64,000 nt of DNA, taken from contig JACPBY010000004.1 of assembly GCA_016180065.1 (NCBI GenBank), positions 1-64,000 on the forward strand, given 5' to 3'. This DNA is from Candidatus Woesearchaeota archaeon (lineage in GTDB: Archaea > Nanobdellota > Nanobdellia > Woesearchaeales > UBA10216). The first letter of the stretch is position 1; each line of letters opens with the position of its first letter. A program made the position numbers and the translations under genes. The notes beneath the pieces were generated by a model that saw only the letters and a list, made by a program, of their open reading frames with translations, did no database searches and was not told where the DNA came from. Shown here in pieces: positions 1-64,000 of this stretch.

Positions 1-1
1 G

Positions 2-196
2 CCACTCATAAAACTCGTAGACAAAATGCTCTCACTTAACAAGAGCCTTAACGAATTGGGCGACCGAAAGACAGATGAGCGGCTGCGGATTGAGGATGAG
101 GTAAAGCGGGTTGATGCTGAAATTGATGAGCTTGTGTATGAGCTGTATGGCATTACAGGAGAAGAGAAAAGGATTATTGAAGGCTCGTTAAGATAA
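2..196 (+). CDS. C-terminal end of a restriction-modification methylase/nuclease (partial)
   Basis: The gene is open at the left edge and only its last 64 residues are present. They form a charged helix ending in IDELVYELYGIT followed by a short acidic tail. That ending is typical of the recognition-domain tail of Eco57I/TaqI-like proteins, in which DNA methyltransferase and endonuclease are one polypeptide. The catalytic motifs would lie outside the window, so the assignment rests on the tail alone. Its stop lies inside the 3' end of the convergent gene at 174-491, an overlap of 23 bases. Confidence 0.55.
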   Translation, partial: PLIKLVDKMLSLNKSLNELGDRKTDERLRIEDEVKRVDAEIDELVYELYGITGEEKRIIEGSLR

Positions 197-491
197 GCTC
201 CGGTGCTGCCTCAGCTTCAAGCTCAACGTATTTCCAGCCGCTTATTTTCTGGCTTGCGCCGCTTAAGTCGTCCAGCGAAAATGCCATTTGCGCGCTGACA
301 ATGGCTTTCTTGTCAGAGTCTATGAAGAACACGCCTAAATCGTAAGGCACAACATTTTCTTCCTCAACAGCTCTCCCGAAAATAGTTTGCAGTTCTTCCT
401 CTTTTAGGCCTTTAAAAAGCAGGTCTTTTACCGCGAAAACAGGCACAGTTGCCCTTTTCAGCACGCCATCTTTTTTTATGTAGAGGTTCAT
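174..491 (-). CDS. Conserved-looking hypothetical protein (105 aa)
   Basis: I do not recognise this protein. It begins MNLYIKKDGVLKR and has alternating hydrophobic and charged stretches of a small soluble alpha/beta protein, with no signal peptide or membrane segment. I chose the ATG at 491 because the TATA-like taatatttaaat at 531-542 lies about 40 bases upstream; a longer form starting at 521 is possible. Nothing on the opposite strand competes over most of its length. It converges with the restriction-enzyme tail. Function unknown. Confidence 0.5.
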   Translation of the reverse strand: MNLYIKKDGVLKRATVPVFAVKDLLFKGLKEEELQTIFGRAVEEENVVPYDLGVFFIDSDKKAIVSAQMAFSLDDLSGASQKISGWKYVELEAEAAPELILTSLQ

Positions 492-528
492 ATGTGACAT
501 TCTTTTAATCAAGTATGGCAAGGGAAGA

Positions 529-543
529 ACTAATATTTAAATG
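529..543. promoter_or_regulatory. TATA-like element between divergent genes
   Basis: The AT-rich taatatttaaat lies between the minus-strand gene starting at 491 and the plus-strand TatD gene starting at 613. It fits archaeal TATA spacing for either direction, though the TatD leader would then be about 45 bases. Sequence resemblance only. Confidence 0.4.
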
Positions 544-612
544 TAGCACTAAAATCTTACGGAATTTTCGGATAATTTCCGGAGTATGGGCTGTTTGTTG
601 ATGGAAGGGAAA

Positions 613-1371
613 ATGCTGCTTGTTGACGTCCACGCGCACCTTGACATTTTTGGCGGTGAAGAAGAGGTAGCTGCTGCCGTTGAAAGGGCTGCTGCAACTG
701 GAGTAAAGGCAATAGTCACGGCAGGGGTTGATGCCGCTTCCAACAGGAAGGCACTTGAAATGCGGCAGCGATTCCCGATTGTTAAGGCGGCTTTGGGGCT
801 TTACCCTGCAGAGGCTGCAAAGCTGGCAGAAGCTGAGATAAACGGGGAACTTGATTTTATCAGAAGCAACCGAAACAAAATCGCCGCTATTGGCGAGATA
901 GGGCTGGACTACATGGAAGCAAAGGACGAAACTGATAAAGAAAAGCAGCAAAAGCTGTTTGAAACGCAGCTTGGGCTTGCAAAACAGATCGGTAAGCCAG
1001 TGATTGTGCATTCGCGGCAAGCTGAGAAGGAAGTTGTGGAAACGCTAATCCGTTGCGGCTGCAAGGCTGTTGTTTTGCACGCCTTCCACGGCAGCCTCAG
1101 CCTCGCAAAATCAGCTGCCAATTCCGGCTTTTTCATTACAATCCCCACCAACATCGGCAGAAGCAGCCAGTTCAGGGCAATAGCAAAGGCTTTGCCGCTG
1201 TCAAGGCTGCTTACAGAAACAGACTCTCCTTTCCTTGCCGCAATGAAAGAGCAGAAAAGCGAGCCAGCGGACGTTGCAGCAGCAATCAGGGCAATAGCTG
1301 AAATAAAAGGGCTTGATGCAGGAGAAACAGCCAATGTGGTATTCGCCAATTACCAGCGGCTGTTCGCTTAA
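613..1371 (+). CDS. TatD family metal-dependent hydrolase/nuclease
   Basis: A 252-residue TIM-barrel amidohydrolase of the TatD DNase family. The metal ligands are visible in order: HAHLD at the N-terminus, GEIGLDY in the middle, VHSRQAEKE, HAFHGS, and TETDSPFL near the C-terminus. Family members act as 3'-5' exonucleases on DNA or RNA, or as D-aminoacyl-tRNA deacylases; the sequence does not say which applies here. I chose the internal ATG at 613, which puts VDVHAHLD right at the N-terminus as in homologues, over the upstream ATG at 586. The length is normal for the family. Confidence 0.9.
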   Translation: MLLVDVHAHLDIFGGEEEVAAAVERAAATGVKAIVTAGVDAASNRKALEMRQRFPIVKAALGLYPAEAAKLAEAEINGELDFIRSNRNKIAAIGEIGLDYMEAKDETDKEKQQKLFETQLGLAKQIGKPVIVHSRQAEKEVVETLIRCGCKAVVLHAFHGSLSLAKSAANSGFFITIPTNIGRSSQFRAIAKALPLSRLLTETDSPFLAAMKEQKSEPADVAAAIRAIAEIKGLDAGETANVVFANYQRLFA

Positions 1372-1389
1372 ACTGCAATTTTTTTATCG

Positions 1390-1403
1390 AAACATTTATA
1401 AAC
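1390..1403 (+). promoter_or_regulatory. TATA box for the membrane-protein cluster
   Basis: The element acatttataaac lies about 45 bases before the ATG at 1445. It immediately follows the TatD stop and probably starts the transcript of the small membrane proteins. Confidence 0.5.
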
Positions 1404-1444
1404 ACTTTTGGGCAAAACTGTGTTTCAAAAAGAGTTGTAAAAAA

Positions 1445-2017
1445 ATGGCTGAGGATTCTGCGCTTAGGGGCACTTTTGCCTTTCTGAATAAGATTGGAAT
1501 TTTTGATGTTGTGCTGCCGTTCCTGCTGGTCTTCACGATAGTGTTTGCTATCCTTGAAAAGACAAGGGTATTCGGCACAGAGAAAGTAGGAAGCAATGAA
1601 TATACAAAAAAGAACCTTAACTCTTTGGCGTCATTCGCCATAGCCCTTTTTACGGTTGCCTCAGGAAAAGTTGTTGAGGCAATAACGCAGATATCAGCGA
1701 ATGTGGTCATACTGCTTTTTGCCTCGGTTTTCTTCCTGATGCTGGTAGGCTCTTTCCATCCGCAAGGTGATGAGAAAGGCTTTTTCCTGGAAAAAGGAAT
1801 GTGGAGAACGTTTTTCGTGCTGCTGATGTTCATAGGGCTGGTTGGCATATTCCTCAACGCCCTGGAAAGCGGAGGGATGACATGGCTCCAGATAGTACTT
1901 GACTGGTTTTCGCAGTTTTTCACGAATGTTTCAGTGGCAACGGCAGTGCTTATAGGCTTCGTTGTTCTTGCCATGTGGTGGATAGCAAAGCCTGAGCACC
2001 CTCCGGCCAAAACGTAA
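1445..2017 (+). CDS. Small multi-pass membrane protein, paralogue 1 of 3
   Basis: A 190-residue integral membrane protein with roughly four to five hydrophobic segments and no recognised catalytic motif. Its N-terminal helix region (GIFDVVLPFLLVF, then a short basic turn ending VFG) closely matches the same region of the next gene and more loosely the third. The three genes are therefore tandem paralogues. The ATG at 1445 was preferred to an upstream in-frame start at 1313 because the latter lies inside tatD. The genes sit directly before coiled-coil proteins and a pilus-type ATPase, so a role in that surface machinery is plausible but inferred from position only. Confidence 0.7.
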   Translation: MAEDSALRGTFAFLNKIGIFDVVLPFLLVFTIVFAILEKTRVFGTEKVGSNEYTKKNLNSLASFAIALFTVASGKVVEAITQISANVVILLFASVFFLMLVGSFHPQGDEKGFFLEKGMWRTFFVLLMFIGLVGIFLNALESGGMTWLQIVLDWFSQFFTNVSVATAVLIGFVVLAMWWIAKPEHPPAKT

Positions 2018-2096
2018 AGCGGAGAGGCAGGAATAGGAAAGAAATAAATAGCCGTGAAGTGCTGTCAACATGAAAACGTCAAAAAGGTGAAAAAAG

Positions 2097-2699
2097 GTGC
2101 TGCCAGTGCTGTCTGTTGTGTTTCAGGCATTCTCGGGAGTCAGGAATGTCCCTGATTTCCTGGTACAGCTTGAAAAATTCGGGCTGCTGGATGCTGTTCT
2201 GCCATTCATACTGATATTCGCTGTTATCTTTGTGGTGCTGCAGCGGGTAAAGATGTTTGGCGATGGCAAGAAAAATGTTAACATGCTGGTAGCCCTTGTG
2301 TTTGCGCTGCTGGTTGTTGTGCCTCATGTCCTTGGCACATACCCTCCAGGGGCAGATGTGGTATCAATCATCAACAGCGCCCTGCCGAATGTTTCCCTGG
2401 TAATTGTGATAATTGTGGCTGCACTTATCCTGGTGGGGCTGTTTGTCCCGAACTTCCAGCCCGGAGGAGGCTTGGGTGGGGTCATGGCGCTGCTCAGCGT
2501 GGGAGCGATAATCTTCATATTTGGCCTGGCTGCAGGGTGGTGGGAGACAATATCGCCTCTCGGCTTCCTGGCGAACCCGGACATCCAGGCAGTCGTAGTC
2601 ATAGTGCTGGTGTTTGCCCTTGTCATATTCCTCATCACAGCTGAATCACCCGGCCAGAAAATAACCGACACAATTAAAGGGCTATTTGGCGGCCATTAA
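2097..2699 (+). CDS. Small multi-pass membrane protein, paralogue 2 of 3
   Basis: A 200-residue hydrophobic protein with about five membrane segments. It starts at a GTG preceded by aaaaaggtga, a good Shine-Dalgarno match six bases upstream. The first membrane helix, GLLDAVLPFILIFAVIF followed by QRVKMFG, matches paralogue 1 nearly position for position. A TATA-like aaataaatag at about 2041 gives it a possible promoter of its own. Function unknown; the context is the first pilus/secretion cluster. Confidence 0.7.
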   Translation: MLPVLSVVFQAFSGVRNVPDFLVQLEKFGLLDAVLPFILIFAVIFVVLQRVKMFGDGKKNVNMLVALVFALLVVVPHVLGTYPPGADVVSIINSALPNVSLVIVIIVAALILVGLFVPNFQPGGGLGGVMALLSVGAIIFIFGLAAGWWETISPLGFLANPDIQAVVVIVLVFALVIFLITAESPGQKITDTIKGLFGGH

Positions 2700-2751
2700 T
2701 AACGACGTACGACAATGCTGGCAATGTCTGCCGCAAAAGAGTTTTGCAAAA

Positions 2752-3291
2752 ATGGCAACAGTTTTGGACATCGGGCTTCTGAAAGGCTTCACTGACCTGT
2801 TTGTGTGGATTCTCGTTTTCGTCATTGTTTACGGGGCACTTGAGGCAACGAACGTTCTGAAGAGCAAAGGACTGCATGCGCTGTTCGCATTTACCATAAC
2901 TGCGGTGATAGTCCTCACAGGAGGAGGCACAAACCTCATAACCGCCATGGCACCATGGTTTGTTGTCATAGCCGCACTTATCTTTTTCATATTCGTTCTT
3001 GCATCGTTTGCAGGGGCTGACATGAAGGACATGCCCAGCCTTTTCGGCAAGAAGGCAGTCATATGGATTCTTGCGATACCGATGCTGATTATAATGATAA
3101 TAGCATGGACGCAGGCACCTCAGGAACAGCCTTCAACTGACGGCTCAACAGCCGAAACGCCTGCTCCCGAGCAGCAAAGGGAGTTCGTTGGGGTTCTGAG
3201 AAACCCAAAGGTGCTTGGCCTTGTTCTCATTCTGGGAATATCAGCCATGGCAATATCACTGATGGCCAGCGGAGGAGGGGCGATTAAATAA
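2752..3291 (+). CDS. Small multi-pass membrane protein, paralogue 3 of 3
   Basis: A 179-residue membrane protein with four hydrophobic segments and a soluble, Pro/Glu/Thr-rich linker (about residues 122-145) before the last helix. The start ATGGCAACAG at 2752 was preferred to the GTG-like start at 2686, which overlaps the end of the previous gene. It is the most diverged of the three neighbours but keeps the same helix-turn layout. It is convergent with the coiled-coil gene ending at 3303, only 11 bases away. Confidence 0.7.
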   Translation: MATVLDIGLLKGFTDLFVWILVFVIVYGALEATNVLKSKGLHALFAFTITAVIVLTGGGTNLITAMAPWFVVIAALIFFIFVLASFAGADMKDMPSLFGKKAVIWILAIPMLIIMIIAWTQAPQEQPSTDGSTAETPAPEQQREFVGVLRNPKVLGLVLILGISAMAISLMASGGGAIK

Positions 3292-3302
3292 ACAGAAAAA
3301 GG

Positions 3303-4130
3303 CTACTGTTGACTGCTTGCCTGCTTCTTTAGCGGGGCTTTCATGCCTTTTGTGATTCTGGAAAGTTCATTAACATTCTCTGTAAGTGTCGGTATGATTT
3401 TCTGGAAAACCTGCTCCAGGGCTTTCATTTCAGAAGCTACATCCTTCACGCTCTTGTCATAGTCAGACACTTTTTCGACAACACCTTTCTGGAGGGTGTC
3501 AAAGGCTGTTTTCAGGTCTGAGAATCGCTGCTCCAACGCAGCCATCCTCTGCTCAACAGAGCCTTTCCACTCCACGACCTTGTTAAAATCCTTCATAAGA
3601 TCCTGCCACTTCTCCTCAATTATGGCCTCGCTTATCTCTTCAACCTTGGCAGAAATATCCCCTTCTCCGCCATAGCCTGCACCTGTCCCTGCTTGCAAAG
3701 GCGCGCCCATCATCCCAAAGCCCTCACTGCCCTGTGGCATTCCTCCACGGGTGCCCATGCCCGGCATTTCCCCGAGGCTTCCCATTTCATCAGGGTTCTG
3801 GGGACCTTCAATGCTCGCCTCCCTCTCAAGCCCTTCGTCAAAAGGGGGCTGTGGCATGCCTGGCGGGTTTCCAAGACTTCCAGGCTGCACCTGTTGCACT
3901 CCCTGCATGCCTGGAGCGCCCTGGACAGGCGATGGCGCTCTCATGTCAGACTGGCTGAGGGCGTCAAAAATCTGGCTGGTCTGGTATCCGTTGCGCTGCA
4001 GGGCCTGTACAATCTGGTTGGTCGTAAGGCCCTGCCTCTTCATCCTGACAACCTCATCAACAGGCACTCTTGGCCCCTGAGGGCCAGGCACGTTTTTTTT
4101 TCCAAAACCGAAAAGAGCCACAATCACCAC
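3303..4130 (-). CDS. Coiled-coil protein with UBA/HTH-like N-terminus and Gly/Met/Pro-rich linker
   Basis: A 275-residue protein in three parts. The N-terminal LFGFGKK is followed by a short helical module (PVDEVVRMKRQGLTTNQIVQ) resembling a small three-helix domain. The middle (about residues 65-140) is low-complexity, rich in Gly, Met, Gln and Pro. The last 120 residues are a predicted coiled coil. It starts at GTG 4130, with other in-frame GTGs at 4127 and 4121. It is transcribed with the coiled-coil gene upstream and beside the pilus ATPase. FlaC/FlaD-type archaellum accessory proteins are also coiled coils, so a structural role is possible; that is inference. Confidence 0.65.
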   Translation of the reverse strand: MVIVALFGFGKKNVPGPQGPRVPVDEVVRMKRQGLTTNQIVQALQRNGYQTSQIFDALSQSDMRAPSPVQGAPGMQGVQQVQPGSLGNPPGMPQPPFDEGLEREASIEGPQNPDEMGSLGEMPGMGTRGGMPQGSEGFGMMGAPLQAGTGAGYGGEGDISAKVEEISEAIIEEKWQDLMKDFNKVVEWKGSVEQRMAALEQRFSDLKTAFDTLQKGVVEKVSDYDKSVKDVASEMKALEQVFQKIIPTLTENVNELSRITKGMKAPLKKQASSQQ

Positions 4131-4195
4131 TTTTTACTTTTTTCAACCATACCTGGAATTTGATTCAATTTCATTATCAATTGGCACGGCGGTTT

Positions 4196-4651
4196 TTAAA
4201 GCTTTTCCCTCTGCTCAGCCACTTGCTGGACAAGGGCGTCTTCAACTGCCTGCCGCACAATCCGTTCAACCTCACCCTGAGTTACGAATCCAAGCGGCTC
4301 TATGAGGTTCAGGTATTTCCTTATCACGTCAACATCCTCAAGCCTTGCAAAGCCCTGAAGCTCCTTAATCAGTGCCTTAAGCTTTTCCACCATGTCCGCA
4401 ACCTGGCCTTTGACATCAGAGAGATCCTCTCCAGTAAGCTTGATTTCAGCCCTTAGCTTCCTGTTGCTGCTTAGCATGTTCTCTTCGGTAACCTGGCTCC
4501 TGCGCTCAAGGTTTGAATAGCGCTCCTCCAGCATCCTTAGCCTTCGCTCAACCTCTGCAATGCCCTGAAGTACGTTTGGATTGGCAAGAGCAAAAGCCTT
4601 CTCCTGCTGGCTTTGGCCTCTTTTTCCAAAATCAGAAGGGTTATCAACCAT
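4196..4651 (-). CDS. Coiled-coil protein, possible FlaC/FlaD-like accessory factor
   Basis: A 151-residue protein that is mostly one long heptad-bearing helix (about residues 30-105). A short C-terminal module follows (YLNLIEPLGFVTQGEVERIVRQ). A coiled coil followed by a small helical module recalls archaellum FlaC/FlaD/FlaE proteins, but I see no decisive motif. The ATG at 4651 lies about 20-25 bases from the shared TATA at 4669-4683, giving an almost leaderless message. It is transcribed divergently from the pilus ATPase. Confidence 0.65.
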   Translation of the reverse strand: MVDNPSDFGKRGQSQQEKAFALANPNVLQGIAEVERRLRMLEERYSNLERRSQVTEENMLSSNRKLRAEIKLTGEDLSDVKGQVADMVEKLKALIKELQGFARLEDVDVIRKYLNLIEPLGFVTQGEVERIVRQAVEDALVQQVAEQREKL

Positions 4652-4668
4652 AAAACTATATAAAGAAG

Positions 4669-4683
4669 GAGTTATATAAATAG
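4669..4683. promoter_or_regulatory. Shared TATA element between coiled-coil operon and pilus ATPase
   Basis: The sequence gttatataaatagg reads as a TATA box on both strands. It sits about 20 bases from the minus-strand ATG at 4651 and about 55 bases from the plus-strand ATG at 4738, so it could serve both divergent transcripts. Confidence 0.5.
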
Positions 4684-4737
4684 GTTTGTAAGATGCCTGA
4701 AAAACAGGGATTTTTTAGGCTACGGGCGTGAGCTAGT

Positions 4738-7017
4738 ATGGCTGAAAAAAGGGGCGAGTGCTTCGGCTATGATACCTATAAGGAAGGAGAGGACATAGTC
4801 CTAAGAGTGGACGCCGAGGAATGCCCTTTCTTCCCGTCAATAGAAGACAACCCTGTGTGCATGTCCGCCATTATTGACAAGATGGTTGAAAGCCCAGGCG
4901 TGACAAGGGTCGTGTTCAGCCAGAAAAGGGACTACGAGTACGACTACAGCCAGGTAAGGATGCTTGCAGAGATTGGCAAGCTGAGGAACCAGATAATAAA
5001 GCAGCAGGTCCTTTCGGCAACGCCCTTCGGCGAGATGCTGGGCAGCCCGGGAGGGGCAAGAAGGATTTACGAGCTGAGGGATGTCCTGCACAACAAGCTG
5101 CGGAATGACCCTGTATTGGCGTATGTGGAGCTGCGCAGGATTCACAGGGAGGAAAAGGCCGCATTTTCCCATGAAGCAAAAGCAAGCGCTGCAGATGGCA
5201 GGCATCTTGCATTGGTTGAGTCGCTGCTTGGCGCACTTGAAAAGACAGAGCTCATGGCAAAGGCAAAGCCGCACCTTGCCTCATACAAGGAAGGCGACAG
5301 GAGCATCTACCACAGGATATTCAGCCCTCTTGCCAAGCCGGACTTCATGTTCACGAGGCTCATGGCTGCCTTCCCTGCCGATGGCGAGGAGATTGACACT
5401 TACTCCGTGCACGGCACTGACGTCACAATATTCCGGCTCCCGTCAACAGTGCAGTACCTCTACCACATGGTGCCGCCGGAGTTCAAGCTGTCCGAGGAAA
5501 AATACGAGCTTCTTGATGCCGCAAAAAAAGTGATTTCAGAGCATAAGCCGTCAAGGTCGGAGTTCATAGACCCCGAGAGGGTGAGGCAGGTTTTCTTTAA
5601 CGTGGGGAGCGACCTGCTTGAGGAAATATCTGCGCAGAAAGGGCTTAAGCTGAGGACAAGGGAAACCGAGGAGCTTTCGGAAATACTTGTCAGGTACACA
5701 ATCGGCTTCGGCTTGGTTGAAGTGCTGCTGCAGGATGAAAAAATCCAGGACATAACTGCAAACAGCCCGATGGGCAGGCACCCTATTTTCATAGTGCACC
5801 AGGACTACGATGACTGCATGACCAACATAATCCCGACGGTGAACGATGCAGACTCCTGGGCGACAAAGCTGCGCCTGATGTCAGGGAGGCCCCTTGACGA
5901 GGCAAACCCCATCATGGACACAGAGCTGATTGTTCCCGGAGGAAAGGCGAGAGTGGCTGTAATTGGCGAGCCCCTGAACCCGAACGGGCTGGCGTATGCG
6001 TTTAGGAGGCACAGGGACAAGCCATGGACATTTCCCTTGTTCATAAAAAGCAGGATGATGACGCCAATGGCAGCAGGGCTTCTGAGCTTCCTCATTGACG
6101 GCTCAAGGACAATGCTCGTAGCCGGAACAAGGTCAGCAGGAAAGACGTCCGTGCTTGGGGCAGTGATGGTTGAGATAATGAGGAAATACCGTGTTATTTC
6201 AATAGAGGACACCTTGGAATTGCCTGTTGCCGCCCTGAAGAAGCTCAACTACAACATCCAGCCAATGAAAGTTGCATCTGCCCTGACCAAAGGCACAACA
6301 GAAGTAAGCGCTGATGAGGGCATAAGGGCAACGCTGAGGCTGGGCGACAGCTGCCTCATCGTCGGCGAAGTGAGGAGTGTTGAAGCTTTAGCGCTTTTCG
6401 AGGCAATGAGAGTCGGGGCACTGGCAAATGTTGTTGCTGGAACAATCCACGGCGACTCGCCATACGGCGTTTTTGACAGGATAGTCAACGACCTGAGGGT
6501 GCCAAGGACATCATTCAAGGCAACAGACATAGTTGTGGTTGCCAACCCGATAAAAAGCCCTGATGGCCTTCATAGATGGCGAAGGATGACGCAGATTACA
6601 GAGGTTGGAAAATACTGGGAATCAGACCCGCTGCTTGAGAAAGGCTTCAAGGATCTCATGAAGTACGACTCAAAAACAGACCAGCTTGAGCCAACGCTCG
6701 ACCTTCTGAACGGCGAAAGCGACATCCTTAAGTCAATCGCCGCAAACGTCAAGGAATGGGCAGGAAGCTGGGATGCTGTCTGGGACAACATAATGCTCAG
6801 GACAAACATAAAAGCAGCCATTGTAGCTGCTGCCGAAAAAACAGGCCAGGACGAGCTTCTCGAAGCACAGTTTGTAGTGCAGGCAAACGACGAGTTTCAC
6901 AAAATCTCGGAGCAAATCAAGGATGAGATTGGGGCATACGACAGCAAGAAGATATTCTTTGAGTGGAGCGAGTGGATGAAAAAGGCACTGAAAAGGAAAG
7001 AGGTAGAGCTTATCTGA
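4738..7017 (+). CDS. Type II/IV secretion-type (GspE/TadA/PilT-like) motor ATPase
   Basis: A 759-residue ATPase of the type IV pilus/type II secretion superfamily, the motor that drives pilin assembly or retraction from the cytoplasmic side. Visible motifs are Walker A GTRSAGKTS (about residue 462), the Asp box ISIEDTLELP, Walker B LIVGEVRS and the His box GTIHGDSPYGVFDRI. It is considerably longer than the usual 500 residues because of a long N-terminal region and a C-terminal tail of about 150 residues. Its stop overlaps the start of the platform gene by one base. A second, shorter ATPase lies at 34.5 kb, so this genome carries two such motors. Confidence 0.9.
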   Translation: MAEKRGECFGYDTYKEGEDIVLRVDAEECPFFPSIEDNPVCMSAIIDKMVESPGVTRVVFSQKRDYEYDYSQVRMLAEIGKLRNQIIKQQVLSATPFGEMLGSPGGARRIYELRDVLHNKLRNDPVLAYVELRRIHREEKAAFSHEAKASAADGRHLALVESLLGALEKTELMAKAKPHLASYKEGDRSIYHRIFSPLAKPDFMFTRLMAAFPADGEEIDTYSVHGTDVTIFRLPSTVQYLYHMVPPEFKLSEEKYELLDAAKKVISEHKPSRSEFIDPERVRQVFFNVGSDLLEEISAQKGLKLRTRETEELSEILVRYTIGFGLVEVLLQDEKIQDITANSPMGRHPIFIVHQDYDDCMTNIIPTVNDADSWATKLRLMSGRPLDEANPIMDTELIVPGGKARVAVIGEPLNPNGLAYAFRRHRDKPWTFPLFIKSRMMTPMAAGLLSFLIDGSRTMLVAGTRSAGKTSVLGAVMVEIMRKYRVISIEDTLELPVAALKKLNYNIQPMKVASALTKGTTEVSADEGIRATLRLGDSCLIVGEVRSVEALALFEAMRVGALANVVAGTIHGDSPYGVFDRIVNDLRVPRTSFKATDIVVVANPIKSPDGLHRWRRMTQITEVGKYWESDPLLEKGFKDLMKYDSKTDQLEPTLDLLNGESDILKSIAANVKEWAGSWDAVWDNIMLRTNIKAAIVAAAEKTGQDELLEAQFVVQANDEFHKISEQIKDEIGAYDSKKIFFEWSEWMKKALKRKEVELI

Positions 7018-9251
7018 TGAAAAGCCTGTCTGAGCAGGAAGAGTCAATGGCGAGGAAGTACTCCGGGCTTCTTGAAAATGCTTTGGATGGAAAGCCTGAG
7101 AAGGGAAAGCAGGCTGCAAAGCCGGCACAGCCCGTGCAGGAGGAGGTGAGCGTTAAGCCTATTCTGTCTTCAAACTACCTTGAGTTCAAAAAGGAGAACA
7201 TACCCAAGCACTTGGGATTCTACGAAAAGCTCTGCAACAAGGCAGAGCGCATAATAAAGATAAGCCCTGACAAGAAAAAAACCGCAGAGTTGCAGGAATA
7301 CCTGACACTGTGCCACCTGGAGTCAACGCCAACAGGCGCCATGAGCCTTGCAGTCATCACAGCCTTCATCATTGTTTTGTTTGGCGGAGCAATGGGCTTT
7401 CTCGTAGTAAACTCAACACTGGTTACAATCTACGCGGCAGGCATGGGGCTGTTCGCCTATGCTGCCCTGATAAAGATGCCTGAATTCCTGGCAAACAACT
7501 TCAGGCTTGCTGCCTCCAACCAGATGGTCCAGTGCATATTTTACGTTGCGACGTTCATGAGGCACACATCCAACCTGGAGCTGGCAATCCGGTTTTCTGC
7601 AGACAGGCTCATACCCCCGCTAGCGCTGGACCTCAAGAAGATACTGTGGGATGTTGAAACAGGAAAGTATGATACCATCAAGGACTCGCTGGACAGCTAC
7701 CTTGAAACGTGGAGAAAATGGAACATGGAGTTCATAGAGTCGTTCCACCTCATAGAAGGCTCGCTTTACGAGCCATCTGACGAAAGAAGGCTGACGCTTA
7801 TAGACAAAAGCCTTGACATCATGCTGCAGGAAACATACGAAAAAATGCTGCGATACAGCCATGACCTCAAAAGCCCGGTCACGATGCTTTACATGCTCGG
7901 CATAGTGCTGCCAGTCCTGGGCCTGGTTATACTGCCCATGGCAGCGAGCTTCCTGACATCAGACACCCCTCCCATGAAGATAGCCCTGAACATAGCCCTG
8001 CTTTACAACCTCATCCTTCCACTGGTGCTGTTTTACATGAGCAGAATGGTGCTCTCAAAAAGGCCTACCGGCTACGGCCAGCAAGACGTTTCAGAGCTTA
8101 ACCCGGAGCTGCAGCCGCTCCGCAACATAGTGCTGAAGCTGGGAGGAAAGGCATTAATAATCAACCCCCTATGGCTCACGATAGGAGTTATGGGCTTCAT
8201 GATATTCATGGGCGCGGTGCCCTTCCTGCTTGGAGCAATAATACCTGACGATGTCCTGCTGCAGGAAAAGACCTTTGACCAGACACTTGGCTTTAAGCTC
8301 CTGGACTACAAGAAAACTGACATGGGCTTTGCAGGGCCCTACGGCCTCGGAGCGACTGTGCTGAGCTTTTTCATCCCGTTGGGAATAGGAATAGGCCTTG
8401 GGCTGTACTTCCTAATAAAGTCAAAGAACGTGCTTAAGCTGCGGGAAGAGGCAAAAGCGCTTGAGGAGGAATTCTCTTCTGCCCTGTTCCAGCTCGGCAA
8501 CAGGATAGGGGACGGCCTGCCCATCGAGCTGGCAATCAGCAAAGTGGGAGCCATGATGGCAAACACAAAATCAGGGGAATTCTTCCAGCTGGTAAGCCAA
8601 AAGATTGTCCGGCAGGGAATGTCAGTGCAGAAAGCAATCTTCGACCCCAAGGTTGGCGCGCTGCTTGCCTTTCCATCACCATTAATAGAAAGCTCAATGA
8701 AAGTGCTCCTTGAGAGCGCAAGGAAAGGGCCGCTGGCAGCGTCTTCAGCAATGATAAACGTTTCGCAGTATGTCAAGGACATACACAGGGTTGACGAAAG
8801 GGTCAAGGACCTGATGGCAGACATCATAAGCGACATGAAGCAGCAGGTTGGAGTCCTTGCCCCGGCTATAGCAGGCATAGTGGTAGGCATAACATCAATG
8901 ATAATCACCATAATCGGCAGGCTTACAGAACAGCTTTCCGCAATAACAGAATTCTCAGGAGGTTCCGGCACAGCGATACCAACAGGCGTCATCACGCTCT
9001 TCGGCAGCGGAGTGCCCACATACTTCTTCCAGATAATAATAGGGCTTTACATAATAGAAGTAACCATAATCCTGACAATACTTATAAACGGCATAGAGAA
9101 CGGCGCAGACAAGGTAGCTGAAAAATTCTCGCTGGGCTCAAACCTGATGAAAGGCACCATCATCTACGGCATAGTCGCGTTTGCCATAACCATGGTCTTC
9201 AACATCATCGCGGCAAGCATAATAAGCGGCATAGCGACTCCTGTGGCGTGA
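7017..9251 (+). CDS. TadC/FlaJ-like platform protein with duplicated T2SSF region
   Basis: A 744-residue membrane protein. An N-terminal soluble part of about 100 residues is followed by two halves. Each half has a cytoplasmic helical domain bounded by hydrophobic segments, with the second ending in several closely spaced helices. This is the layout of the type II secretion F / FlaJ / TadC platform that sits in the membrane above the ATPase. The ATG at 7017 overlaps the ATPase stop (ATGA), so the two are translationally coupled; a GTG at 6963 is an alternative. Doubling of the F domain is known in some archaeal versions. Confidence 0.8.
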   Translation: MKSLSEQEESMARKYSGLLENALDGKPEKGKQAAKPAQPVQEEVSVKPILSSNYLEFKKENIPKHLGFYEKLCNKAERIIKISPDKKKTAELQEYLTLCHLESTPTGAMSLAVITAFIIVLFGGAMGFLVVNSTLVTIYAAGMGLFAYAALIKMPEFLANNFRLAASNQMVQCIFYVATFMRHTSNLELAIRFSADRLIPPLALDLKKILWDVETGKYDTIKDSLDSYLETWRKWNMEFIESFHLIEGSLYEPSDERRLTLIDKSLDIMLQETYEKMLRYSHDLKSPVTMLYMLGIVLPVLGLVILPMAASFLTSDTPPMKIALNIALLYNLILPLVLFYMSRMVLSKRPTGYGQQDVSELNPELQPLRNIVLKLGGKALIINPLWLTIGVMGFMIFMGAVPFLLGAIIPDDVLLQEKTFDQTLGFKLLDYKKTDMGFAGPYGLGATVLSFFIPLGIGIGLGLYFLIKSKNVLKLREEAKALEEEFSSALFQLGNRIGDGLPIELAISKVGAMMANTKSGEFFQLVSQKIVRQGMSVQKAIFDPKVGALLAFPSPLIESSMKVLLESARKGPLAASSAMINVSQYVKDIHRVDERVKDLMADIISDMKQQVGVLAPAIAGIVVGITSMIITIIGRLTEQLSAITEFSGGSGTAIPTGVITLFGSGVPTYFFQIIIGLYIIEVTIILTILINGIENGADKVAEKFSLGSNLMKGTIIYGIVAFAITMVFNIIAASIISGIATPVA

Positions 9252-9257
9252 GCAAAG

Positions 9258-10388
9258 ATGGCTAAATTCACAGGTTTGTTAACGATTTTCCTTATTATTG
9301 TGTTACTCGTAGCTGCACCTGTGGGCGCTTTCAGTTTAAGTGGCATTGCTAAATTTATTCTCAAACCATTTGCAAGTTCTACGCATGCCCGCAACGTAAG
9401 CACGGCAAGTACTAGTCAGCAAGATTTAGCTAAGCAAATAGAAGAAACTAAGCCGATTCTTCAAAAATATGATGCTGGCAGAAATGATGACATCGTGGCG
9501 GGTAATGAAGACATCTTAAACAAGACTTGCTGTTGGTATGATATAAAAGCATATCACAATCCAGCTGCATTGCCAATCGATGACCGCATGAAGCTCTTTG
9601 AAACTTGCTCAGATATTATTCGTCCATTCATAGACCGAGCTTATAGACAAGCACTTAACCCTGCAAAAGATTGGTATTACACTTCAGAAATAGTTGCTCA
9701 CTATAACCTGCTACTCTGCGTTCAGGGCTATCCAGTTTATCAATCTAAGATTGTTGAAATGGTACAGAACGGTATCACACCTTATTCCGAAGACCGTGTA
9801 TTGCTACAATACAATGAAATTTTCCCTTTGGTCATCAATGATAAGACTCTTGATCGTAATGAGCTATGGGATTTATGGAAAAAATATGATTATATCAAAT
9901 CTGGAGATTTAGAATTTCTTTTCAAGAAAGGGGATACGGAAGACAAGCAATTTCAACAGTCGGTTAATAAAAATGTCAGAATTTCACCAAATGCGCCAGC
10001 TACCAGCAGTACAACCGACGCTAATTCTCAGATTAACTCTACAATTAATTATGACTTCCCAAAAATTGAAAAGAATAAGCAGGATATTTATGATTCTTTT
10101 AACTATAACAGCATAGTTCAGAAGATACTAAAAGACTATAGCAAAATTGGTGTTGATGTAGAAGGTGAAGGTTACACTTTTCAAGTAACAGACGGCAGAA
10201 TATCAGACATAACAAAGGGCATGGATTCTGATTCAAGTGTCAAGATATATACGAATTGGAAAGAACTTAAAAAGTTGATAACATTACATCAGGAGGGTAA
10301 CCTTGTTTCAGCAATCCCAACGCTTTTGGGAATGAACATTCAGCCATCAACTGCGAAATTTAAAGTATTAAAAAACATAAAACAATGA
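9258..10388 (+). CDS. AT-rich secreted or membrane-anchored hypothetical protein
   Basis: A 376-residue protein with an N-terminal hydrophobic segment (KFTGLLTIFLIIVLLVAAPVGA) that reads as a Sec signal or anchor. An extracellular part rich in Asn, Asp, Lys and Thr follows. A Cys pair (TCCWYD, about residue 92) and further Cys residues could form disulfides. It starts six bases after the platform gene, so it is placed as the last gene of the pilus operon. Its base composition is clearly more AT-rich and its codon choice differs (many aat, aaa, gat), suggesting recent acquisition or fast evolution. I do not recognise the family. Confidence 0.7.
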   Translation: MAKFTGLLTIFLIIVLLVAAPVGAFSLSGIAKFILKPFASSTHARNVSTASTSQQDLAKQIEETKPILQKYDAGRNDDIVAGNEDILNKTCCWYDIKAYHNPAALPIDDRMKLFETCSDIIRPFIDRAYRQALNPAKDWYYTSEIVAHYNLLLCVQGYPVYQSKIVEMVQNGITPYSEDRVLLQYNEIFPLVINDKTLDRNELWDLWKKYDYIKSGDLEFLFKKGDTEDKQFQQSVNKNVRISPNAPATSSTTDANSQINSTINYDFPKIEKNKQDIYDSFNYNSIVQKILKDYSKIGVDVEGEGYTFQVTDGRISDITKGMDSDSSVKIYTNWKELKKLITLHQEGNLVSAIPTLLGMNIQPSTAKFKVLKNIKQ

Positions 10389-10461
10389 CCAAGGTCGTGA
10401 GTTGAATACTCAGTCCGCAGACCGAAGTCTCTATTTCAATACCCTGTCAGATTGCACCCTG

Positions 10462-10824
10462 CTACGCCTTTACTTTTCTAACCATAAAGCCGCTTGTTGA
10501 GGGAATTATTTTGACGGTTACTCCTTTGCTCAGATTTAGATGGCTGGCTAGCTCCTGAGGAATTGTTACTGCCAGGCTCCTGCCTGTAACGGTTATTTTT
10601 CTATGAAAGCCAAAAGTGCTTTCAACAAGCGTTTTTGTCCTTTGCTTCATATTGGCTGCCTGCTGCTCAGTGAAGAAAACATTACCGCATTTATGGCACT
10701 TGTAAGCAGGTACGTTACTTAAAGCGTGACCTTCCAGATACTCGTAACTTGGAAGCGCCGTTGATATCATTTCAGAGTCGCACCTGGCGCAGTAAACAGC
10801 GCCTTCTTTCATTTCAGTTGCCAT
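10462..10824 (-). CDS. Antitoxin with YgiT/MqsA-type zinc finger and AbrB-like domain
   Basis: A protein of about 120 residues. The N-terminal part has two CxxC pairs (YCARCDSE and YKCHKCGN), the YgiT/MqsA-type zinc finger. The C-terminal part (KITVTGRSLAVTIPQELASHLNLSKGVTVKI) is a swapped-hairpin AbrB/SpoVT-type DNA-binding domain. It follows the toxin with a 16-base overlap, and AGAAGGAAAAA just before the ATG at 10824 is a fair ribosome-binding site; an ATG at 10812 (ATGA overlap) is an alternative. By family knowledge it should neutralise the upstream toxin and repress the operon. Confidence 0.75.
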   Translation of the reverse strand: MATEMKEGAVYCARCDSEMISTALPSYEYLEGHALSNVPAYKCHKCGNVFFTEQQAANMKQRTKTLVESTFGFHRKITVTGRSLAVTIPQELASHLNLSKGVTVKIIPSTSGFMVRKVKA

Positions 10825-11021
10825 TTTTTCCTTCTGATAGTGTAGCATGTTGCCACCCTTGTTTCTTCCTTTCTTAAAGTGTATATCACGGCTATCTCGT
10901 TGTCTTTCAGCTGCAGTTGCTTTCCGTAGCGCAACTCACCCTTAACAACTTGCTTTATCACCAGTTCGCCATGTTCCAGGCACGACTCAACTTCTTCCTT
11001 CGAGATGCCATCTTTCAGCAT
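10809..11021 (-). CDS. DUF4258-like toxin of a toxin-antitoxin pair
   Basis: A 70-residue basic protein. GISKEEVESCLEHGELVIKQ and the beta-rich region after it (LRYGKQLQLKDNEIAVIYTL) resemble DUF4258 proteins, which pair with YgiT-type zinc-finger partners and are thought to be RNase-like toxins. It has a strong ribosome-binding sequence (gagggga) directly before the ATG at 11021. A TATA box (tttaaatact) lies near 11068-11080. Toxin-first order and overlap with the antitoxin are typical of MqsRA-like modules. The exact activity is not shown by the sequence. Confidence 0.65.
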   Translation of the reverse strand: MLKDGISKEEVESCLEHGELVIKQVVKGELRYGKQLQLKDNEIAVIYTLRKEETRVATCYTIRRKKWQLK

Positions 11022-11112
11022 CTCCCCTCAGCATGCTTGGGAAAAGTAATCATTATCAATCACTTACCAAATAAGTATTTAAAGTTTTCCACTAAATTCA
11101 ACAAGGATTAGG

Positions 11113-11229
11113 TGCGGCGGCCGGGACTTCCAACGCGCCTAGCGCTGAAAGCTGCAAACGCCAGTGCGCATGATTGAACCCGGACCATCAGCTTGGAAGG
11201 CTGAGGTCATGCCGTTAGACCACCGCCGC
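11113..11229 (-). tRNA. tRNA-Gly(UCC) with a 46-nt intron in the T-loop
   Basis: The acceptor GCGGCGG pairs with CCGCCGC. The D-arm is GTC...GAC, the anticodon stem TCAGC/GCTGA encloses the loop CTTCCAA (anticodon TCC), and the T-stem is CCGGG/CCCGG. The T-loop is interrupted by an insertion at 11127-11172. Folding the precursor gives a bulge-helix-bulge: T-stem, 4-bp helix TTCA/TGGA, 3-nt bulges ATC and AGT, then a 6-bp helix ATGCGC/GCGCGT. Cutting at the standard position in each bulge leaves a 7-nt T-loop TTCAATT and a mature tRNA of 71 nt. The intron therefore lies between positions 59 and 60. No CCA is encoded. Confidence 0.85.
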
Positions 11230-11607
11230 AATAAGGGAACTCGTCGCTCCCTTATCAGCCCCTATAAAAAAGGGTCAATCGGAAAACGGGCTATTCAGCC
11301 TTTTAAAAATATTGTTGCTGAAGACTGGCGCAGACACTGTTTCTGCATCCGCGGCAGCCCCATCACAACAGTTATTTCAGTCTTGATATGCTTTGCCCCA
11401 AAAATATCGGAATTTTTCCGTAAAAGCCGGAGAAACTTCTGGCAGAAGCGCAATTCTTTCGCAAACACCTGAAAACTGCGAATATCTTACGGCTTTCCCG
11501 AAAATTTTTCCTAACTGGAAGCGAAAAAGTTAAATATAACTTAAACTCTAACACTTCGCACGGGGCTTGACACCTGACGGCAGCAGCTGTTTCTGCCTTC
11601 TTTTTTC
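11230..11607. other. Intergenic region with hairpin, dispersed motifs and possible short transcript
   Basis: Gene-free stretch of 378 bases. It holds an inverted repeat ATAAGGGA/TCCCTTAT (11231-11255) next to the tRNA-Gly 5' end. It also has a copy of the AAGGGTCAATC motif shared with tRNA-Arg introns (11266-11288) and AT-rich pieces around 11405-11510 resembling other intergenic regions (CTTACGG, TTTTCGG). A TATA-like gttaaatata at 11529 is followed by a GGCAG/CTGCC hairpin and a T-run at 11577-11606, which could mark a very short plus-strand RNA. I cannot assign an RNA family. Confidence 0.35.
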
Positions 11608-12285
11608 TTACAAATGCTTCAGAATCTCCCTCAAGTCCTTCTTTTCAATTATTACGCCGCAGTGCTCTTTGAGCTCCTGCCTTGCGTTGAAGGCGATTGC
11701 GAGGCCGCACTCCTTTGCGATTGGGATGTCGTTAACCCCGTCGCAAACCATTGCAGCCTCTTCAGGCTTGATGTGCAGCCCTGCTATTATTGCCTCAAAA
11801 AACTTTGCCTTGCCCTCGTAATCGCAGGGAAAGAATATCCAATCTATGAGCCTGCCCTTCTGGTCAAAAACAAGATCGCATGCGGCAACGATGTAGTCAA
11901 TGCCAAGCTCCAGTTTAGCCCTTTTTGCCAGATGGTGAAAGCTGCCGGTAATGACTGCTGTTATGTAGCCGCGCCTTTTCAGCTCGGCAACAGCCTCTTT
12001 TGCGCCAGGCATAAGAGGGATGGCATTGAGTGCGCCTTCAAACCTGTCTTTCGTGAGGTTATGCCGCCCATACAGCTTGACTGTTTCATTCATCCACTCG
12101 ATGAAGTGCTTCATCTCGCCGTTAATCCAGCGCTGCTTGAGCTTCTCTTCGCCCTCCAGCGTTCCTGCGGCTTCCGCAACCAGCTTCCACGAGCTAGCCC
12201 CAACATTTTGCCGGTGCTCAAAGTAGCCAACGTCAAACAAAACACCGTCCATGTCAAAGAAGACGATTTTGATCTTTGGATGCAT
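11608..12285 (-). CDS. HAD-superfamily phosphatase (SerB-like)
   Basis: A 225-residue haloacid dehalogenase-type hydrolase. Motif I is FFDMDGVLFD (about residues 8-17), motif II is ITGS, and motif IV is CDGVNDIPI near the C-terminus, with helical cap residues between I and II. The arrangement and GVNDIPIAKECGLAIAF are closest to phosphoserine phosphatase-like members, but the substrate is not certain. It is the last gene of a long minus-strand block. Confidence 0.8.
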   Translation of the reverse strand: MHPKIKIVFFDMDGVLFDVGYFEHRQNVGASSWKLVAEAAGTLEGEEKLKQRWINGEMKHFIEWMNETVKLYGRHNLTKDRFEGALNAIPLMPGAKEAVAELKRRGYITAVITGSFHHLAKRAKLELGIDYIVAACDLVFDQKGRLIDWIFFPCDYEGKAKFFEAIIAGLHIKPEEAAMVCDGVNDIPIAKECGLAIAFNARQELKEHCGVIIEKKDLREILKHL

Positions 12286-12327
12286 GGCGGTGAGTTTTGG
12301 CAGCGGGTAGATAAATCTTTCCTGCAG

Positions 12328-13260
12328 TCAGTAGCCTTGCATCGCGCTTCCAAGGTACTTAAACACGCTCAGCACAGCCTTAACACCCTCTCCTGCAGCC
12401 ACAAGCGCCTGCTTTTCCGGAACGTCGGTAACGTCACCGGCAGCGAATATGCCCTGAACAGACGTGAGGTTTGTCATGAAGCGCTCCTTGTCTTCGTGAA
12501 TGATTATTTCGTTCCACCTGTTTTTTTCTGTCAGCTTGTCAAAATCAATACTGGGAACATAACCTATTTCCACAAAAACTCCTTGCACGCCAATGGTTTT
12601 TTCGCTGCCACTGCCCTGCCTGAACTTCACTCCACTCAATGCTTTTTCTCCCAAAATCTCAGTTGTTGCTGCGCTGTTGAAAACTGCTATCCTGCTGCTT
12701 TTTCCAATGCTTTCCAGCATAATCTCATCGCCCCTCAGCTCAGGATTGATGTTTATGATGTAGACCTTGCTAGAGTATTTCTCTGCCAGCAATGCAGCAT
12801 CCATTGCAGAGTTGCCCCCACCAATGACTGCAACGTCCTTGCCTGAAAAGACAGGGGCATCACAGGTTGCGCAATAAGTTACCCCTTTTCCAGATAGCCT
12901 GTCCTCGCCCTGAACGTTAAGTTTTCTCGGTTTTTTGCCAGAAGCAACAAGGATTGTTCTTGTTTCATAAGCCGCTGCCGTTGTTTTTACAACAAAACTC
13001 CTGCTTTTTTGCTGCAACTCAACAACCTTTTCGCCTTCCTTGGCATCAACCCCGTATTTTTTTATGTGCTTCTCGAAAAATCCTGAGAGCTCAGCACCAT
13101 TCGTGGCGGGAAAGCCGAGGTAATTTTCAATGTCAGCGCTTATTGCGGTCTGGCCGCCGATGTTTTCGGCAACCATGAGAAAGCTTATCTTCTGCCTGGC
13201 TGCATAAACCGCTGCTGCCAGCGCCGCCGGGCCGCCGCCTACAATAACCAGGTCATACAT
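12328..13260 (-). CDS. trxB: Thioredoxin reductase
   Basis: A 310-residue flavoprotein that reduces thioredoxin- or glutaredoxin-like partners with NAD(P)H. It has the N-terminal FAD-binding VGGGPAALAAAVYAAR, the redox CATC pair at residues 130-133, the nucleotide-binding IGGGNSAMDAAL and the C-terminal FAD motif GIFAAGDV. The ATG at 13260 gives the standard N-terminus MYDLVIVGGG, preceded by ggtgtg; upstream in-frame residues overlap the zinc-ribbon gene and are not family-like. Neighbouring glutaredoxin and flavin reductase genes support a redox block. Confidence 0.93.
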   Translation of the reverse strand: MYDLVIVGGGPAALAAAVYAARQKISFLMVAENIGGQTAISADIENYLGFPATNGAELSGFFEKHIKKYGVDAKEGEKVVELQQKSRSFVVKTTAAAYETRTILVASGKKPRKLNVQGEDRLSGKGVTYCATCDAPVFSGKDVAVIGGGNSAMDAALLAEKYSSKVYIININPELRGDEIMLESIGKSSRIAVFNSAATTEILGEKALSGVKFRQGSGSEKTIGVQGVFVEIGYVPSIDFDKLTEKNRWNEIIIHEDKERFMTNLTSVQGIFAAGDVTDVPEKQALVAAGEGVKAVLSVFKYLGSAMQGY

Positions 13261-13273
13261 TCTGCACACCGCT

Positions 13274-13525
13274 TTATGCCCTGCGGCTCTTCCGCTTTTT
13301 CTTCGCTGCCACTTTAGCTGCCTTTTTCCTATTGACAAACCTGTTGTGGAACAGGCAGACGCAGTTGCCAATTGCGCTGCAGCACTTTGAGCATTCCTCC
13401 TCAAGATGGAAGCCGCAGTTATGGCACTTCATCCTGTGGTGGGAGCGGTAACCGCACCGTCCGCATACGTAAAGCTTCTTTTGCTTATTTCCCTTTTTCC
13501 CAGATTTTCGTGACACAGCAACCAC
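13274..13525 (-). CDS. Small zinc-ribbon protein
   Basis: An 83-residue basic protein with several Cys pairs (VCGRCGYR, KCHNCGFH, CSKCCSAIGNCVC). These can form one or two zinc ribbons, and the tail is very Lys/Arg-rich. This looks like a small nucleic-acid- or ribosome-associated zinc protein, but I cannot name it. It ends 14 bases before trxB and follows the phosphatase gene by a few bases, so it is part of the same transcript. Confidence 0.7.
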   Translation of the reverse strand: MVAVSRKSGKKGNKQKKLYVCGRCGYRSHHRMKCHNCGFHLEEECSKCCSAIGNCVCLFHNRFVNRKKAAKVAAKKKRKSRRA

Positions 13526-13530
13526 AGCTC

Positions 13531-14025
13531 CTATTGTTGTAAGCCTTGCTTATTAACTTTTCTTACACGCTTTTCAAACATTTCCAAAGCCCCAAGCTGG
13601 CGAATAGTCGGATGGATTTGCGGCCTTTTCCTTCTTATGGCTGCTAAGGCATCTTTAGCGCTTTTACCTTTGAGAACGAAATAAGCTGCAACAAGCGTCG
13701 GCGACCTCCCATGGCCTGCCTTGCAGTGAACATAAACCTTCACTTTCTGCATCACCATCACATCAATGAATGTTGCACCTGCCAGGAGCTGCTGCTGCGA
13801 TGGCGCATAATGGTCCTTTGAAGGCAGCCACAGGAAATACTTAACCCCGAAAGGACTGTCAACATGCCTTTCCCTCAGGCTGACGTCTGCTGTGATGCCC
13901 TTGCTCAAAAGCTCATCCTTGAAGTGGGGCGTGCAGCACATGTCAGTGCCCAGAAACAGCCAGGGAGTTATTTGCGAATACTCAAAACGAGGCTTTCCAT
14001 GCAGCACACCTTTTTTGCCACGCAT
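13531..14025 (-). CDS. Dual-specificity protein phosphatase
   Basis: A 164-residue cysteine phosphatase. The active-site loop is HCKAGHGRS (Cys about residue 101, Arg about 107), the CX5R signature, followed by PTLVAAYFV. The upstream Asp in DHYAPS may be the general acid. Proteins of this class remove phosphate from Ser/Thr/Tyr residues or from RNA or lipid phosphates; the target here is unknown. It is co-transcribed with the zinc-ribbon and thioredoxin reductase genes. Confidence 0.85.
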   Translation of the reverse strand: MRGKKGVLHGKPRFEYSQITPWLFLGTDMCCTPHFKDELLSKGITADVSLRERHVDSPFGVKYFLWLPSKDHYAPSQQQLLAGATFIDVMVMQKVKVYVHCKAGHGRSPTLVAAYFVLKGKSAKDALAAIRRKRPQIHPTIRQLGALEMFEKRVRKVNKQGLQQ

Positions 14026-14164
14026 TTCAGCGTTTCACCTTGCCATTGCCGCTTTAAAAGCCTATTGCTATAGTGAAGGCAACAAATAATTGAGCATAAA
14101 TTATTGCTTTTACTTATTACGAAAGGGCAGCAATTGCTCAATTATGTTTGCCCGTGAGTATACT

Positions 14165-14323
14165 TCAAACCATTACAGCATGTTTCGTTATCTCAAGGCT
14201 GCAGCTATGATGCTTCCCGCACCAGTCCTGGCACTTCTGGGCAAGCTCCCTTGTCTTGTAGGCAAAGCCGCACTCCTCGCAAGAGTAATATGCCTTGCCG
14301 CCTCTTCGGATTGCTTTTGCCAT
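14165..14323 (-). CDS. Small archaeal zinc protein (52 aa)
   Basis: A short gene with a clear pattern: it starts MAKAIRRGGKAYYSCEEC, continues FAYKTRELAQKCQDWC, and has a His pair and one more Cys before the end. Two CxxC-like pairs and a DWC/HH arrangement match small conserved archaeal proteins of unknown function with the pattern YxCEECGFAY...KCxxWC. The TGA is at 14165-14167. It ends the minus-strand block that begins with the ArsR gene, a few bases after the glutaredoxin gene. Confidence 0.75.
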   Translation of the reverse strand: MAKAIRRGGKAYYSCEECGFAYKTRELAQKCQDWCGKHHSCSLEITKHAVMV

Positions 14324-14329
14324 CTGGCG

Positions 14330-14569
14330 TTACCCGCTTATTTTCAGCAGCTTTTTCAGCATCTGCTTGTCAAACCCGACAACTATCTGCCCGTCTACAT
14401 CTATCACCGGCACGCCCATCTGGCCTGACTTGTCAACCATGTGCTGCAAAGCCTTTTGGTCTGCCGCAACATTTATCTCATGGAAAGAGATGCTGTTCTC
14501 CTTCAGGAACTCCTTGGTTTTCTGGCACCATGGGCACGTGGGCGTGCTGTATACCTGCACGTTAGCCAA
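14330..14569 (-). CDS. Glutaredoxin-like protein, copy 1
   Basis: A 79-residue thioredoxin-fold protein of the NrdH/glutaredoxin type with the redox CPWC at residues 12-15 and the cis-proline loop MGVPVIDVDG. It can be reduced by the nearby thioredoxin reductase, which is a reasonable but unproven pairing. A second copy at 28720-28956 shares an exactly identical 64-base stretch (14412-14475 here). It lies between the ArsR-type regulator and the small zinc protein. Confidence 0.9.
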   Translation of the reverse strand: MANVQVYSTPTCPWCQKTKEFLKENSISFHEINVAADQKALQHMVDKSGQMGVPVIDVDGQIVVGFDKQMLKKLLKISG

Positions 14570-14589
14570 TCTTCACCACCTTGCCATGT

Positions 14590-14994
14590 TCATCTTACCT
14601 TGCCTTTGGCGGGCTTGAACCCCCGCATCCGCAACTGTCGCACATACCAATCACTCCTAACTGTTTTCTGAATTGCGCCGCATTCCCTGAGCCTGCTCTC
14701 ATACCTGACAAGGTGCTTGTCAACCGCATCCAGTATTGCCCTGGCATCAGGGTTCAGAGAGTAAATCCTGCTTTTGCCATTCCGGCTACAGTCCGCAAAG
14801 CCGCACTTTACCAGACACTTAAGGCTGTGCGAAACCCTGCTCTGCTCAAGCCCAAGCTCCCCGCACAGGGCTGTAACACTTTCAGGGCCTTGCCTCAGCA
14901 GGCTGATGATCCGCCACCTTGCTCTGTTGGATATGGCTGAAAAAAACAGCCTGTATGAAAGCTCGCTTACGCTGCCCGCCCAGTGAGGTGCCAT
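14590..14994 (-). CDS. ArsR-family winged-helix regulator
   Basis: A 134-residue DNA-binding protein. The core (ISNRARWRIISLLRQGPESVTALCGELGLEQSRVSHSLKCL) is a standard ArsR winged helix with the recognition helix LEQSRVSHSLKCL, followed by the wing FADCSRNGKSRIYSL. Two Cys residues near the recognition helix could sense metals or thiol stress, but no classical ArsR metal site is obvious. It leads the operon with the glutaredoxin. A perfect palindrome next to its TATA box suggests autoregulation. Confidence 0.85.
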   Translation of the reverse strand: MAPHWAGSVSELSYRLFFSAISNRARWRIISLLRQGPESVTALCGELGLEQSRVSHSLKCLVKCGFADCSRNGKSRIYSLNPDARAILDAVDKHLVRYESRLRECGAIQKTVRSDWYVRQLRMRGFKPAKGKVR

Positions 14995-15020
14995 GTTGAC
15001 GCTCTTCTCATGAAGGAATA

Positions 15021-15051
15021 ATCATATGATAAGCATTTCATATATTTAAAG
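15021..15051 (-). promoter_or_regulatory. Promoter and putative operator of the ArsR-type operon
   Basis: On the minus strand a TATA box (tttaaatata, 15041-15050) is followed about ten bases downstream by the perfect palindrome ATCATATGAT (15021-15030). The position between TATA and the start at 14994 is where a repressor would block transcription. Direct sequence observation; binding is inferred. Confidence 0.5.
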
Positions 15052-15072
15052 CTTGTGGCTGCCGACCAACAA

Positions 15073-15801
15073 TTAGTAGCCCTCAAACCTCTCAAGCCTT
15101 ATCCTGTCGTTTGGGATTCCAAGCCCTGACAGTGCTGCCAGCATGGAGTCAACCATGGCGGGAGGGCCGCAGGCGTAAAAGATGGCGTTGTCAAGCCCTG
15201 CAACGTGCCTTTTAATCATATCAGCGTTAATCCGGCCGGTCTCCCCAGCCCATACTTTGTTGCTGCCATCTTCATCTGTAACAGTATTGATGACTGTAAG
15301 GTTAGGGTTCTGCGCTTCAAGCCCCGCCAGCTCTTCCCTGAATGTTATTGTTTTGGGAGCCCTGTTTGAGTAGAGCAAAATGATTTTAAGCGGAAGCTGC
15401 CTATCGGTTGCAAACCTTATCATGCTCCTGAAAGGAGTGATACCTATGCCTCCTGCAAGCATAACAGCCTGCAAGGAATAATCCTCCTGCAGCGTGAACG
15501 AGCCGGAAGGGCCTGTAACTCTGACTTCTGTGCCAATCGGCACTGAGTTCAGCGTTCTCTTGAACGCGCTTTGCGAGATTCTTGTGGAAACCATCAGGAA
15601 GCGCTCAGTGGGAGAAGAGGACAGAGTGAAAGGCCTCACATTGCAGCGCTCATCACAGTCCTTGATGTCCAAAGCCATCGTGATGTGCTGGCCTGGCTTA
15701 TAGTCTGGCTTGTAACTGCACGGGTCAAACAGGAAAGACCTGACATCACCGGCTTCTGACCTTGCCTCAACAAGCTTCAGCATCATCCTTTGAGCTGCCA
15801 T
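15073..15801 (-). CDS. Ferredoxin/flavin-NAD(P)+ reductase-like oxidoreductase
   Basis: A 242-residue member of the ferredoxin-NADP reductase fold. FAD binding is marked by RPFTLSSSP (about residues 56-64), the NAD(P) site by AGGIGITPFRSM, and the C-terminal YACGPPAMVDSM completes the nucleotide pocket. There is no fused ferredoxin domain, so it needs a separate electron partner. It is transcribed toward the ArsR/glutaredoxin operon and fits the redox theme. Its promoter likely lies in the AT-rich stretch near 15851-15885. Confidence 0.88.
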   Translation of the reverse strand: MAAQRMMLKLVEARSEAGDVRSFLFDPCSYKPDYKPGQHITMALDIKDCDERCNVRPFTLSSSPTERFLMVSTRISQSAFKRTLNSVPIGTEVRVTGPSGSFTLQEDYSLQAVMLAGGIGITPFRSMIRFATDRQLPLKIILLYSNRAPKTITFREELAGLEAQNPNLTVINTVTDEDGSNKVWAGETGRINADMIKRHVAGLDNAIFYACGPPAMVDSMLAALSGLGIPNDRIRLERFEGY

Positions 15802-15895
15802 AACGCAGCCAGAAACATCGGGAGAATTAAAACCTTCTGTTGAACACGCCTAAAAATTATAAAGCTTTATAAAAAATATAAAGGTTTTTAAATGG

Positions 15896-16030
15896 GTGCG
15901 GCTTCCTTATGCCGAGGGAAGCAGGCAGAATGCCCTGCTCAACGATGACAGCTTTGTGCTGATTTTCAGGCTCAATGGAGCTTTGTTGCAGCTGAACAAC
16001 AGCGCTTCGCAGCATTATCCGACAGGATGA
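15896..16030 (+). CDS. Possible small protein upstream of the GlgC-like gene (44 aa)
   Basis: A GTG-initiated reading frame of 44 codons with codon choice like its neighbours (agg, agc, ctg, aac) and a hydrophobic core (SFVLIFRLNGALLQL). An AT-rich TATA-like run (15861-15890) lies just before it, and it ends 12 bases before the start of the next gene, so it would be an operon leader gene. There is no recognised family, and the region could instead be a long 5' leader. Confidence 0.3.
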   Translation: MRLPYAEGSRQNALLNDDSFVLIFRLNGALLQLNNSASQHYPTG

Positions 16031-16042
16031 AAGGTTATAAAA

Positions 16043-17239
16043 ATGATTGATGCTTTGGCATATGTGCTTGCAGGAGGGAAGGGCGAAAGGCTCAGGCCCC
16101 TGACTGAAATGGAATCCAAGCCTGCTGTTCCGTTCGGGCCGCACAGGGTAATTGACTTTGCCCTGAGCAACCTGAACAACTCAGGCATTCGCGGCATACT
16201 TGTGATGGCACAAGGACCCTTTGTCAGGTCTCTTGAAGCCCATCTTAAGCACGTCTGGGCTCCTTACAGCAAGGAAGGTGAATTTATATCTTTACTGACG
16301 CCAAACGGCAGCGGAAACATTCAATGGAACGGCACAGCATCTCCTGTAGCGCAAAATCTGGAGCATATTGCACAGCACAACCCGGCGGTTGTCAACGTTT
16401 TCTGCGCTGACCACGTATACGTCATGGATGTCTCACAAATGAATGGTTATCATCTTGCGAAACAGGCTGACCTGACAGTCTCTGCGCTGCCAGTCAGAAG
16501 GGAGCTTGCAGCGGGAAATTATGGCGTGCTTGTTGTTAACAAAAACGGAAGGCTCACAGGATTTGAGGAAAAGCCTGAAGACCCAACACCGATGCACGGC
16601 AACCCGGAATACTGCTGGGCTTCAATGGGCAACTACGCCTTCAATCCTGTTGCGCTGTGCAAAGTGCTGGGCGGCGATGCTGATGCAGAATTGCGGGATT
16701 TTGGCCATGACGTTGTTCCTTTCATGCTAAAGGAAGGCATGAAAGTTCACATGTATAACTTTATGGACAACAAAGTGCCCGGCGCAGAAAGCGTGTTTTG
16801 GAGGGACATTGGCAGCATAACCCAATTCCACATGGCAAGCATGGAGGCTGCAAGGTCAAGCCCCATAAACCTTGGCAACAGGGCTTGGCAGATACGTGCA
16901 AACGGGATAGCTTATCCTGAGCCAGAGTACGGCAAAGGAGCCAACCTTACAAACGTCGTTGTTTCAAGAGGAGACAGGTTTGGCACCCTTGCATCAGTAA
17001 GAGACTGCGTTCTTTCACACGCTGTCCTAATAGGATATGGCGCAGATGTAAGCGAGTCAGCATGCCTGGGAAACAACGTGATAGGCGATGGCGCGGTTGT
17101 AAAGCACGCCATCCTGGCCCAGGGAGCAAGAGTTGGTGCAGGCACCAGGGTAGGCGTTGACCCGGAAGAAGACATGGCGCGGGGCCTGCCAGTATTTGGC
17201 GGCATTACTGTTGTTAAGAAGAGTTACGCTTTTGCATAA
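16043..17239 (+). CDS. Glucose-1-phosphate adenylyltransferase-like nucleotidyltransferase
   Basis: A 398-residue sugar nucleotidyltransferase with the GlgC layout. The N-terminal LAGGKGERLRPLTEMESKPAVPFG is the nucleotide-binding loop with catalytic Arg and Lys. The central segment GNYGVLVVNKNGRLTGFEEKP and the sugar-phosphate site region VFWRDIG follow. The C-terminal 100 residues form a left-handed beta-helix with hexapeptide-like repeats (SACLGNNVIGDGAVVKHAIL). GlgC makes ADP-glucose for glycogen, but no glycogen synthase lies nearby, so the sugar product is uncertain. The ribosome-binding sequence aaaggt precedes the ATG. Confidence 0.85.
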   Translation: MIDALAYVLAGGKGERLRPLTEMESKPAVPFGPHRVIDFALSNLNNSGIRGILVMAQGPFVRSLEAHLKHVWAPYSKEGEFISLLTPNGSGNIQWNGTASPVAQNLEHIAQHNPAVVNVFCADHVYVMDVSQMNGYHLAKQADLTVSALPVRRELAAGNYGVLVVNKNGRLTGFEEKPEDPTPMHGNPEYCWASMGNYAFNPVALCKVLGGDADAELRDFGHDVVPFMLKEGMKVHMYNFMDNKVPGAESVFWRDIGSITQFHMASMEAARSSPINLGNRAWQIRANGIAYPEPEYGKGANLTNVVVSRGDRFGTLASVRDCVLSHAVLIGYGADVSESACLGNNVIGDGAVVKHAILAQGARVGAGTRVGVDPEEDMARGLPVFGGITVVKKSYAFA

Positions 17240-17273
17240 TCAACAGCTTATCATATATTTGCAAAAACAGAAA

Positions 17274-17284
17274 TGCTTATAAAC
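17274..17284 (+). promoter_or_regulatory. TATA box for the 36-residue gene
   Basis: The sequence gcttataaac lies about 65 bases before the ATG at 17343, and gggtggt precedes that ATG as a likely ribosome-binding site. Confidence 0.45.
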
Positions 17285-17342
17285 TTAAAAGTGTACAGTT
17301 CTTGCAGTTTTGAGTGGTTTTCGTATAGTGGGGTGGTAAAAT

Positions 17343-17453
17343 ATGGACAAGATGAGACTGCTCGAAGAGCTAAAGCAGCGCATAATGTCGTGCAGCGGCG
17401 TTCAGGATGAAGAGCAGGCTGCAGAAATAGCCAGAAGATGGGCAACAGCGTGA
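17343..17453 (+). CDS. Small helical protein (36 aa)
   Basis: A reading frame of 36 codons beginning MDKMRLLEELKQRI and ending IARRWATA, probably one or two amphipathic helices. It has its own TATA box, a ggggtggt ribosome-binding sequence and codon use matching the neighbourhood. I do not recognise it. It ends about 30 bases before the promoter of the major pilin-like gene. Confidence 0.5.
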   Translation: MDKMRLLEELKQRIMSCSGVQDEEQAAEIARRWATA

Positions 17454-17483
17454 GAGATGTCAGGGCTGGCCAAAACAGAAAAG

Positions 17484-17576
17484 TTTAAATATAGCAGTAG
17501 CGAGGGTTAAAAACAGGCATAGAGTTCATAGAGTCAGATGTGATGTAACGCTTTAACAAGCGAAAAAGAGGAGGTA
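17484..17576 (+). promoter_or_regulatory. Promoter and leader of the pilin gene
   Basis: A strong TATA box (tttaaatata, 17484-17493) and a near-perfect Shine-Dalgarno gaggaggt (17568-17575) precede the pilin ATG. A short CGCTT/AAGCG hairpin (17549-17562) sits just before the ribosome-binding site. Strong signals of this kind suit an abundant structural protein. Confidence 0.65.
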
Positions 17577-17584
17577 GATACATT

Positions 17585-18130
17585 ATGAGCACTGTCAAGC
17601 GCTTTGGAAACTATAAGAAAGGCCAGGCTGCCATGGAATTCCTGATGACGTATGGCTGGGCCATACTCGTTGTCCTGGTTGTCATAGGCGCATTGGCATA
17701 CTTCGGTGTCTTGAATCCTCAACAATTCCTGCCAACAAAGTGCCAGCTGCCGGTAGGATTGGCGTGCACAGACTATGCAATAGGTCTTTCCGCCAGTCAA
17801 ACCCAATTGGTGTTGAGCAACGGCCTGGGCACAGACATAAAGCTCACTTCACTGGCGATAAGCTCAGACACAGCGCTGTTCCAGTGCAACGCCACAGGCA
17901 CAACTGTAGCGAAGGTTTTAACAGCAGGCCAGGATTATAAGCACATTTTTGTAACAGATGCCGCAGCTAGAAATGACCTTGCAGGTGCCAACTATAACGG
18001 TTGCTATAATGACCCCAGCCTTACCAAAGGAGTGAGGATAAAAGGCCCTCTTATAATCCAATATACAAACCTGCGTACGCAATTAGATCAAACATTAAGT
18101 GGCACATTAATAGCGGATGTTGCAGGATAA
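17585..18130 (+). CDS. Type IV pilin-like protein with class III signal peptide
   Basis: A 181-residue surface subunit. The N-terminus KKGQAAMEFLMTYGWAILVVL is a textbook archaeal class III signal. The basic leader ends KKG and cleavage would expose QAAMEF, followed by a 20-residue hydrophobic helix that packs in the filament core. The head domain has four Cys residues able to form disulfides and is rich in Thr, Ala and Leu. Strong promoter and ribosome-binding signals suggest this is the major pilin of the cluster. A prepilin peptidase is not in the window. Confidence 0.88.
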   Translation: MSTVKRFGNYKKGQAAMEFLMTYGWAILVVLVVIGALAYFGVLNPQQFLPTKCQLPVGLACTDYAIGLSASQTQLVLSNGLGTDIKLTSLAISSDTALFQCNATGTTVAKVLTAGQDYKHIFVTDAAARNDLAGANYNGCYNDPSLTKGVRIKGPLIIQYTNLRTQLDQTLSGTLIADVAG

Positions 18131-18172
18131 AAATCTCTTTTCTTTCTTTTTTTCTTCTTTTTCTTTTTACTT
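18131..18172 (+). terminator. T-rich transcription terminator after the pilin gene
   Basis: Several runs of five to eight T separated by single C residues follow the stop codon within 40 bases. This is the usual form of an archaeal intrinsic terminator; no stem-loop is needed. Confidence 0.7.
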
Positions 18173-18324
18173 ATCATCTGTTTGGAAAGCTCTGAAAGCA
18201 AGCAATCAAAAAGCTTATATTGCAAGCGGCTTCGGTCAGGTTAAGCAACAGCAAAAGAGGCAAAGCATTCCGAAACATTCAAATAAATTAGTATACGTTA
18301 AAGTATTATACGTGGTGGTATACT

Positions 18325-19125
18325 GTGGTGGAGTTTAAGGGCAGAAGGCGAAAAGGCCAGGCAGCGCTTGAGTATGCAATGATAGCCACAGTAGTAGGAG
18401 TGCTGCTTCTTCCAGCCATATACCTGTTCCTGCACTCCTCCAAAGAGTCCCTTGAAGGGATAGACCACTCCCAGCTGGACAAGCTGGGAAGGGACATGGT
18501 GGCAACCGCTGAAAAGGTTTATTACATGGGGCCGCCATCAAGGATACTCATGGAGCCGAGGATGCCTGACAATGTCCTGAACATAAGCATCCAGAAGCTC
18601 CAAAACGGCATTAACATCCTGCTGTTCAACGTTACCTCATCAATAGCAAGGGGCGTGCAGACCTTCGCATACGATTCACCGGTCAGCATCAACGGCACGT
18701 TCACAGCCGCCCTTGAAAACAGGTCAATCAGCGCAGGGCTTAAGGAGATAAACATAGAGGCATACGAGCAGCCAACAGCCGGAGGAGGCGTCATCCCGTT
18801 TGCATACATAAACTTTGGCGGAAGGTGCCCGAGAAGCACAACTTACGACTTTAACAACGATGGAGAATACCAAGCTGCTGTTGACGGCTCATTCTTTGCC
18901 CAGTGCTACTGTGATGTGGCGGGCAGCCCAAAATACAGGCCGTCAAAAACATGGCAGAGCGGATGGTTTGACCTGATTGCTGTCGGAGGCAACCCGTTCA
19001 TGGTATGTGCAAACGCCGACTATGACGCCGACTGCGACGTTGACGACCAGGACGCAAGCACGTTCTGCACGACCACAGGGCTATGCGGAAGTTGCGTTTG
19101 TAACCCAGCCCCGAGCTGTTCATGA
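18325..19125 (+). CDS. Pilin-like surface protein with two dockerin-like calcium loops
   Basis: A 266-residue protein starting at GTG. The N-terminus RRRKGQAALEYAMIATVVGVLLLPAI is a class III signal plus core helix. The C-terminal third is Cys-rich and holds two EF-hand-like Asp loops, YDFNNDGEYQAAVD and DYDADCDVDDQDASTF, spaced like a type I dockerin pair with Cys clusters around them. This suggests a calcium-stabilised, disulfide-bonded tip or minor pilin. TATA-like sequences lie around 18281-18300. Confidence 0.75.
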   Translation: MVEFKGRRRKGQAALEYAMIATVVGVLLLPAIYLFLHSSKESLEGIDHSQLDKLGRDMVATAEKVYYMGPPSRILMEPRMPDNVLNISIQKLQNGINILLFNVTSSIARGVQTFAYDSPVSINGTFTAALENRSISAGLKEINIEAYEQPTAGGGVIPFAYINFGGRCPRSTTYDFNNDGEYQAAVDGSFFAQCYCDVAGSPKYRPSKTWQSGWFDLIAVGGNPFMVCANADYDADCDVDDQDASTFCTTTGLCGSCVCNPAPSCS

Positions 19126-19190
19126 AGCCATAGAAACCTATTTAAAGACAGGCAGCAAAAGAGGCATAGGTTCAAAAAAGAGGCTAAGCA

Positions 19191-19661
19191 ATGAGAAAAA
19201 GAAAGGCTGCTGGCAGAAAGTTGGCTGCGAAACCAGCTTCACACCGCTTTTCAGGGCTCAAGTCCCTTAACGACAAGGCAGCTGTTTTGCTGTTCATAGC
19301 CGCTCTGATTATTGTTATTTTCCTGCTTGATGCGCTGGCTGACCAGCGGTTCCAGCTTGGCGCGAAAAAAAGCGCGGCAAAGGCATTGTCAAAGGAGAAT
19401 GTTGAAGAGCTCGTCCTTTCAAAATTTGTGATAGGCTCAAAAGAGCAGGATGGCATGGGATTTATCGTGAAAGACACAGTTGACCCTGAGCTGCTGGAGC
19501 ACCTTGCTACAAAGGAATACAGCCAGGTGAAAAAAGAGCTTGGCCTTGACGCTGATTTCGCAATCCACTTTGAGGACGAAAACGGCAACCTGGTGCCAAT
19601 GGGGGAGAGAGCCTGCATCGGCAGCAGAGAGGCAAGCATCCAGGGAATCCCGTGCGGGTGA
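19191..19661 (+). CDS. Single-pass pilin-like protein with FEDExGN motif
   Basis: A 156-residue protein with a basic N-terminus, one hydrophobic helix (AAVLLFIAALIIVIFLLDAL, about residues 30-50) and an extracellular domain. The segment FAIHFEDENGNLVP followed by a Cys pair near the end is shared with the protein at 22642-23067 (FCIFFEDEKGNVIP), so the two are related. A strict class III cleavage site is not obvious. Probably a minor component of the same surface structure; function unknown. Confidence 0.65.
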   Translation: MRKRKAAGRKLAAKPASHRFSGLKSLNDKAAVLLFIAALIIVIFLLDALADQRFQLGAKKSAAKALSKENVEELVLSKFVIGSKEQDGMGFIVKDTVDPELLEHLATKEYSQVKKELGLDADFAIHFEDENGNLVPMGERACIGSREASIQGIPCG

Positions 19662-19728
19662 CCCCTTCGGCGAAATGGTTATAGACAATTTCGTGGCTTA
19701 TGACTCACTTTTTACGAAATTTTCTATC

Positions 19729-19771
19729 GGTGAATTTCGCCTATTGTGAGCTATAAGCTGCGAAATTCACC
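19729..19771. repeat. Perfect 12-bp inverted repeat
   Basis: GGTGAATTTCGC at 19729-19740 is repeated as GCGAAATTCACC at 19760-19771, with a 19-base loop containing a second small palindrome-like AGCTATAAGCT. It lies between a pilin-like gene and the AlbA_2 gene. It could be a terminator, a processing site or a remnant of an insertion. Confidence 0.7.
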
Positions 19772-19829
19772 ATAACATTGGCAGAAGCCGATGAAAACTT
19801 CACCAGAATGCAGTTTTTCTTTAAATAAT

Positions 19830-19935
19830 ACTTTAAATGAGTTAAGCGTTTGTTTTAAGAAAATTTAGGCGTGCAATCAAAATATTTAAATATTACTTTA
19901 AGAATACTTTAAACTTGTTTTAAATAAACTTTAAG
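19830..19935 (+). promoter_or_regulatory. Phased ACTTTAAR repeat array before the AlbA_2 gene
   Basis: Four copies of an ACTTTAA(A/G)-like octamer begin at 19895, 19906, 19917 (GTTTTAAA) and 19928. They are exactly 11 bases apart and end 14 bases before the GTG start. Upstream copies at 19830 and 19852 (GTTTTAAG) are 22 bases apart. Equal helical phasing suggests an operator bound by a protein oligomer along one face of the DNA; the repeats also overlap TATA-like sequence (atttaaatatt, 19883-19893). Confidence 0.6.
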
Positions 19936-19948
19936 TGAGCTGGTAGCT

Positions 19949-21310
19949 GTGGATGCAGAGACTTTGAAGAAGATTATTGCAGAAGGCGAGAATGTTGAGG
20001 TGGAATTGAAGCAGTCATTTCACAGCGTTCAGGATATCGCCAAAGATATCTGTGCGTTTGCTAACACACAGGGAGGGCTTCTCATTCTTGGAGTTAAGGA
20101 TAATGGAACCATTGAAGGTTTGAAGGGTGAACTTGATAAGGTTCAGCAGCAGATATCAAATGCAAATTCGATGATTCACTCTGCTCCGCTGATCAGTGTG
20201 GAGATTTTAAGCTTGGATAACAAGAAGGTAGTTGTGGCAGCAGTACATAAGGCTGATTCTTCTATTTTCCACAGTGTTGAAGGCGTTATTTATGTGAGAA
20301 TTGGCAGTACAATCCAGCGGCTTGAGGGCCAGAGCATTGTTGAATTCCTCAGGAACCGGCAGATTTTGTTGTTTGACGAGGCTATCGAGCCTTCTGCCAG
20401 ATTGGAAGATATAGATCTCCGGAAGGTTAGAGCGTACATGGAGAAACGGGGGCAGCCGGCGCTTCTTGATAGCCATTCACTGAAGGATTTCTTGATTAGC
20501 AAGAAGCTTGTTTCGCTGCAGCCAGATATGAAGCTTAAAAGCGCTGCCTTGCTATTCTTTGCAAAGGATGTGCAGCAGTTTTATCCGTACACGCAGATAA
20601 AACTTGTCAGGTTTGATGGCTCTGAGCCGATAAAAGTGCTGGCATATGAGGATGCGAAAGGCAGTTTGCCTCAGCTTATTGACCATTCTGTGAATTTTGT
20701 CATGAGGTTTGTTCCCAAGGAATTTGTTATAAAGGACACCCAAAGGGAAGAGATACCCGCGCTGCCAGAGGAAGCTGTGAGAGAGGCCGTGATTAACGCT
20801 GTAGCCCACAGGGATTACTTTAACAAAAACGAGGTTCAGATAAGCGTGTTTGATGACAGGGTTGAGATAACAAATCCTGGCGGCCTTCCTGAAGGCATGT
20901 CAAAGGAGCTTCTGGGAGCATTGTCCATTCAGCGCAACCCAAAAATCTACCAGTTTCTGAAGGATTATGGCTACATGGAAGGAATTGGCTCTGGAATTTC
21001 CAAGATGTATAGCCTGATGCGGGAGAGCAGGCTTAACAATCCTGAATTTATTACTACAAAAGAATTCTTCAGGGCAATATTAAGGACAAAAAAACTTGAA
21101 AAAACTGTAAAAAACGTTGCGGATTTGAGCGACAGGCAGCTTAAAGGCCTTGAATACCTTAAGCAGAAAGGCAAGGTTAAATCTCAGGATTACGCTTCAA
21201 TCAATAAGATTTCAACACCAACCGCAATTAAAGACTTATTAGAACTTGAAAAGAAGAAGCTGATTAAGAAAATTGGCAAATACAAAGGAGCTCATTACGT
21301 CCTGACGTAA
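19949..21310 (+). CDS. AlbA_2 (Schlafen-like) domain ATPase/transcription regulator
   Basis: A 453-residue protein starting at GTG. The N-terminal 120 residues carry the AlbA_2 signature (VELKQSF...DICAFANTQGGLLILGVKDNG). The middle contains the RecG-like ATP-binding element PEEAVREAVINAVAHRDYF followed by ITNPGGLPEGM and GYMEGIGSGISKM. The C-terminus (KSQDYASINKISTPTAIKDL) is a winged helix. Such proteins are usually regulators, often in defence or mobile contexts. It sits among pilin genes, and its codons (more gaa, aag, tct) differ a little from its neighbours, suggesting insertion. It may act on the repeat array in front of it. Confidence 0.85.
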   Translation: MDAETLKKIIAEGENVEVELKQSFHSVQDIAKDICAFANTQGGLLILGVKDNGTIEGLKGELDKVQQQISNANSMIHSAPLISVEILSLDNKKVVVAAVHKADSSIFHSVEGVIYVRIGSTIQRLEGQSIVEFLRNRQILLFDEAIEPSARLEDIDLRKVRAYMEKRGQPALLDSHSLKDFLISKKLVSLQPDMKLKSAALLFFAKDVQQFYPYTQIKLVRFDGSEPIKVLAYEDAKGSLPQLIDHSVNFVMRFVPKEFVIKDTQREEIPALPEEAVREAVINAVAHRDYFNKNEVQISVFDDRVEITNPGGLPEGMSKELLGALSIQRNPKIYQFLKDYGYMEGIGSGISKMYSLMRESRLNNPEFITTKEFFRAILRTKKLEKTVKNVADLSDRQLKGLEYLKQKGKVKSQDYASINKISTPTAIKDLLELEKKKLIKKIGKYKGAHYVLT

Positions 21311-21355
21311 AAACAAAGATAGTTCGACAAAGCTTGTATATTCGGCGGTGATAAG

Positions 21356-22582
21356 ATGGGAAAAAGAGGCCAGGCTGCGAACGAGGCAGCCATGATAACG
21401 CTCATGGTGCTTTTTGTGCTGTCAATCTTCATGGCTGTGCTTTCAGACGAGCTTGCAGATGTTGTTGAAAAAAACTATAAGGACTCGCTTGAGGCCGTTG
21501 CAGACGTTGTGGAAGCTGAGGCGAACATAGCTCTCGGAGCTGAAGAGGGGTATTATCATTCTTTTGTCCTGCCGCCCAGGCTTGCAGGAAGCCGCTATAC
21601 TTTTGAGTTCATAAACTCAACATTGCTCAGCACTTCTACAGTGAAAATAAACGCAAGCATAATCAGGATTCATGCGCTTCAGGGCGACAGGACATACCAC
21701 ACTGACAGGATGCTCCAGCCAAATGTGCTTGGGAACCTTGTCAGGGCAGCCGGCTCGCTCAACTCAGTAAGAAAGGAAAAAGGAGAAATCATATTCAAGC
21801 CTGCAAGAGGGGCAAACCCGCCAGCCATCCTGACAGTCAGCCCAAAAGAAGGGCCAGGCGCTGGCGGAACAACTGTCGTGATTACCGGCACAGACTTTGT
21901 CAATCCTGTAACCGTCTCGTTTGGCGGCGCTTCAGCAGCGGTTACCTTCGATAGCATAACACAGCTTACTGCTGTAACTCCTGCGCATGCTGCCGGCCAG
22001 GCTGATGTGGTGGTTACCAATCCTGACCTTCAACCAGACACGCTGAACGGAGGGTTCACTTACGTGGGAAGCGGAGGCGGATTGCCAAACTGGAGGCCAT
22101 GTAATAACGGTGCTGAGTGCGCATCGGGCTGGTGCGGCGATGACGACGACAACGATGGCTTCAGTGATGCAGGAAGCGGCATATGCAGGCCAGACCCCGG
22201 CCCTGGCAACTACGACTGCGATGACTCTGTATGGGCTGTTAAGCCCCGGCAGGCAAGCCATTTTACCTATCCTCGCTCTGACGGAACCTTTGACTACGAC
22301 TGTGACGGCTTGGAAACTCCGAACCCCGGCTTTAACTGTCTTGCAACAGTAGCCAATAACCCTGGCTGCTCAGGCTCAAGCTTGCCGGGTAAAGGAGGCT
22401 ATACCAGCTCAATTCCTGCCTGCGGCAGCAGCGGAACATTCAGGATGTGCAGACAATATTCCGGCTCAGGCTGCAGCACATGGGTAGGTGACTACCCTTG
22501 CAGCGACCCCTGCAACGTAAACCCCCCGACAATCACCAGAGTGAAAACTTATGATTATACCGCCACAATGGGCTGCAAATAA
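21356..22582 (+). CDS. Pilin-like surface protein with TIG domain and Asp/Cys-rich calcium region
   Basis: A 408-residue surface protein. The N-terminus GKRGQAANEAAMITLMVLFVLSIFM is class III-signal-like with a core helix. Residues about 155-235 form an IPT/TIG immunoglobulin-like domain (VSPKEGPGAGGTTVVITG, FGGASAAVTF, VVTNPD). After a Gly/Ser hinge the C-terminal 160 residues are Cys-rich with calcium-type loops (DDDDNDGFSDAG, NYDCDDSVW, DYDCDGLE), reminiscent of MopE-like or thrombospondin type 3 repeats. A good candidate for an adhesive or tip protein. Confidence 0.75.
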   Translation: MGKRGQAANEAAMITLMVLFVLSIFMAVLSDELADVVEKNYKDSLEAVADVVEAEANIALGAEEGYYHSFVLPPRLAGSRYTFEFINSTLLSTSTVKINASIIRIHALQGDRTYHTDRMLQPNVLGNLVRAAGSLNSVRKEKGEIIFKPARGANPPAILTVSPKEGPGAGGTTVVITGTDFVNPVTVSFGGASAAVTFDSITQLTAVTPAHAAGQADVVVTNPDLQPDTLNGGFTYVGSGGGLPNWRPCNNGAECASGWCGDDDDNDGFSDAGSGICRPDPGPGNYDCDDSVWAVKPRQASHFTYPRSDGTFDYDCDGLETPNPGFNCLATVANNPGCSGSSLPGKGGYTSSIPACGSSGTFRMCRQYSGSGCSTWVGDYPCSDPCNVNPPTITRVKTYDYTATMGCK

Positions 22583-22641
22583 TTCCAGGAAGATTAACAA
22601 ATGTTTTAAAGCAAATTGTCCGTGCTGATGGAAAAAGAGGC

Positions 22642-23067
22642 ATGAGAATGAGAATAGCGAAAAGCGCGAGAAAAGCCCAGACAATATCCTTTGATGCCCT
22701 CATAGGAGTGGGGCTTTTCATTGTTGCAGTGATACTGCTGTTTTACATTACGGGGCGGGAGTCCAAGGGCAAGGAGTCTGTGCAGGTTGAGGATGATTCT
22801 GAGAAGCTTACAGGCCTGCTCAGTTCCCCACAGAACACCAGCATTTCTATTGTGTCAGGGTCAAAGGTTGACTCTGGCAGGCTTGAAGAGCTTTCCATGC
22901 TCCAGTATGAGCTGATAAAGGCGCAGGCAGGCACGTCAGCAGACTTCTGCATATTCTTTGAGGATGAAAAAGGAAATGTCATACCCCTCCCTGATGGCAG
23001 GATTGGCATAGGCAATGCGTTTGTGAACATAAGCGGAAAGGCGTGCAACGGGACAATGCCGCCATAA
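22642..23067 (+). CDS. Pilin-like protein with FEDExGN motif, second copy
   Basis: A 141-residue single-pass protein. The N-terminus has basic residues followed by QTISFDALIGVGLFIVAVILLFYI, a prepilin-like helix without an obvious Gly cleavage residue. The region FCIFFEDEKGNVIP and a late Cys match the protein at 19191-19661. It is followed at 15 bases by the next pilin-like gene, so the two are co-transcribed. It may start at ATG 22642 or 22648. Confidence 0.65.
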   Translation: MRMRIAKSARKAQTISFDALIGVGLFIVAVILLFYITGRESKGKESVQVEDDSEKLTGLLSSPQNTSISIVSGSKVDSGRLEELSMLQYELIKAQAGTSADFCIFFEDEKGNVIPLPDGRIGIGNAFVNISGKACNGTMPP

Positions 23068-23081
23068 AAACGGGAAAAAAG

Positions 23082-23588
23082 ATGCGTAAAAAGGGCCAAT
23101 ACATCATCCTTGATGCTTTTATTGCAGCAATGATGCTTGCTGTAGGAATAATGCTCATACTGGCAACGAGGCACAGCTCCAGCTACCTGAAGCAGCCAGT
23201 TATTGCCTCACAGGACCTGGCATCTTCTCTGGGCTCCACAAAGCTGAGCGACCTTAACGACCCGCTGGTCCTTAACATGACGTCTGAGGGGATAATAACC
23301 GCGCTTGATAACACTGTCCTGCAGCAGGCAGCAGAGTTTTACAAGCGCAACATGGCAGCCAGCGCTGCCGAGCTGATACGGAATGTGAGCGCAAGGCTGA
23401 TAGCCCCGCAGTACAGCTTTGAGGTCAGGGTAAACAACGAACTAATTTATTCAAGAGCTTCAGGAGAAGGGTCAAGGCGAAACCAAAGCAGGCTTGTGAT
23501 AGCCTCAAGAAAGGTGCTGTTTGGGGTGTTAAACGACACCGTGGAGTTGTGGGGCCCGTGGATAGGCGAAGTGACCGTGTGGGAGTAA
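23082..23588 (+). CDS. Minor pilin-like protein
   Basis: A 168-residue protein beginning MRKKGQYIILDAFIAAMMLAVGIML, a compact class III signal with KKG before the cleavage point, followed by the core helix. The rest is a soluble domain with regular hydrophobic spacing. I took the ATG at 23082 instead of an upstream GTG at 23043 because it gives the short basic leader usual for prepilins and does not overlap the previous gene. Confidence 0.7.
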   Translation: MRKKGQYIILDAFIAAMMLAVGIMLILATRHSSSYLKQPVIASQDLASSLGSTKLSDLNDPLVLNMTSEGIITALDNTVLQQAAEFYKRNMAASAAELIRNVSARLIAPQYSFEVRVNNELIYSRASGEGSRRNQSRLVIASRKVLFGVLNDTVELWGPWIGEVTVWE

Positions 23589-23592
23589 GAAG

Positions 23593-24837
23593 ATGGGCAG
23601 CATAGGCAGTAAAATGAGGCGCAAGCAGGGATTGTTTTTTACATCAGTTGCGTTCATAATAGTCATAATACTTGTCTTGACTTTCTCTCCCCCCAGGCCA
23701 ATAACCCTTGCTTATGAAACCCAGGCCATGGAGGCAAGGGCAAGGATGGTGAATGAGCACACCAAAGCTGTTGTTAACAGCTACCTGCCCCTTGCCATCC
23801 GGATTTCAGCGTACAACACGTTTGCTGCCCTCGCGGAATTCCTGCAGGAAAAAAGCAGGCAGGGAAAAGGAAAATATTTTGCAACAACCGAGCTTTTCAA
23901 CCTGACATTCAGCGAAGTAATGGTTAACGGCACAATCTGCTGTGACATACAAGGCCCTCCGGACTGGCCAAGCTGCGACAGTGACGTCAAGGCTGATGTT
24001 CTTGACCGGAGCAAGCACCTAAGCATAGATGACTGCCTGGAAAAGCCGGTGATGAGAGATAAAAACCTCTCCATACTTTTGAAGCGGATTGAAAATGCCT
24101 CGTTCGTTGCGCTCAGGGTGAATACGAGCATAGGAGGGTATGACCTGAAAGATGCAAGGATAATAGAGCTTTTCCAGGACAACCGCACAGGCCCGTGGAA
24201 GGTTGGCATTAATGTCTCAGTAAACTACTCCATAACTGTCGGGGATATTTCAGTCAACAATTCAAAAAACATCTCTGTCCTTTTCAGCATAGAAGGCATA
24301 CCTGACCCGCTTTATCCTGTAGAAAGCTGGTTTGTTGACGAAGATGGGGATACTGTCACGGGCGCAGCCGGCGACCCTGACGAGCGCATTTACACCAACT
24401 ACTTCAATGCCACAAACATCACAAAGTGGAACTTATCGAACCTTTACAGGCAGGCAGACTGGAGGCTTTACAAGCATGATGAGAACGCTTCCAGCTTCCT
24501 CATGAGATTTTACGGCATGGATGAGCGCTCGCCCTGCTGCGGAGTTGAAAGCCTGATAAACCCGTTCACAATGGAAACTGTCAATGGCAGGGTGGAAAAG
24601 CCATACGTGGACTGGTGCTACTATGGCGGCAACAACCGCTGCACTTCATCACAGGCAGGCAGCATGTGGAATGTTACCTGCATGACAAACCCTGTTGACC
24701 AGGACACCGAGAAGTTCTACAGGTTCGCAATCAGCAGCTACCACGCCTCCCAATACAACGCAACAAACCACCTCTACGGATTAGACCCTGATGGTGCAGG
24801 CCCGCTTCCTGCCTGCGCAGAAACGCCATTTCCATAG
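23593..24837 (+). CDS. Large surface protein with prepilin-like N-terminus
   Basis: A 414-residue protein. After a short basic leader (RRKQGLFFTSVAFIIVIILVLTF) with one hydrophobic helix comes a long extracellular domain with many N-x-S/T sites and six to eight Cys residues in CC and CxxC-like settings (ICCDIQG, SPCCGVES). It starts 4 bases after the minor pilin gene. I do not recognise the domain. The order suggests it is assembled with the pilin-like proteins, perhaps as a filament tip. Confidence 0.7.
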   Translation: MGSIGSKMRRKQGLFFTSVAFIIVIILVLTFSPPRPITLAYETQAMEARARMVNEHTKAVVNSYLPLAIRISAYNTFAALAEFLQEKSRQGKGKYFATTELFNLTFSEVMVNGTICCDIQGPPDWPSCDSDVKADVLDRSKHLSIDDCLEKPVMRDKNLSILLKRIENASFVALRVNTSIGGYDLKDARIIELFQDNRTGPWKVGINVSVNYSITVGDISVNNSKNISVLFSIEGIPDPLYPVESWFVDEDGDTVTGAAGDPDERIYTNYFNATNITKWNLSNLYRQADWRLYKHDENASSFLMRFYGMDERSPCCGVESLINPFTMETVNGRVEKPYVDWCYYGGNNRCTSSQAGSMWNVTCMTNPVDQDTEKFYRFAISSYHASQYNATNHLYGLDPDGAGPLPACAETPFP

Positions 24838-24847
24838 CTAAACAGCA

Positions 24848-25645
24848 ATGATAAAGAAAACGCTCGTAACGGCAAAGAACACGGCAGGATTTTTCCTTGC
24901 AGTTGCCAACGCATTTAACCCGCTCTATTATCGCGCTATAACACAGAAGCCACTTGGCACCATAATTGGCCATGTCCTCTATCTGCTGCTCATTATTGTG
25001 CTGCTGACAGCAGCAACTGTCCTGCCATCTCTGCAGCTGAAGGAGCTTCTTGAAATCAGGGTAAAAGCCGCTCTGGAAACCAAAGAGCCAATACAGGCAA
25101 AAATCAGCTGGCTGGGAAACACCCAGATTTTCGTGAACACCACAGTGAATGAGAAGGAAGCGGAGAAATATGACCTTGCCCTCTCGTCATCAGAGCTTCG
25201 CTCAAAACCAGCCCTGTGCTTTTTCAGAAATGAGGTGTGCCAGCTGTTCGGTGTTAAGCAGGGCTCAATCCCCATTTCCGAGCTTAATATAGGCAAAGCA
25301 GGCAAGGCATCAAGTGCAACCTTAACACTCCTTGCCATAATGCTGCCGGGGCTGCTTATCCTGCTATACCTTTCACTGGCTGTGAAATACCTGGCGCTTG
25401 CCATTGCTGCAGCAGCAATCGGGTACATTGCCATCAAAGTTACAAAGAGGGACACGGGCATGCTTGACACAATAAAGATAGCCGCATATTCAATGACTGC
25501 CCTCGCAGTGCTTGACTTTGCAGCATACCTGCTTCAGAACAGCCCTGTCAAAATACCAGCCTTTGCCCCGCTGCTTGCTTATCTGGCGATACTGGCCGTT
25601 GCATTATTCCTCCATGGCGTGGCAAGGGTGGATGACAGAATTTAA
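24848..25645 (+). CDS. Multi-pass membrane protein, DUF1189-like layout
   Basis: A 265-residue membrane protein. The N-terminal region NAFNPLYYRAITQKPLGTIIGHVLYLLLI is followed by an extracellular domain of about 100 residues with a Cys pair, then four close hydrophobic helices. The overall plan (helix, external domain, helix bundle) resembles DUF1189 proteins, which I offer only as a resemblance. It follows the large surface protein by 10 bases and ends the surface-protein operon. Confidence 0.65.
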   Translation: MIKKTLVTAKNTAGFFLAVANAFNPLYYRAITQKPLGTIIGHVLYLLLIIVLLTAATVLPSLQLKELLEIRVKAALETKEPIQAKISWLGNTQIFVNTTVNEKEAEKYDLALSSSELRSKPALCFFRNEVCQLFGVKQGSIPISELNIGKAGKASSATLTLLAIMLPGLLILLYLSLAVKYLALAIAAAAIGYIAIKVTKRDTGMLDTIKIAAYSMTALAVLDFAAYLLQNSPVKIPAFAPLLAYLAILAVALFLHGVARVDDRI

Positions 25646-25680
25646 AAAGCCGCCCTCTTCTTTAGCTATTGCGGTACAAG

Positions 25681-26682
25681 ATGAAAACAAGTGAAATTGT
25701 CTGCCTAGGCATTGAAAGCACAGCACATACTTTTAGTGTAGGAATAGCAACTGCAACTGTGGCTGAAAAAACAAGAGGCAAGGTGCTTGCAAATGTTATA
25801 AAACAATTCACAACAAAAACCGGAGGCATAATACCAGCAGAGGCTGCAGAGCACCACGTTGAGGTTTGTGATGTTGCAATAAAGGAGGCGTTAGCTGCAG
25901 CAGCAATCAAGATCAGGGATGTTGACATAATTTCTTTTTCACAGGGCCCAGGAATAGGGCACTGCCTCAGGATAGGGGCGGCAGCCGCAAGGACCCTGGC
26001 AGTTGTGCACAAAAAGCCGCTCGTTGGGGTGAACCACTGCATTTCGCACCTTGAAATAGGCAAGCTTCTCACAGCAGCGAAAGACCCGGTTCTCCTGTAC
26101 GCTTCAGGAGCAAACACTCAGGTCATTGCGTTTGAGGCAGGAAAATACAGAATCTTCGGGGAAACGCTGGACCAAGGAGTGGGCAACATGCTGGACGCAT
26201 TCGCCAGGCATATCGGCCTTGGCTTTCCAGGAGGGCCACAGGTAATGAAGATGGCAAAGGGTGGGAAAAATTACATTGAGCTGCCTTACGTTGTAAAGGG
26301 GATGGACGTAAGCTTTGGCGGAATACTTACAAACATCACGCGCAAATACGACAACGGCAGCTACAGCAAGGAGGACCTGTGCTACTCGCTGCAGGAAACT
26401 ACCTTTGCCATGCTTGTGGAAGTGGCGGAGAGGGCGCTTGCACACACAGGCAAGACTGAGTTGCTGCTTGGAGGCGGGGTTGCCTGCAACGCAAGGCTCC
26501 AGGAGATGTGCAGAATAATGTGCGAGGAGAGAGGAGCAAAGCTGTTTGTGCCCGAAAGGCAGTTCCTCGTGGACAACGGAGCTATGATAGCCTGGCTTGG
26601 CATCCTTGAATACCTGAAAGGCACAAGGACGCCTGTGGAACGTTCAGCGATAAAGCCATACTGGAGGACGGATGAGGCTTAA
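25681..26682 (+). CDS. kae1: tRNA N6-adenosine threonylcarbamoyltransferase Kae1 (KEOPS)
   Basis: A 333-residue ASKHA-fold enzyme that transfers the threonylcarbamoyl group to A37 of ANN-decoding tRNAs within the KEOPS complex. Family marks include the N-terminal LGIESTAHTFSVGI, metal ligands in NHCISHLEIG, the ATP-site LLGGGVACN and the C-terminal DNGAMIAWLG. It ends PYWRTDEA with no Bud32 kinase fused behind, unlike many euryarchaeal versions. I used the ATG at 25681. A TATA-like tttaaaaagc lies about 35 bases upstream. Confidence 0.95.
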   Translation: MKTSEIVCLGIESTAHTFSVGIATATVAEKTRGKVLANVIKQFTTKTGGIIPAEAAEHHVEVCDVAIKEALAAAAIKIRDVDIISFSQGPGIGHCLRIGAAAARTLAVVHKKPLVGVNHCISHLEIGKLLTAAKDPVLLYASGANTQVIAFEAGKYRIFGETLDQGVGNMLDAFARHIGLGFPGGPQVMKMAKGGKNYIELPYVVKGMDVSFGGILTNITRKYDNGSYSKEDLCYSLQETTFAMLVEVAERALAHTGKTELLLGGGVACNARLQEMCRIMCEERGAKLFVPERQFLVDNGAMIAWLGILEYLKGTRTPVERSAIKPYWRTDEA

Positions 26683-26751
26683 GTCACAGAATCAGCCGCA
26701 GCCTCAATCACCCGCTTAATGTCACCGGTGAAAGCTTTACTTGCATTTATA

Positions 26752-26840
26752 GAGAACTTTGAATAACCACATATTTATGATTCTTGTTCAAAGTTCTCTT
26801 AGACAACTTTGCTATATAACTGGGATAATTAAAGTTGTCT
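26752..26840. repeat. Two tandem perfect inverted repeats with related arms
   Basis: The first pair is GAGAACTTTGAA (26752-26763) and TTCAAAGTTCTC (26787-26798). The second is AGACAACTTT (26801-26810) and AAAGTTGTCT (26831-26840). Both arms contain AACTTT and both loops are AT-rich with TATA-like runs (atatttat, ctatataac). They sit two bases apart in the 370-base gap between kae1 and the next gene. The remainder of the gap (26841-27054) holds short GC/AT motifs (CCGAAAATTCCGCAAG, CCGAAAATCTTGCGG) but no gene that I can see. Confidence 0.7.
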
Positions 26841-27054
26841 GTAATTTCAATAGCGACTGTTTCGCCATCTCTGCTATGTCAACAATCACGCCATTGTGTT
26901 TTTTCCGAAAATTCCGCAAGCCTTCCGCAGAAATGCGTTTTTGGCGTTGTTTATGCGCCGCTTCCGGAATATTTCCTGGCGTTGCCGAAAATCTTGCGGC
27001 TTTTATTGGCTAAGGTTCATTAATTCCAGCTTCTATTCTCAGCTGCGGTGAGGC

Positions 27055-27468
27055 ATGACGAAGTTAGTGTTGTCTGAGAAAAAGCTTACGGCTGCCTGTG
27101 CAGCAACAGCCCTAATAGGCATAGCAAGCATTTTTATTATTTCCTTACTGGCAGAGCCATTGCGGCTATCGCCGGGTGAAGCTGCAAGAGGAAGCACAGG
27201 CAGCAGCGCAAGCCAGAAAGCAAAAATCTCAGGATTTGTTGATTCTGTAGACATTAAGGAAAGCCATGCTGTTATTGGAATAGCGGCTTTAGAGGCTGTT
27301 GAAGCGATAAGCTTTGACACCAGCTATGTAAAGCGCCTTGGCCTTGAAAGGTTCCAGGAAGTTGAAGCGCTTGGCGAGCTCAGGCGTTACAAGGGCAGGG
27401 AGTCTTTTGTAATTGCAAAAATAAAGCTGCTTAACAGGAATACGAGCTTCTGCCAATCAGGTGATTAA
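27055..27468 (+). CDS. Membrane-anchored protein with OB-fold-like domain
   Basis: A 137-residue protein with one N-terminal hydrophobic helix (TAACAATALIGIASIFIISLLA). A Ser/Gly linker and a beta-rich domain of about 80 residues follow (ISGFVDSVDIKESHAVIGIAAL...SFVIAKIKLLN), with the strand pattern of an OB fold. It overlaps the TctA-like permease start by 8 bases, so the two are co-translated. The role is unknown; pairing with a permease suggests an extracytoplasmic accessory domain. Confidence 0.6.
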   Translation: MTKLVLSEKKLTAACAATALIGIASIFIISLLAEPLRLSPGEAARGSTGSSASQKAKISGFVDSVDIKESHAVIGIAALEAVEAISFDTSYVKRLGLERFQEVEALGELRRYKGRESFVIAKIKLLNRNTSFCQSGD

Positions 27469-28684
27469 CTTGCCGGCTGAATTTTTCATCCTTCTCTTTG
27501 CTGCGGCAGCAGGTGTTGCAGCCGGAATAATAACAGGCATACTCCCTGGCTTGCACATAAACCTTGTTGCAGTAGCTGTTTCATCTATGGTAATCGCCAA
27601 AGAGCTTGACCCGGTTGCTGTTGCGGTTTTCATCATTTCAATGTCAATCAGCCACGTATTCCACGAGTTTGTGCCCTCTGTTTTTCTTGGCTTTTCAGAA
27701 TCAGAATCAGCGCTTTCAGTCCTTCCGGGGCACAGGATGCTCATGAAAGGGCAGGGCAGGAAGGCAGTCATGTTAGCATCTTTCGGGGCACTTTCCGGAA
27801 CTCTTGCTTTAATCATGATTTCGCCATTGCTGCTGATAGCAATAAAGCCTGTTTTTTCTGCAACAAAAAGCCACATCGCCCTAATCCTGATTGGAGTGAT
27901 TGCCGTCCACTTTATCAAATGCGGCAAAAAGCCAAAAGCGCTCGCAATAAACGCAACTGTCCTTTTCCTCTCAGGAGCCTTTGGGCTGGCTGTCTTCAGC
28001 CTGCCAAACCTAAAAGAGCCGCTGTTGCCGATGTTTTCAGGGCTTTTCGGGCTCAGCTCCATCATCGGAGGGCTCCTGAGCGGGTCATCCTTTCCAGTGC
28101 AGCAAAAGGCAGCAGCCATAAAAGCCGGGAGCGCGCTCAAAGTTGCAAAACTGGCATCTGTCGGGCTTTTTTCCAGCTCGCTTATGGGCATGTTCCCGGC
28201 TCTTGGGCCTGCCCAGGCAGCTATGCTTGGCACTGCCTCATTAAGAAAATTGAAAGCCCCGGCTTACATGTTTCTTCTTGGGACAATAGCGTCAGCCTCA
28301 ATGCTCTTCGCGCTACTGACGCTTTACTCTTTCGGAAAAGCAAGGAACGGCTCAATAGCCGTGATGGGCGAGTTGCTGGAAATCAATTTAGCTTCTGCAA
28401 GCCTGCTGCTCGCAGTTGCAGCTGTTGCAGCTTCTGCAGCATGCATAACTGTTGCCATGGTTTCCAAGCTGTTTGTTATGGCTGCTGGAAAAATGAACTA
28501 CTGCCTTATAAGCTGGCTGACGATTGCTTTTATCATTGCTTTCGTTGCACTAATCTCAGGCATTATCGGGCTGCTTGTGCTGGCTACAGCAACCGCAATC
28601 GGCATGGTGCCTGTCCTCACCAGGTCAAGCAGGCAGCTCCTCATGGGCTGCCTGATGGTGCCGGTGATTGGGCACTACCTCTGA
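27461..28684 (+). CDS. TctA-family (DUF112-like) permease
   Basis: A 407-residue polytopic membrane protein with about ten hydrophobic segments. The N-terminal GIITGILPGLHINLVAV and the mid-protein MFPALGPAQAAMLGTA correspond to the two Gly-Pro-rich hairpins of the TctA/tripartite-type permease fold. Archaea carry a distinct branch of this family with unknown substrates. It starts at GTG 27461 within the end of the previous gene; a TTG at 27470 is an alternative. Confidence 0.75.
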   Translation: MINLPAEFFILLFAAAAGVAAGIITGILPGLHINLVAVAVSSMVIAKELDPVAVAVFIISMSISHVFHEFVPSVFLGFSESESALSVLPGHRMLMKGQGRKAVMLASFGALSGTLALIMISPLLLIAIKPVFSATKSHIALILIGVIAVHFIKCGKKPKALAINATVLFLSGAFGLAVFSLPNLKEPLLPMFSGLFGLSSIIGGLLSGSSFPVQQKAAAIKAGSALKVAKLASVGLFSSSLMGMFPALGPAQAAMLGTASLRKLKAPAYMFLLGTIASASMLFALLTLYSFGKARNGSIAVMGELLEINLASASLLLAVAAVAASAACITVAMVSKLFVMAAGKMNYCLISWLTIAFIIAFVALISGIIGLLVLATATAIGMVPVLTRSSRQLLMGCLMVPVIGHYL

Positions 28685-28719
28685 AAAAAACGTCATTGAA
28701 TATGAGGAGAAGTTTGCCG

Positions 28720-28956
28720 CTAGTTTAGCTTCAGCGCCTTCTTCATAGCGTTCTTGTCAAAGCCCACGATGAACTGGCCGTCAATCTCTATTACAGGAAC
28801 GCCCATCTGGCCTGACTTGTCAACCATGTGCTGCAAAGCCTTTTGGTCTGCCGCAACATTTACCTCACTATACTGAATGTTGTTCTCCTTCAAAAAGGCC
28901 TTCGCCCTCTCGCACCAAGGGCATGTAGGAGTGCTGTAGACTGTCACGTCAGGCAT
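28720..28956 (-). CDS. Glutaredoxin-like protein, copy 2
   Basis: A 78-residue thioredoxin-fold protein with CPWC at residues 12-15 and the cis-Pro loop MGVPVIEIDG. It is a duplicate of the protein at 14330-14569. Bases 28799-28862 are identical to the other copy without a single mismatch while both flanks have diverged. A strong ribosome-binding site (ggaggaag) precedes the ATG, placed in the end of the small membrane-protein gene at 28974-29093. Confidence 0.88.
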   Translation of the reverse strand: MPDVTVYSTPTCPWCERAKAFLKENNIQYSEVNVAADQKALQHMVDKSGQMGVPVIEIDGQFIVGFDKNAMKKALKLN

Positions 28957-28973
28957 TTTTTACTTCCTCCCTG

Positions 28974-29093
28974 CTAGCTTAACTTCAAAATAATAAAAAG
29001 TGCAGCTACCACTGCTATAATTACAACTATCACGTCGTGCATGCAAGGCCCGCCAAACCGCCTGCACTTGCTCATCCTGCAAAGCCAAGCCAT
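28974..29093 (-). CDS. Small Cys-rich single-pass membrane protein (39 aa)
   Basis: A 39-codon frame. The N-terminal half is basic with three to four Cys residues (WLCRMSKCRRFGGPC) and the second half is one hydrophobic helix (DVIVVIIAVVAALFIILKL). A TATA box (tttataaa, 29125-29132) lies about 30 bases before the ATG, and the gene ends 17 bases before the glutaredoxin start. It is therefore the first gene of that operon and may be a membrane thiol partner of the glutaredoxin. Confidence 0.55.
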   Translation of the reverse strand: MAWLCRMSKCRRFGGPCMHDVIVVIIAVVAALFIILKLS

Positions 29094-29135
29094 GTTTTTT
29101 GACCAACCCTGAACTTGGCCAGCCAGTTTATAAAT

Positions 29136-30275
29136 TTAACTGAACTCAAGCAAAAACTGAATGTTTGAATCGCCTGTTGGGGATTCTATGATTACGCCAC
29201 TTCCCCTGCCTGCATTGAATCTTTCATTGATAAAGACAGTGCCCTCAAACCTTGACAGGTAGCCTGATGGCTCATTTCGGGAGTTCTCAACAAAATCCTT
29301 ATACGCGCTGTAGTCCTGCACGACGTAAACATTGACCGGGCTTGTTGATGACAGCTCAAAGTCTACGGTTATGGCATCCTGCGCAAAATTATAAGCAGGG
29401 TTGTGAAGATACTGGAAAGTCACCCACCCCTTATTCAGGCTAAGCTTCTGCTCCTGCCTTGTGGCTGCAAAATTCATCACAACATAGCACTCTTTTCTCT
29501 CGCAATGCATTCCCACTCCGGCATCGCTGTAAAGGCCATCCCTGTCCAGAAGCGTTGCCCTGTGGCCAGGACTGCCAAGCCAGCCATCCACAGCGGCCCT
29601 TGAGAGGTCTGTTTCTTCCGTTATTGAGCTGGAGAAGAACAGGTTCTCGTTTGCAACCACAAAGATTACGCCCCTGCTGGAAAGGCGTTTCTTCACGTCG
29701 TTCCCTGCCGAGTCCGTGTGGTGGAAGCCCTCAATAGGCAAAGCCTCTGCGTAAGACCTTGCCACTTCAGCTATTCTCTCGTTCCACCTCAAAGCCTTTA
29801 TGCCTGCTTTTTTCCTTTCCTCATTAGCAAGGCCGAATATTTTCTGCTCAATCTTTTCAGCATCAAGGCTGGATGCGTCAAAAACAGCAGTTTTGTATTC
29901 CTTCAGCGGAATCTCAAGGTTTATCATGTCAAAGCCCACGTCATAGCTTAGAAACTCAAAGCGAAATTCAAAGCTGCTTCCTGAAGTTTTGTCATTGCCA
30001 AGAAAGATGAGAGTTCCGGGCACCAACGCTTTTTTGGCAATTGTTACCGTGCCGTTGCTTGTATTGCCAAGCGCCTGGCCGTTAAGGAAAACCTTGCCAT
30101 CAACAACTTCTCCTGTCTCATTGATTGAGAATGCCAGCGTTACATGGCTTTCGCCAAGCACCCTGCCAAGGCCAATGCTTTCACTATCCAGCTTCCCAAT
30201 GTCGCAGCCAGAAACAATAACTGCCATAGCGGCTATTGCCGCGAAAAGCAAGCCTTGAATCCTTACAGCAGCCAT
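29136..30275 (-). CDS. CAP/SCP-domain lipoprotein-like secreted protein
   Basis: A 379-residue exported protein. The N-terminal helix ends AVIVSGC, a lipobox-like site. Residues about 145-270 form a CAP (SCP/PR1) domain: NEERKKAGIKALRWNERIAEVARSYA, then GFHHTDS, and GWLGSPGHRATLLD with the usual His and Glu residues, ending CYVVMNFA. A beta-rich domain precedes it and another follows. ATG 30275 was chosen because the TATA sequence ctatttaagc lies about 25 bases upstream. CAP proteins in microbes are extracellular with unsettled activity. Confidence 0.8.
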   Translation of the reverse strand: MAAVRIQGLLFAAIAAMAVIVSGCDIGKLDSESIGLGRVLGESHVTLAFSINETGEVVDGKVFLNGQALGNTSNGTVTIAKKALVPGTLIFLGNDKTSGSSFEFRFEFLSYDVGFDMINLEIPLKEYKTAVFDASSLDAEKIEQKIFGLANEERKKAGIKALRWNERIAEVARSYAEALPIEGFHHTDSAGNDVKKRLSSRGVIFVVANENLFFSSSITEETDLSRAAVDGWLGSPGHRATLLDRDGLYSDAGVGMHCERKECYVVMNFAATRQEQKLSLNKGWVTFQYLHNPAYNFAQDAITVDFELSSTSPVNVYVVQDYSAYKDFVENSRNEPSGYLSRFEGTVFINERFNAGRGSGVIIESPTGDSNIQFLLEFS

Positions 30276-30335
30276 GAGCAGCAATCCGGAAACGCTGCTT
30301 AAATAGGTTTGGCTTTTTAGCCCAATAAGAATAAG

Positions 30336-30410
30336 CGCCCCCTCCGGGATTTGAACCCGGATTAAAAGCTCCGGAAGCTCTTGTCATAGTCCGGATTAGA
30401 CCAAGGGGGC
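30336..30410 (-). tRNA. tRNA-Arg(CCG)
   Basis: Uninterrupted tRNA of 75 nt: acceptor GCCCCCT/AGGGGGC, anticodon stem AGAGC/GCTTT around the loop TTCCGGA (anticodon CCG), T-arm CCGGG-TTCAAAT-CCCGG. The D-loop has GGA, giving A20, an arginine identity base. Discriminator G, CCA not encoded. It lies 17 bases downstream of the next tRNA gene on the same strand. Confidence 0.9.
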
Positions 30411-30427
30411 ATGAATCGGATGGTAAG

Positions 30428-30555
30428 CGCCCCCACTGGGAATTGAACCCAGATCTCAGCCTTGCCGTGTCGTTTTTTGGTTGAGCTTTTTGCCCACCAC
30501 AGTGGGGAAAAAGGTCATTCGCGGGGCCGCATCTTGTCCGTTGGACCATAGGGGC
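30428..30555 (-). tRNA. tRNA-Arg, probable anticodon GCG, with about 56-nt intron
   Basis: The acceptor GCCCCTA pairs with TGGGGGC, the D-loop has GGA (A20), the anticodon stem is CGGCC/GGCTG, and the T-arm is CTGGG-TTCAATT-CCCAG with discriminator G. The anticodon loop is interrupted, probably at the usual 37/38 site (intron 30463-30518). This gives CCGCGAA with anticodon GCG. Base 33 would then be C instead of the near-universal U, so either this is a genuine oddity or the splice sites differ. The intron contains a CCCAC/GTGGG hairpin and a core shared with the intron of tRNA-Arg at 50266-50393. Confidence 0.65.
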
Positions 30556-30562
30556 AACAAGG

Positions 30563-30625
30563 GCAGTGCAAGTCGGCAGTTGCCGACTGCACAGTCGGGC
30601 GCATCCCGACTTGTGCCTGCCTTTA
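30563..30625. repeat. Long imperfect hairpin upstream of tRNA-Arg
   Basis: The region folds as nested inverted repeats: GTCGGCA/TGCCGAC in the first half, and CAAGTCGG pairing with CCGACTTG, with flanking GGCAG/CTGCC. It lies just before the 5' end of the tRNA-Arg gene. A motif copy shared with tRNA introns (30651-30673) follows. Confidence 0.5.
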
Positions 30626-30691
30626 TCAACCCTCGCCGAAATGACTGGGCGAAAGGGTCAATCAAGAAAACGAGGAATGGGGCGTTTAAAT

Positions 30692-31078
30692 ATGTTGCTG
30701 TGGCAGCGGCTGTTTTTCGCAACGTTTTTAAGCTGTTTCAGATGGAAAACTGCCCTGTTCAGAGTTTTCCGTTCGCAGTGGTATGAAGAAAAACTGTCAA
30801 AGTTGGATGGTTCTGAAAGGACAAGAGTGGAAAAGTTTGAGCAGGCGCTGAAAGAGCAGCCTTTTAGCGGAAAGCCTTTGGGATATGAATTCTTTCGTGA
30901 GAAGAAATTTGACGGCAAGAGATTGATTTTCTTAGTTTATTCAGAGCATCAAGTTGTGTTTTTGGTAACAATTGTTGAGAAAAAAGTCCAACAGCAAGCT
31001 ATTGACATGATAAAATTGAGCTTGGATGCTTACAAAGAGCTGATTGAGAGAATCATCAAAGATTCTAAATCTCTCTGA
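30692..31078 (+). CDS. RelE-like toxin, start uncertain (possible frameshift)
   Basis: The C-terminal 100 residues (SQWYEEKLSKLDGSERTRVEKFEQAL, then YEFFREKKFDGKRLIFLVYSEHQVVFLVTI) look like a RelE/ParE-fold mRNA-interferase toxin of the kind common in DPANN genomes. The start is a problem. The only in-frame ATG near the domain (30692) lies inside the TATA-like tttaaatat. An ATG at 30742, well placed after that TATA, is in another frame and closes after 14 codons. A one-base frameshift or a non-AUG start is possible. Its 3' end overlaps the antitoxin on the other strand by 14 bases. Confidence 0.5.
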   Translation: MLLWQRLFFATFLSCFRWKTALFRVFRSQWYEEKLSKLDGSERTRVEKFEQALKEQPFSGKPLGYEFFREKKFDGKRLIFLVYSEHQVVFLVTIVEKKVQQQAIDMIKLSLDAYKELIERIIKDSKSL

Positions 31079-31196
31079 TTTTGCCGGCAAGTATGTCCCT
31101 TATCCCTTTGGCAATATCGTCTACCAGCTCGGCATCTACCTTTTCCTTCTGCTTCAGGCGCTTGTATTCTTCTTCAGATATCATAACCGTCTTCAT
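31065..31196 (-). CDS. Small antitoxin partner (43 aa)
   Basis: A 43-residue protein starting MKTVMISEEEYKRLKQ and ending DILAGKIREI, the pattern of the short antitoxins that pair with RelE-like toxins in archaea: an N-terminal beta strand and helix for DNA binding and dimerisation, and a C-terminal helix that grips the toxin. A TATA box (cttaaatag, near 31218-31228) gives a nearly leaderless transcript. It points toward the toxin gene and overlaps its end, an uncommon arrangement for such pairs. Confidence 0.65.
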   Translation of the reverse strand: MKTVMISEEEYKRLKQKEKVDAELVDDIAKGIRDILAGKIREI

Positions 31197-31293
31197 ACCG
31201 CTTTAATCAACCCTCCCACTATTTAAGCTTTTTCCTGTGGCAAGGGCAAAACTGCCAAAAGCTTATTAAGCCCCTGCTGCCCCCGCACCCTTT

Positions 31294-31872
31294 ATGCTTT
31301 CAAGGATAAAAGAGCTTGTTTCGGGGAATGAGTTGAAAGAGGGGGTTAAGGCTATGTCTGAAAGCCTGAAGCAGACCACTGCTGCGGTCAGGGAGCAGGT
31401 TGAGGCCATGGCTGCGCTAAGGAAGGAAAGCGAGGCAGCAAAGGCATCTGCTGCGGAGATGGCTGATGAGATAAAAAAATCAGCAAGCTATGCAAGGCAG
31501 ATGCAGGATGAGCTAAAGACAGCTGTTGCTGAAATCAAGGCTCTGTCTTCGCACATACAGGGCAGCGTGAAGCAGAAAATCGGCGAAGACCTGATGAGGC
31601 TGACTGAAGAGGTAAAAGCGAAGCTTGAAGGCGCTGACCGGCTCAAGGCTGAGATAGCCTCTGTGGCAGCTTCTGTGGGCAATGAGCTGAACAAGATCAG
31701 GGCTGACGCTACAAAACTTTCTGCGGTGACTGCAACGATAAAGGTTGAAGACTTTCAACTTACAAAGTTCTCGCAGCAGCTTGCAGCAGCCGATAGCGAG
31801 AAGCTGCGCCTGCTAAAGCGGATAGATGAGCTTGAGAGCATCATTGCGAAGATGCGAAGACAGCCCAGATGA
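31294..31872 (+). CDS. Coiled-coil protein
   Basis: A 192-residue, almost wholly helical protein with long runs of Ala, Glu and Lys in heptad order and no Cys or membrane segment. It starts MLSRIKELVSGNE and resembles generic structural coiled coils, so homology to a named protein cannot be claimed. Its stop overlaps the start of the pseudouridine synthase (ATGA), implying coupled translation. Confidence 0.65.
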   Translation: MLSRIKELVSGNELKEGVKAMSESLKQTTAAVREQVEAMAALRKESEAAKASAAEMADEIKKSASYARQMQDELKTAVAEIKALSSHIQGSVKQKIGEDLMRLTEEVKAKLEGADRLKAEIASVAASVGNELNKIRADATKLSAVTATIKVEDFQLTKFSQQLAAADSEKLRLLKRIDELESIIAKMRRQPR

Positions 31873-32579
31873 GCGTGAGTGAGGCAAAGATGTTGCAGCG
31901 AATCCAGAAAATCATTTCAGCAGCCGGCATAGCTTCACGGAGAAAGGCTGAAGACCTTATACTGCAGCGAAGGGTAAAGGTCAATGGCAAAACAGCAGTC
32001 ATAGGCCAGAAGGCTGATGCGGAAAGGGACGAAATAACTGTAGATGACAGCAGCATAAGGATTCCAAGGAAGAGGTATATTCTCCTTTACAAGCCCTCAG
32101 GCTGTGTTACCACGACTGCTGACAGGTTTGCGAAAATGAAGGTAACCGACCTGGTGAGCCTGCCTGAAAAGGTTTACCCTGTCGGAAGGCTGGATGCGGA
32201 TGCAGAAGGCCTGCTTATCATGACAAACGACGGCGAGTTTGCAAACAGGATAGCGCATCCAAGATATGAGACTGAAAAGGCCTATGTTGTCAAGCTGCGG
32301 CAAAATCTTGGCAGCGAGGATGTTGAAAGGATACGGCGCGGGATTTTCATTGATGGCAAAAGGGTTGCTGCAAGGATAAGGCTGCTGCACAAGGACGTTG
32401 CAGAGGTTGTTGTGCATGAGGGAATGCACAAGGTTGTGAAAAGGCTGTTCAAGGCAGTTGGCAATTATGTTCTTAGGATAACAAGGACAAGGATAGGCAG
32501 CATCGGGATTGGCAGCCTGAAGCCGGGAAAGTGGAGAGAGCTGGGCAGGGAAGAGATTGAGGCGCTAGTAAGACGTTAA
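31869..32579 (+). CDS. RsuA/RluB-family rRNA pseudouridine synthase
   Basis: A 236-residue enzyme that converts uridine to pseudouridine in rRNA. An N-terminal S4 RNA-binding domain (RIQKIISAAGIASRRKAEDLILQRRVKVNG) is followed by the catalytic domain with the active-site GRLDADAEGLLIMTNDGE (catalytic Asp in the first LDAD). Length and order match bacterial RsuA/RluB. The family is mainly bacterial, so the gene was probably acquired; archaea normally rely on Cbf5 and Pus10. It ends 4 bases into the convergent platform gene. Confidence 0.9.
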   Translation: MSVSEAKMLQRIQKIISAAGIASRRKAEDLILQRRVKVNGKTAVIGQKADAERDEITVDDSSIRIPRKRYILLYKPSGCVTTTADRFAKMKVTDLVSLPEKVYPVGRLDADAEGLLIMTNDGEFANRIAHPRYETEKAYVVKLRQNLGSEDVERIRRGIFIDGKRVAARIRLLHKDVAEVVVHEGMHKVVKRLFKAVGNYVLRITRTRIGSIGIGSLKPGKWRELGREEIEALVRR

Positions 32580-33622
32580 CCAAACCCTGTAAGGCCTGCG
32601 AATATGCTTGTGCCTACGCTCATGCCAATCGCATAGACTATCTGAGAGCCCAGGAAAAGGAAAGGTATGAACCTTATCCCGCCCTTGATGCTTCCCTTGG
32701 TTATGATGGAGATAATCATGCCGGCAAAAAGGGCTATGACCATTATGGCGTATTTTGAGAAGTCCTTGAACTTTTGCGGGTCTATCGCGACATTGCCAAA
32801 GCTTATCGGCATGGCAGAAGCCGCCCCACCTCCGCCTGACTCGCCAAGCTTGGAGCCGATGTTCTGGAGTATGGTGAGGAACTGGAACGAGAGCGTGAAA
32901 AGGCCAGGAGCAACTATGATGACTATCACAACAACGAAAATGACGTAAGACAGGTTTGTGGCAGCCATGTCAGCCTTCAGCTCCTTCGTCTGCTCTATGG
33001 TGTCAATAACCCGGTCAATGACATCGGCAACCCTGCCTCCTCCCTTCATGCCTTCAACGATAAGGTCAAAGGACCTTTTCAGCATCGGCGAGTCATATTT
33101 CTTTGTGAAGCTGGTGATTGCCTCGTCAACATCTGTTCCGGTCATCACTCTCTTGGCAGCCAGCCTTACTTCCTGGCTCAGCACGCCAAACTCCGGCTTG
33201 ATTGCACTCCACAATGACTTTTCAAATGGCATTCCTCCCTTGAGGTTCTCTGAAACAAGGCGCAGGAAATCAGGAAGCACAGCCTCCATTTTCTTGGTCC
33301 GGTTGAATATCCTGAGGTCAATGAATGAGTACAGCAGCACAACAGCTGCTGCTATGACCGCTCCATGAATGATTGCCCATGCAAGCAGTGCCATCAAAAA
33401 CTGCACAGGCAGGCTTTGGCTCTTCTCAATAATTATTCCCCAGACCTTGAAGATGAAAATGTAAGCAACGGGCAGTATGCTAAGCCAGAAAAGGATGCCA
33501 ATTGAGGAGTAAGGCACAGCGTCTATCCCTGCCTTGGCAAAATAAGCCTTGAGCTTTGGCCTCATGCGGTCAAAAACGAACGCCTTTCCAATCCCTTCAA
33601 ACAACTGGCTGCTGAATCCCAT
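32576..33622 (-). CDS. TadC/FlaJ-like platform protein (second pilus system)
   Basis: A 348-residue membrane protein of the T2SSF fold. It has two N-terminal hydrophobic segments, a cytoplasmic helical domain (LPDFLRLVSENLKGGMPFEKSLWSAI, then GGGRVADVIDRVIDTIEQTKELKADM), and three C-terminal membrane helices. The domain is present once, in contrast to the doubled protein at 7017-9251. It is the last gene of a four-gene minus-strand operon with a second platform protein, the ATPase and a repeat protein. Confidence 0.82.
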   Translation of the reverse strand: MGFSSQLFEGIGKAFVFDRMRPKLKAYFAKAGIDAVPYSSIGILFWLSILPVAYIFIFKVWGIIIEKSQSLPVQFLMALLAWAIIHGAVIAAAVVLLYSFIDLRIFNRTKKMEAVLPDFLRLVSENLKGGMPFEKSLWSAIKPEFGVLSQEVRLAAKRVMTGTDVDEAITSFTKKYDSPMLKRSFDLIVEGMKGGGRVADVIDRVIDTIEQTKELKADMAATNLSYVIFVVVIVIIVAPGLFTLSFQFLTILQNIGSKLGESGGGGAASAMPISFGNVAIDPQKFKDFSKYAIMVIALFAGMIISIITKGSIKGGIRFIPFLFLGSQIVYAIGMSVGTSIFAGLTGFG

Positions 33623-33638
33623 TTTTGCATCTCAACCC

Positions 33639-34460
33639 TTACATCTCAACCGAAGGCCTTGCAGCCTTAATCATCACAAGGAAGAATCCCTGTATGATTG
33701 CGAGCAAAAAAAGCACAGATATCAAGAGGGCGTTGCTTATTGAGATGTTGAGGAAGCTTGCTATTATCAGGAACATGGTAAGGCCAAGCGAAGGGGCAAC
33801 GCAAGCCGCAACCATGTATAGGAGCATGAGTGAATTCAGCTTTTTGCCGTATTCCTTTATCTCAATAATCTGCTCGCCAGCAATGGAAGCAAGTGTTGCC
33901 TTGAGGGGCCCTGTCACGTCTGTCCCGGTCTTCAGCGTCACAAGAAGCTGCCAAAGTATCCTCCTGAACTTTTCCGAAGAGGTGTAGTTCCTTGCCTGCT
34001 CAAGCGCATCCTCAACAGGCGTTCCGGTGTTTATCTCATCAACAATCTCCCTGAAGTATTTTGATGCAACCCCATAGCCCCTTGAAGCGTCAACAAGCGT
34101 GCCGATAATCGGGCTGCCGGACTCTATTTTCATCAGGATGTAGCGCCCTGCAAAAAGGACATCCTTGTCCATTTCCCGCTGCCTCTTCCTAATCATGCCC
34201 TTCGGGACGTTAATGAAGAAAAAAAACATCAGAACGGCTGAGCCAAAGGAAGCCAGCAGCACAAGCGCGAAAACCTTTTGGGGAGGGAGTGCCTTGGCTG
34301 TGGCGAAAAAGGCAAAGGCTGCGAAAGCCAAAGCGCCGTACTGGGAGAGGCGCAGAGCCCTTTTGAGGTACTGCTCAGGCGTCTGCTTGATGTGCGCCAT
34401 CCTGAGGTCTTTTTTCAGGCCCGGGAACCGCCTTACCAAGATCTTCTCTATCGCTGCCAT
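33639..34460 (-). CDS. Second TadB/TadC-like platform protein
   Basis: A 273-residue T2SSF-type membrane protein: two central hydrophobic helices (LAFAAFAFFATAKAL and VFALVLLASFGSAVLMFFFF), a cytoplasmic helical domain (MKIESGSPIIGTLVDASRGYG), and two C-terminal helices. A pair of distinct F-domain proteins next to one ATPase parallels the TadB/TadC pair of tight-adherence systems. It starts 3 bases from the ATPase stop and ends 17 bases before the other platform gene. Confidence 0.8.
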   Translation of the reverse strand: MAAIEKILVRRFPGLKKDLRMAHIKQTPEQYLKRALRLSQYGALAFAAFAFFATAKALPPQKVFALVLLASFGSAVLMFFFFINVPKGMIRKRQREMDKDVLFAGRYILMKIESGSPIIGTLVDASRGYGVASKYFREIVDEINTGTPVEDALEQARNYTSSEKFRRILWQLLVTLKTGTDVTGPLKATLASIAGEQIIEIKEYGKKLNSLMLLYMVAACVAPSLGLTMFLIIASFLNISISNALLISVLFLLAIIQGFFLVMIKAARPSVEM

Positions 34461-34462
34461 GG

Positions 34463-35929
34463 CTAAACCTTGAGCTTGTTAGAATAGTATTTTGCCATTA
34501 TTACGCCTATCTGGTGCACGTCGCTTATCTTGTTTGCAACAAGCCAATTAAGCACCTTCACTTTTTCTTGTATTTCCCTGGCTATCTCATCAGGGCCGAG
34601 CCCTGTGTAAAGCTCAAGCGTTTCAAGCAGCCGTTTAGGGGCTCCTGTCTGCATAATCCGGTCATTGGCGACGTCAAGCTGCATTATCACCTGTGAATCC
34701 CCGTTGGTTTCTATCTCGGCAAACTGCAAAGTCCTTCTCTTTCCAGTGCGCCTGTTCCTGTTCTGGACAAGTATGGCCGAAAGCGCCGAAAGCACTGCCT
34801 TGGGAACGTCAATTGGCGGGTTTGTGAACCTCATTATTGTTTCCTCAGCATTATTGGCGTGAAAAGTGCCATAAACAGAATGCCCGGTATGCATAGCCTC
34901 AAAAAGAACTTCTGATTCAGCTTTTCTTCTTATCTCACCCATTATGATTCGGTCAGGCCTCATCCTCAGGGAGTTCACAACCAGGTCAAGCATTGTCACT
35001 TCTCCCTTGCCTTCGGGATTGGGAAGCCTTGTCTCAAGAGGCACCCAGTGCAGCGTGTTTGGCAAGGTCAGCTCGCGAGTGTCTTCTATGGAAATTATCC
35101 TCTGGTTTGGAGGGAAAAAGTTGGCTATGGCGTTCAGGGCTGAAGTCTTGCCAGAGCCTGTGCCTCCTGCAATAATCATGGAAAGTTCGTGCTGTATGCA
35201 CAGCCACACCCATGCTGCTGTTTCAGGGTTCATGGTCCCGGAGTTTATCAAGTCTGTTATGGACCAGGGCTTTTCGGAAAACTTCCTGATTGTTATCGTG
35301 TTGCCCCTGCTTGAAATAGGGTTTAAAGTGGCGTTTACCCTGTCTCCTGTTTTCAGGTGGGCATCCATTAATGGCTTAAGAAGCGTTATCTCCTTGCCAA
35401 CCTCCCTGCCGATTGTGGTGGCGTAGTGCCTTACCCTGGCTTCTGTCGGGATTACAACGTTTGTCCTCAGCCAGCCGTGCTTCCTGTGATAAACCCAGAC
35501 CGGCTCATTTGCATTGTTGATGACAATCTCCTCAAGGTTGGCATCTTTCAGAAGGATTTCTATATTTCCCAGCCCGATGTTCTGCTGCATGACATGGCTT
35601 ACCAGCACGTTTGTTGTCTCATTGTTTATCCCTGGAAAATATTTTTTTATAAGCAGCCTTATTTCTTCCTCAAACCTCTTGCCAATGTCCTCCCCCCCTT
35701 CCGCCTCAGGCAGGTTTATGGTGCCAACCATGACCTTGGACAGAAACTCCTCCTTCAGCTTGTTAAGAATCCTGAGCGTTGTGTCGCTTATGTTCAGGAA
35801 AGAAATCGCATATATGGGTACAGTCTCCCCTTCTGCTGAGTAAATCTTAACGTCAACAACCACTCCGCTTATCTGGAGCTTGTAAGCGTCAATAAGCTGC
35901 TTCACGCTTTCTGAACCCGGAGGCGGCAT
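34463..35929 (-). CDS. TadA/GspE-like pilus motor ATPase (second system)
   Basis: A 488-residue secretion ATPase. Walker A is GGTGSGKTSALN (about residue 256), the Asp box ISIEDTRELTLP, Walker B RIIMGEIRR, and the His box YGTFHANNAEETIMRF. The N-terminal domain carries the usual LEEIVINNANEPVWVYHRKHGW. The ATG at 35929 overlaps the stop of the repeat-protein gene (TGATG) with ggagaggtg just upstream, so the longer in-frame start at 35944 was not used. Of the two ATPases in the window, this is the more canonical. Confidence 0.92.
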   Translation of the reverse strand: MPPPGSESVKQLIDAYKLQISGVVVDVKIYSAEGETVPIYAISFLNISDTTLRILNKLKEEFLSKVMVGTINLPEAEGGEDIGKRFEEEIRLLIKKYFPGINNETTNVLVSHVMQQNIGLGNIEILLKDANLEEIVINNANEPVWVYHRKHGWLRTNVVIPTEARVRHYATTIGREVGKEITLLKPLMDAHLKTGDRVNATLNPISSRGNTITIRKFSEKPWSITDLINSGTMNPETAAWVWLCIQHELSMIIAGGTGSGKTSALNAIANFFPPNQRIISIEDTRELTLPNTLHWVPLETRLPNPEGKGEVTMLDLVVNSLRMRPDRIIMGEIRRKAESEVLFEAMHTGHSVYGTFHANNAEETIMRFTNPPIDVPKAVLSALSAILVQNRNRRTGKRRTLQFAEIETNGDSQVIMQLDVANDRIMQTGAPKRLLETLELYTGLGPDEIAREIQEKVKVLNWLVANKISDVHQIGVIMAKYYSNKLKV

Positions 35930-38382
35930 CAGGCACCTCTCCATGTTGGCGGCAGCAATAATGGGCGCTTCACAGTTGCCCTGCTGAGGCTTTTAAGCTC
36001 CTCAATTTTCTTTTCAATATCACTTGTTCCAGCTTTGCCTTGTGATGCTGCCTGTACCGTTTGCTGCAGAACCTGCGGCGCAGCCTCAATGGATGTGGCG
36101 GCGGAAATGCCTGCGGGTTTTGCAGGCTGAGATAGCGCAACTGGCGCAGAAGGCTGGCTCGCATTACCTGCTTCAGCAGCCATGAGCTTCTGGAGGTAAG
36201 CGTCATGCTGGCTTGAAACATAATCAAATAAGGCTTTGTCTTCAGGGTAGCGATGCTTTAACAGGACATTGCGCATCCTGACATGGCCCAGCGCTGCCTT
36301 TAGCTGCTGAATCTGGCCGGTTTCGTAAAGCCTCCGGAGCGAGGCGGCCTTTCCGTAAAGCTCTGCTTCTTCGGTTATGCCTGCAGCCTTTGCAGAAATG
36401 GTTGGATTTGTCTTCGCAAGGCCAGGCAAGCCTTTTTGCAAAGCCGCCAGTTCTGAAGCTGCCTGCGGGATAAACGCAAGGTTTCCCCGCAATACTGCTG
36501 AGTGCGCATTAGCTATGAGCGTGATAATCTGCCCCGATGTTTCTTTTTGCCGGATTTGGCTGGCGTGCTGCTTTATGGCACTGCCAGCAGCGGCTGCCTG
36601 TGCCTCTATACCCTCAAGCGAGGCTGGCGCGGAAAGCAGCGACCTGTAAAGATGAAGCACCCTTTCCCTTGTTTCTGTTTTCCTGGCTGCAAATCCTTTC
36701 GGCAATGAGCTGTAAAGCCCGATGATTTTGAAGTAGGTGTCGTTGGCATGGTCATAGTTGCTTTTCTGCAGCTGCCTCTCCGCAACCTCCAGAAGCCTGG
36801 TTATGGCTGAAAGTGTCAGGGAAAAGCTGCCTGTTTTCAGCTGCTCTGCTTTCCTAAGATAAGCCTCGTAGGCCTGCACTATAAGATTTTGAAGCGTTGT
36901 TTCCTCATGCAGGAAGCCTTTGGGCATTTCATTGTATAACCGCTCTACTTTCTGATAGGCTTCCTCTGCTTCCATAAGCTCGCCTCTTTCAGTGTATGTC
37001 TTCATTGTGGAAAGCAGGGCTATTATTTCAGCTGACTTTGCCTTAAGCCGGTCAAGGTTCTTTTGCGTGTAAATCGCTGTTATAATGTTGTAAAGGCCAA
37101 GCAGCTTTTCCTGCAGTATGGCCTTCTCTTTCAGGAAGCCTACAGGCAGTTTTATGTAAAGCTTTTTTATCTGCCTGTAATGCTGAATGGCATTTTCTAT
37201 CCTGTCCTCATTTACAAGCTCCTGGGTTTCTTTCACAAGCCTCTCTATCTGCCTGACTGAGCCTTCAAACTTTGCCCTTACAGACTTCTCCCTCTGGTTT
37301 GACAGGGCGCTGTAGAAGTCAAGTATCTTCTCCTGCAGCCCATTTTTTTCCTCTGCAAAGCCTGGAGGCAGGTCGCCGTACTCGCGCTTTATCGCAAGGT
37401 AATACGACTCTGCAGTGCCAAACTCGCCTTTTTTCAGGAACTGCCTGCCTGCAGTCACCAGTGCGGTTACCTGGCTGCTTATTCTTTTAAGCTTTTCAAG
37501 GTTTAGCTGGTCTACTTTTTTTGACAAGTCCTTGTTGAACTTGGCAATGTCCTCCTCCATCTGCACTTTTTTCTCAACAAACTCCTTCGCAAGGTTTTCA
37601 TGCGCAAAATTCAGCTTTTCATAAATCTGCTTGGCTTCCTCAACCTTGCCTTCAGTCATAAGCTGGTAAGCCTGTCCAAGCATATCCTTGTACTCCTTTG
37701 TTTCCTGAATGCTCTGGAGCGTGACTATTTGGTCATGAAGCCGGTTTAAGTCATCCAGCAGCTTCTTCGCGGTTGCGTGAAGCCTTGAATAAGCCAGGTT
37801 TGCCTGGTCGAATTTGCCTTTAGCAACGTAGCTTTCAGCACCCCGCAAAGTTTCCTCAACTTCCCTCAGCGCATCATTAAGCACAACCTTTCTCTGCGGA
37901 GCTATCCCTGCCTGGACAACAAGCTTTTCATGCAGGAGCCTCAGCTTGCCAAGCATTTCAGAGGAGGTCTGCTTCAAAAGCCCGAATTCCCCTGCAAGCT
38001 TTTCCTCAGCTGCCTTCGTAAGAAGGTCTTTTGTTTCGTCAAAATCCACTTTCAGCCCTGAGATGTCCGCCCCCTCAGCCTTTTCTGCAGAGCTTTCAGC
38101 TGCTTTTTTGGCAAATGCCCCAAAATGAGCCTTCGCCTTTCCAGCAGGGCTTTCAGGAACGGTTATGTAAGGCGTTGTGAACTTGTACCTTATGGCTACA
38201 AAGCCATCCTCCTCAAGAAAGTTTGCCCACGCCTCAATAGTCTGCACTGGAACTCCAAGCAGCTTCGCTGCCTCAGTTATTGCTACTTCTTTTGAGCTCC
38301 TTACAAGGCTAAGAAGCCTGTCAGCGCCTGTCTTTACCTCTTCCGGCTTTTTCTCCTCAACTCCTGCTTCGGCATCAGACAT
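35929..38382 (-). CDS. Large helical repeat protein with N-terminal winged helix, pilus operon
   Basis: An 817-residue protein. Residues about 18-75 look like a winged helix (LLSLVRSSKEVAITEAAKLLGVPVQTIEAWANFLEEDGFVAIRY). From about 190 to 580 there are helical repeats of some 70-80 residues with a shared end: LPPGFAEEKNGLQEKIL, LPVGFLKEKAILQEKLL, MPKGFLHEETTLQNLIV and LPKGFAARKTETRERVL. A Pro/Ala/Gln-rich linker and a short helix close the protein. There is no membrane segment. It is the first gene of the second pilus operon and coupled to the ATPase, so it is probably a cytoplasmic scaffold or regulator of the motor. I know no characterised homologue. Confidence 0.8.
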   Translation of the reverse strand: MSDAEAGVEEKKPEEVKTGADRLLSLVRSSKEVAITEAAKLLGVPVQTIEAWANFLEEDGFVAIRYKFTTPYITVPESPAGKAKAHFGAFAKKAAESSAEKAEGADISGLKVDFDETKDLLTKAAEEKLAGEFGLLKQTSSEMLGKLRLLHEKLVVQAGIAPQRKVVLNDALREVEETLRGAESYVAKGKFDQANLAYSRLHATAKKLLDDLNRLHDQIVTLQSIQETKEYKDMLGQAYQLMTEGKVEEAKQIYEKLNFAHENLAKEFVEKKVQMEEDIAKFNKDLSKKVDQLNLEKLKRISSQVTALVTAGRQFLKKGEFGTAESYYLAIKREYGDLPPGFAEEKNGLQEKILDFYSALSNQREKSVRAKFEGSVRQIERLVKETQELVNEDRIENAIQHYRQIKKLYIKLPVGFLKEKAILQEKLLGLYNIITAIYTQKNLDRLKAKSAEIIALLSTMKTYTERGELMEAEEAYQKVERLYNEMPKGFLHEETTLQNLIVQAYEAYLRKAEQLKTGSFSLTLSAITRLLEVAERQLQKSNYDHANDTYFKIIGLYSSLPKGFAARKTETRERVLHLYRSLLSAPASLEGIEAQAAAAGSAIKQHASQIRQKETSGQIITLIANAHSAVLRGNLAFIPQAASELAALQKGLPGLAKTNPTISAKAAGITEEAELYGKAASLRRLYETGQIQQLKAALGHVRMRNVLLKHRYPEDKALFDYVSSQHDAYLQKLMAAEAGNASQPSAPVALSQPAKPAGISAATSIEAAPQVLQQTVQAASQGKAGTSDIEKKIEELKSLSRATVKRPLLLPPTWRGA

Positions 38383-38501
38383 TCATAAACCTCTTTTAAA
38401 GTCCTCTTTTTAATAGACTGCTAACTACTATGCAACGCCAGTCTTTGCAGCAGCGTTTAAGAAGATTTTTAACCACTGTTTAATAGAAAGAAGCAAACTG
38501 C

Positions 38502-39212
38502 CTATGCCTGAGGAGCCAACTCTGGACCCTGTAAGGCATCAGCACTGGCCTGTTCTTCTTCAGCCGTCTCTTGTGGTGCTGGCAGGCTGTCTTCTTTGCC
38601 TGCTGCTTCACCTTTTATCTCATTTTCCTTGCCTTCGCCGCGAATGAGGTTAAGCATCCTTACTTCCACTGCCTTGAGCGGGTAGGTCTTTTTAAGCTCA
38701 GCCTTCAGCGTTGTCTGGAGCTTTGCAGTTATTATTTCATTTATCAGTGACTCAAAGGAATGCTTTTTGACATACTTGGCAACACCGCTGATGAGAGCCT
38801 TCCTCAGCGAGCCGTGAACAGCGCTCTTGGTTGCTGTTTTTGTTATGAGCATAGGCTTTATAATGACCTTCTGGCCTGTCGAGGTTTCGCACACAAACGA
38901 CTCGTCAATCCTGTCAGAACCTCTCCTTACAATGCGCCTTATGGCAGAAGGCGCCATCTCGCATCCTACGACGTCTGCAATCCCTGTGTCATTCTCAACA
39001 GACATTACAACAAACCTGAGCGTTACCGACTGCTGCCTTATGTCACCTGTAAGGTTCGCAAGGTTCGCAGCTACAGTCCTGCCAATGAGCAGTTCAGGAG
39101 CAGGTGCATAGCACTCACCAAGAAAAGCGTTGTCAAAGAACTTGCTAGCCTGTATTGGAAGCCACTTCTTCTTCACAACCTTTGCCTTCAATGCCTGCTT
39201 TGCATCTGCCAT
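38502..39212 (-). CDS. rps3ae: Ribosomal protein eS1 (S3Ae)
   Basis: A 236-residue small-subunit ribosomal protein of the archaeal/eukaryal eS1 family. Recognisable segments are KKKWLPIQASKFFDN, the region RFVVMSVENDTGIADVVGCEM, RIDESFVCETSTGQKVIIKPMLITK, and PLKAVEVRMLNLIRGEG. The last 35 residues are an acidic, Gln/Glu/Ala-rich tail. It lies alone between the pilus operon and gyrB. Confidence 0.93.
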   Translation of the reverse strand: MADAKQALKAKVVKKKWLPIQASKFFDNAFLGECYAPAPELLIGRTVAANLANLTGDIRQQSVTLRFVVMSVENDTGIADVVGCEMAPSAIRRIVRRGSDRIDESFVCETSTGQKVIIKPMLITKTATKSAVHGSLRKALISGVAKYVKKHSFESLINEIITAKLQTTLKAELKKTYPLKAVEVRMLNLIRGEGKENEIKGEAAGKEDSLPAPQETAEEEQASADALQGPELAPQA

Positions 39213-39269
39213 CAGGCTTTTGAGGATTGGCAGGTGGTTTAAAAAGGTTACGATGCCTGCACACGATGC

Positions 39270-41210
39270 CTACACGTCAAGGTTCTTTACCTCAAGCGCG
39301 TGCTGCTCTATGAACTCCCTTCTCGGCTCCACTTCCTCGCCCATGAGGAGCGTGAATATCTTATCTGCTTCAACAGCATCATCAACATTCACCTTCACAA
39401 GGGCCCTGGTGCCGGGGTTCATGGTTGTCGACCAGAGCTGCTCAGGATTCATCTCGCCAAGCCCCTTGTAGCGCTGAAGCGCAGCCCCGTCTTCACCGAC
39501 CTGCTGCAGCAATTCAGCCAGTTTAGCGTCGTTGTACACGTAGTAGTCCTTCCTGCCTTTGGTTACCTTGTATAGCGGAGGCTGGGCTATGCAGATGTAG
39601 CCTGCCTCAATAAGCGGTTTCATGTACCTGAAAAAAAACGTCAACAGCAACGTCCGGATGTGAGAGCCGTCAACATCAGCGTCACACATCAGGATTGTCC
39701 TCCTGTACCTTGCTTTCTTGATGTCAAAATCATCGCCGACGCCTGTGCCTATCGCAGAAGCCAGGGCAACTATTTCCTTGCTTGAGAACACCTTGTGCAG
39801 CCTGGCCTTCTCCACGTTCAGGATTTTGCCTTTCAGGGGCAGGACAGCCTGGTACTCCCTGTTTCTCGCCTGTTTGCAGCTCCCGCCTGCGCTGTCCCCC
39901 TCAACAATGAACAGCTCGCACTCATCAGGGTTGGTGCTGGAGCAGTCAGCAAGCTTTCCCGGCAAAGAGCTGCCTTCAAACAAGGTCTTTCTCCTGACAA
40001 GGTCCTTTGCCTTCCTTGCAGCCTCCCTTGCAGTTGCAGCGTTGGCGCACTTTTCAACAATGGCCCTTGCAACCTTAGGGTTCTCTTCAAAAAAAGCTGA
40101 AAGCGAAGGCCCAACTATTGAGTCAACAACACCCTTGACTTCAGAGTTGCCAAGCTTCCTCTTGGTCTGGCCCTCAAACTGCGGCTCAGGGACCTTAACC
40201 GCAATGACAGCGGAAAGCCCTTCCAGAGTGTCCTCGCTGGAAATCTTGGCGTCCTTGTCAAGAAGGTTATGCTTCTCTGCATAGCTGTTTATCGTCCTTG
40301 TGAGGGCAGTCCTGAAGCCTGACAGGTGAGTGCCCCCTTCTGTGGTGTTGATTGTGTTGACAAAGCTGAAGATGTTCGGCAGGTAGCTCTCATTGTACTG
40401 CATGGCTGCTTCAACACTGGTGCCGTTCTTCTGGCCTGACAGGTAAATTGCATCATGAAGCGCTTTCTTATTCTGGTTGATGAAGCCAACAAAAGACTTT
40501 ATGCCGCCGTCATACCTAAAAGAGTGCTCCTTGCCAGAGCGCTCATCCCGGATAGAAATCTCCAGCCCGGTGTTGAGGAAAGCAAGCTCTCTCAGCCTGC
40601 TGGACAGGATGTCAAAATTAAAATCAACCGTCTCAAATATCGTAGCATCAGGCGCAAATGTCACAGTAGTGCCGCTTTCACCAGCTGTGGCTGTGCCCAC
40701 AAATTCAACTGGCGTTACAGGAACACCCTTCTCATACCTCTGCCTGCACACCTTCCCATCACGCCTGACCTCAACAGCCATTGTGGCTGAAAGGCCGTTG
40801 ACCACAGAAACGCCCACCCCGTGCAGCCCGCCAGAGACCTTGTAGCTCTTCTTGTCAAACTTGCCGCCAGCGTGGAGCTTTGTCATCACCACTTCCAGGG
40901 CGGTCTTGTTGAACTGCGGCATCATGTCAAAAGGAATCCCCCTGCCGTTGTCTGACACGGTTGCCGAGCCGTCAGAATTAACCACAATAGAAATCCTTGT
41001 GCAGTAGCCGGCAAGAGCCTCATCAACAGAATTGTCCACAGCCTCATAAACAAGATGATGCAGGCCGTTAATGTCAGTGCTGCCAATGTACATGCCAGGC
41101 CTTTTCCTAACCGATTCAAGCCCTTCCAGAACCTGGATGCTTGAGGCGTCGTAAGCGCCCTTTACCTTCTCATTCGCCTTATCTGCCGCTGAATCTGCCA
41201 TTTTTGCCAC
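39270..41210 (-). CDS. gyrB: DNA gyrase subunit B
   Basis: A 646-residue type IIA topoisomerase subunit. ATP-binding marks are EAVDNSVDEALAG, DNGRGIPFDM and GGLHGVGVSVVNG; the TOPRIM domain has EGDSAGGSC and DADVDGSHIRTL, and the C-terminus ends with the QRYKGLGEMNPEQLW and DVDDAVEADKIFTLLMGE signatures. Gyrase introduces negative supercoils. It is of bacterial origin and occurs in only some archaeal lineages. The gyrA partner is not in this window. It may start at ATG 41210 or 41201. Confidence 0.96.
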   Translation of the reverse strand: MAKMADSAADKANEKVKGAYDASSIQVLEGLESVRKRPGMYIGSTDINGLHHLVYEAVDNSVDEALAGYCTRISIVVNSDGSATVSDNGRGIPFDMMPQFNKTALEVVMTKLHAGGKFDKKSYKVSGGLHGVGVSVVNGLSATMAVEVRRDGKVCRQRYEKGVPVTPVEFVGTATAGESGTTVTFAPDATIFETVDFNFDILSSRLRELAFLNTGLEISIRDERSGKEHSFRYDGGIKSFVGFINQNKKALHDAIYLSGQKNGTSVEAAMQYNESYLPNIFSFVNTINTTEGGTHLSGFRTALTRTINSYAEKHNLLDKDAKISSEDTLEGLSAVIAVKVPEPQFEGQTKRKLGNSEVKGVVDSIVGPSLSAFFEENPKVARAIVEKCANAATAREAARKAKDLVRRKTLFEGSSLPGKLADCSSTNPDECELFIVEGDSAGGSCKQARNREYQAVLPLKGKILNVEKARLHKVFSSKEIVALASAIGTGVGDDFDIKKARYRRTILMCDADVDGSHIRTLLLTFFFRYMKPLIEAGYICIAQPPLYKVTKGRKDYYVYNDAKLAELLQQVGEDGAALQRYKGLGEMNPEQLWSTTMNPGTRALVKVNVDDAVEADKIFTLLMGEEVEPRREFIEQHALEVKNLDV

Positions 41211-41441
41211 TATCTTTCAATGCTGCAACGATGCAGAATATGCCTAAAAATGCTATTTTTAACTGTTTTTCCAACCCTGTTTTGTCGTCGGAAAATTACA
41301 AGAAAAACTATGCCCCGCTGCTTTAAATATGTTTCGGTCAGAAACAGCGAAAATTGAGCGGGTTTTGTGATGTGCTGGGTTGAAAAGTTGCATGGAAAAT
41401 GTTATAAACGGCAGTCAAATCCATCTCAGAAGGCTCACATA
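41211..41441. other. Intergenic region between gyrB and the acyltransferase
   Basis: The region contains a TATA candidate for gyrB on the minus strand (gttaaaaatag near 41252-41265) and two plus-strand TATA-like elements, ctttaaatatg (41322-41332) and tgttataaac (41399-41408). The second is well placed for the ATG at 41442. The first would start a short RNA between 41350 and 41440, but I see no recognisable structure in it. Confidence 0.45.
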
Positions 41442-42917
41442 ATGGCTAACAGAAATATTGAAGACATCCTTAAAAGCGGTCCAGTTGTAGCTACAATAGC
41501 GCGCACTTCGAAGCGCTTGAATCCTGGAGGAGAAACGGCTGAAGCAGAAGCACAGGCTGTTGCTGCAGAAACAAAAACTGCCCGACAGCTCCTTCTTGGC
41601 ATGCGGACGCGCATAAACCCAATAATAGCCAGGTTGATGCTGGACGGCGTTGCGCACGGCGCAGTTTTGCTCTCTTTCCCAAAATTCAAGCACAGCTCTA
41701 TCGAAGGGCTGGAAGAAGCTGTAAAAGCCATGAGCAAAGGGAAAGCATTTGTAGTTTCAACTCACGCCTCTTATCTTGATATCGCAGGCCTGCCATATCT
41801 GCTTAGGAAAGCTGGCGTGCGAGGCGTTTACTATTTAGGCGGCGAAAACCTTGCAGAAGTCAAGCCTGATGAAGTTAACCTTGAAAGCAGTGCCAAGTCC
41901 AAATCCCGACTGATGCGCGGGCTGTTCGCTCGCATGGTAAAACCCTCTTTTAAGGCATTAACAGGCTATCTGCTGAGAAACACCGGCATGATTTACCTAA
42001 AAAGAGGAGATGCTCTTTTCAAAAACGGACAGGAACACAGGAGAGAAAACGCTGTTCTTTTTGCGAATGTGTTGAATGCATACCTTAATCGCCTGTTTGA
42101 AGAAGGTCATGTAGTGGTGAACTTTGCAGGCAGGGGAAGATACAAAACTGGTGAAATTGAGCCTTTTGATTCTGTTTATTCAAGCACAGCAGCGCTCAGG
42201 TCTGCAGAGTGCGCAATTCCTGTGAGCGTAACTTATGAAACAATTCCCGAAGACACAAAATTTGCCGCTGCAATGTGCGGCGAAAAGAAAAGCGGAGCAT
42301 CATGGCTGCTGGCGTTCAAGCTCATAAACTGGCGAAAAATCACGCAATGGGCGGATGAAGGCTACGGGACATTTTACGCCACGTTTGGAAAACCTATGCA
42401 GATGAGTGATTATGTTGCTGCCCCTTCGAGAGCCAGCCTTACAGAAAGGGAACTTAAAAAGAATGTTGGACGCTTCCAAAGAGATATTTCCGATACGCTG
42501 GTGAGAAATATGGTGTTGACGCCAAAAAGCGCGCTTTCGGTTGCATTGCTCAGCCAGGCTGCACCACCAGAAAACACAACTAACCCGTATAGCATAATTC
42601 AAGCCGATATTTGTGGCTTGATAAGCTCTGCTACCGCAATAGTTGAAGATGCAAAACGCAAAGGCTTAAAAATTGCTCCTGCCCTGAGAGGAGACAGCTG
42701 CCGCTTAGAGCTGCTCAGAGCATTTGCGTATATGGCAAAAAAAGGGGCTTTGCAGCAGTCTTCAGAAGGCACATTCAGCATAACTGACGTAAGATTGCCT
42801 GTCCTTTATGCCAACAGCATTCTGCAAACACTCAACCGCGCTTCAGAGCAGCAATATTCTCCATCTGTGTCCTTGCTCATTGAAACTGTAACTGGCAGAA
42901 AACAAAAAGCAGAATAG
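41442..42917 (+). CDS. PlsB/PlsC-like glycerolipid acyltransferase family protein
   Basis: A 491-residue protein. The core has the acyltransferase box HASYLD (an H-x4-D motif; His about residue 106) followed by a loop with YYLGGENL. Further on are GMIYLKRG and the FAGRGRYKTG segment corresponding to block III (the GGRSRTG-like motif of PlsB), then a block IV-like AIPVSVTYE. It lacks obvious membrane helices. This family esterifies glycerol phosphate with fatty acids, a bacterial/eukaryal lipid step not expected for ether-lipid archaea, so its substrate is an open question. ATG 41442 follows a TATA box at 41399-41408. Confidence 0.75.
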   Translation: MANRNIEDILKSGPVVATIARTSKRLNPGGETAEAEAQAVAAETKTARQLLLGMRTRINPIIARLMLDGVAHGAVLLSFPKFKHSSIEGLEEAVKAMSKGKAFVVSTHASYLDIAGLPYLLRKAGVRGVYYLGGENLAEVKPDEVNLESSAKSKSRLMRGLFARMVKPSFKALTGYLLRNTGMIYLKRGDALFKNGQEHRRENAVLFANVLNAYLNRLFEEGHVVVNFAGRGRYKTGEIEPFDSVYSSTAALRSAECAIPVSVTYETIPEDTKFAAAMCGEKKSGASWLLAFKLINWRKITQWADEGYGTFYATFGKPMQMSDYVAAPSRASLTERELKKNVGRFQRDISDTLVRNMVLTPKSALSVALLSQAAPPENTTNPYSIIQADICGLISSATAIVEDAKRKGLKIAPALRGDSCRLELLRAFAYMAKKGALQQSSEGTFSITDVRLPVLYANSILQTLNRASEQQYSPSVSLLIETVTGRKQKAE

Positions 42918-43034
42918 AAACGCAGTCTGAGATAGTGTGATAACTCTACATTACTTAAACAACCCAAATCCGCCGCTATCCAAGAGCTTCTACATTGCAA
43001 AGGCGCTTTAATAAGCTTTGCGCTTTAGCATACG

Positions 43035-43736
43035 CTATTTTTCAACCAGCCTGAGCTTCCTTATCCTGAGAAAGCCTGAATTCCTGCTTTCCATGACTTT
43101 TTCAGCTTCAACAATCTCAATCCTTTTCCTGAATATTGGGCCGTCCAGCACCATTGTTTCTGCTTCCCCGCCTTCAAAGCCCAGGTGGAACATGGTTCTG
43201 CTGCTAATCGCCTTCAAGCGCTCAACCATTTCGAGGTCAAGCTCCCTGCCAAGCAGCTCCACGCCAAGCCCTTCCGCAGAAACTGACGTGATGACTGCCT
43301 TGAAACCTGCGGCGATAATTTCCTTCAGATACTTTTCAACGTCATAATGCCAGTAAGGCGCAAAGCATTCCAAACAGAGATTCCTGCAAATTTTTTCAAC
43401 CCTGCTTTTCTGGTATTCTGAAGCAAGCGCACCGGCAACGACGCCGTCAATCCCGTATTTTTCCTTCGCTGCAGAAATTACTTTTTTCAAGTCCTCAAGC
43501 TCTTTTTCCTTCACGCCGGAAGTTTTTGCCTGCAGCAGCGGAATGCCAAGAGCCTCAGAATGGTATGTTGTAAGCTCCACATTGGGAACCTGGAACATGT
43601 AGCTATCATTCCGTTCAGGAATAAGCGTAATAAGGCACTTGGCATCATGCCCTGCCCTGAGAGCCCAATACAATGCAAAGGTGCTGTCCTTCCCTCCCGA
43701 ATACAGCGCTGCAACTTTCATTGTTTTCTTATGCAT
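43035..43736 (-). CDS. Dph6-like diphthine-ammonia ligase / adenine nucleotide alpha-hydrolase
   Basis: A protein of 228-233 residues. The PP-loop KVAALYSGGKDSTFALYWA near the N-terminus binds ATP, and the family signature GVVAGALASEYQKSRVEKIC is present, followed by FAPYWHYD and EGLGVELLGRELD. Archaeal members (MJ0570 type) are the likely final amidating enzyme of diphthamide on elongation factor 2. It overlaps the end of the redoxin gene by 8 bases if the ATG at 43736 is used; the ATG at 43721 gives the more usual N-terminus MKVAALYSGG. Confidence 0.88.
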   Translation of the reverse strand: MHKKTMKVAALYSGGKDSTFALYWALRAGHDAKCLITLIPERNDSYMFQVPNVELTTYHSEALGIPLLQAKTSGVKEKELEDLKKVISAAKEKYGIDGVVAGALASEYQKSRVEKICRNLCLECFAPYWHYDVEKYLKEIIAAGFKAVITSVSAEGLGVELLGRELDLEMVERLKAISSRTMFHLGFEGGEAETMVLDGPIFRKRIEIVEAEKVMESRNSGFLRIRKLRLVEK

Positions 43737-44277
43737 CTTTCCACTTAATCGAGCAGCCAATGACAGGGGCTGTCTGTCTTGTTACTCTTCTTCTGGCAAG
43801 CAGCTCAACGATGGCATCCCTGAGGTACTGCTTTGCCACCGCTTTCGGGTCCTGCCAGTTGTCGTCAATCCCGCCCTGGTAGGCGAGCTTGTTGGACTGG
43901 TCAAAGACAAACGCATGAGGCGTTACGAGGGCACCGAAAGCCCTTGCGACATCCTGGCGTTCATCATGCAGGTAAGGGAAAGGATAGTTCTTGTCCCTTG
44001 CCCTTATCCTCATGTTCTCCAGGCTGTCCTGGGGGTATTTTGAAGCGTCATTTGAGTTAATTGCAAAGAAAGCCACATTCCTTGAGAACTCCCTTGCAAT
44101 AGCAAGAATCCTGTCTTCATACGCCTGGGCATAAGGGCAGTGGTTGCAGGTAAAAACAACAACAAGGAGATCCCTATTCATGTAATACTTTGGCATGTAA
44201 TTCCTGCCGTCAGTGCCCTTGAGGTCAAAGTTAATGGCAGGCGAGCCAATCGCCATCTTAAAATTATCCGATTCCAT
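43729..44277 (-). CDS. Thioredoxin-fold redoxin (AhpC/TlpA type)
   Basis: A 182-residue redoxin. It begins with the standard GSPAINFDLKGTDG strand, and the active site is FTCNHCPYAQAYEDRI, a CxxC at residues 44-47. VTPHAFVFDQ carries the cis-proline. This subfamily (redoxin with CNHCPY) is widespread and usually annotated as thioredoxin-family peroxiredoxin-like, with an uncertain electron acceptor. It is the first gene of a two-gene operon with the Dph6-like enzyme. Confidence 0.88.
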   Translation of the reverse strand: MESDNFKMAIGSPAINFDLKGTDGRNYMPKYYMNRDLLVVVFTCNHCPYAQAYEDRILAIAREFSRNVAFFAINSNDASKYPQDSLENMRIRARDKNYPFPYLHDERQDVARAFGALVTPHAFVFDQSNKLAYQGGIDDNWQDPKAVAKQYLRDAIVELLARRRVTRQTAPVIGCSIKWKDA

Positions 44278-44363
44278 TCAAAACACCTCACGCAATCATG
44301 CATCAGTTCGCAACCTTCCTTTTGGGCTGCTGCAGTCATATTAATATTTAACTGCGGCAAAAA

Positions 44364-44374
44364 GTATATAAACC
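44364..44374 (+). promoter_or_regulatory. TATA box of tRNA-Asn
   Basis: The element agtatataaac lies about 25-30 bases before the 5' end of the tRNA at 44398, the normal spacing for an archaeal tRNA promoter. Confidence 0.7.
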
Positions 44375-44397
44375 GCCTGCCAGAGCCGTTTTCTTAT

Positions 44398-44552
44398 GCC
44401 CCGGTAGCTTAGACGCTGCCAACAGCGGAGCAACAGGTGGAGCGAGTGACTGTTAACCTCGTTGCCTATACAACTTGGTGAGAAATCACTAGGTCGCCAG
44501 TTCGAGACGCTTTTAAGCGAACGCTTGAGGCGGGAATCTCTGGCCCGGGGCG
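44398..44552 (+). tRNA. tRNA-Asn(GUU) with three introns (D-loop, anticodon loop, T-loop)
   Basis: The acceptor is GCCCCGG/CCGGGGC with discriminator G. The anticodon stem AGTGA/TCACT carries CTGTTA..A, anticodon GTT. Intron 1 (about 44413-44433, 21 nt) sits in the D-loop, where CGCTG/CAGCG forms a hairpin and GCTT/GAGC the 4-bp helix with bulges AGA and AAC. Intron 2 (44456-44484, 29 nt) is at 37/38 and contains GTTG/CAAC. Intron 3 (44507-44538, 32 nt) is in the T-loop: T-stem GCCAG/CTGGC, helix TTCG/GGAA (last pair mismatched), bulges AGA and TCT, helix CGCTTT/GAGGCG. Removing all three leaves 73 nt with an 8-nt D-loop and the T-loop TTCGAGT. Confidence 0.85.
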
Positions 44553-44580
44553 CTTATCTTTTTCCATATGCTTGCCCAAA

Positions 44581-44964
44581 ATGGACGTCGAGCAAATAAT
44601 AAACGAATCCACAGTCCATGTTAAAGTGGATATTGTAGCCAAGCTCGGCCAGCTTCCTGTTGACGACAGGCAAGATGCAATAAGCATGATTGGAAGGCTG
44701 GTGAAAGCAATCTTCTACGAAGAGAAAGTGGCAGGCGTTTGGCTGACCACCGCAGTGGCAGGCTATTGCGGAAAGGATGAGTATTTAGACAAGCTAAGGG
44801 AGATTTGGGTACGGCGTTTTCCTGAGCCCTTGCCGCCGTGCCACAGCCTAAGGCTGCGCGACTATGGTGAACTATTTACATTTTCCCTGGGAAGGAAACA
44901 ATACGTGCTAAGCAAGCTTGACGGCAGATACCTTGAACATACTACAACAGCCAGCACATCATAA
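44581..44964 (+). CDS. Hypothetical protein (127 aa)
   Basis: I do not recognise this protein. It starts MDVEQIINES, has a helical N-terminal half (QLPVDDRQDAISMIGRLVKAIFYEEK), then WLTTAVAGYCGKDEYLDKLREIWVRRF and a beta-rich end (YGELFTFSLGRKQYVLSKL). It is soluble, with no signal. It lies between two intron-bearing tRNA genes on the same strand, close behind tRNA-Asn, and could be part of the same transcript. Confidence 0.55.
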   Translation: MDVEQIINESTVHVKVDIVAKLGQLPVDDRQDAISMIGRLVKAIFYEEKVAGVWLTTAVAGYCGKDEYLDKLREIWVRRFPEPLPPCHSLRLRDYGELFTFSLGRKQYVLSKLDGRYLEHTTTASTS

Positions 44965-44965
44965 T

Positions 44966-44975
44966 CTTTATAAAA
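44966..44975 (+). promoter_or_regulatory. TATA box of tRNA-Ile
   Basis: The element ctttataaaa lies about 25 bases before the tRNA 5' end at 44999. Confidence 0.65.
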
Positions 44976-44998
44976 CTCCTTCTTGTTCTGAAACCCAA

Positions 44999-45121
44999 GG
45001 GCCCGTAGTTCAGCTTGGCTAGAACGCCGCATGGCACTTGCTCAAGTAAATGCCAGGCGAGTCTGATAATTAGGCAAAATCAGTCAGGCGGAGGTCACGT
45101 GTTCAAGTCACGTCGGGCCCA
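44999..45121 (+). tRNA. tRNA-Ile(GAU) with two introns
   Basis: The acceptor is GGGCCCG/CGGGCCC, discriminator A; the D-arm is GTTC/GAAC and the T-arm ACGTG-TTCAAGT-CACGT. Intron 1 (45031-45061, 31 nt) splits the anticodon stem between positions 30 and 31. The 4-bp helix CGCC/GGCG with bulges GCA and AGT is followed by the stem TGGCA/TGCCA. Intron 2 (45069-45085, 17 nt) is at 37/38 with a perfect CTGA/TCAG helix and bulges TAA and TCA. Splicing gives anticodon stem CCGCT/GGCGG, loop CTGATAA (GAT) and 75 nt in all. Confidence 0.87.
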
Positions 45122-45123
45122 CC

Positions 45124-46107
45124 TTATTTTATTGCTTTCTCAAAGCGCTTCATCTCTTCAACGAGCTTTGCAGTCAGAGGTGGGTCGCCGCTGCTGTGGC
45201 CGGAAATTGCAAAGATGAGCCTTGACCCTGGCAACGCCTTGTGAAGCAGCCATGCCTGTGCAGGAGGGCATAACGCATCGTAACGGCCCTGCGCGATTGA
45301 TACATGAATTTTTGCGGCTGCTATCCTGTGGCAGTTGTCAAGGATGTAGTTCTTTGGCATAAAACATCCGTTTTCCATGTAATATGACTCAATTATGGCC
45401 ATTGACTTGTGCCCGGGATGGGAGCTTGCCTTTCCCATGATTTTCATCACGTCCCTGTGTGTCGTGTTAAGTTTCAGCAGCGAAAGCTCGTAATATGCAA
45501 ACTCAAAAGCAAACTTGTTGCTTATCCTCCTGTTCCTTGATTTCATCTGCTTTACATAGTAGCCAATAGCGTCATCCCTCTGCGCAGGAGGGACATGGCT
45601 CACGAACCTTTCCCATGCGTCGGGAAAATACTCCTCTGCACCGCCGCCATAGGTATACCTGATGTCTTTCTTCCTGCCAAGGAAAACGCCGCGAAGCAGC
45701 ATGCCCGTTACTGTTTCAGGGTGCTTTATCGCGTACACGAGAGAAAGCGTTGAGCCCCAGCTGCCGCCAAACAAAAAGACCTTTTTCAGGTTCAGGAATT
45801 CCAGCAGCTTCCTCATATCAGAGACAAGCTTCCATGTTGTGTTGGCATTAAGAGAACCAAATGGCTTGCTCCTGTTAGCCCCGCGCTGGTCAAAAAGTAT
45901 GATGTTCCACTTCTTCGGGTTGAAGAATCTCCTGCTGTTCCCGTCGCAGCCAGCCCCGGGCCCGCCGTGAACGTAAAGCACAGGTTTGCCTTTGGGATTG
46001 CCGCACAGCTCGTAATATAACTGGTGGCCGTCTCCCACAGAAAGGTAGCCGTGGCGGTAAGGCCTGATTTTCGGGAACAGCTTTGCCTGCTTCATTAGCT
46101 GATTCAT
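45124..46107 (-). CDS. pip: Proline iminopeptidase (alpha/beta hydrolase)
   Basis: A 327-residue serine peptidase that removes N-terminal proline. The oxyanion loop is HGGPGAGCDG, the nucleophile elbow GGSWGSTLS, and the Asp and His of the triad lie in RYDALCPP and AISGHSS. DQRGANRSKPFGSL matches the family signature (DQRGxGxS). Standard length. The stop lies 3 bases from the tRNA-Ile 3' end on the opposite strand. Confidence 0.93.
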   Translation of the reverse strand: MNQLMKQAKLFPKIRPYRHGYLSVGDGHQLYYELCGNPKGKPVLYVHGGPGAGCDGNSRRFFNPKKWNIILFDQRGANRSKPFGSLNANTTWKLVSDMRKLLEFLNLKKVFLFGGSWGSTLSLVYAIKHPETVTGMLLRGVFLGRKKDIRYTYGGGAEEYFPDAWERFVSHVPPAQRDDAIGYYVKQMKSRNRRISNKFAFEFAYYELSLLKLNTTHRDVMKIMGKASSHPGHKSMAIIESYYMENGCFMPKNYILDNCHRIAAAKIHVSIAQGRYDALCPPAQAWLLHKALPGSRLIFAISGHSSGDPPLTAKLVEEMKRFEKAIK

Positions 46108-46182
46108 CGCAGCCGCGGCTTAAATATCTTTTTATCTGTTCAGCAGCAAAGATTAAAAGCAGAAGCAACTGGCTGCTGCCTT

Positions 46183-48348
46183 ATGGCTGAGGCTGTCAAA
46201 AACCATGTTGAGATTGAGGGAAAAACCTCGAATCTTGTGGTCAATGTTGCATTGGATACTGTAAAAATCGGCAAGCAGGCTCTCGTCTTTGTTGGAACTA
46301 GGCAGTCGGCAGAGAAATCAGCTGAAGAAATAGCCAACCACCTGAAGCTGGCTAATGCCAATCTTCTTGCTGTTGCAGAAGAAGCGCTTCATGCACTCTC
46401 CAGGCCGACAAAGCAGTGCGAAAGGCTTGCCAGGTGCATAAAAGGAGGGGCTGCGTTCCACCACAGCGGCCTTACCGGAAAACAGAGGCAGCTGGTTGAA
46501 GACAATTTTCGCAGCGGCATAATCAAGATAATCTGTTGCACGCCGACACTTGCGGCGGGCGTAGACCTTCCAGCATTCAGGGCAGTCATTCGCGACCTTA
46601 AGAGGTTTTCAGGGAGGGCCGGCTACGGCTACGGAGGCTCTGACTGGATACCTGTGCTTGAGTATTTGCAAATGACAGGGAGGGCAGGGAGGCCAAGGTT
46701 TGACACTGAAGGCCAGGCGATAATCCTGGCTGACTCTGAATCCGAAGAGGATGAGATAACCAAGCGCTATGTCCTGGGGGAGCCGGAGCCGATTTTGTCA
46801 AAGCTGGCTGTCGAGCCGGTGCTCAGGACATACCTGCTTTCACTGATTGCGACAAGATTTGTCGGGAACAGGAAAGAGGTCATGCAGTTCTTTTCAAAAA
46901 CATTCTGGGCGCACCAGTTCGAGGACTTCGGGCAGCTTGAGAAAACCATTGACAAGATGCTCCTGCTGCTTGAGGATTGGGAATTCATAAAAAACAGCAA
47001 TGGCAGCCCGGAGTTTGTTTCAGCTTCTGAGCTGAAAGATAAAGCCATCATGCCAACGCCTGTTGGCGAGAGGGTAGCTGAGCTTTACATAGACCCCCTT
47101 ACAGCGCACGAGATAATGTGTGGATTGAGAAAGGCAGCTGCAAAAAAAATTTCCGAGCCGGAACCGTTCCAGCTCCTGCAGCTTATCTCCTCAACACTTG
47201 AAATGAGGCCGCTTCTAAGGGTGAAGGTGAGGGAGCTTGAGGATTTCCAGGCAATTCTTGCCGAACAGGGAGGCATGCAGCTTGTGGAAGAACCGTCAAT
47301 GTTCGAGGAAGAATATGAGGACTTCCTTGCGTCTGTGAAGACAGCAAGGTTCTTTTGGGAGTGGATTGATGAAAAGGACGAGGAATACCTGCTCGAAAAG
47401 TATGGAATCAGGCCGGGAGAGGTGCACGCCAAGCTTGAAAACGCTGACTGGCTGCTTTACTCGGTTGCCGAGCTTGCAAAACTGATGCAGCTGCAGCCGC
47501 TGCTGCGACACATTACAAAATTAAGGTTCCGGGTGCAATCCGGCGTAAAGGAGGAATTGCTGCCCCTGCTGCAGCTTAAGGGCGTAGGGAGGGTGAGGGC
47601 AAGAAAACTGTTCAGCAACAGGATAAGAAGCCTCGGTGACGTGAAAACAGCGGATGTGAGCACACTTACGCAAATCCTTGGCAGCGGCAAAATTGCTGCA
47701 GACATAAAGCAGCAGCTTGGGGAGAAAGTTGAAGCAGTCAAGGAAGGCAGGAGGAAAGGGCAGATAAACCTCACAAAATACGGTTATAAGAGGAGCAATA
47801 GCATGGCTTTTGGGTTTTTGAAGTTCTGGAAACGAAGAGCAGCACCTTTGCAGCCAAATGAATTTTCCAAAGTGCTGATGGCAACTGCGCATGTGCAGAA
47901 TGAGCTTGGAGAAGCCTCAAAGTCCTTGAACGAAAAAAAGAAGCCTGACAAAGAGCGGCTGGAGGGAGCTTTGAATCATCTCATTAGTGCGCAAAGTTAT
48001 GATGAATCGGCTGTGGTTTCAAGCCATAATATCTGGAACTGGCTTTCAAATGCACCTCCAGAGGCACTCAACCCAACTGACCACTACATGCTTCTTCTTT
48101 TTGGAAAAGAGCCGCCTGTACAAATAAAGAGGTATATGGGAACAGTGCGTTTAGCCCTTCAAAACTGTGACAGCACAGGTTACCTCCGAGGAGAAGCCTG
48201 GAAAGTGATAATACTCAATCTCCACAGAAGGTTGATACACGACGTCGGTTTCCTGTATCGCCACTTACTCACAGAACAGCATTATCTCCAACAGACAGGC
48301 GAGTTGAGGATTTCTTCTGCTTATAGAACGCCTTTGTTCACGCACTGA
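46183..48348 (+). CDS. Hel308-like helicase lacking the first RecA domain, with C-terminal extension
   Basis: A 721-residue protein that begins directly in the second motor domain of a Ski2/Hel308 helicase: motif IV ALVFVGTRQSAEK, motif V CCTPTLAAGVDLPAF and motif VI QMTGRAGRPRFD. The winged-helix and ratchet region and a helix-hairpin-helix (LKGVGRVRARKLFSNRIRSLGD) follow, and the Hel308-type end INLTKYG is at about residue 533. The first RecA domain with Walker A and the DExx box is missing and is not encoded upstream. An unrelated region of about 180 residues is fused after residue 540 (MAFGFLKFW). It has its own promoter-like ttaaatatc near 46121 and a normal ATG. Confidence 0.8.
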   Translation: MAEAVKNHVEIEGKTSNLVVNVALDTVKIGKQALVFVGTRQSAEKSAEEIANHLKLANANLLAVAEEALHALSRPTKQCERLARCIKGGAAFHHSGLTGKQRQLVEDNFRSGIIKIICCTPTLAAGVDLPAFRAVIRDLKRFSGRAGYGYGGSDWIPVLEYLQMTGRAGRPRFDTEGQAIILADSESEEDEITKRYVLGEPEPILSKLAVEPVLRTYLLSLIATRFVGNRKEVMQFFSKTFWAHQFEDFGQLEKTIDKMLLLLEDWEFIKNSNGSPEFVSASELKDKAIMPTPVGERVAELYIDPLTAHEIMCGLRKAAAKKISEPEPFQLLQLISSTLEMRPLLRVKVRELEDFQAILAEQGGMQLVEEPSMFEEEYEDFLASVKTARFFWEWIDEKDEEYLLEKYGIRPGEVHAKLENADWLLYSVAELAKLMQLQPLLRHITKLRFRVQSGVKEELLPLLQLKGVGRVRARKLFSNRIRSLGDVKTADVSTLTQILGSGKIAADIKQQLGEKVEAVKEGRRKGQINLTKYGYKRSNSMAFGFLKFWKRRAAPLQPNEFSKVLMATAHVQNELGEASKSLNEKKKPDKERLEGALNHLISAQSYDESAVVSSHNIWNWLSNAPPEALNPTDHYMLLLFGKEPPVQIKRYMGTVRLALQNCDSTGYLRGEAWKVIILNLHRRLIHDVGFLYRHLLTEQHYLQQTGELRISSAYRTPLFTH

Positions 48349-48489
48349 AACAGCAAAGTATTTAAACGCGGCAAGCTGCCCAGCCTTATCTTGTTTTGAT
48401 TTGTTTCAGTTTCGGCTTTATTCTGCTGTTCTAACAGCTGTTAGGATGACCACAGAAGAAGCACGAAAGCAGGCGGAGTGAGTGTTAAA

Positions 48490-48750
48490 ATGCAAATGCA
48501 AGAAGTGCAGTCTTTAACAGGCATGGAAGAGCGGCTTTCAGACCTCAGGAGGAAGCTGATGACCCTTGAGTGGGACAAGAGCCACAACGAGTTCAAGTAC
48601 TCCCAGATTAAGACAGAATGCGAAAGCCTTCAGAAAAAGGTTGAAGGCATAAAAGCGGAAATCAGGGAACAGGAAACAGTCAAAGAGGCAAAAGAAACAG
48701 CAACCGCTGCAGAAGCGAAAGAGCAGCCACAGGCAGCTACAGAATCTTGA
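48490..48750 (+). CDS. Small coiled-coil protein (86-90 aa)
   Basis: A helical protein (ERLSDLRRKLMTLEWDKSHNEFKYSQIKTECESLQKKV) with an Ala/Glu-rich tail. It looks like a prefoldin-type or generic coiled coil, and I cannot name it. An 11-codon frame (MTTEEARKQAE, from 48445) ends at an overlapping GTGA, so translation may also start at GTG 48478. The sequence ggagtgag before the ATG at 48490 is a good ribosome-binding site. A TATA box gtatttaaac lies near 48358-48367. The 3' end overlaps pth2 on the other strand by 14 bases. Confidence 0.6.
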   Translation: MQMQEVQSLTGMEERLSDLRRKLMTLEWDKSHNEFKYSQIKTECESLQKKVEGIKAEIREQETVKEAKETATAAEAKEQPQAATES

Positions 48751-49081
48751 GGCTTCCTGTCACTTTATCTATCTTCTCTTCATTGTCAGGGCCGATTCCC
48801 AGGCAGGTTACTGTTCCCGGAGCCACAGTTGTGTGGCCGGCATCAGTGATTAGTGATGTAACGAGCTTTTCCTTTCTTGCCAGAGCTTCATACTTCCTCA
48901 GCTCATCCAAGCCGGCAGCCTTCAGCACGACCTTCTTGCCTCCCCCTGAGCGCCACTCATCAATAACGCCCTTTGAAGATTTCAGCGCTGCCTCAAGGGA
49001 AGCGTGGGCGACCTGAACGCAGGCTTTGCCCTTCGGAAGCTTCAAATCTGTCCGGACAAGAATGACCTGCTTGTAACCCAT
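48737..49081 (-). CDS. pth2: Peptidyl-tRNA hydrolase, archaeal type (Pth2)
   Basis: A 114-residue enzyme that releases peptides from peptidyl-tRNA. The family pattern is complete: KQVILVRTDLKLPKGKACVQVAHASLEAAL, a mid-region VVLKAAGLDELRKYEALA, and the C-terminal TDAGHTTVAPGTVTCLGIGPDNEEKID. The ATG at 49081 gives the usual N-terminus; the longer in-frame start at 49141 adds a non-homologous segment. It is divergent from alba. Confidence 0.95.
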   Translation of the reverse strand: MGYKQVILVRTDLKLPKGKACVQVAHASLEAALKSSKGVIDEWRSGGGKKVVLKAAGLDELRKYEALARKEKLVTSLITDAGHTTVAPGTVTCLGIGPDNEEKIDKVTGSLKIL

Positions 49082-49225
49082 GGCAACTGCTTCTCTTTTG
49101 CAGCGGTTAAAAACTTTTCCCTTGAGATGGCGCATGCACAATTCACAAAAATTTTAAAGACAAACCCAGTTAAGCGCAGCATCAGGCTACAGCAACTTCA
49201 ACAATTACACCGGTGGGCGCAGACA

Positions 49226-49546
49226 ATGAGTGATAACTTTATCTTTATCGGCACAAAGCCGCTGATGAGTTACGTGACCGCTGTCGTAATGCAGTTCACA
49301 GCCAGGAATGCAGAAACAGTGGTTGTGAAAGCAAGGGGCAAATTCATCAGCAGGGCGGTTGACGTTGCCGAGGTAGCAACGAAGCGCTTTCTTGAAGGGC
49401 AGGCAGAGATAAGGCACATCTCCACAAGCTCTGAAGGGTTCACAACAAATGAAGGCAGGCAGGTAAGGGTTTCTTCAATAGAGATAACGCTTGGAAAGAA
49501 GAACATGGACGCCTTAGCTCCTCAGAGCAGCTGTACAATGCCATAA
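49226..49546 (+). CDS. alba: Alba DNA/RNA-binding chromatin protein
   Basis: A 106-residue archaeal Alba-superfamily protein: IFIGTKPLMSYVTAVVMQF with the conserved Lys in the nucleic-acid loop, VVVKARGKFISRAVDVAEVATKRF, and the hairpin SSEGFTTNEGRQVRVSSIEITLGK. It coats DNA or RNA as a dimer. ATG 49226 gives the usual short N-terminus. The last 25 bases overlap the end of the convergent membrane-protein gene. Confidence 0.93.
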   Translation: MSDNFIFIGTKPLMSYVTAVVMQFTARNAETVVVKARGKFISRAVDVAEVATKRFLEGQAEIRHISTSSEGFTTNEGRQVRVSSIEITLGKKNMDALAPQSSCTMP

Positions 49547-50151
49547 ACAGCCGGGGCTATAAACGAGAACGCCCATATGTTGAAGATAATGTGCGTAACA
49601 ATAAAAAGCGCGGTCCTGCCGGCATTGCTGCCAAGAAGGATATAGCCCGGGGCTATGATTGCATCGTAAATTATCGTCATTATTATGCCTGTCGAGGTTA
49701 TGCTATCTGCCTGGTGAAAAATGTTCGGGGCGGCCAGCCCGACTACCGCTATTCCTATGAAAGAGACGAACGTGGAGTAAGTAAACCTTTCAGAGAGAAC
49801 CTCTGCGAGGAAAAGCCCCACAAGCCCAACCACCAGCCCAGGCAGCCTGCCAAAAGAAACTGATGTTACCACAAGGCCAACCATTATGAGCTCAACACCA
49901 AGTGATACTTTAATCCACCTGTTGTAAAGCATTGAAACTGTCCCAATTGCAATGAAAAATACCATGACAATAATAACTTTGATGTAGTTCCAAAAAAAGA
50001 AGAGCAGCACAAGAGCAGCAAGCATAAACAGGGCAATAAGCCTTCTTTCAATCAGAAACCTGATGAACGATGCCAGGTTCTCCAGCCCGGGAACTTTCGA
50101 GTGAGCCCACGCTACCAAGTCATTTTTCTTCTTCGGGTTTCCCGGCTCCAT
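49522..50151 (-). CDS. Membrane protein, S-component-like family, member 1
   Basis: A 209-residue protein with six hydrophobic segments after a basic N-terminus. It shares with three neighbours a pattern of a Y-N/K-R motif (SMLYNRWIKVSLGVELI) followed by a Gly-rich membrane hairpin (FGRLPGLVVGLVG). The six-helix size and Gly-rich helix packing recall substrate-binding S-components of ECF vitamin transporters; that is a resemblance, and no energising ATPase is in the window. It is the most diverged of the four. Confidence 0.6.
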   Translation of the reverse strand: MEPGNPKKKNDLVAWAHSKVPGLENLASFIRFLIERRLIALFMLAALVLLFFFWNYIKVIIVMVFFIAIGTVSMLYNRWIKVSLGVELIMVGLVVTSVSFGRLPGLVVGLVGLFLAEVLSERFTYSTFVSFIGIAVVGLAAPNIFHQADSITSTGIIMTIIYDAIIAPGYILLGSNAGRTALFIVTHIIFNIWAFSFIAPAVYGIVQLL

Positions 50152-50187
50152 TTTTCACACCATGAGCGCAACGTGAGGTGCGCAGCA

Positions 50188-50263
50188 ATAAGGGGGCGAG
50201 CAGCAGCGAGCTTGTTTCTCTTGTTGGGTTGATAAGGGGGCGAGCAGCAGCGAGCTCCCTTAT
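50188..50263. repeat. 25-bp direct repeat and hairpin beside tRNA-Arg
   Basis: A 25-base sequence starting ataagggggcgag occurs at 50188-50212 and again at 50232-50256. The second copy is followed by cccttat, so ATAAGGG and CCCTTAT arms (50232-50263) form a hairpin right at the 3' end of the tRNA gene. A related ATAAGGGA/TCCCTTAT hairpin lies beside tRNA-Gly at 11231-11255. Confidence 0.7.
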
Positions 50264-50265
50264 AA

Positions 50266-50393
50266 TGAGCCCGCCGGGATTTGAACCCGGATCAATCGGT
50301 TTCCACTGACTTCGTTCGTAGTTTTTTGATTGACCTTTTTCGCAAAAAGGCCACCCGAAGCCGATCGCACTGTCCGGATTGTGCTACAGGCCC
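50266..50393 (-). tRNA. tRNA-Arg(UCG) with about 54-nt intron
   Basis: The acceptor GGGCCTG pairs with CGGGCTC (two G-T pairs), discriminator A. The D-arm is GCAC/GTGC with GGA (A20), the anticodon stem ATCGG/CCGAT and loop CTTCGG..A give anticodon TCG, and the T-arm is CCGGG-TTCAAAT-CCCGG. The intron (50301-50354) is at the usual 37/38 site. It contains a 10-bp hairpin TGGCCTTTTT/AAAAAGGTCA and a core shared with the intron of tRNA-Arg at 30428-30555. Exact splice sites are inferred from position. Confidence 0.82.
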
Positions 50394-50456
50394 AAAAGTT
50401 AACACCTGTAAAATGCCGAATAGTATTTAAAGCTATTTCATCTATGGCTAAATGCA

Positions 50457-51050
50457 ATGAAGGCTGTTGTTTTGGAAAAAATGCGCAAAGCTTCAGAGGC
50501 TTTTGCCACGAAGCTGGCGAAAAGGCATGTTGTGGCCACAGCTATCATGGCTCTTGCGGCAGTGGTTCTGCTCTTCAGCGTTCTCAAGGCGCTTTTGGGC
50601 ATTGCGCTGCTCTTTGTTCTGGGAGCTTTCTCTACTTACTACAAGCGGAAGCTTGAGGCGTTCGGTGCAGTGGGCTTTGAGCTTGTTACATTCACGGCAG
50701 TAATGGCTGGAATTGCATTTGGGCCGCTAATCGGCGCCCTGTTCGGGCTTGCGGTCTCGGCAGTGTCAGTGGCCATATCAAGGGACATTGGGCCAACTAC
50801 GCTGTTCTTTATTCTTGCCACTGCCGCGATAGGGGCAATTGCCAAAGGCTTGAGCTCAGCAGTTCCAACCGTTGCGCTGGGAATGGCTTCCCTCGCTTTT
50901 TCAACATTTGCCACGCACGCTTTCACATTCCTTGTTCAGAGGGATACAGAAATAAAAATCGTAGCCGCAACAGGGATTGTGGTGAACTTTTTTGTCAACT
51001 ACATATTGTTCGCTTTCGCTGCCGAACCCATTCTTAGGCTGTTCACGTGA
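50457..51050 (+). CDS. Membrane protein, S-component-like family, member 2
   Basis: A 197-residue six-helix membrane protein. The family pattern is clear: FSTYYKRKLEAFGAVGFELVTF, then GIAFGPLIGALFGLAVS. It ends with a hydrophobic pair of helices (IVVNFFVNYILFAFAAEPIL). It is the only plus-strand member and ends 8 bases inside the convergent member 3. The substrate, if it is a transporter, is unknown. Confidence 0.65.
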   Translation: MKAVVLEKMRKASEAFATKLAKRHVVATAIMALAAVVLLFSVLKALLGIALLFVLGAFSTYYKRKLEAFGAVGFELVTFTAVMAGIAFGPLIGALFGLAVSAVSVAISRDIGPTTLFFILATAAIGAIAKGLSSAVPTVALGMASLAFSTFATHAFTFLVQRDTEIKIVAATGIVVNFFVNYILFAFAAEPILRLFT

Positions 51051-51666
51051 TGATTCCCTTTGCAAATTCCCCTGCTATTGAGAAAACAACGAAGTTGAAC
51101 GGCACGTTAATGAGGACAAATGCAAAGAGCTTGAACCTTAGCTCAGCATCACTCTGAAAGGCGTAGAGCGGCTGCGCAACCGCGTTGTAAAGCAGGCTCA
51201 TGAGCAGCCCGAGTGTTACTATGTTCACTCCTGGGAAAAATGCTGCGGTGAAGCCGACAACCGCCCTCGCCGGGATGTAGCCTATTATGAATGCGTCAAT
51301 GCCCGAATTAAGCACTTCCGCAGCAACTGTCACGACTGCTCCGAAAAGGGCGCCAACCAGCGGGCCGTAAGCTACCCCCGCCAGGACAGTTGAGAAAGTC
51401 ACAAGCTCAACAGCCGGAGGAACTCTCATATACCTTTTGTATATTGTTGACAATACTGCAATAAGGGCGAGAAGCAGGAGGACGACAGCATTCTTTATGT
51501 AATTGCCAAAAAGAAACAGCACTGCCATTCCTCCTATGGTGGCGAAAAGCAGGGCTTTGTGGCGCAGCAGCAAAGCAAGGTAACGGGCAGTCGCGCCCGG
51601 GCCAAAAAGGCTCTTCAAACTCTGAAACTGCCCAGCATTCACTTTTCCTCCCTTATCCCCACTCAT
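51043..51666 (-). CDS. Membrane protein, S-component-like family, member 3
   Basis: A 207-residue protein with a polar N-terminus of about 25 residues and six hydrophobic helices. Motifs shared with members 2 and 4 are STIYKRYMRVPPAVELVTF, YGPLVGALFGAVVT and, near the end, LLMSLLYNAVAQPLYAF followed by NVPFNFVVFSI. Members 3 and 4 are the closest pair and lie next to each other on the same strand. Confidence 0.65.
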   Translation of the reverse strand: MSGDKGGKVNAGQFQSLKSLFGPGATARYLALLLRHKALLFATIGGMAVLFLFGNYIKNAVVLLLLALIAVLSTIYKRYMRVPPAVELVTFSTVLAGVAYGPLVGALFGAVVTVAAEVLNSGIDAFIIGYIPARAVVGFTAAFFPGVNIVTLGLLMSLLYNAVAQPLYAFQSDAELRFKLFAFVLINVPFNFVVFSIAGEFAKGIIT

Positions 51667-51722
51667 TGCTCCCAGAAATTGAAAAACAGATATAAACCTA
51701 TCTTATCAAAATTATAAAGAAT

Positions 51723-52310
51723 TTAAGCGACTGCCTTGAGGATTGCAAACAACGGCTCGCCAATGAACTTGAAGATAAGAAAATTAAGCGGTATGTTAAG
51801 CGAGCCAAAGTAAATTGACTTGATGCGCTTTTCAGGGTCGGTAAGGAGCCAGTAAACAGGCTGCTGCAGCGCGTTGTAAAGAAGGCTCATGAGGAAGCCA
51901 AGCATAGGCAGGCTCATGCCGTTACTGTAAAGCCACGGCGCAACAAAGGCAATCACTGCCCTGGGGAACGTATATGTTATGCTGAACGGGTCAAGAGCCT
52001 GCGAGGCTATTTCAGAAGTGATGCTGACCACCACCGCAAATAGTGCCCCAATCACAGGGCCGTAGAATACGCTGACAGCTACTGTTGCCAGTATGACCAG
52101 CTCAAAGGCAGGAGGAGCCTGAAAAACCCTTTTGTAAAACTGGGAAAATGTGCCGGCCAGCCCGAGTATGGTTATGATGATAAAAGCCTTCACCTGCTCA
52201 GTGAACAGCACAAACAGAAGGATGAAGACAAAAAAGGATGTCACGTACTGCCTGTGCTCCCGGCCATATCCATATAGCGAGACAAGCCACGCCCTTACCA
52301 TAAAAAGCAT
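51723..52310 (-). CDS. Membrane protein, S-component-like family, member 4
   Basis: A 195-residue six-helix membrane protein. SQFYKRVFQAPPAFELVIL, FYGPVIGALFAVVVS and FLMSLLYNALQQPVYWL followed by NIPLNFLIFKF match member 3 closely, a tandem duplication. The AT-rich gap of about 55 bases before member 3 (51667-51722) may hold a separate promoter. Confidence 0.65.
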   Translation of the reverse strand: MLFMVRAWLVSLYGYGREHRQYVTSFFVFILLFVLFTEQVKAFIIITILGLAGTFSQFYKRVFQAPPAFELVILATVAVSVFYGPVIGALFAVVVSITSEIASQALDPFSITYTFPRAVIAFVAPWLYSNGMSLPMLGFLMSLLYNALQQPVYWLLTDPEKRIKSIYFGSLNIPLNFLIFKFIGEPLFAILKAVA

Positions 52311-52345
52311 AGAGGTGAAGGCTGAATATAAAACATTATCGAAAG

Positions 52346-52900
52346 TCAGCCCGGCAGCCTTCCCTCGATGCCATGAAGGACGCTGCTGGGGCTTAAGTAG
52401 CTGAAGGGCAGGTTTCTTTTAAGATGGATTCCCAGGTTTGTCACGACAATTTTCTTGTAGGCTTGCAACGCGGCTGGCAAAGCATCATCAAAGCTCTTCC
52501 CAGGCCTCCTGTGCAAGCTGCTGCTGGGCGCAATACTTTGCTTCTTTTCATACCTCGCCCTCATGTTTTTTACATGAGCACCTTTGCTTCCTTCATAGGC
52601 AGTTGCCGGCAAGAGCTCTGCAACAAGAGTCTCAAGAAAGCTTAGCTTGCTGTGGTGATTGCCAATGGTATCCTGCCTTACAACGCTTCTTAACGGCAGG
52701 TAGAAATCGTTTACTGCCTGCTTAAACCATTGTTGCATAGGAGGAGGAACAGACTCAAGAACAGCCTTCTCAGCAGTTGTCAGCTCTGTGCTGTACTTGC
52801 CATTGATTACTTCTTCAAGGAGATGGCGGGGCACCTCGCTAACCAGCTCATATGGCGGCATGTGGCAAGTTAATAGCAATTTCATGAAATATTTTTCCAT
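52346..52900 (-). CDS. Hypothetical protein (184 aa)
   Basis: I do not recognise this protein. It starts MEKYFMKLLLTCHMPPYEL, is mostly helical and basic, and has the segment RARYEKKQSIAPSSSLHRRPGKSFDDALPAALQAYKKIVVTNLGIHL. There are no membrane helices. I chose the ATG at 52900, which lies about 30 bases from the TATA box ttaaatgt (52928-52936, minus strand) and gives an almost leaderless message. A longer frame from 53002 runs into proS and is unlikely. Confidence 0.55.
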   Translation of the reverse strand: MEKYFMKLLLTCHMPPYELVSEVPRHLLEEVINGKYSTELTTAEKAVLESVPPPMQQWFKQAVNDFYLPLRSVVRQDTIGNHHSKLSFLETLVAELLPATAYEGSKGAHVKNMRARYEKKQSIAPSSSLHRRPGKSFDDALPAALQAYKKIVVTNLGIHLKRNLPFSYLSPSSVLHGIEGRLPG

Positions 52901-52925
52901 TTCCAGCCCTGCATAAGCCACAAAA

Positions 52926-52937
52926 ACATTTAAATAC
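52926..52937. promoter_or_regulatory. Shared TATA element between hypothetical gene and proS
   Basis: The sequence acatttaaatac reads as TATA on both strands. It is about 30 bases from each of the divergent starts at 52900 and 52967, the normal archaeal spacing. Confidence 0.55.
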
Positions 52938-52966
52938 GCTTCAGGGCTGACGCAGCTGTGGTAGCT

Positions 52967-54475
52967 ATGGCTGATGGAAAAAACGACAAGGGCAAAAGCC
53001 AAAGAGATGGCGATAAGAAAACAACAGGCGTTACTGTAAAAAAATCAGAAGATTTCTCAGAGTGGTACACCCAGGTTGTCCAGAAGGCAGACCTCGCAGA
53101 CTATACTTCTGTTTCAGGCTGCATGGTGTTCAAGCCATACAGCTACGCAATCTGGGAAAAAGTACGGCAGCTCCTTGACGCAAGGCTTAAGCAGCTTGGA
53201 GTCAAAAACGCATACTTCCCGCTTTTCATACCTGAAAGCCTGTTCAAGAAGGAGGCAGAGCACGTTGAAGGGTTCACGCCTGAGGTCGCCTGGGTGACGC
53301 AGGCAGGGGATACAAAGCTGGATGAAAGACTGGCTGTAAGGCCGACATCAGAGACAATAATATACGAGTCTTACTCAAAATGGATAAGGAGCTGGCGCGA
53401 CCTGCCTCTCCTGATAAACCAGTGGTGCAATGTCGTAAGGTGGGAATTCAAGTACCCAAAGCCGTTCATAAGGACAAGGGAATTCCTTTGGCAGGAAGGC
53501 CATACAGTTCATGAAACAGAGAAGCAGGCTGGCGACATGGTCCTGGCGATCCTTGGCATATACCGCGAAATTGTAGAACAAGCCTTGGCAATCCATGTAA
53601 TACCCGGAAGGAAAAGCGAGCAGGAAAAGTTCGCCGGAGCGGTTTACACAACAACAATAGAGGCACTGATGCCTGACGGAAAGGCCCTGCAGATGGGCAC
53701 GAGCCACAACCTCGGACAAAACTTCGGCAAGGCATTCGGGATAAGCTTCCTGGGAAAAGGCGGCAAGCGCGAGACGCCCTGGCAGACAAGCTGGGGAATG
53801 AGCACAAGAGTCATAGGAGCGCTGATAATGGCGCACGGCGATGACCACGGCCTTGTCCTGCCACCAAACATCGCGCCCATACAAGCTGTGATTGTGCCAA
53901 TACTTTTTGAGGATTCAAAAAAAGAGGTCCTGGCAGCAGCTGCAAAGCTGAAAAAAGAGCTGGAGAAGGAAAATATCATTGTTGAACTTGATGACCGCGA
54001 AACTTACACCGCAGGCTGGAAGTTCAACGTGTGGGAGCTCAAAGGCGTCCCGCTCAGGATAGAGCTCGGCCCAAGGGACTTGCAGCAGAAGCAGGCAGTC
54101 CTGTTCAGAAGGGACACAGCAGCCAAGGAAACCGTAAAGCTGGAGTCGGTTGCAGCAGCAGCCGGGAAAACCCTTGCCGAAATCCAGCAGTCACTCTACC
54201 AGAAGTCAAAGCAGCAGCTTGAAATAAACATTGTGACTGTGAAAAGCGTTGCCGACATCACCGCTGCGGTGAAAGGCAAAAAGCTTGCAAGAGGATTTTT
54301 CTGCGGCTCTGCAAAGTGCGAGGAAGAAATTAAAGCCAAGGCAGACGGAGCAGCCTCAAGGTGCATGAGCATGGCCCCTTTAGAAAAAGGGCCAATCCAA
54401 AAACGCGATGAGCAGGGAAAGTGCGCTGCCTGCGGGAAAGAAGGCATAACAACATGGTTCGGGAAGGCTTACTAA
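52967..54475 (+). CDS. proS: Prolyl-tRNA synthetase, archaeal/eukaryal type
   Basis: A 502-residue class II synthetase. Motif 1 includes SGCMVFKPYSYAIWE, motif 2 EFKYPKPFIRTREFLWQEGHT, and motif 3 GALIMAHGDDHGLVLPP. The anticodon-binding domain and the C-terminal zinc-type module (FFCGSAKCEEEIK...CAACGKEGITTWFGKAY) are present; the terminal Tyr is typical of the archaeal/eukaryal form. ATG 52967 follows a lysine-rich N-terminal stretch. Confidence 0.96.
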   Translation: MADGKNDKGKSQRDGDKKTTGVTVKKSEDFSEWYTQVVQKADLADYTSVSGCMVFKPYSYAIWEKVRQLLDARLKQLGVKNAYFPLFIPESLFKKEAEHVEGFTPEVAWVTQAGDTKLDERLAVRPTSETIIYESYSKWIRSWRDLPLLINQWCNVVRWEFKYPKPFIRTREFLWQEGHTVHETEKQAGDMVLAILGIYREIVEQALAIHVIPGRKSEQEKFAGAVYTTTIEALMPDGKALQMGTSHNLGQNFGKAFGISFLGKGGKRETPWQTSWGMSTRVIGALIMAHGDDHGLVLPPNIAPIQAVIVPILFEDSKKEVLAAAAKLKKELEKENIIVELDDRETYTAGWKFNVWELKGVPLRIELGPRDLQQKQAVLFRRDTAAKETVKLESVAAAAGKTLAEIQQSLYQKSKQQLEINIVTVKSVADITAAVKGKKLARGFFCGSAKCEEEIKAKADGAASRCMSMAPLEKGPIQKRDEQGKCAACGKEGITTWFGKAY

Positions 54476-54523
54476 TCCCGCCAGCCAACAGAATTAAACT
54501 ACTCTCTAGTGGTTATAACCGAA

Positions 54524-54620
54524 AGATTTAAATATGGGAGTTTCTTTCCTGCCCCTTCGTAGTATTTATTACGCAGTGATAAAATCACTGTTTTGAATCA
54601 AACTAGTGGAGGGTGAAAAG
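54524..54620 (+). promoter_or_regulatory. Promoter and hairpin leader of the 242-residue gene
   Basis: A TATA box (atttaaatat, 54527-54536) is followed by a perfect hairpin CAGTGAT-AAA-ATCACTG (54574-54590) with TTTT behind it, then the ribosome-binding site ggagggtga (54607-54615) nine bases before the ATG. The hairpin plus T-run in the leader could attenuate transcription. Confidence 0.55.
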
Positions 54621-54623
54621 AAA

Positions 54624-55352
54624 ATGGTACAGATTGGTCCTTGGAATTTGAATTTAACGCGACGCCAACAGACAGGTCCTACTGTCCAAGAGGGCATACA
54701 GGCAATGGTGGAAGGAATTCTCATGGCTGTTGATAACATTGCAGCTAACGGCCAGAACGTGCAACACGTGATGCAGGCGCCTTATGGCGGCGTTGCTGCT
54801 GATCCTGCAACAAACTATAGGCCAACAGTTGCAGTAGTCAGGCAGGACAACACAGAGGTTTACCATCCTCAAGGGGATGTGACAGTGCCTGAGGCAAGAA
54901 GCGGCCTTAGCAGGGCTGCATGGGACACTTCAGCGCAAACTGCTGAAACCACTGCAAGGTTGAGCCTTGACGCTATTCTTCAGCATAGAATCAACATCGG
55001 CAATGCTTTGACCCAGATAGCTGATGAGGCAGGCTTGAGAGCCATGGGCCCGCAGCAGGCAATGCAGGCTGTTCTCGGCCTTGTCGGGACACTTAACACA
55101 ACCGGCAACATGGCAACAACGATAAAGCCCAGCGACTTATATGACACTGTGAGAAGGCTTGCGATGGTTGTTGAGCTTATGCAGCCTCAGCCACCTGCCG
55201 GCGCTCAAGCACAGCCAAACCCTGTGCTTGAAGGGCTGAACCAGTGCCTGGCCGCAAACAGGTTCATGGCACAGCGAAGGCAGGATGTGCAGTACCAGCT
55301 GCCTACACAGACAGCAGCTACAGTCATGCTTGCCCAGTATGCAATACGCTGA
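54624..55352 (+). CDS. Hypothetical helical protein (242 aa)
   Basis: I do not recognise this protein. It is mainly helical and rich in Ala, Gln, Thr and Met (VQEGIQAMVEGILMAVDNIAANGQ, then LDAILQHRINIGNALTQIADEAGL), with no signal peptide or Cys pair. It has strong promoter and ribosome-binding signals and a clear T-run terminator, which suggests high expression as a single gene. It shares the Gln/Ala-rich style of the TPR protein downstream. Confidence 0.65.
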   Translation: MVQIGPWNLNLTRRQQTGPTVQEGIQAMVEGILMAVDNIAANGQNVQHVMQAPYGGVAADPATNYRPTVAVVRQDNTEVYHPQGDVTVPEARSGLSRAAWDTSAQTAETTARLSLDAILQHRINIGNALTQIADEAGLRAMGPQQAMQAVLGLVGTLNTTGNMATTIKPSDLYDTVRRLAMVVELMQPQPPAGAQAQPNPVLEGLNQCLAANRFMAQRRQDVQYQLPTQTAATVMLAQYAIR

Positions 55353-55376
55353 GGGCTTTTTTTTTATTTTTTTAAT
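55353..55376 (+). terminator. T-run terminator
   Basis: Nine consecutive T, an A and seven more T (55357-55373) follow within six bases of the stop codon. Confidence 0.7.
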
Positions 55377-55397
55377 TTAAACAAGGAGCTGCTTTCA

Positions 55398-56657
55398 ATG
55401 AGTCAGATACGCTTTAATGAAATTGCAAGTCCTGGCGAAAGGATGGTTAGAGGAAACCTTATTGCTGCCAGGGCCCTGCACGTTCTTGACGGCCAAGACC
55501 ACTACGGAAACGTGGTCCAAGCTGAAGTTGTTGACTCCGGATTGGAAATTCACATTGCAGAAGCCAGAGGGCCTTTCTCACCAGCAACAGCTGCAGTGAT
55601 GGCGCAGGCAAACCAGGCAGCACAGGCAGCTTACGATACTGCGATGCAGCCGGTAAGGCAGAGAAGGGCGCAGATAGGAGCGCTCCTGCAAACCATTGAA
55701 ACGGTCATGGCAGGCCCGAGGGACCAGCAAACCGTAACAGGCATTCAGCAAAACCTTAGGCTGCTCAGGAGCCTCGCCATTGTTGATGTTTCAATAAACT
55801 ACGCCGATGTGAGGGCTGACAACACAAGGCTCAGGCACGAGGCGCAGCAGCTTGTTTCTCAGGGTGAGCTTGCAGCCATGCCCGTTACTGAGTTTCTTGA
55901 TGACATTCTGCAGGCACAAGGACCCCGCGGGCAAATCCCATTAGGCGTTGAGCACGGTGTAAGGGACTACTTTTTTGTCAACAACTTGCTCAGAGGCGAG
56001 GCGTGGGGCTACCTGTTCTCAGAGACAGGGTTGCTTCTGCTTGAAGGCGGAAAGCATAACGAGGCGTTGGGTGAGCTGGCTATGGCAGTTCAGCTTGGCT
56101 ATGACGACCCTTCTGTCAAGCTTGGCATCGGAGAGGCTTACCAAGGCCTTGGTGATACAGGCCAGGCAATAGGCGCATACACCGCGGCATTAGCAGACTC
56201 CCCGATGAATCCTGAAGCGCTTGAGGCTTTGACAGGGCTGCACAGGCAAAAGGCAGCACAAACGCGCAGGAGAGTTGAGCCTCAGGTTGTGCCTTACGCT
56301 GCAATGGTTGATGCAAGGGACAACCTTGGCCCTGAAGAGATACAGGCATCAAGCGCAACACAGCAGCAAAAGGCATCACAGCTTTACACTCTTGGCGCAG
56401 CCTACCTGTCAATCAAGCCAGTGCACCCTTCACTTGGGCTTGAGCTTCTTCAAAAATCGTTAGCCCTTGACCCTAACCGGAAGGAAACCCATCTCTGGAT
56501 TGCTGATGCTTGCAGCACGCTTAGGTATGCTGCCGGAACCCAGCCTTCTTTATCCCAGCAAGATTATAGCCCGCTTGGGGCGCTGCTGGCATCAGTGCCA
56601 GGCCCATCACAAATAATGCGAAGGGGCTTAAGCGCTGTTCGCAGGGCAATGACTTAA
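55398..56657 (+). CDS. TPR-repeat protein
   Basis: A 419-residue protein. The N-terminal third is helical (VMAQANQAAQAAYDTAMQPVRQRRAQIGALLQTIE). From about residue 205 come tetratricopeptide repeats: AWGYLFSETGLLLLEGGKHNEALGELAMAVQLG, VKLGIGEAYQGLGDTGQAIGAYTAALADSP, and a later pair with YTLGAAYLSIKP and LELLQKSLALDPNRKE. Such repeats hold partner proteins. The ribosome-binding site is aaggag before the ATG. The stop overlaps the end of the convergent membrane protein by four bases. Confidence 0.75.
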   Translation: MSQIRFNEIASPGERMVRGNLIAARALHVLDGQDHYGNVVQAEVVDSGLEIHIAEARGPFSPATAAVMAQANQAAQAAYDTAMQPVRQRRAQIGALLQTIETVMAGPRDQQTVTGIQQNLRLLRSLAIVDVSINYADVRADNTRLRHEAQQLVSQGELAAMPVTEFLDDILQAQGPRGQIPLGVEHGVRDYFFVNNLLRGEAWGYLFSETGLLLLEGGKHNEALGELAMAVQLGYDDPSVKLGIGEAYQGLGDTGQAIGAYTAALADSPMNPEALEALTGLHRQKAAQTRRRVEPQVVPYAAMVDARDNLGPEEIQASSATQQQKASQLYTLGAAYLSIKPVHPSLGLELLQKSLALDPNRKETHLWIADACSTLRYAAGTQPSLSQQDYSPLGALLASVPGPSQIMRRGLSAVRRAMT

Positions 56658-58249
56658 ATCCTGAAGCCAGCCAGATTTTTAAGCGCCTGATTAGACCTGC
56701 CTTTCACGCCTCCTCCCAGCGCCTGGAACTCGTTCCGCAGCAGCTTGTCAAAAACCTGCAGCACACTTCTAAGCTTTTGGTCAAGGCTGTTTACTCTTTT
56801 AAGGATGTCCTGGGATTGCTGTATGCCCGGCTGCTGCACCTGGGCCATTTTCAGCAAAGAGTTAAGGTGCGTGACAACATCGTTAAGCTGGGGTCTCCAA
56901 AGCTGGCCGCGCTTTGCAAGCGCCTTCATGTTAATAAGCAGGTTGTCAAGGCTTGTAATCTCCTGCTTCGTTTGGTCAGCGATTGCCTCTAGCTGCCTTA
57001 CTGCAGGCAGCAATATGTTTCTCTTATCCTGCTCCAGCCTCTCGAAATCTTTTATTTCCTTGTCTATCATCTCAACGTCTTTCTTAACCTGGCCTGTAAG
57101 ACTGTGAGTTGCGATGAACCTGTTCCTGTCACTGCCAATCACCAGCGACACTTGCCCTACAATCTTTAGAATACGGGCATCTTCCTGCGAGTTCTTAATG
57201 AGGTCATTAACCTCTTGTATTAATGCCTGGCGTTCCATCTTTGCAAAAGTGTCAGCAGCCTGGACGCGGCTGAACAGCTTCCCTACATATTGCTGGTACT
57301 TCTCCCTAAGCTCCTTTACCTTGCTTTCTGTTGCAGGGTTAAGCTGTCCCCCCTTGACCTGCGCCATGACCTTCTCCAGCTCAATTTCAACCCTTTCAAG
57401 CTCTTCAGCGAGCCCTATGGCGTTCTGGATGCTCTCCTTAAACTGCTGCACGTCCTTTATCTCAGCCCTGCCAAGCCTTTTTGCAAAGTCATCAAGCTTT
57501 GTTTCATACTGCTCCACATTGCCAATCTGCCTTACGTCTTCCTCAGTCTTCTTGAAATGGTCCTTTACAGCTGCTGCCGTATCTTTGCCTTTTTCTGCAA
57601 GCCCTTTTTCAAAATCCTGTTTTCCAAAGAACCCGCCGCTAAAAAGATGCCCAACACCCTTGATGATGCTGTAAAGAAGGCCGATGGTTGCAATAATAAA
57701 GCCGATGTTTAAGCCCAAAACAAGGAACCCTGCAGCGGGGTTTTCAGAGGTCTCAGCCAGACTCTTAAGCGTGTTAATGAGGTCATTGGCGAGGAAATTA
57801 AGCAATGCATAAGTGCCCAGATAGGCGAAGGAGAATGCAGGCACTTTGTGAGCCCCCATGCCGCTGGCAAACTTGAAAATCAAAGCGCCAAAGATAAATG
57901 CCACGAAAAGCCCTGCGAAAGGCCCGAGAGAACCAAGGTTCCAGCCTGCCCTTGACTCGTAAACAGCCAATGCAACAGCAAGTATGGCCCCAACTACAAT
58001 GCCCAGCTTTGACCCCTGGCCCTCGAACTGTTTCTGAAGCGCCATCCTGCTTATGATTATGAATAAGAACAGGTAAGCGGTCATGTCAAGCCAGAACCAG
58101 TGCTTGTTGTAGAAACCCTCGCCATCAAAACCCTCAAGCATCTTGAAGGAGGTGTCAAACACATTGGCAGCTGCAACAGCCTGAACAGTAATTATCGAGA
58201 AGAGCAGCAGCAGGAGCAACTGCTTCTTATTAAGCCTGCCAAAGTTCAT
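56654..58249 (-). CDS. Membrane protein with long cytoplasmic coiled-coil domain
   Basis: A 531-residue protein. A signal-like N-terminal helix (KKQLLLLLLFSIITVQAVAA) is followed by five or six membrane segments up to about residue 200. A soluble helical domain of some 320 residues then has strong coiled-coil character (GLAEELERVEIELEKVMAQVKGG, YETKLDDFAKRLGRAEIK). There is no catalytic motif. The layout resembles membrane-anchored scaffold proteins; function unknown. It lies downstream of the small duplicated membrane protein on the same strand. Confidence 0.7.
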   Translation of the reverse strand: MNFGRLNKKQLLLLLLFSIITVQAVAAANVFDTSFKMLEGFDGEGFYNKHWFWLDMTAYLFLFIIISRMALQKQFEGQGSKLGIVVGAILAVALAVYESRAGWNLGSLGPFAGLFVAFIFGALIFKFASGMGAHKVPAFSFAYLGTYALLNFLANDLINTLKSLAETSENPAAGFLVLGLNIGFIIATIGLLYSIIKGVGHLFSGGFFGKQDFEKGLAEKGKDTAAAVKDHFKKTEEDVRQIGNVEQYETKLDDFAKRLGRAEIKDVQQFKESIQNAIGLAEELERVEIELEKVMAQVKGGQLNPATESKVKELREKYQQYVGKLFSRVQAADTFAKMERQALIQEVNDLIKNSQEDARILKIVGQVSLVIGSDRNRFIATHSLTGQVKKDVEMIDKEIKDFERLEQDKRNILLPAVRQLEAIADQTKQEITSLDNLLINMKALAKRGQLWRPQLNDVVTHLNSLLKMAQVQQPGIQQSQDILKRVNSLDQKLRSVLQVFDKLLRNEFQALGGGVKGRSNQALKNLAGFRI

Positions 58250-58292
58250 ATTCAGTATGCACCGGTTTTTTTGTCTTAAATCCTAGTTTGGC

Positions 58293-58700
58293 CTACATCC
58301 CCTGAGTGCCGCCGTAAAGCAGCAGCCCTCCTGTTGCAACATAGAGGACATTCATTATGATTTGCGCAAGCTGCGGGATGTTAAAGCCGATAACGCCCAA
58401 GCTGTTAAGCAGCGGGATAAGGCCAATAGCAAGGAGAGCCAGCGCCATGATGAACGTTGCAGGGGTAAGCATAGCGCCTATGCCCATAGCCATGCCCATG
58501 CTGCCCTCGCTGATAGCATCCCACAGCAGGATTACTGCCCCGATTATGCTGATGACATGCAGCACAATATTCGGCAAAGCAGGTATTGAGAAGCCAATAA
58601 CCTTGAACTGGTTAAGGAGCGGAATGATGCCAAAAGCCAGGAACACAAGCCCAAGGATAAGGCTTACTGGCTTCCTCGGGCCCATCATGCCCATTCCCAT
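58293..58700 (-). CDS. Small membrane protein made of two repeats
   Basis: A protein of about 135 residues with four membrane helices in two matching halves: SLILGLVFLAFGIIPLLNQFKVIGFSIPAL and FIMALALLAIGLIPLLNSLGVIGFNIPQL. This internal duplication is obvious by eye. I used the ATG at 58700 (MGMGMMGPRKP); a GTG at 58760 would add 20 residues. It precedes the coiled-coil membrane protein by about 40 bases. Unknown function. Confidence 0.65.
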   Translation of the reverse strand: MGMGMMGPRKPVSLILGLVFLAFGIIPLLNQFKVIGFSIPALPNIVLHVISIIGAVILLWDAISEGSMGMAMGIGAMLTPATFIMALALLAIGLIPLLNSLGVIGFNIPQLAQIIMNVLYVATGGLLLYGGTQGM

Positions 58701-58831
58701 TCCAAACTGGGCTTTTCTGCCAGCTAAACAGCCAAGTAGCGAAAATGCTATTTTACACACCTCTTAAAACCGCTTTTACATTTTACTGCTGCCCATGTTT
58801 TTAAATGTTTCGCAACACCGCAGCAGCTGCT

Positions 58832-59227
58832 TTACCATGAGTTAACAGCCAGGTCAGGGATATTCTTGAAGTCTTTTATGTTTCTGGTTATAAGTATGCT
58901 GTTGTTTGCCTTGCAGATACTTGCTATCATCAAAGCCATTTCTTGCGTCATGAGCCCTTTTGTTTTTAGCAGCGCAAAGTCCTTTCCGAACAAAATGCAG
59001 CTCAATCGGCTTTGGCTTAGGAGCGTTACAGTGTTCAGGAAGCCGTTAAGCACAGCTAGGTTAGCTTCCTTCTGCTCGGACAGGTAGAAGCCTTTGCAGA
59101 GTTCACAGAGCGTTATTGTAGTTATGGCTATTTCAAAACCCTCATTTTTCAGCTGTTGGATCTTACCTGTAATGCTTTCAGAACCTCTAAAGTGGTCAAT
59201 AACAATGTTAGTGTCTAAGCAGTGCAT
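58832..59227 (-). CDS. vapC: VapC-type PIN-domain toxin
   Basis: A 131-residue PIN ribonuclease toxin. The acidic residues are in CLDTNIVIDHFRG (first Asp), TLCELCKGF (Glu) and the C-terminal ILITRNIKDFKNIPDL (Asp). It begins with ATG overlapping the antitoxin stop (TGATG), which couples translation. Together with 59227-59466 it forms a VapBC pair divergent from the AbrB-PemK pair. Confidence 0.88.
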   Translation of the reverse strand: MHCLDTNIVIDHFRGSESITGKIQQLKNEGFEIAITTITLCELCKGFYLSEQKEANLAVLNGFLNTVTLLSQSRLSCILFGKDFALLKTKGLMTQEMALMIASICKANNSILITRNIKDFKNIPDLAVNSW

Positions 59228-59466
59228 CAAAACTTGACCGTCCGAAGTTTAAACTTTTTCCTGTCTTCATAAATCATTTTTTCAATCTTGTCAAGCTCTT
59301 CCTTGCTGCCGACCCACTTGCCGGCAAAGTCCATTATGGAGCCTTTTTTCTTATCAGCGGCTATCTTGTTAACTACTTCTGAAAAAGATTCTCCTTCCTC
59401 CTTCAGCGATTTCAGCCTCTCGTACGCCTCATCTGAAAGCGAAATAACCCTTGTCACAACATGCAT
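59227..59466 (-). CDS. vapB: VapB-type antitoxin (DUF217-like)
   Basis: A 79-residue antitoxin. The N-terminal VTRVISLSDEAYERLKSLKEEGESFSEVVNKI is the ribbon-helix-helix-like antitoxin pattern often paired with archaeal VapC. The C-terminus (DFAGKWVGSKEELDKIEKMIYEDRKK) is the toxin-binding tail. The ATG at 59466 lies inside a palindrome beside the TATA box. A GTG at 59457 is an alternative start that would place the palindrome wholly upstream of the gene. Confidence 0.82.
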   Translation of the reverse strand: MHVVTRVISLSDEAYERLKSLKEEGESFSEVVNKIAADKKKGSIMDFAGKWVGSKEELDKIEKMIYEDRKKFKLRTVKF

Positions 59467-59488
59467 GTATGCATGCATGTATATAAAT
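59459..59488 (-). promoter_or_regulatory. VapBC operator palindrome and TATA box
   Basis: Perfect inverted arms ACATGCATG (59459-59467) and CATGCATGT (59472-59480) with a 4-base centre lie directly next to the minus-strand TATA (atttatatac, 59479-59488). Antitoxin binding here would block its own promoter. Confidence 0.6.
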
Positions 59489-59584
59489 CTTTGGATTTGC
59501 TTTGCAGTCTGTCTTGTAACCAAAAGCTTTATATTCTTACTTTTCTTACAAATAACGAAGTATGGTGCACGGAGGCTGTTGAAA

Positions 59585-59833
59585 ATGGAGCTGCTGGAGA
59601 TGAGAAGTGCAAAGATAACAAAAAAGGGCCAGATTGCAATTCCGAAAAGCGTGAGAAAAATTGAAGGGTTTAGCGAAGGCTCAAAGGTGGCAATACTCGC
59701 GTTTTGCGATAGGGTTGAGTTAAAGCCTATGAACCAAATCACCAAGGCTGCACTCACGGCATTGGCAAGCGAAAAAGTGCTTGCAAAGGATTGGGACACC
59801 AAAGAGGAAGACGATGCATGGAAAAGCCTGTGA
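59585..59833 (+). CDS. AbrB/MazE-like antitoxin
   Basis: An 82-residue protein. MRSAKITKKGQIAIPKSVRKIEGFSEGSKVAILAFCDRVELKPM is the AbrB/SpoVT swapped-hairpin DNA-binding fold; the tail (LASEKVLAKDWDTKEEDDAWKSL) is the acidic toxin-binding part. A TATA-like ctttatattc lies near 59527-59536. It overlaps the toxin gene by 16 bases and is divergent from vapBC. Confidence 0.85.
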   Translation: MELLEMRSAKITKKGQIAIPKSVRKIEGFSEGSKVAILAFCDRVELKPMNQITKAALTALASEKVLAKDWDTKEEDDAWKSL

Positions 59834-60150
59834 AAGGGGATGTAGTTATCGTACCGTTTCCGTTTTCCGACCTGAGCGCCTCAAAGAAAAGACCCGCACT
59901 TGTGATTGCATCTTTAACCGGAAACGACATCATTCTTTGCCAGATAACAAGCAAAAAGAAATTTGATGGCTATTCAATAAGCCTTAGTGATGCTGATTTT
60001 GAAAAAGGAAAGCTGAACGTGCCAAGCAGGATAAGGCCAAACAGGATGTTTACTGCAGAAGAGTCCATAGTTCTATACAAAGCAGGCTCGCTTCGGCAGG
60101 GGAAAATTAATGAGGTTGAAGAAGCACTGGTCAGGATAATAAGGAGTTAA
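59818..60150 (+). CDS. PemK/MazF-type toxin
   Basis: A 110-residue mRNA-interferase-like toxin: KGDVVIVPFPFSDLSASKKRPALVIAS is the PemK/MazF N-terminal hallmark, followed by DIILCQITS and VPSRIRPNRMFTAEESIVLYKAG. ATG 59818 lies within the antitoxin 3' end. Family members cut single-stranded mRNA. The stop overlaps the next start by one base (TAATG). Confidence 0.87.
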   Translation: MEKPVKGDVVIVPFPFSDLSASKKRPALVIASLTGNDIILCQITSKKKFDGYSISLSDADFEKGKLNVPSRIRPNRMFTAEESIVLYKAGSLRQGKINEVEEALVRIIRS

Positions 60151-60977
60151 TGAGGTTCTGCATGCGCTTCATCACAGCAGCAAGCGTAAAGCTTAAACCG
60201 AGAAATCCGGACAGCCACAAGGGCGAAAACGGCAGGGTTCTGGTCATAGCCGGCTCAATTGACTATGTTGGTGCAGCTTACCTTGCAGGCATGGCCGCTT
60301 TTCGTTCTGGAGCTGATGCTGTCGTTGTTGCTGCCCCGGAAAAGGCTGCGTGGGCAATCAACTGCCTTTCTCCAGACTTCATTACCAAGAAGTTTAAGGG
60401 CGACTTTTTCACAGAATCAGCAGCAAAAGAAATTATTGAGCTGGGCAAAAAGTTTGACGTTACTTTGATTGGCAACGGCATCGGCAGGAATGTTGCGACG
60501 CTGAAATTTGCTGCAGCAGCCTGCAAAAAGATTAGCGGCTGCAAGGTCATTGATGCTGACGCAATAGCAGCAGTAAGGCTTCAGGACGTGCAGAACGCGA
60601 TATTCACGCCGCACTATGCAGAGTACGATTTGCTGCTGCGAAATACCGGAGTTGCCGGGAAACAGCTGCAAAATGCTGTTGGCAGCAACGTCGTGCTTCT
60701 GAAAGGCAGGATTGACAGGATTGTTTCCAAAGACAAATCAGCCTACAACAAAACAGGCAACGCAGGAATGACTGTTGGCGGAACAGGAGATGTCCTCGCA
60801 GGGCTCTGTGCGGGATTGCTGGCCCAGGAGAAAGACCTGTTCAAATCAGCCTGCGCAGCTGCCTATGCTAATGGAAAAGCCGGCGACCTGCTGCTGAAGA
60901 AATACGGCTACGGCTTCACGGCAAGCGACCTGCTTAACGAGCTGCCGGCTGTGCTGAAGGGGCTGTGGGGCGTTTAG
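60150..60977 (+). CDS. nnrD: ADP/ATP-dependent NAD(P)H-hydrate dehydratase
   Basis: A 275-residue repair enzyme of the ribokinase-like YjeF C-terminal/CARKD family, which restores hydrated NAD(P)H. Family marks: HKGENGRVLVIAGSIDYVGAAYLAGMAAFRSGADAV, IGNGIGRN, the TPHYAEYDLL loop, and the C-terminal GMTVGGTGDVLAGLCAGLLAQ with catalytic Asp. The epimerase partner domain is absent here. It may start at ATG 60150 or 60162. It is co-transcribed with the toxin-antitoxin pair in front. Confidence 0.9.
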   Translation: MRFCMRFITAASVKLKPRNPDSHKGENGRVLVIAGSIDYVGAAYLAGMAAFRSGADAVVVAAPEKAAWAINCLSPDFITKKFKGDFFTESAAKEIIELGKKFDVTLIGNGIGRNVATLKFAAAACKKISGCKVIDADAIAAVRLQDVQNAIFTPHYAEYDLLLRNTGVAGKQLQNAVGSNVVLLKGRIDRIVSKDKSAYNKTGNAGMTVGGTGDVLAGLCAGLLAQEKDLFKSACAAAYANGKAGDLLLKKYGYGFTASDLLNELPAVLKGLWGV

Positions 60978-60979
60978 TT

Positions 60980-61129
60980 TTACCAAACTGAAACGCCTCG
61001 TTGGTATTGTGCCAAATCAGTTCCAATCTGGGCATCCTTACATATTTTTCTCATGTGCGATAGCATCCCAGCAAGCCCTTTGACTTGTTTAGCGCAGCGA
61101 TCCCAAAACGGGTCGTAAAGATTAAGCAT
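60980..61129 (-). CDS. Possible small protein (49 aa)
   Basis: A 49-codon frame starting MLNLYDPFWDRCAKQV, helical, with two Cys residues. It begins 8 bases after the stop of the gene upstream on the same strand, so it could be the second gene of that operon. There is no recognised family; it is short enough that chance cannot be excluded. Confidence 0.35.
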   Translation of the reverse strand: MLNLYDPFWDRCAKQVKGLAGMLSHMRKICKDAQIGTDLAQYQRGVSVW

Positions 61130-61137
61130 GATGTTTT

Positions 61138-61737
61138 CTATTTTTGGACCCTGAACGCATAGTTAACCTGGTAATTCACGGGCGTATCCTTATTCACAAA
61201 AAAAGCCTGAAGATAAAAAACCTCATTGCCCGAGAGTCCGATAACATCGTTCTGCCCATAGTTCTTACCAGTCTGGAAAACTGCCGACATTGAAGAAGTC
61301 GATGACTTGCACCCGTCTGCCCAGATATCATCGGCGAGATACCCTGAACCTGCAAAGGGTTTAACAGTTCTAAAAGAAGGGTCAAATATGACAGCATTTC
61401 CTTTTAGTAATGCATCTTTGGCTGCTTTGCCAGACAAGGATTCGCCTCTATCAACAACCCTTTTATCCGTAATTGCCAAAAAATAATGCGTTCCATTTCT
61501 GACTGTTTTTTTTAAACCATGAACACTTGGAGCCAGCCTTCGTTTGCCGAAAAAAACAAGGTCTGCGCCACATACCCGATAAATCCTCCCTTCGCCATAA
61601 AGGTTTCCAAAGCCTTTGTCACTGATAATGTCCAGAAAAGCCTGATTGTTAAGTTCTGTGCAAACCCCTTCGTGAGCATAGCCTTCAGGAGAGTAAAACC
61701 TGTCAAAAACAATCGCGTCCTGCGAAGGAAAAAGCAT
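61138..61737 (-). CDS. Hypothetical protein, possibly truncated at its start
   Basis: A 199-residue protein of unknown family, beta-rich, with segments DRFYSPEGYAHEGVCTELNNQAFL and ADLVFFGKRRLAPSVHGLKK. Sequence upstream of the ATG at 61737 continues to look protein-like in the same frame (RGLEWVVRLPPP) back to an in-frame TAG at 61795-61797. An ATG at 61833, 10 bases after the expected start site of a TATA box at 61864-61872, opens the same frame before that TAG. The gene may carry a nonsense mutation or read through it. Confidence 0.5.
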   Translation of the reverse strand: MLFPSQDAIVFDRFYSPEGYAHEGVCTELNNQAFLDIISDKGFGNLYGEGRIYRVCGADLVFFGKRRLAPSVHGLKKTVRNGTHYFLAITDKRVVDRGESLSGKAAKDALLKGNAVIFDPSFRTVKPFAGSGYLADDIWADGCKSSTSSMSAVFQTGKNYGQNDVIGLSGNEVFYLQAFFVNKDTPVNYQVNYAFRVQK

Positions 61738-61980
61738 CGGAGGTGGCAGCCTTACTACCCACTCAAGACCGCGATAAGTGTAATTCAGTGTAATCTATTT
61801 CAGTTTATCCGTTAAGCATTGCCGATTTCCCATTTTTTGTCGCTGCCGGGATAATCAACACCACTATTTAAATGTTTCTATTTTTAACTACTTAATAGTG
61901 ATAACATAATGAGGCACATTTGGCGCTGGTTATTGCCAAAAGTAAAGAGTATAGCGCAAAATACTTAGAAATTTAGTAAA

Positions 61981-61990
61981 CTTTATAAAT
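61981..61990 (+). promoter_or_regulatory. TATA box of the AbrB-VapC operon
   Basis: The element tttataaata lies about 25 bases before the ATG at 62013, giving a nearly leaderless message. The stretch 61840-61980 upstream holds the minus-strand TATA for the unknown gene and nothing else that I recognise. Confidence 0.6.
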
Positions 61991-62012
61991 ACTAACATTC
62001 TTAGTAAATTCC

Positions 62013-62309
62013 ATGAGTGAGATGACGACAGTAACAAGAGGAAGCCAGATAACCCTTACAAAAGAGGTAAGGGAGAAAGTAGGCATTGCTGAAGGAGACA
62101 AGGTAATGCTGAACGTGATTGGCAACACCATTGTCGTGGCAAAAAGGGACCCTTCTGTGTTTGGCAACATCGAACCTTTCCTGCCAGCTAATTTTGAGAA
62201 TGTTCTGAAAATGTTCAGAACTGATTCACGAAAGCGGCTTGAGCGTCTTGGAATAATTCCACCAGGCACAGGAAAGGAGAAGAGTGTGCCGAAAGAGGGG
62301 GAAAGTTGA
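62013..62309 (+). CDS. AbrB-type antitoxin
   Basis: A 98-residue protein: TTVTRGSQITLTKEVREKVGIAEGDKVMLNVIGNTIVVAKR is the AbrB/MazE-like DNA-binding half; the C-terminal half (FLPANFENVLKMFRTDSRKRLERLGIIPPG) should wrap the toxin. It overlaps the toxin gene at TTGA. It forms a VapBC-like pair with the following PIN protein. Confidence 0.85.
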   Translation: MSEMTTVTRGSQITLTKEVREKVGIAEGDKVMLNVIGNTIVVAKRDPSVFGNIEPFLPANFENVLKMFRTDSRKRLERLGIIPPGTGKEKSVPKEGES

Positions 62310-62734
62310 GGATTCTGCTGGATACGAACGTGCTGATTGAGCTTGAGCGGCGTAACAAAGAAGCCGCTGAACTGCTTGCAGAACTTTCTGCTAGCGGCGA
62401 GGAGCTCTTGGTGAGCGTGGTAGTTGTGTCTGAGCTGCTGACAGGTCCCTATTTGACTGGACAGGAAAGGGCTTTGGCATCTGCAAAAAGGCTGCTGAGC
62501 CAGTTTAATGTTGTAGAATTGAATCAGCCAATAACTGAGACAATTGCACAGTACATGGCCTATCTGGCGTCCAAAGGCACGCCTCTTGAGTATCAGGACG
62601 TCGCCATAGCAGCCACCTTCGCAGTCACCAAATCCGACTTTTTGATAACGCAGAACAAAAAGCATTTTGAAGCTATCCCTGAAGTTGGCAATAAGGCACG
62701 GACAGTTTCAGAGTTCAGAAAAATCTACAAATGA
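62306..62734 (+). CDS. PIN-domain (VapC-like) toxin
   Basis: A 142-residue PIN ribonuclease. The acidic residues lie in ILLDTNVLIELERRN, VSELLTG, EYQDVAIAA and SDFLITQNKKH. It starts at TTG 62306, overlapping the antitoxin stop, with gaggggga upstream as ribosome-binding site. It is the third toxin-antitoxin pair within four kilobases. Confidence 0.88.
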   Translation: MRILLDTNVLIELERRNKEAAELLAELSASGEELLVSVVVVSELLTGPYLTGQERALASAKRLLSQFNVVELNQPITETIAQYMAYLASKGTPLEYQDVAIAATFAVTKSDFLITQNKKHFEAIPEVGNKARTVSEFRKIYK

Positions 62735-62825
62735 AAATTTCAATATCCGAAAGTAAAACATTTATATATCAGTTTATTAATTAGTATACTGGCGATAGTT
62801 GGATTGCTGCGGAAAAGAGGAGAAG

Positions 62826-64000
62826 ATGGCAGAAAAGGCATTGCTGGAGAAATACCATTTTGAAGAAGAAACTGCAGAACTTGTCAGCGGCATACCGAAT
62901 GAAAAAACAGGCTATCCCGCGCCGGAATTCAGGCACAGGGTTGTTGTTGAGGCAATAAACGCCTACATCGAAGAGGCATACTTCTGGACCATTGACGAGA
63001 TAAGGCTCGGCAGGAACTTCAACAAGTTTGTCAAGATAACCGATGTCCATGCCGCTTCTGCGCAGTCAGCGTTCTTCGGGGTTTCAGAGCAGAGGCTTAG
63101 CCTCCAGCAGGAAAAAGCCGCAGGCTATCTCAGGGGGATAAGCGAGATGCTCAAGGCGCTGTTCCAGATAGTCAGGGAGCTGAGGATAATTGACGAGCGC
63201 ATGGGTTATTACAAGCACACTTTTGAAAGGAAAAGCGAAGAAGACGCTGTCGGCTCCGAGATAACGCTGAAAGGGGTTTGGATTGACCAGGTGGAAGGCG
63301 GGGTAAAGAATCCCGCATCGGTTTTCGGGCTCTCACAGACCGTTGGCTTCTCTGTCCTGCCTGACCTGTTCTTCAGGGCGAGGTCAGACGACACTGGCGC
63401 TGACAAGGTAAAGCCGGAAGGGTATGATGCCTTTGTCAAAAAGGTCATTGACGAATCAGACAAGGCAGTGGCAAAGATGGAAGGCTTCAACGAGAAGGTA
63501 AAGGAAGTCCTGAAGAGGAAGCTGACGCAGTATTACATGTGGAAGCTAAGGACATTCAGGGAACTTGACGCAAGAAGGAAGTTCACGATAAGGTACCTCA
63601 GGCAGCATTACGACACTATAAAGCTCTACATGGGCTGGATAAAGCCTTACCTGAGAAATATTGCAAAGCTCCAGATGGCTGAGAAGCTGATTGAAGGAGA
63701 TAAGGCTTACGAGCTGATAACAGCTTTTGAAGGAGCCCTGATGGAGGTTGAGGTGCTGACGTACAAGCACAATCCCGGCAGGAAATTCCACCCCTGCATC
63801 CTGCTTAACATATTCTACAGGACAACACCCTCCCTTACCTATGTGCAGGAAGGCTACCAGCGAGGCCCGGCCCACACAGGAAAATTTGACATGACGTTCA
63901 GGGGATATGCGTGGAGCGATGAGCAGATAAAGAACTACATCAGGATGAAGGAAGAAGAAGACCTCAAAATGCTTGGCATGATAAACGAAGACATAAAAGC
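62826..64000 (+). CDS. Large conserved hypothetical protein (partial, right edge)
   Basis: The first 391 residues of a gene cut by the window end. It starts MAEKALLEKYHFEEETAELV after a gaggagaag ribosome-binding site, with a TATA-like catttatata near 62759-62768. It is soluble, with alternating helices and strands (ITLKGVWIDQVEGG, RARSDDTGADKVKPEGYDAF, RKFTIRYLRQHYDTIKLYMGWIKPYLRN). I believe similar long proteins occur in other DPANN genomes, but I know of no function and see no catalytic motif. Confidence 0.75.
   Translation, partial: MAEKALLEKYHFEEETAELVSGIPNEKTGYPAPEFRHRVVVEAINAYIEEAYFWTIDEIRLGRNFNKFVKITDVHAASAQSAFFGVSEQRLSLQQEKAAGYLRGISEMLKALFQIVRELRIIDERMGYYKHTFERKSEEDAVGSEITLKGVWIDQVEGGVKNPASVFGLSQTVGFSVLPDLFFRARSDDTGADKVKPEGYDAFVKKVIDESDKAVAKMEGFNEKVKEVLKRKLTQYYMWKLRTFRELDARRKFTIRYLRQHYDTIKLYMGWIKPYLRNIAKLQMAEKLIEGDKAYELITAFEGALMEVEVLTYKHNPGRKFHPCILLNIFYRTTPSLTYVQEGYQRGPAHTGKFDMTFRGYAWSDEQIKNYIRMKEEEDLKMLGMINEDIK

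What the first reader, a model, noticed from the sequence alone, without database searches (positions are those of the whole stretch)
11113..11229. T-loop intron at position 59/60 with a full bulge-helix-bulge
In tRNA-Gly the only interruption is in the T-loop. The precursor forms T-stem, 4-bp helix, two 3-nt bulges and a 6-bp outer helix, as a strict endonuclease substrate should. Cutting at the standard points leaves a canonical 7-nt T-loop. The T-loop intron of tRNA-Asn at 44507-44538 is at the same position, so the site may be a lineage-specific insertion hotspot.
Basis: partly seen in the sequence, partly recalled or inferred. Interest (0 to 1): 0.7.

Follow-up and report, generated by a model that had tools for sequence, protein, structure and literature searches.

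The report
Archaeal tRNA-Gly with T-loop intron
The tRNA gene that reads the glycine codon GGA in this small uncultured archaeon is broken by a 46-base intron in an unusual place, the T-loop, and sister species show that this is one of many recently gained introns at the same spot, most likely cut out by the ordinary archaeal tRNA-splicing enzyme.

Summary
Window 11229->11113 (minus strand) is tRNA-Gly(UCC), interrupted only by a 46-nt intron between positions 59 and 60. The precursor forms a strict bulge-helix-bulge (4-bp central helix, two 3-nt bulges, 6-bp intron helix); shuffled introns reach this about 1 time in 10,000. The best proof is comparative. At the same gene locus a congeneric genome has an intronless tRNA-Gly whose T-arm is letter for letter the predicted splice product, while five other congeners carry a 37/38 intron instead. 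The hotspot idea also holds: three genomes of this Woesearchaeota genus yielded 34 introns at 59/60 (13 of 35, 10 of 29, 11 of 30 tRNA genes parsed), against 1 of 38 in the complete chromosome of GW2011_AR15. 28 of 34 pair 4/4 in the central helix (0.8 expected), and base 57 co-varies with its intron partner. Site 59/60 is already a known archaeal intron position, so this is a new member of a known kind. Less ordinary are the scale, the recent turnover, shared introns between different tRNAs, and the enzyme: a single alpha-type endonuclease gene, no detected beta subunit, no crenarchaeal-loop insertion. No RNA data were available.

The parts
11173..11229 (-). tRNA-Gly(UCC) 5' exon, positions 1-59 (acceptor 5' strand, D-arm, anticodon arm CUUCCAA, 4-nt variable loop, T-stem 5' strand, UUCAAU)
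11127..11172 (-). 46-nt T-loop intron between positions 59 and 60
   Evidence: absent from the intronless G003 ortholog
11113..11126 (-). tRNA-Gly(UCC) 3' exon: U60, T-stem 3' strand, acceptor 3' strand, A73
11175..11178 (-). 5' strand of the 4-bp central helix (U54 U55 C56 A57)
   Evidence: 4 of 4 pairs with 11129-11132
11129..11132 (-). 3' strand of the 4-bp central helix (intron UGGA)
11172..11174 (-). 5' three-nt bulge A58 U59|C, predicted cut after U59
   Evidence: geometry
11126..11128 (-). 3' three-nt bulge A G|U60, predicted cut before U60
   Evidence: geometry
11166..11171 (-). 5' strand of the 6-bp intron helix AUGCGC
11133..11138 (-). 3' strand of the 6-bp intron helix GCGCGU
11230..11256 (-). 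dispersed palindrome (GATAAGGG..CCCTTATT) abutting the 5' end of tRNA-Gly; not part of the intron
   Evidence: same element directly 5' of tRNA-Asp, Gly(CCC), Leu(CAG), Ser(TGA), Ser(GCT)
44398..44552 (+). tRNA-Asn(GUU) with an enlarged D-loop, a 29-nt 37/38 intron and a T-loop intron
44507..44538 (+). 32-nt T-loop intron of tRNA-Asn at 59/60 (central helix 3 of 4 pairs)
50266..50393 (-). tRNA-Arg(UCG) with a 54-nt canonical 37/38 intron, for comparison
30336..30410 (-). tRNA-Arg(CCG), uninterrupted, for comparison

Best explanation
This is a protein-spliced archaeal tRNA intron. The primary transcript folds so that T-stem, 3-nt bulge, 4-bp helix (54-57 with the intron's 3' end), 3-nt bulge and intron helix make a strict BHB. 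The EndA-family tRNA-splicing endonuclease cuts after U59 and before U60, and a tRNA ligase joins the exons to give an ordinary tRNA-Gly(UCC) with loop UUCAAUU. Shown here: the anatomy, its exceeding chance, the exact empty site in an orthologous gene, and an EndA gene in the genome. Inferred: transcription, cutting, ligation. The intron was gained recently at this locus. Position 59/60 recurs in this genus most likely because the T-loop is the geometric twin of the anticodon loop: a 5-bp stem closing a 7-nt loop, in which only the gap between loop bases 6 and 7 (37/38 or 59/60) gives a symmetric BHB stacked on a tRNA stem. Introns that spread between tRNA genes would therefore be tolerated there (inferred).
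For: Strict BHB, shuffle frequency 1e-4; BHB arm as stable as the best fold. Empty sites: in five isoacceptor groups (Gly UCC, Gly GCC, His GUG, Gln CUG, Val GAC) removing the predicted intron gives a T-arm identical to an intronless gene. The tRNA-Gly(UCC) locus shares flanking sequence with the window in G003, G005, G006 and G007, yet it is intronless in G003 and has a 37/38 intron in G001, G002, G005, G006, G007. 34 introns at 59/60 in three genomes; 28 of 34 with 4/4 central pairs against 0.84 expected; 0 to 3 of 34 when the register is slid by 1-4 nt; nt 60 is T in all; base 57 and its partner co-vary (A-T 24, G-C 5; Fisher p = 2e-4). One EndA gene with both Pfam domains. The tRNA is needed: GGA is used 110 times in 11 genes and only one copy was found. 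Homologous introns sit at the same site in tRNA-Gly(GCC) of G003, Pro(CGG) of G017 and Ala(CGC) of G018 (z = 7.6, 6.6, 4.6).
Against: No RNA data. Only 14 of 34 T-loop introns are fully strict (4/4 central, at least 3 bp directly adjacent in the intron), so a pure strict-geometry rule does not explain all of them, and D-loop introns also occur. The parser gives a small score bonus for BHB pairs and searched only 59/60 in the T-arm, so other T-arm sites are under-counted (one 53/54-like case seen in G025). The genome is an 88% complete draft.
Confidence: 0.88

Rival explanations
1. The gene is a dead copy or the insertion stays in the mature RNA as an enlarged T-loop; no splicing takes place.
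For: No transcript data; general tRNA models score it below threshold.
Against: All stems intact, the only copy found, strict BHB beyond chance, T-arm identical to the intronless ortholog once the intron is removed, central-helix pairing kept across 28 of 34 such introns.
Confidence: 0.05
2. The hotspot reflects where a mobile element inserts (target-site preference, reverse splicing or gene conversion at the conserved T-arm), not what the endonuclease tolerates.
For: Related introns at 59/60 in different tRNAs; one intron family CAGCCCTTTTG..CAAAAGCGCTGG in four or five tRNAs of G007; anticodon-loop introns share a repeat that also lies just outside tRNA genes.
Against: Intron sequences are otherwise diverse (13-73 nt); no transposase or target duplication was sought or seen; the same geometry serves 37/38 and 59/60.
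Confidence: 0.3
3. A broad-specificity endonuclease with a second (beta) subunit, missed here, does the cutting, as in Nanoarchaeum and Crenarchaeota, so the site needs no special explanation.
For: The closest solved relative is the N. equitans alpha subunit of an (alpha beta)2 enzyme; relaxed BHBs are common here.
Against: One full EndA per genome in 27 of 29 genomes searched, all 18 near-complete ones included; two short G013 hits look like one gene broken at a contig end; the other extra hits are weak and the one examined falls in a transketolase-like gene. A beta-subunit model gave no match in the own genome and only weak, sub-cut-off matches elsewhere, most of them to the alpha gene itself.
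Confidence: 0.25

Closest known systems
Archaeal noncanonical-position tRNA introns (Crenarchaeota, Thermoproteales, Nanoarchaeota)
   Same: BHB introns at sites other than 37/38; 59/60 is named among known sites (PMC4090602); similar introns in unrelated tRNAs, read as transposition (Fujishima 2010, as cited in PMC4090602 and PMC4033280).
   Different: Those lineages spread introns over many positions; in this genus 59/60 alone rivals 37/38. Host is a Woesearchaeota (DPANN) with one detected alpha-type EndA and no crenarchaeal-loop insertion.
Canonical 37/38 tRNA intron
   Same: Sixth/seventh base of a 7-nt loop on a 5-bp stem; same BHB register.
   Different: T-arm instead of anticodon arm; the anticodon and its modification are not involved.
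Permuted tRNAs joined at 59/60 (Thermofilum pendens, Cyanidioschyzon merolae; PMC3218864)
   Same: Identical junction and BHB at the T-loop.
   Different: Here exon order is normal; a scan of 1.68 million bases (both strands counted) found no permuted gene.
C. merolae tRNA-Ile(UAU) with D-, anticodon- and T-arm introns (PMC9602550)
   Same: Several introns in one tRNA, as in window tRNA-Asn.
   Different: Its T-arm intron is at 53/54; eukaryotic enzyme.

Membership tests
Archaeal BHB tRNA intron | two 3-nt bulges separated by a 4-bp helix at the exon-intron borders | tested here: met
Archaeal BHB tRNA intron | helices on both outer sides (tRNA stem and intron helix) | tested here: met
   T-stem 5 of 5 pairs, intron helix 6 pairs
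Archaeal BHB tRNA intron | removal leaves a canonical tRNA | tested here: met
   T-arm identical to the intronless G003 ortholog
Archaeal BHB tRNA intron | EndA-family endonuclease encoded in the genome | tested here: met
   L031 1147-1788; PF02778 and PF01974 above cut-off
Archaeal BHB tRNA intron | cutting and ligation observed in RNA | not testable with these tools
   no transcriptome available
Noncanonical 59/60 intron | insertion exactly between 59 and 60 | tested here: met
   junction fixed by ortholog comparison and BHB register
Permuted tRNA | 3' half encoded upstream of the 5' half | tested here: not met
   normal exon order; scan negative
alpha4 (homotetrameric) EndA | single ~180-200 aa alpha gene and no beta gene | tested here: met
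   absence is subject to model sensitivity and draft completeness
alpha4 (homotetrameric) EndA | no crenarchaea-specific loop insertion | tested here: met
   query lacks the 10-residue insertion of S. tokodaii EndA in the alignment; that this insertion is the CSL is from own knowledge
alpha4 (homotetrameric) EndA | homotetramer with narrow specificity | not testable with these tools
   needs the purified protein

The most novel reading that the evidence does not exclude
In a genus of Woesearchaeota, mobile tRNA introns have colonised the T-loop (59/60) as a second canonical site, jumping between tRNA genes and turning over between sister species, and are removed by a homotetrameric, loop-less EndA that cuts relaxed as well as strict BHBs; this would contradict the current rule that only (alpha beta)2, epsilon2 or loop-bearing enzymes permit such introns.
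Probability: 0.35. Interest if true: 0.65.

Novelty: new member of a known kind. Interest (0 to 1): 0.5.

Why it matters
It extends abundant noncanonical tRNA introns to a DPANN lineage for which the held literature library returned no such report. It offers a natural test of how endonuclease type limits intron position: reviews tie noncanonical introns to (alpha beta)2, epsilon2 or loop-bearing enzymes (PMC4033280, PMC6379350), and this lineage seems to have none of these. Orthologous loci with no intron, a 37/38 intron or a 59/60 intron within one genus catch intron turnover in the act. In practice, T-loop introns make standard tRNA finders miss essential genes, so tRNA counts of such genomes are too low.

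Tried and rejected
Group I or other self-splicing intron: 46 nt is too short and no Rfam intron match at the spot. Permuted tRNA: scan negative. beta subunit of the endonuclease: models PF01974, PF02778 and NF007085 found no separate gene in the own genome; the extra weak PF01974 hit lies in a transketolase-like gene. Rfam tRNA searches alone under-detect these genes. A repeat-element HMM from anticodon-loop introns matched other introns and tRNA flanks but said nothing about the tRNA-Gly intron. Pattern search with the intron core gave mostly unspecific hits; the informative ones were the Gly and Pro introns.

Full report
WHAT IS THERE. The gene is on the minus strand, 11229 to 11113. Read 5'->3': GCGGCGG UG GUCUAACGGCAUGAC C UCAGC CUUCCAA GCUGA UGGU CCGGG UUCAAU [46-nt intron] U CCCGG CCGCCGC A. 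The anticodon is UCC. All four stems pair. The intron ends pair as a strict BHB (UUCA/UGGA; bulges AU|C and AG|U; helix AUGCGC/GCGCGU). The BHB arm reaches -28.5 kcal/mol, equal to the unconstrained optimum, against -22.3 +/- 3.1 for shuffled introns. Only 0.01% of 200,000 shuffles give 4/4 central and at least 6 inner pairs. ARAGORN and Rfam at its cut-off miss the gene; Rfam sees a fragment at 21.8 bits.

WHOSE GENOME. The window is contig 11, bases 1-64000, of a 1.06-Mb, 88%-complete genome. Its splicing endonuclease is 58-83% identical to those of Candidatus Woesearchaeota and of the complete chromosome GW2011_AR15, so the host is a Woesearchaeota (DPANN).

COMPARISON AT THE SAME LOCUS. 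tRNA-Gly(UCC) was parsed from relatives. Within the genus, G003 is intronless with T-arm CCGGG TTCAATT CCCGG, exactly the product predicted for the window gene. G001, G002, G005, G006 and G007 have the same loop uninterrupted (G005 differs by one base) but a 54-110-nt intron at 37/38. For G003, G005, G006 and G007 the flanks match the window's flanks, so these are orthologous loci in three different states. Outside the genus, 59/60 introns in tRNA-Gly(UCC) appear in G013, G016 and G017 of the same family and in G034 and G036 of other families of the order.

THE HOTSPOT. A purpose-written parser found 59/60 introns in 13 of 35 tRNA genes of the own genome, 10 of 29 in G003 and 11 of 30 in G007; a further own case (L265) appeared later. 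The isotypes include Asp, Lys, Arg(UCU), Asn, Gly, Gln, Val, Ile, Pro, Tyr and His. The complete AR15 chromosome, parsed the same way, has 25 introns at 37/38 and one at 59/60, in tRNA-Asp, of 38 genes. So the site is old in tRNA-Asp of this wider group and greatly expanded here. Of the 34 introns, 28 pair 4/4 in the central helix, against 0.84 expected from shuffles and 0-3 when the register is slid by one to four bases. Base 57 co-varies with its intron partner (A-T 24, G-C 5; Fisher 2e-4). In five isoacceptor groups the T-arm after removal of the intron equals an intronless gene letter for letter. Fourteen of 34 are strict in every respect; the rest have a displaced intron helix or a central mismatch.

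INTRON MOVEMENT. The window intron is related to 59/60 introns in tRNA-Gly(GCC) of G003, tRNA-Pro(CGG) of G017 and tRNA-Ala(CGC) of G018 (z = 7.6, 6.6, 4.6 against shuffles). G003 holds both an intron-bearing and an intronless tRNA-Gly(GCC), though each lies at a contig end of a draft genome. In G007 one intron family recurs at 59/60 of Arg, Asp, His and Ile, and probably Lys. This resembles the intron transposition reported for Thermoproteales (Fujishima 2010, as cited in PMC4033280 and PMC4090602).

THE ENZYME. One EndA gene (L031 1147-1788) carries both Pfam domains. Its best solved relatives are the N. equitans alpha subunit, M. kandleri EndA and the alpha4 enzyme of M. jannaschii. 27 of 29 genomes searched have EndA, one full gene each, and a beta-subunit model gave no match in the own genome. 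The protein lacks the 10-residue insertion seen in S. tokodaii EndA, which I take to be the crenarchaea-specific loop (own knowledge). Reviews state that alpha4 and alpha2 enzymes of Euryarchaeota cut only canonical BHBs and that relaxed or noncanonical introns go with (alpha beta)2, epsilon2 or loop-bearing enzymes (PMC4033280; PMC6379350). This lineage therefore looks like an exception, or needs an undetected factor.

MECHANISM. The 59/60 gap in the T-loop is the equivalent of 37/38 in the anticodon loop: bases 6 and 7 of a 7-base loop on a 5-bp stem. Both let a symmetric BHB stack on a tRNA stem. That the enzyme's geometry makes 59/60 the natural second site is inferred, not shown. Insertion preference of a mobile intron is the main rival.

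WHAT IS KNOWN. 59/60 is listed among archaeal noncanonical intron sites (PMC4090602) and is the junction of permuted tRNAs in Thermofilum and C. merolae (PMC3218864). No permuted gene was found here. Library searches for Woesearchaeota or DPANN tRNA introns returned no report of this; the library holds open-licence papers only. The intron is therefore a new member of a known kind; its scale and enzyme context are the less ordinary parts.

LIMITS. The genomes are drafts, apart from AR15. The parser searched 59/60 only within the T-arm and gives a small bonus for BHB pairs, though the 3' end of the intron is fixed by the T-stem and acceptor stem. Counts are minima because only stretches, not whole genomes, were read.

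Noticed in passing
L014, L015, L016, L018, L022, L023, L028, L029, L265 (own genome); L118, L119, L120, L121, L131, L135, L137 (G007); L245, L254, L260, L247, L256 (congeners): A multi-copy family of long-variable-arm tRNAs with serine-type features (G73, GCCG acceptor like the genome's tRNA-Ser) but anticodons for Leu (CAG, AAG, GAG), Phe (GAA), Ile (GAT), Arg (CCT) or Glu (CTC), mostly with 59/60 introns. Closely similar copies differ in anticodon between species (L018 CAG vs L131 CCT, 87% alike). Ordinary Ser genes and an A73 Leu(CAG) gene coexist. If charged by SerRS they would misread codons; their role is unknown.
   Followed up: partly
window 11230-11256 and just below 50266; L005, L013, L019, L025, L026 flanks: A dispersed palindrome (GGTTGATAAGGG..CCCTTATT) sits directly against the 5' end of several tRNA genes, tRNA-Gly included, and just 3' of tRNA-Arg(UCG).
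   Followed up: partly
window 50314-50353, 30470-30517; L005, L009, L010, L011, L144, L145: A repeat (G)ACCTTTTTG..CAAAAAGCTCAACCAAAAACG recurs inside anticodon-loop introns of different tRNAs and also just outside tRNA genes, suggesting a mobile intron-like element.
   Followed up: partly
window about 30436-30550, minus strand: A further tRNA-like 3' half (CAAGGCTGAGATCTGGGTTCAATTCCCAGTGGGGGC) preceded by the repeat, probably a tRNA with a 37/38 intron that the tools missed.
   Followed up: no
L024, L021, L030, window 44398-44552: D-loop introns in tRNA-Cys, Met, Trp and probably Asn; the Cys ortholog of G003 lacks it.
   Followed up: partly
L069 (G025): tRNA-Gly(UCC) of another family with an intron apparently at 53/54, just before UUC, plus one in the anticodon loop: a different T-arm site.
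   Followed up: no
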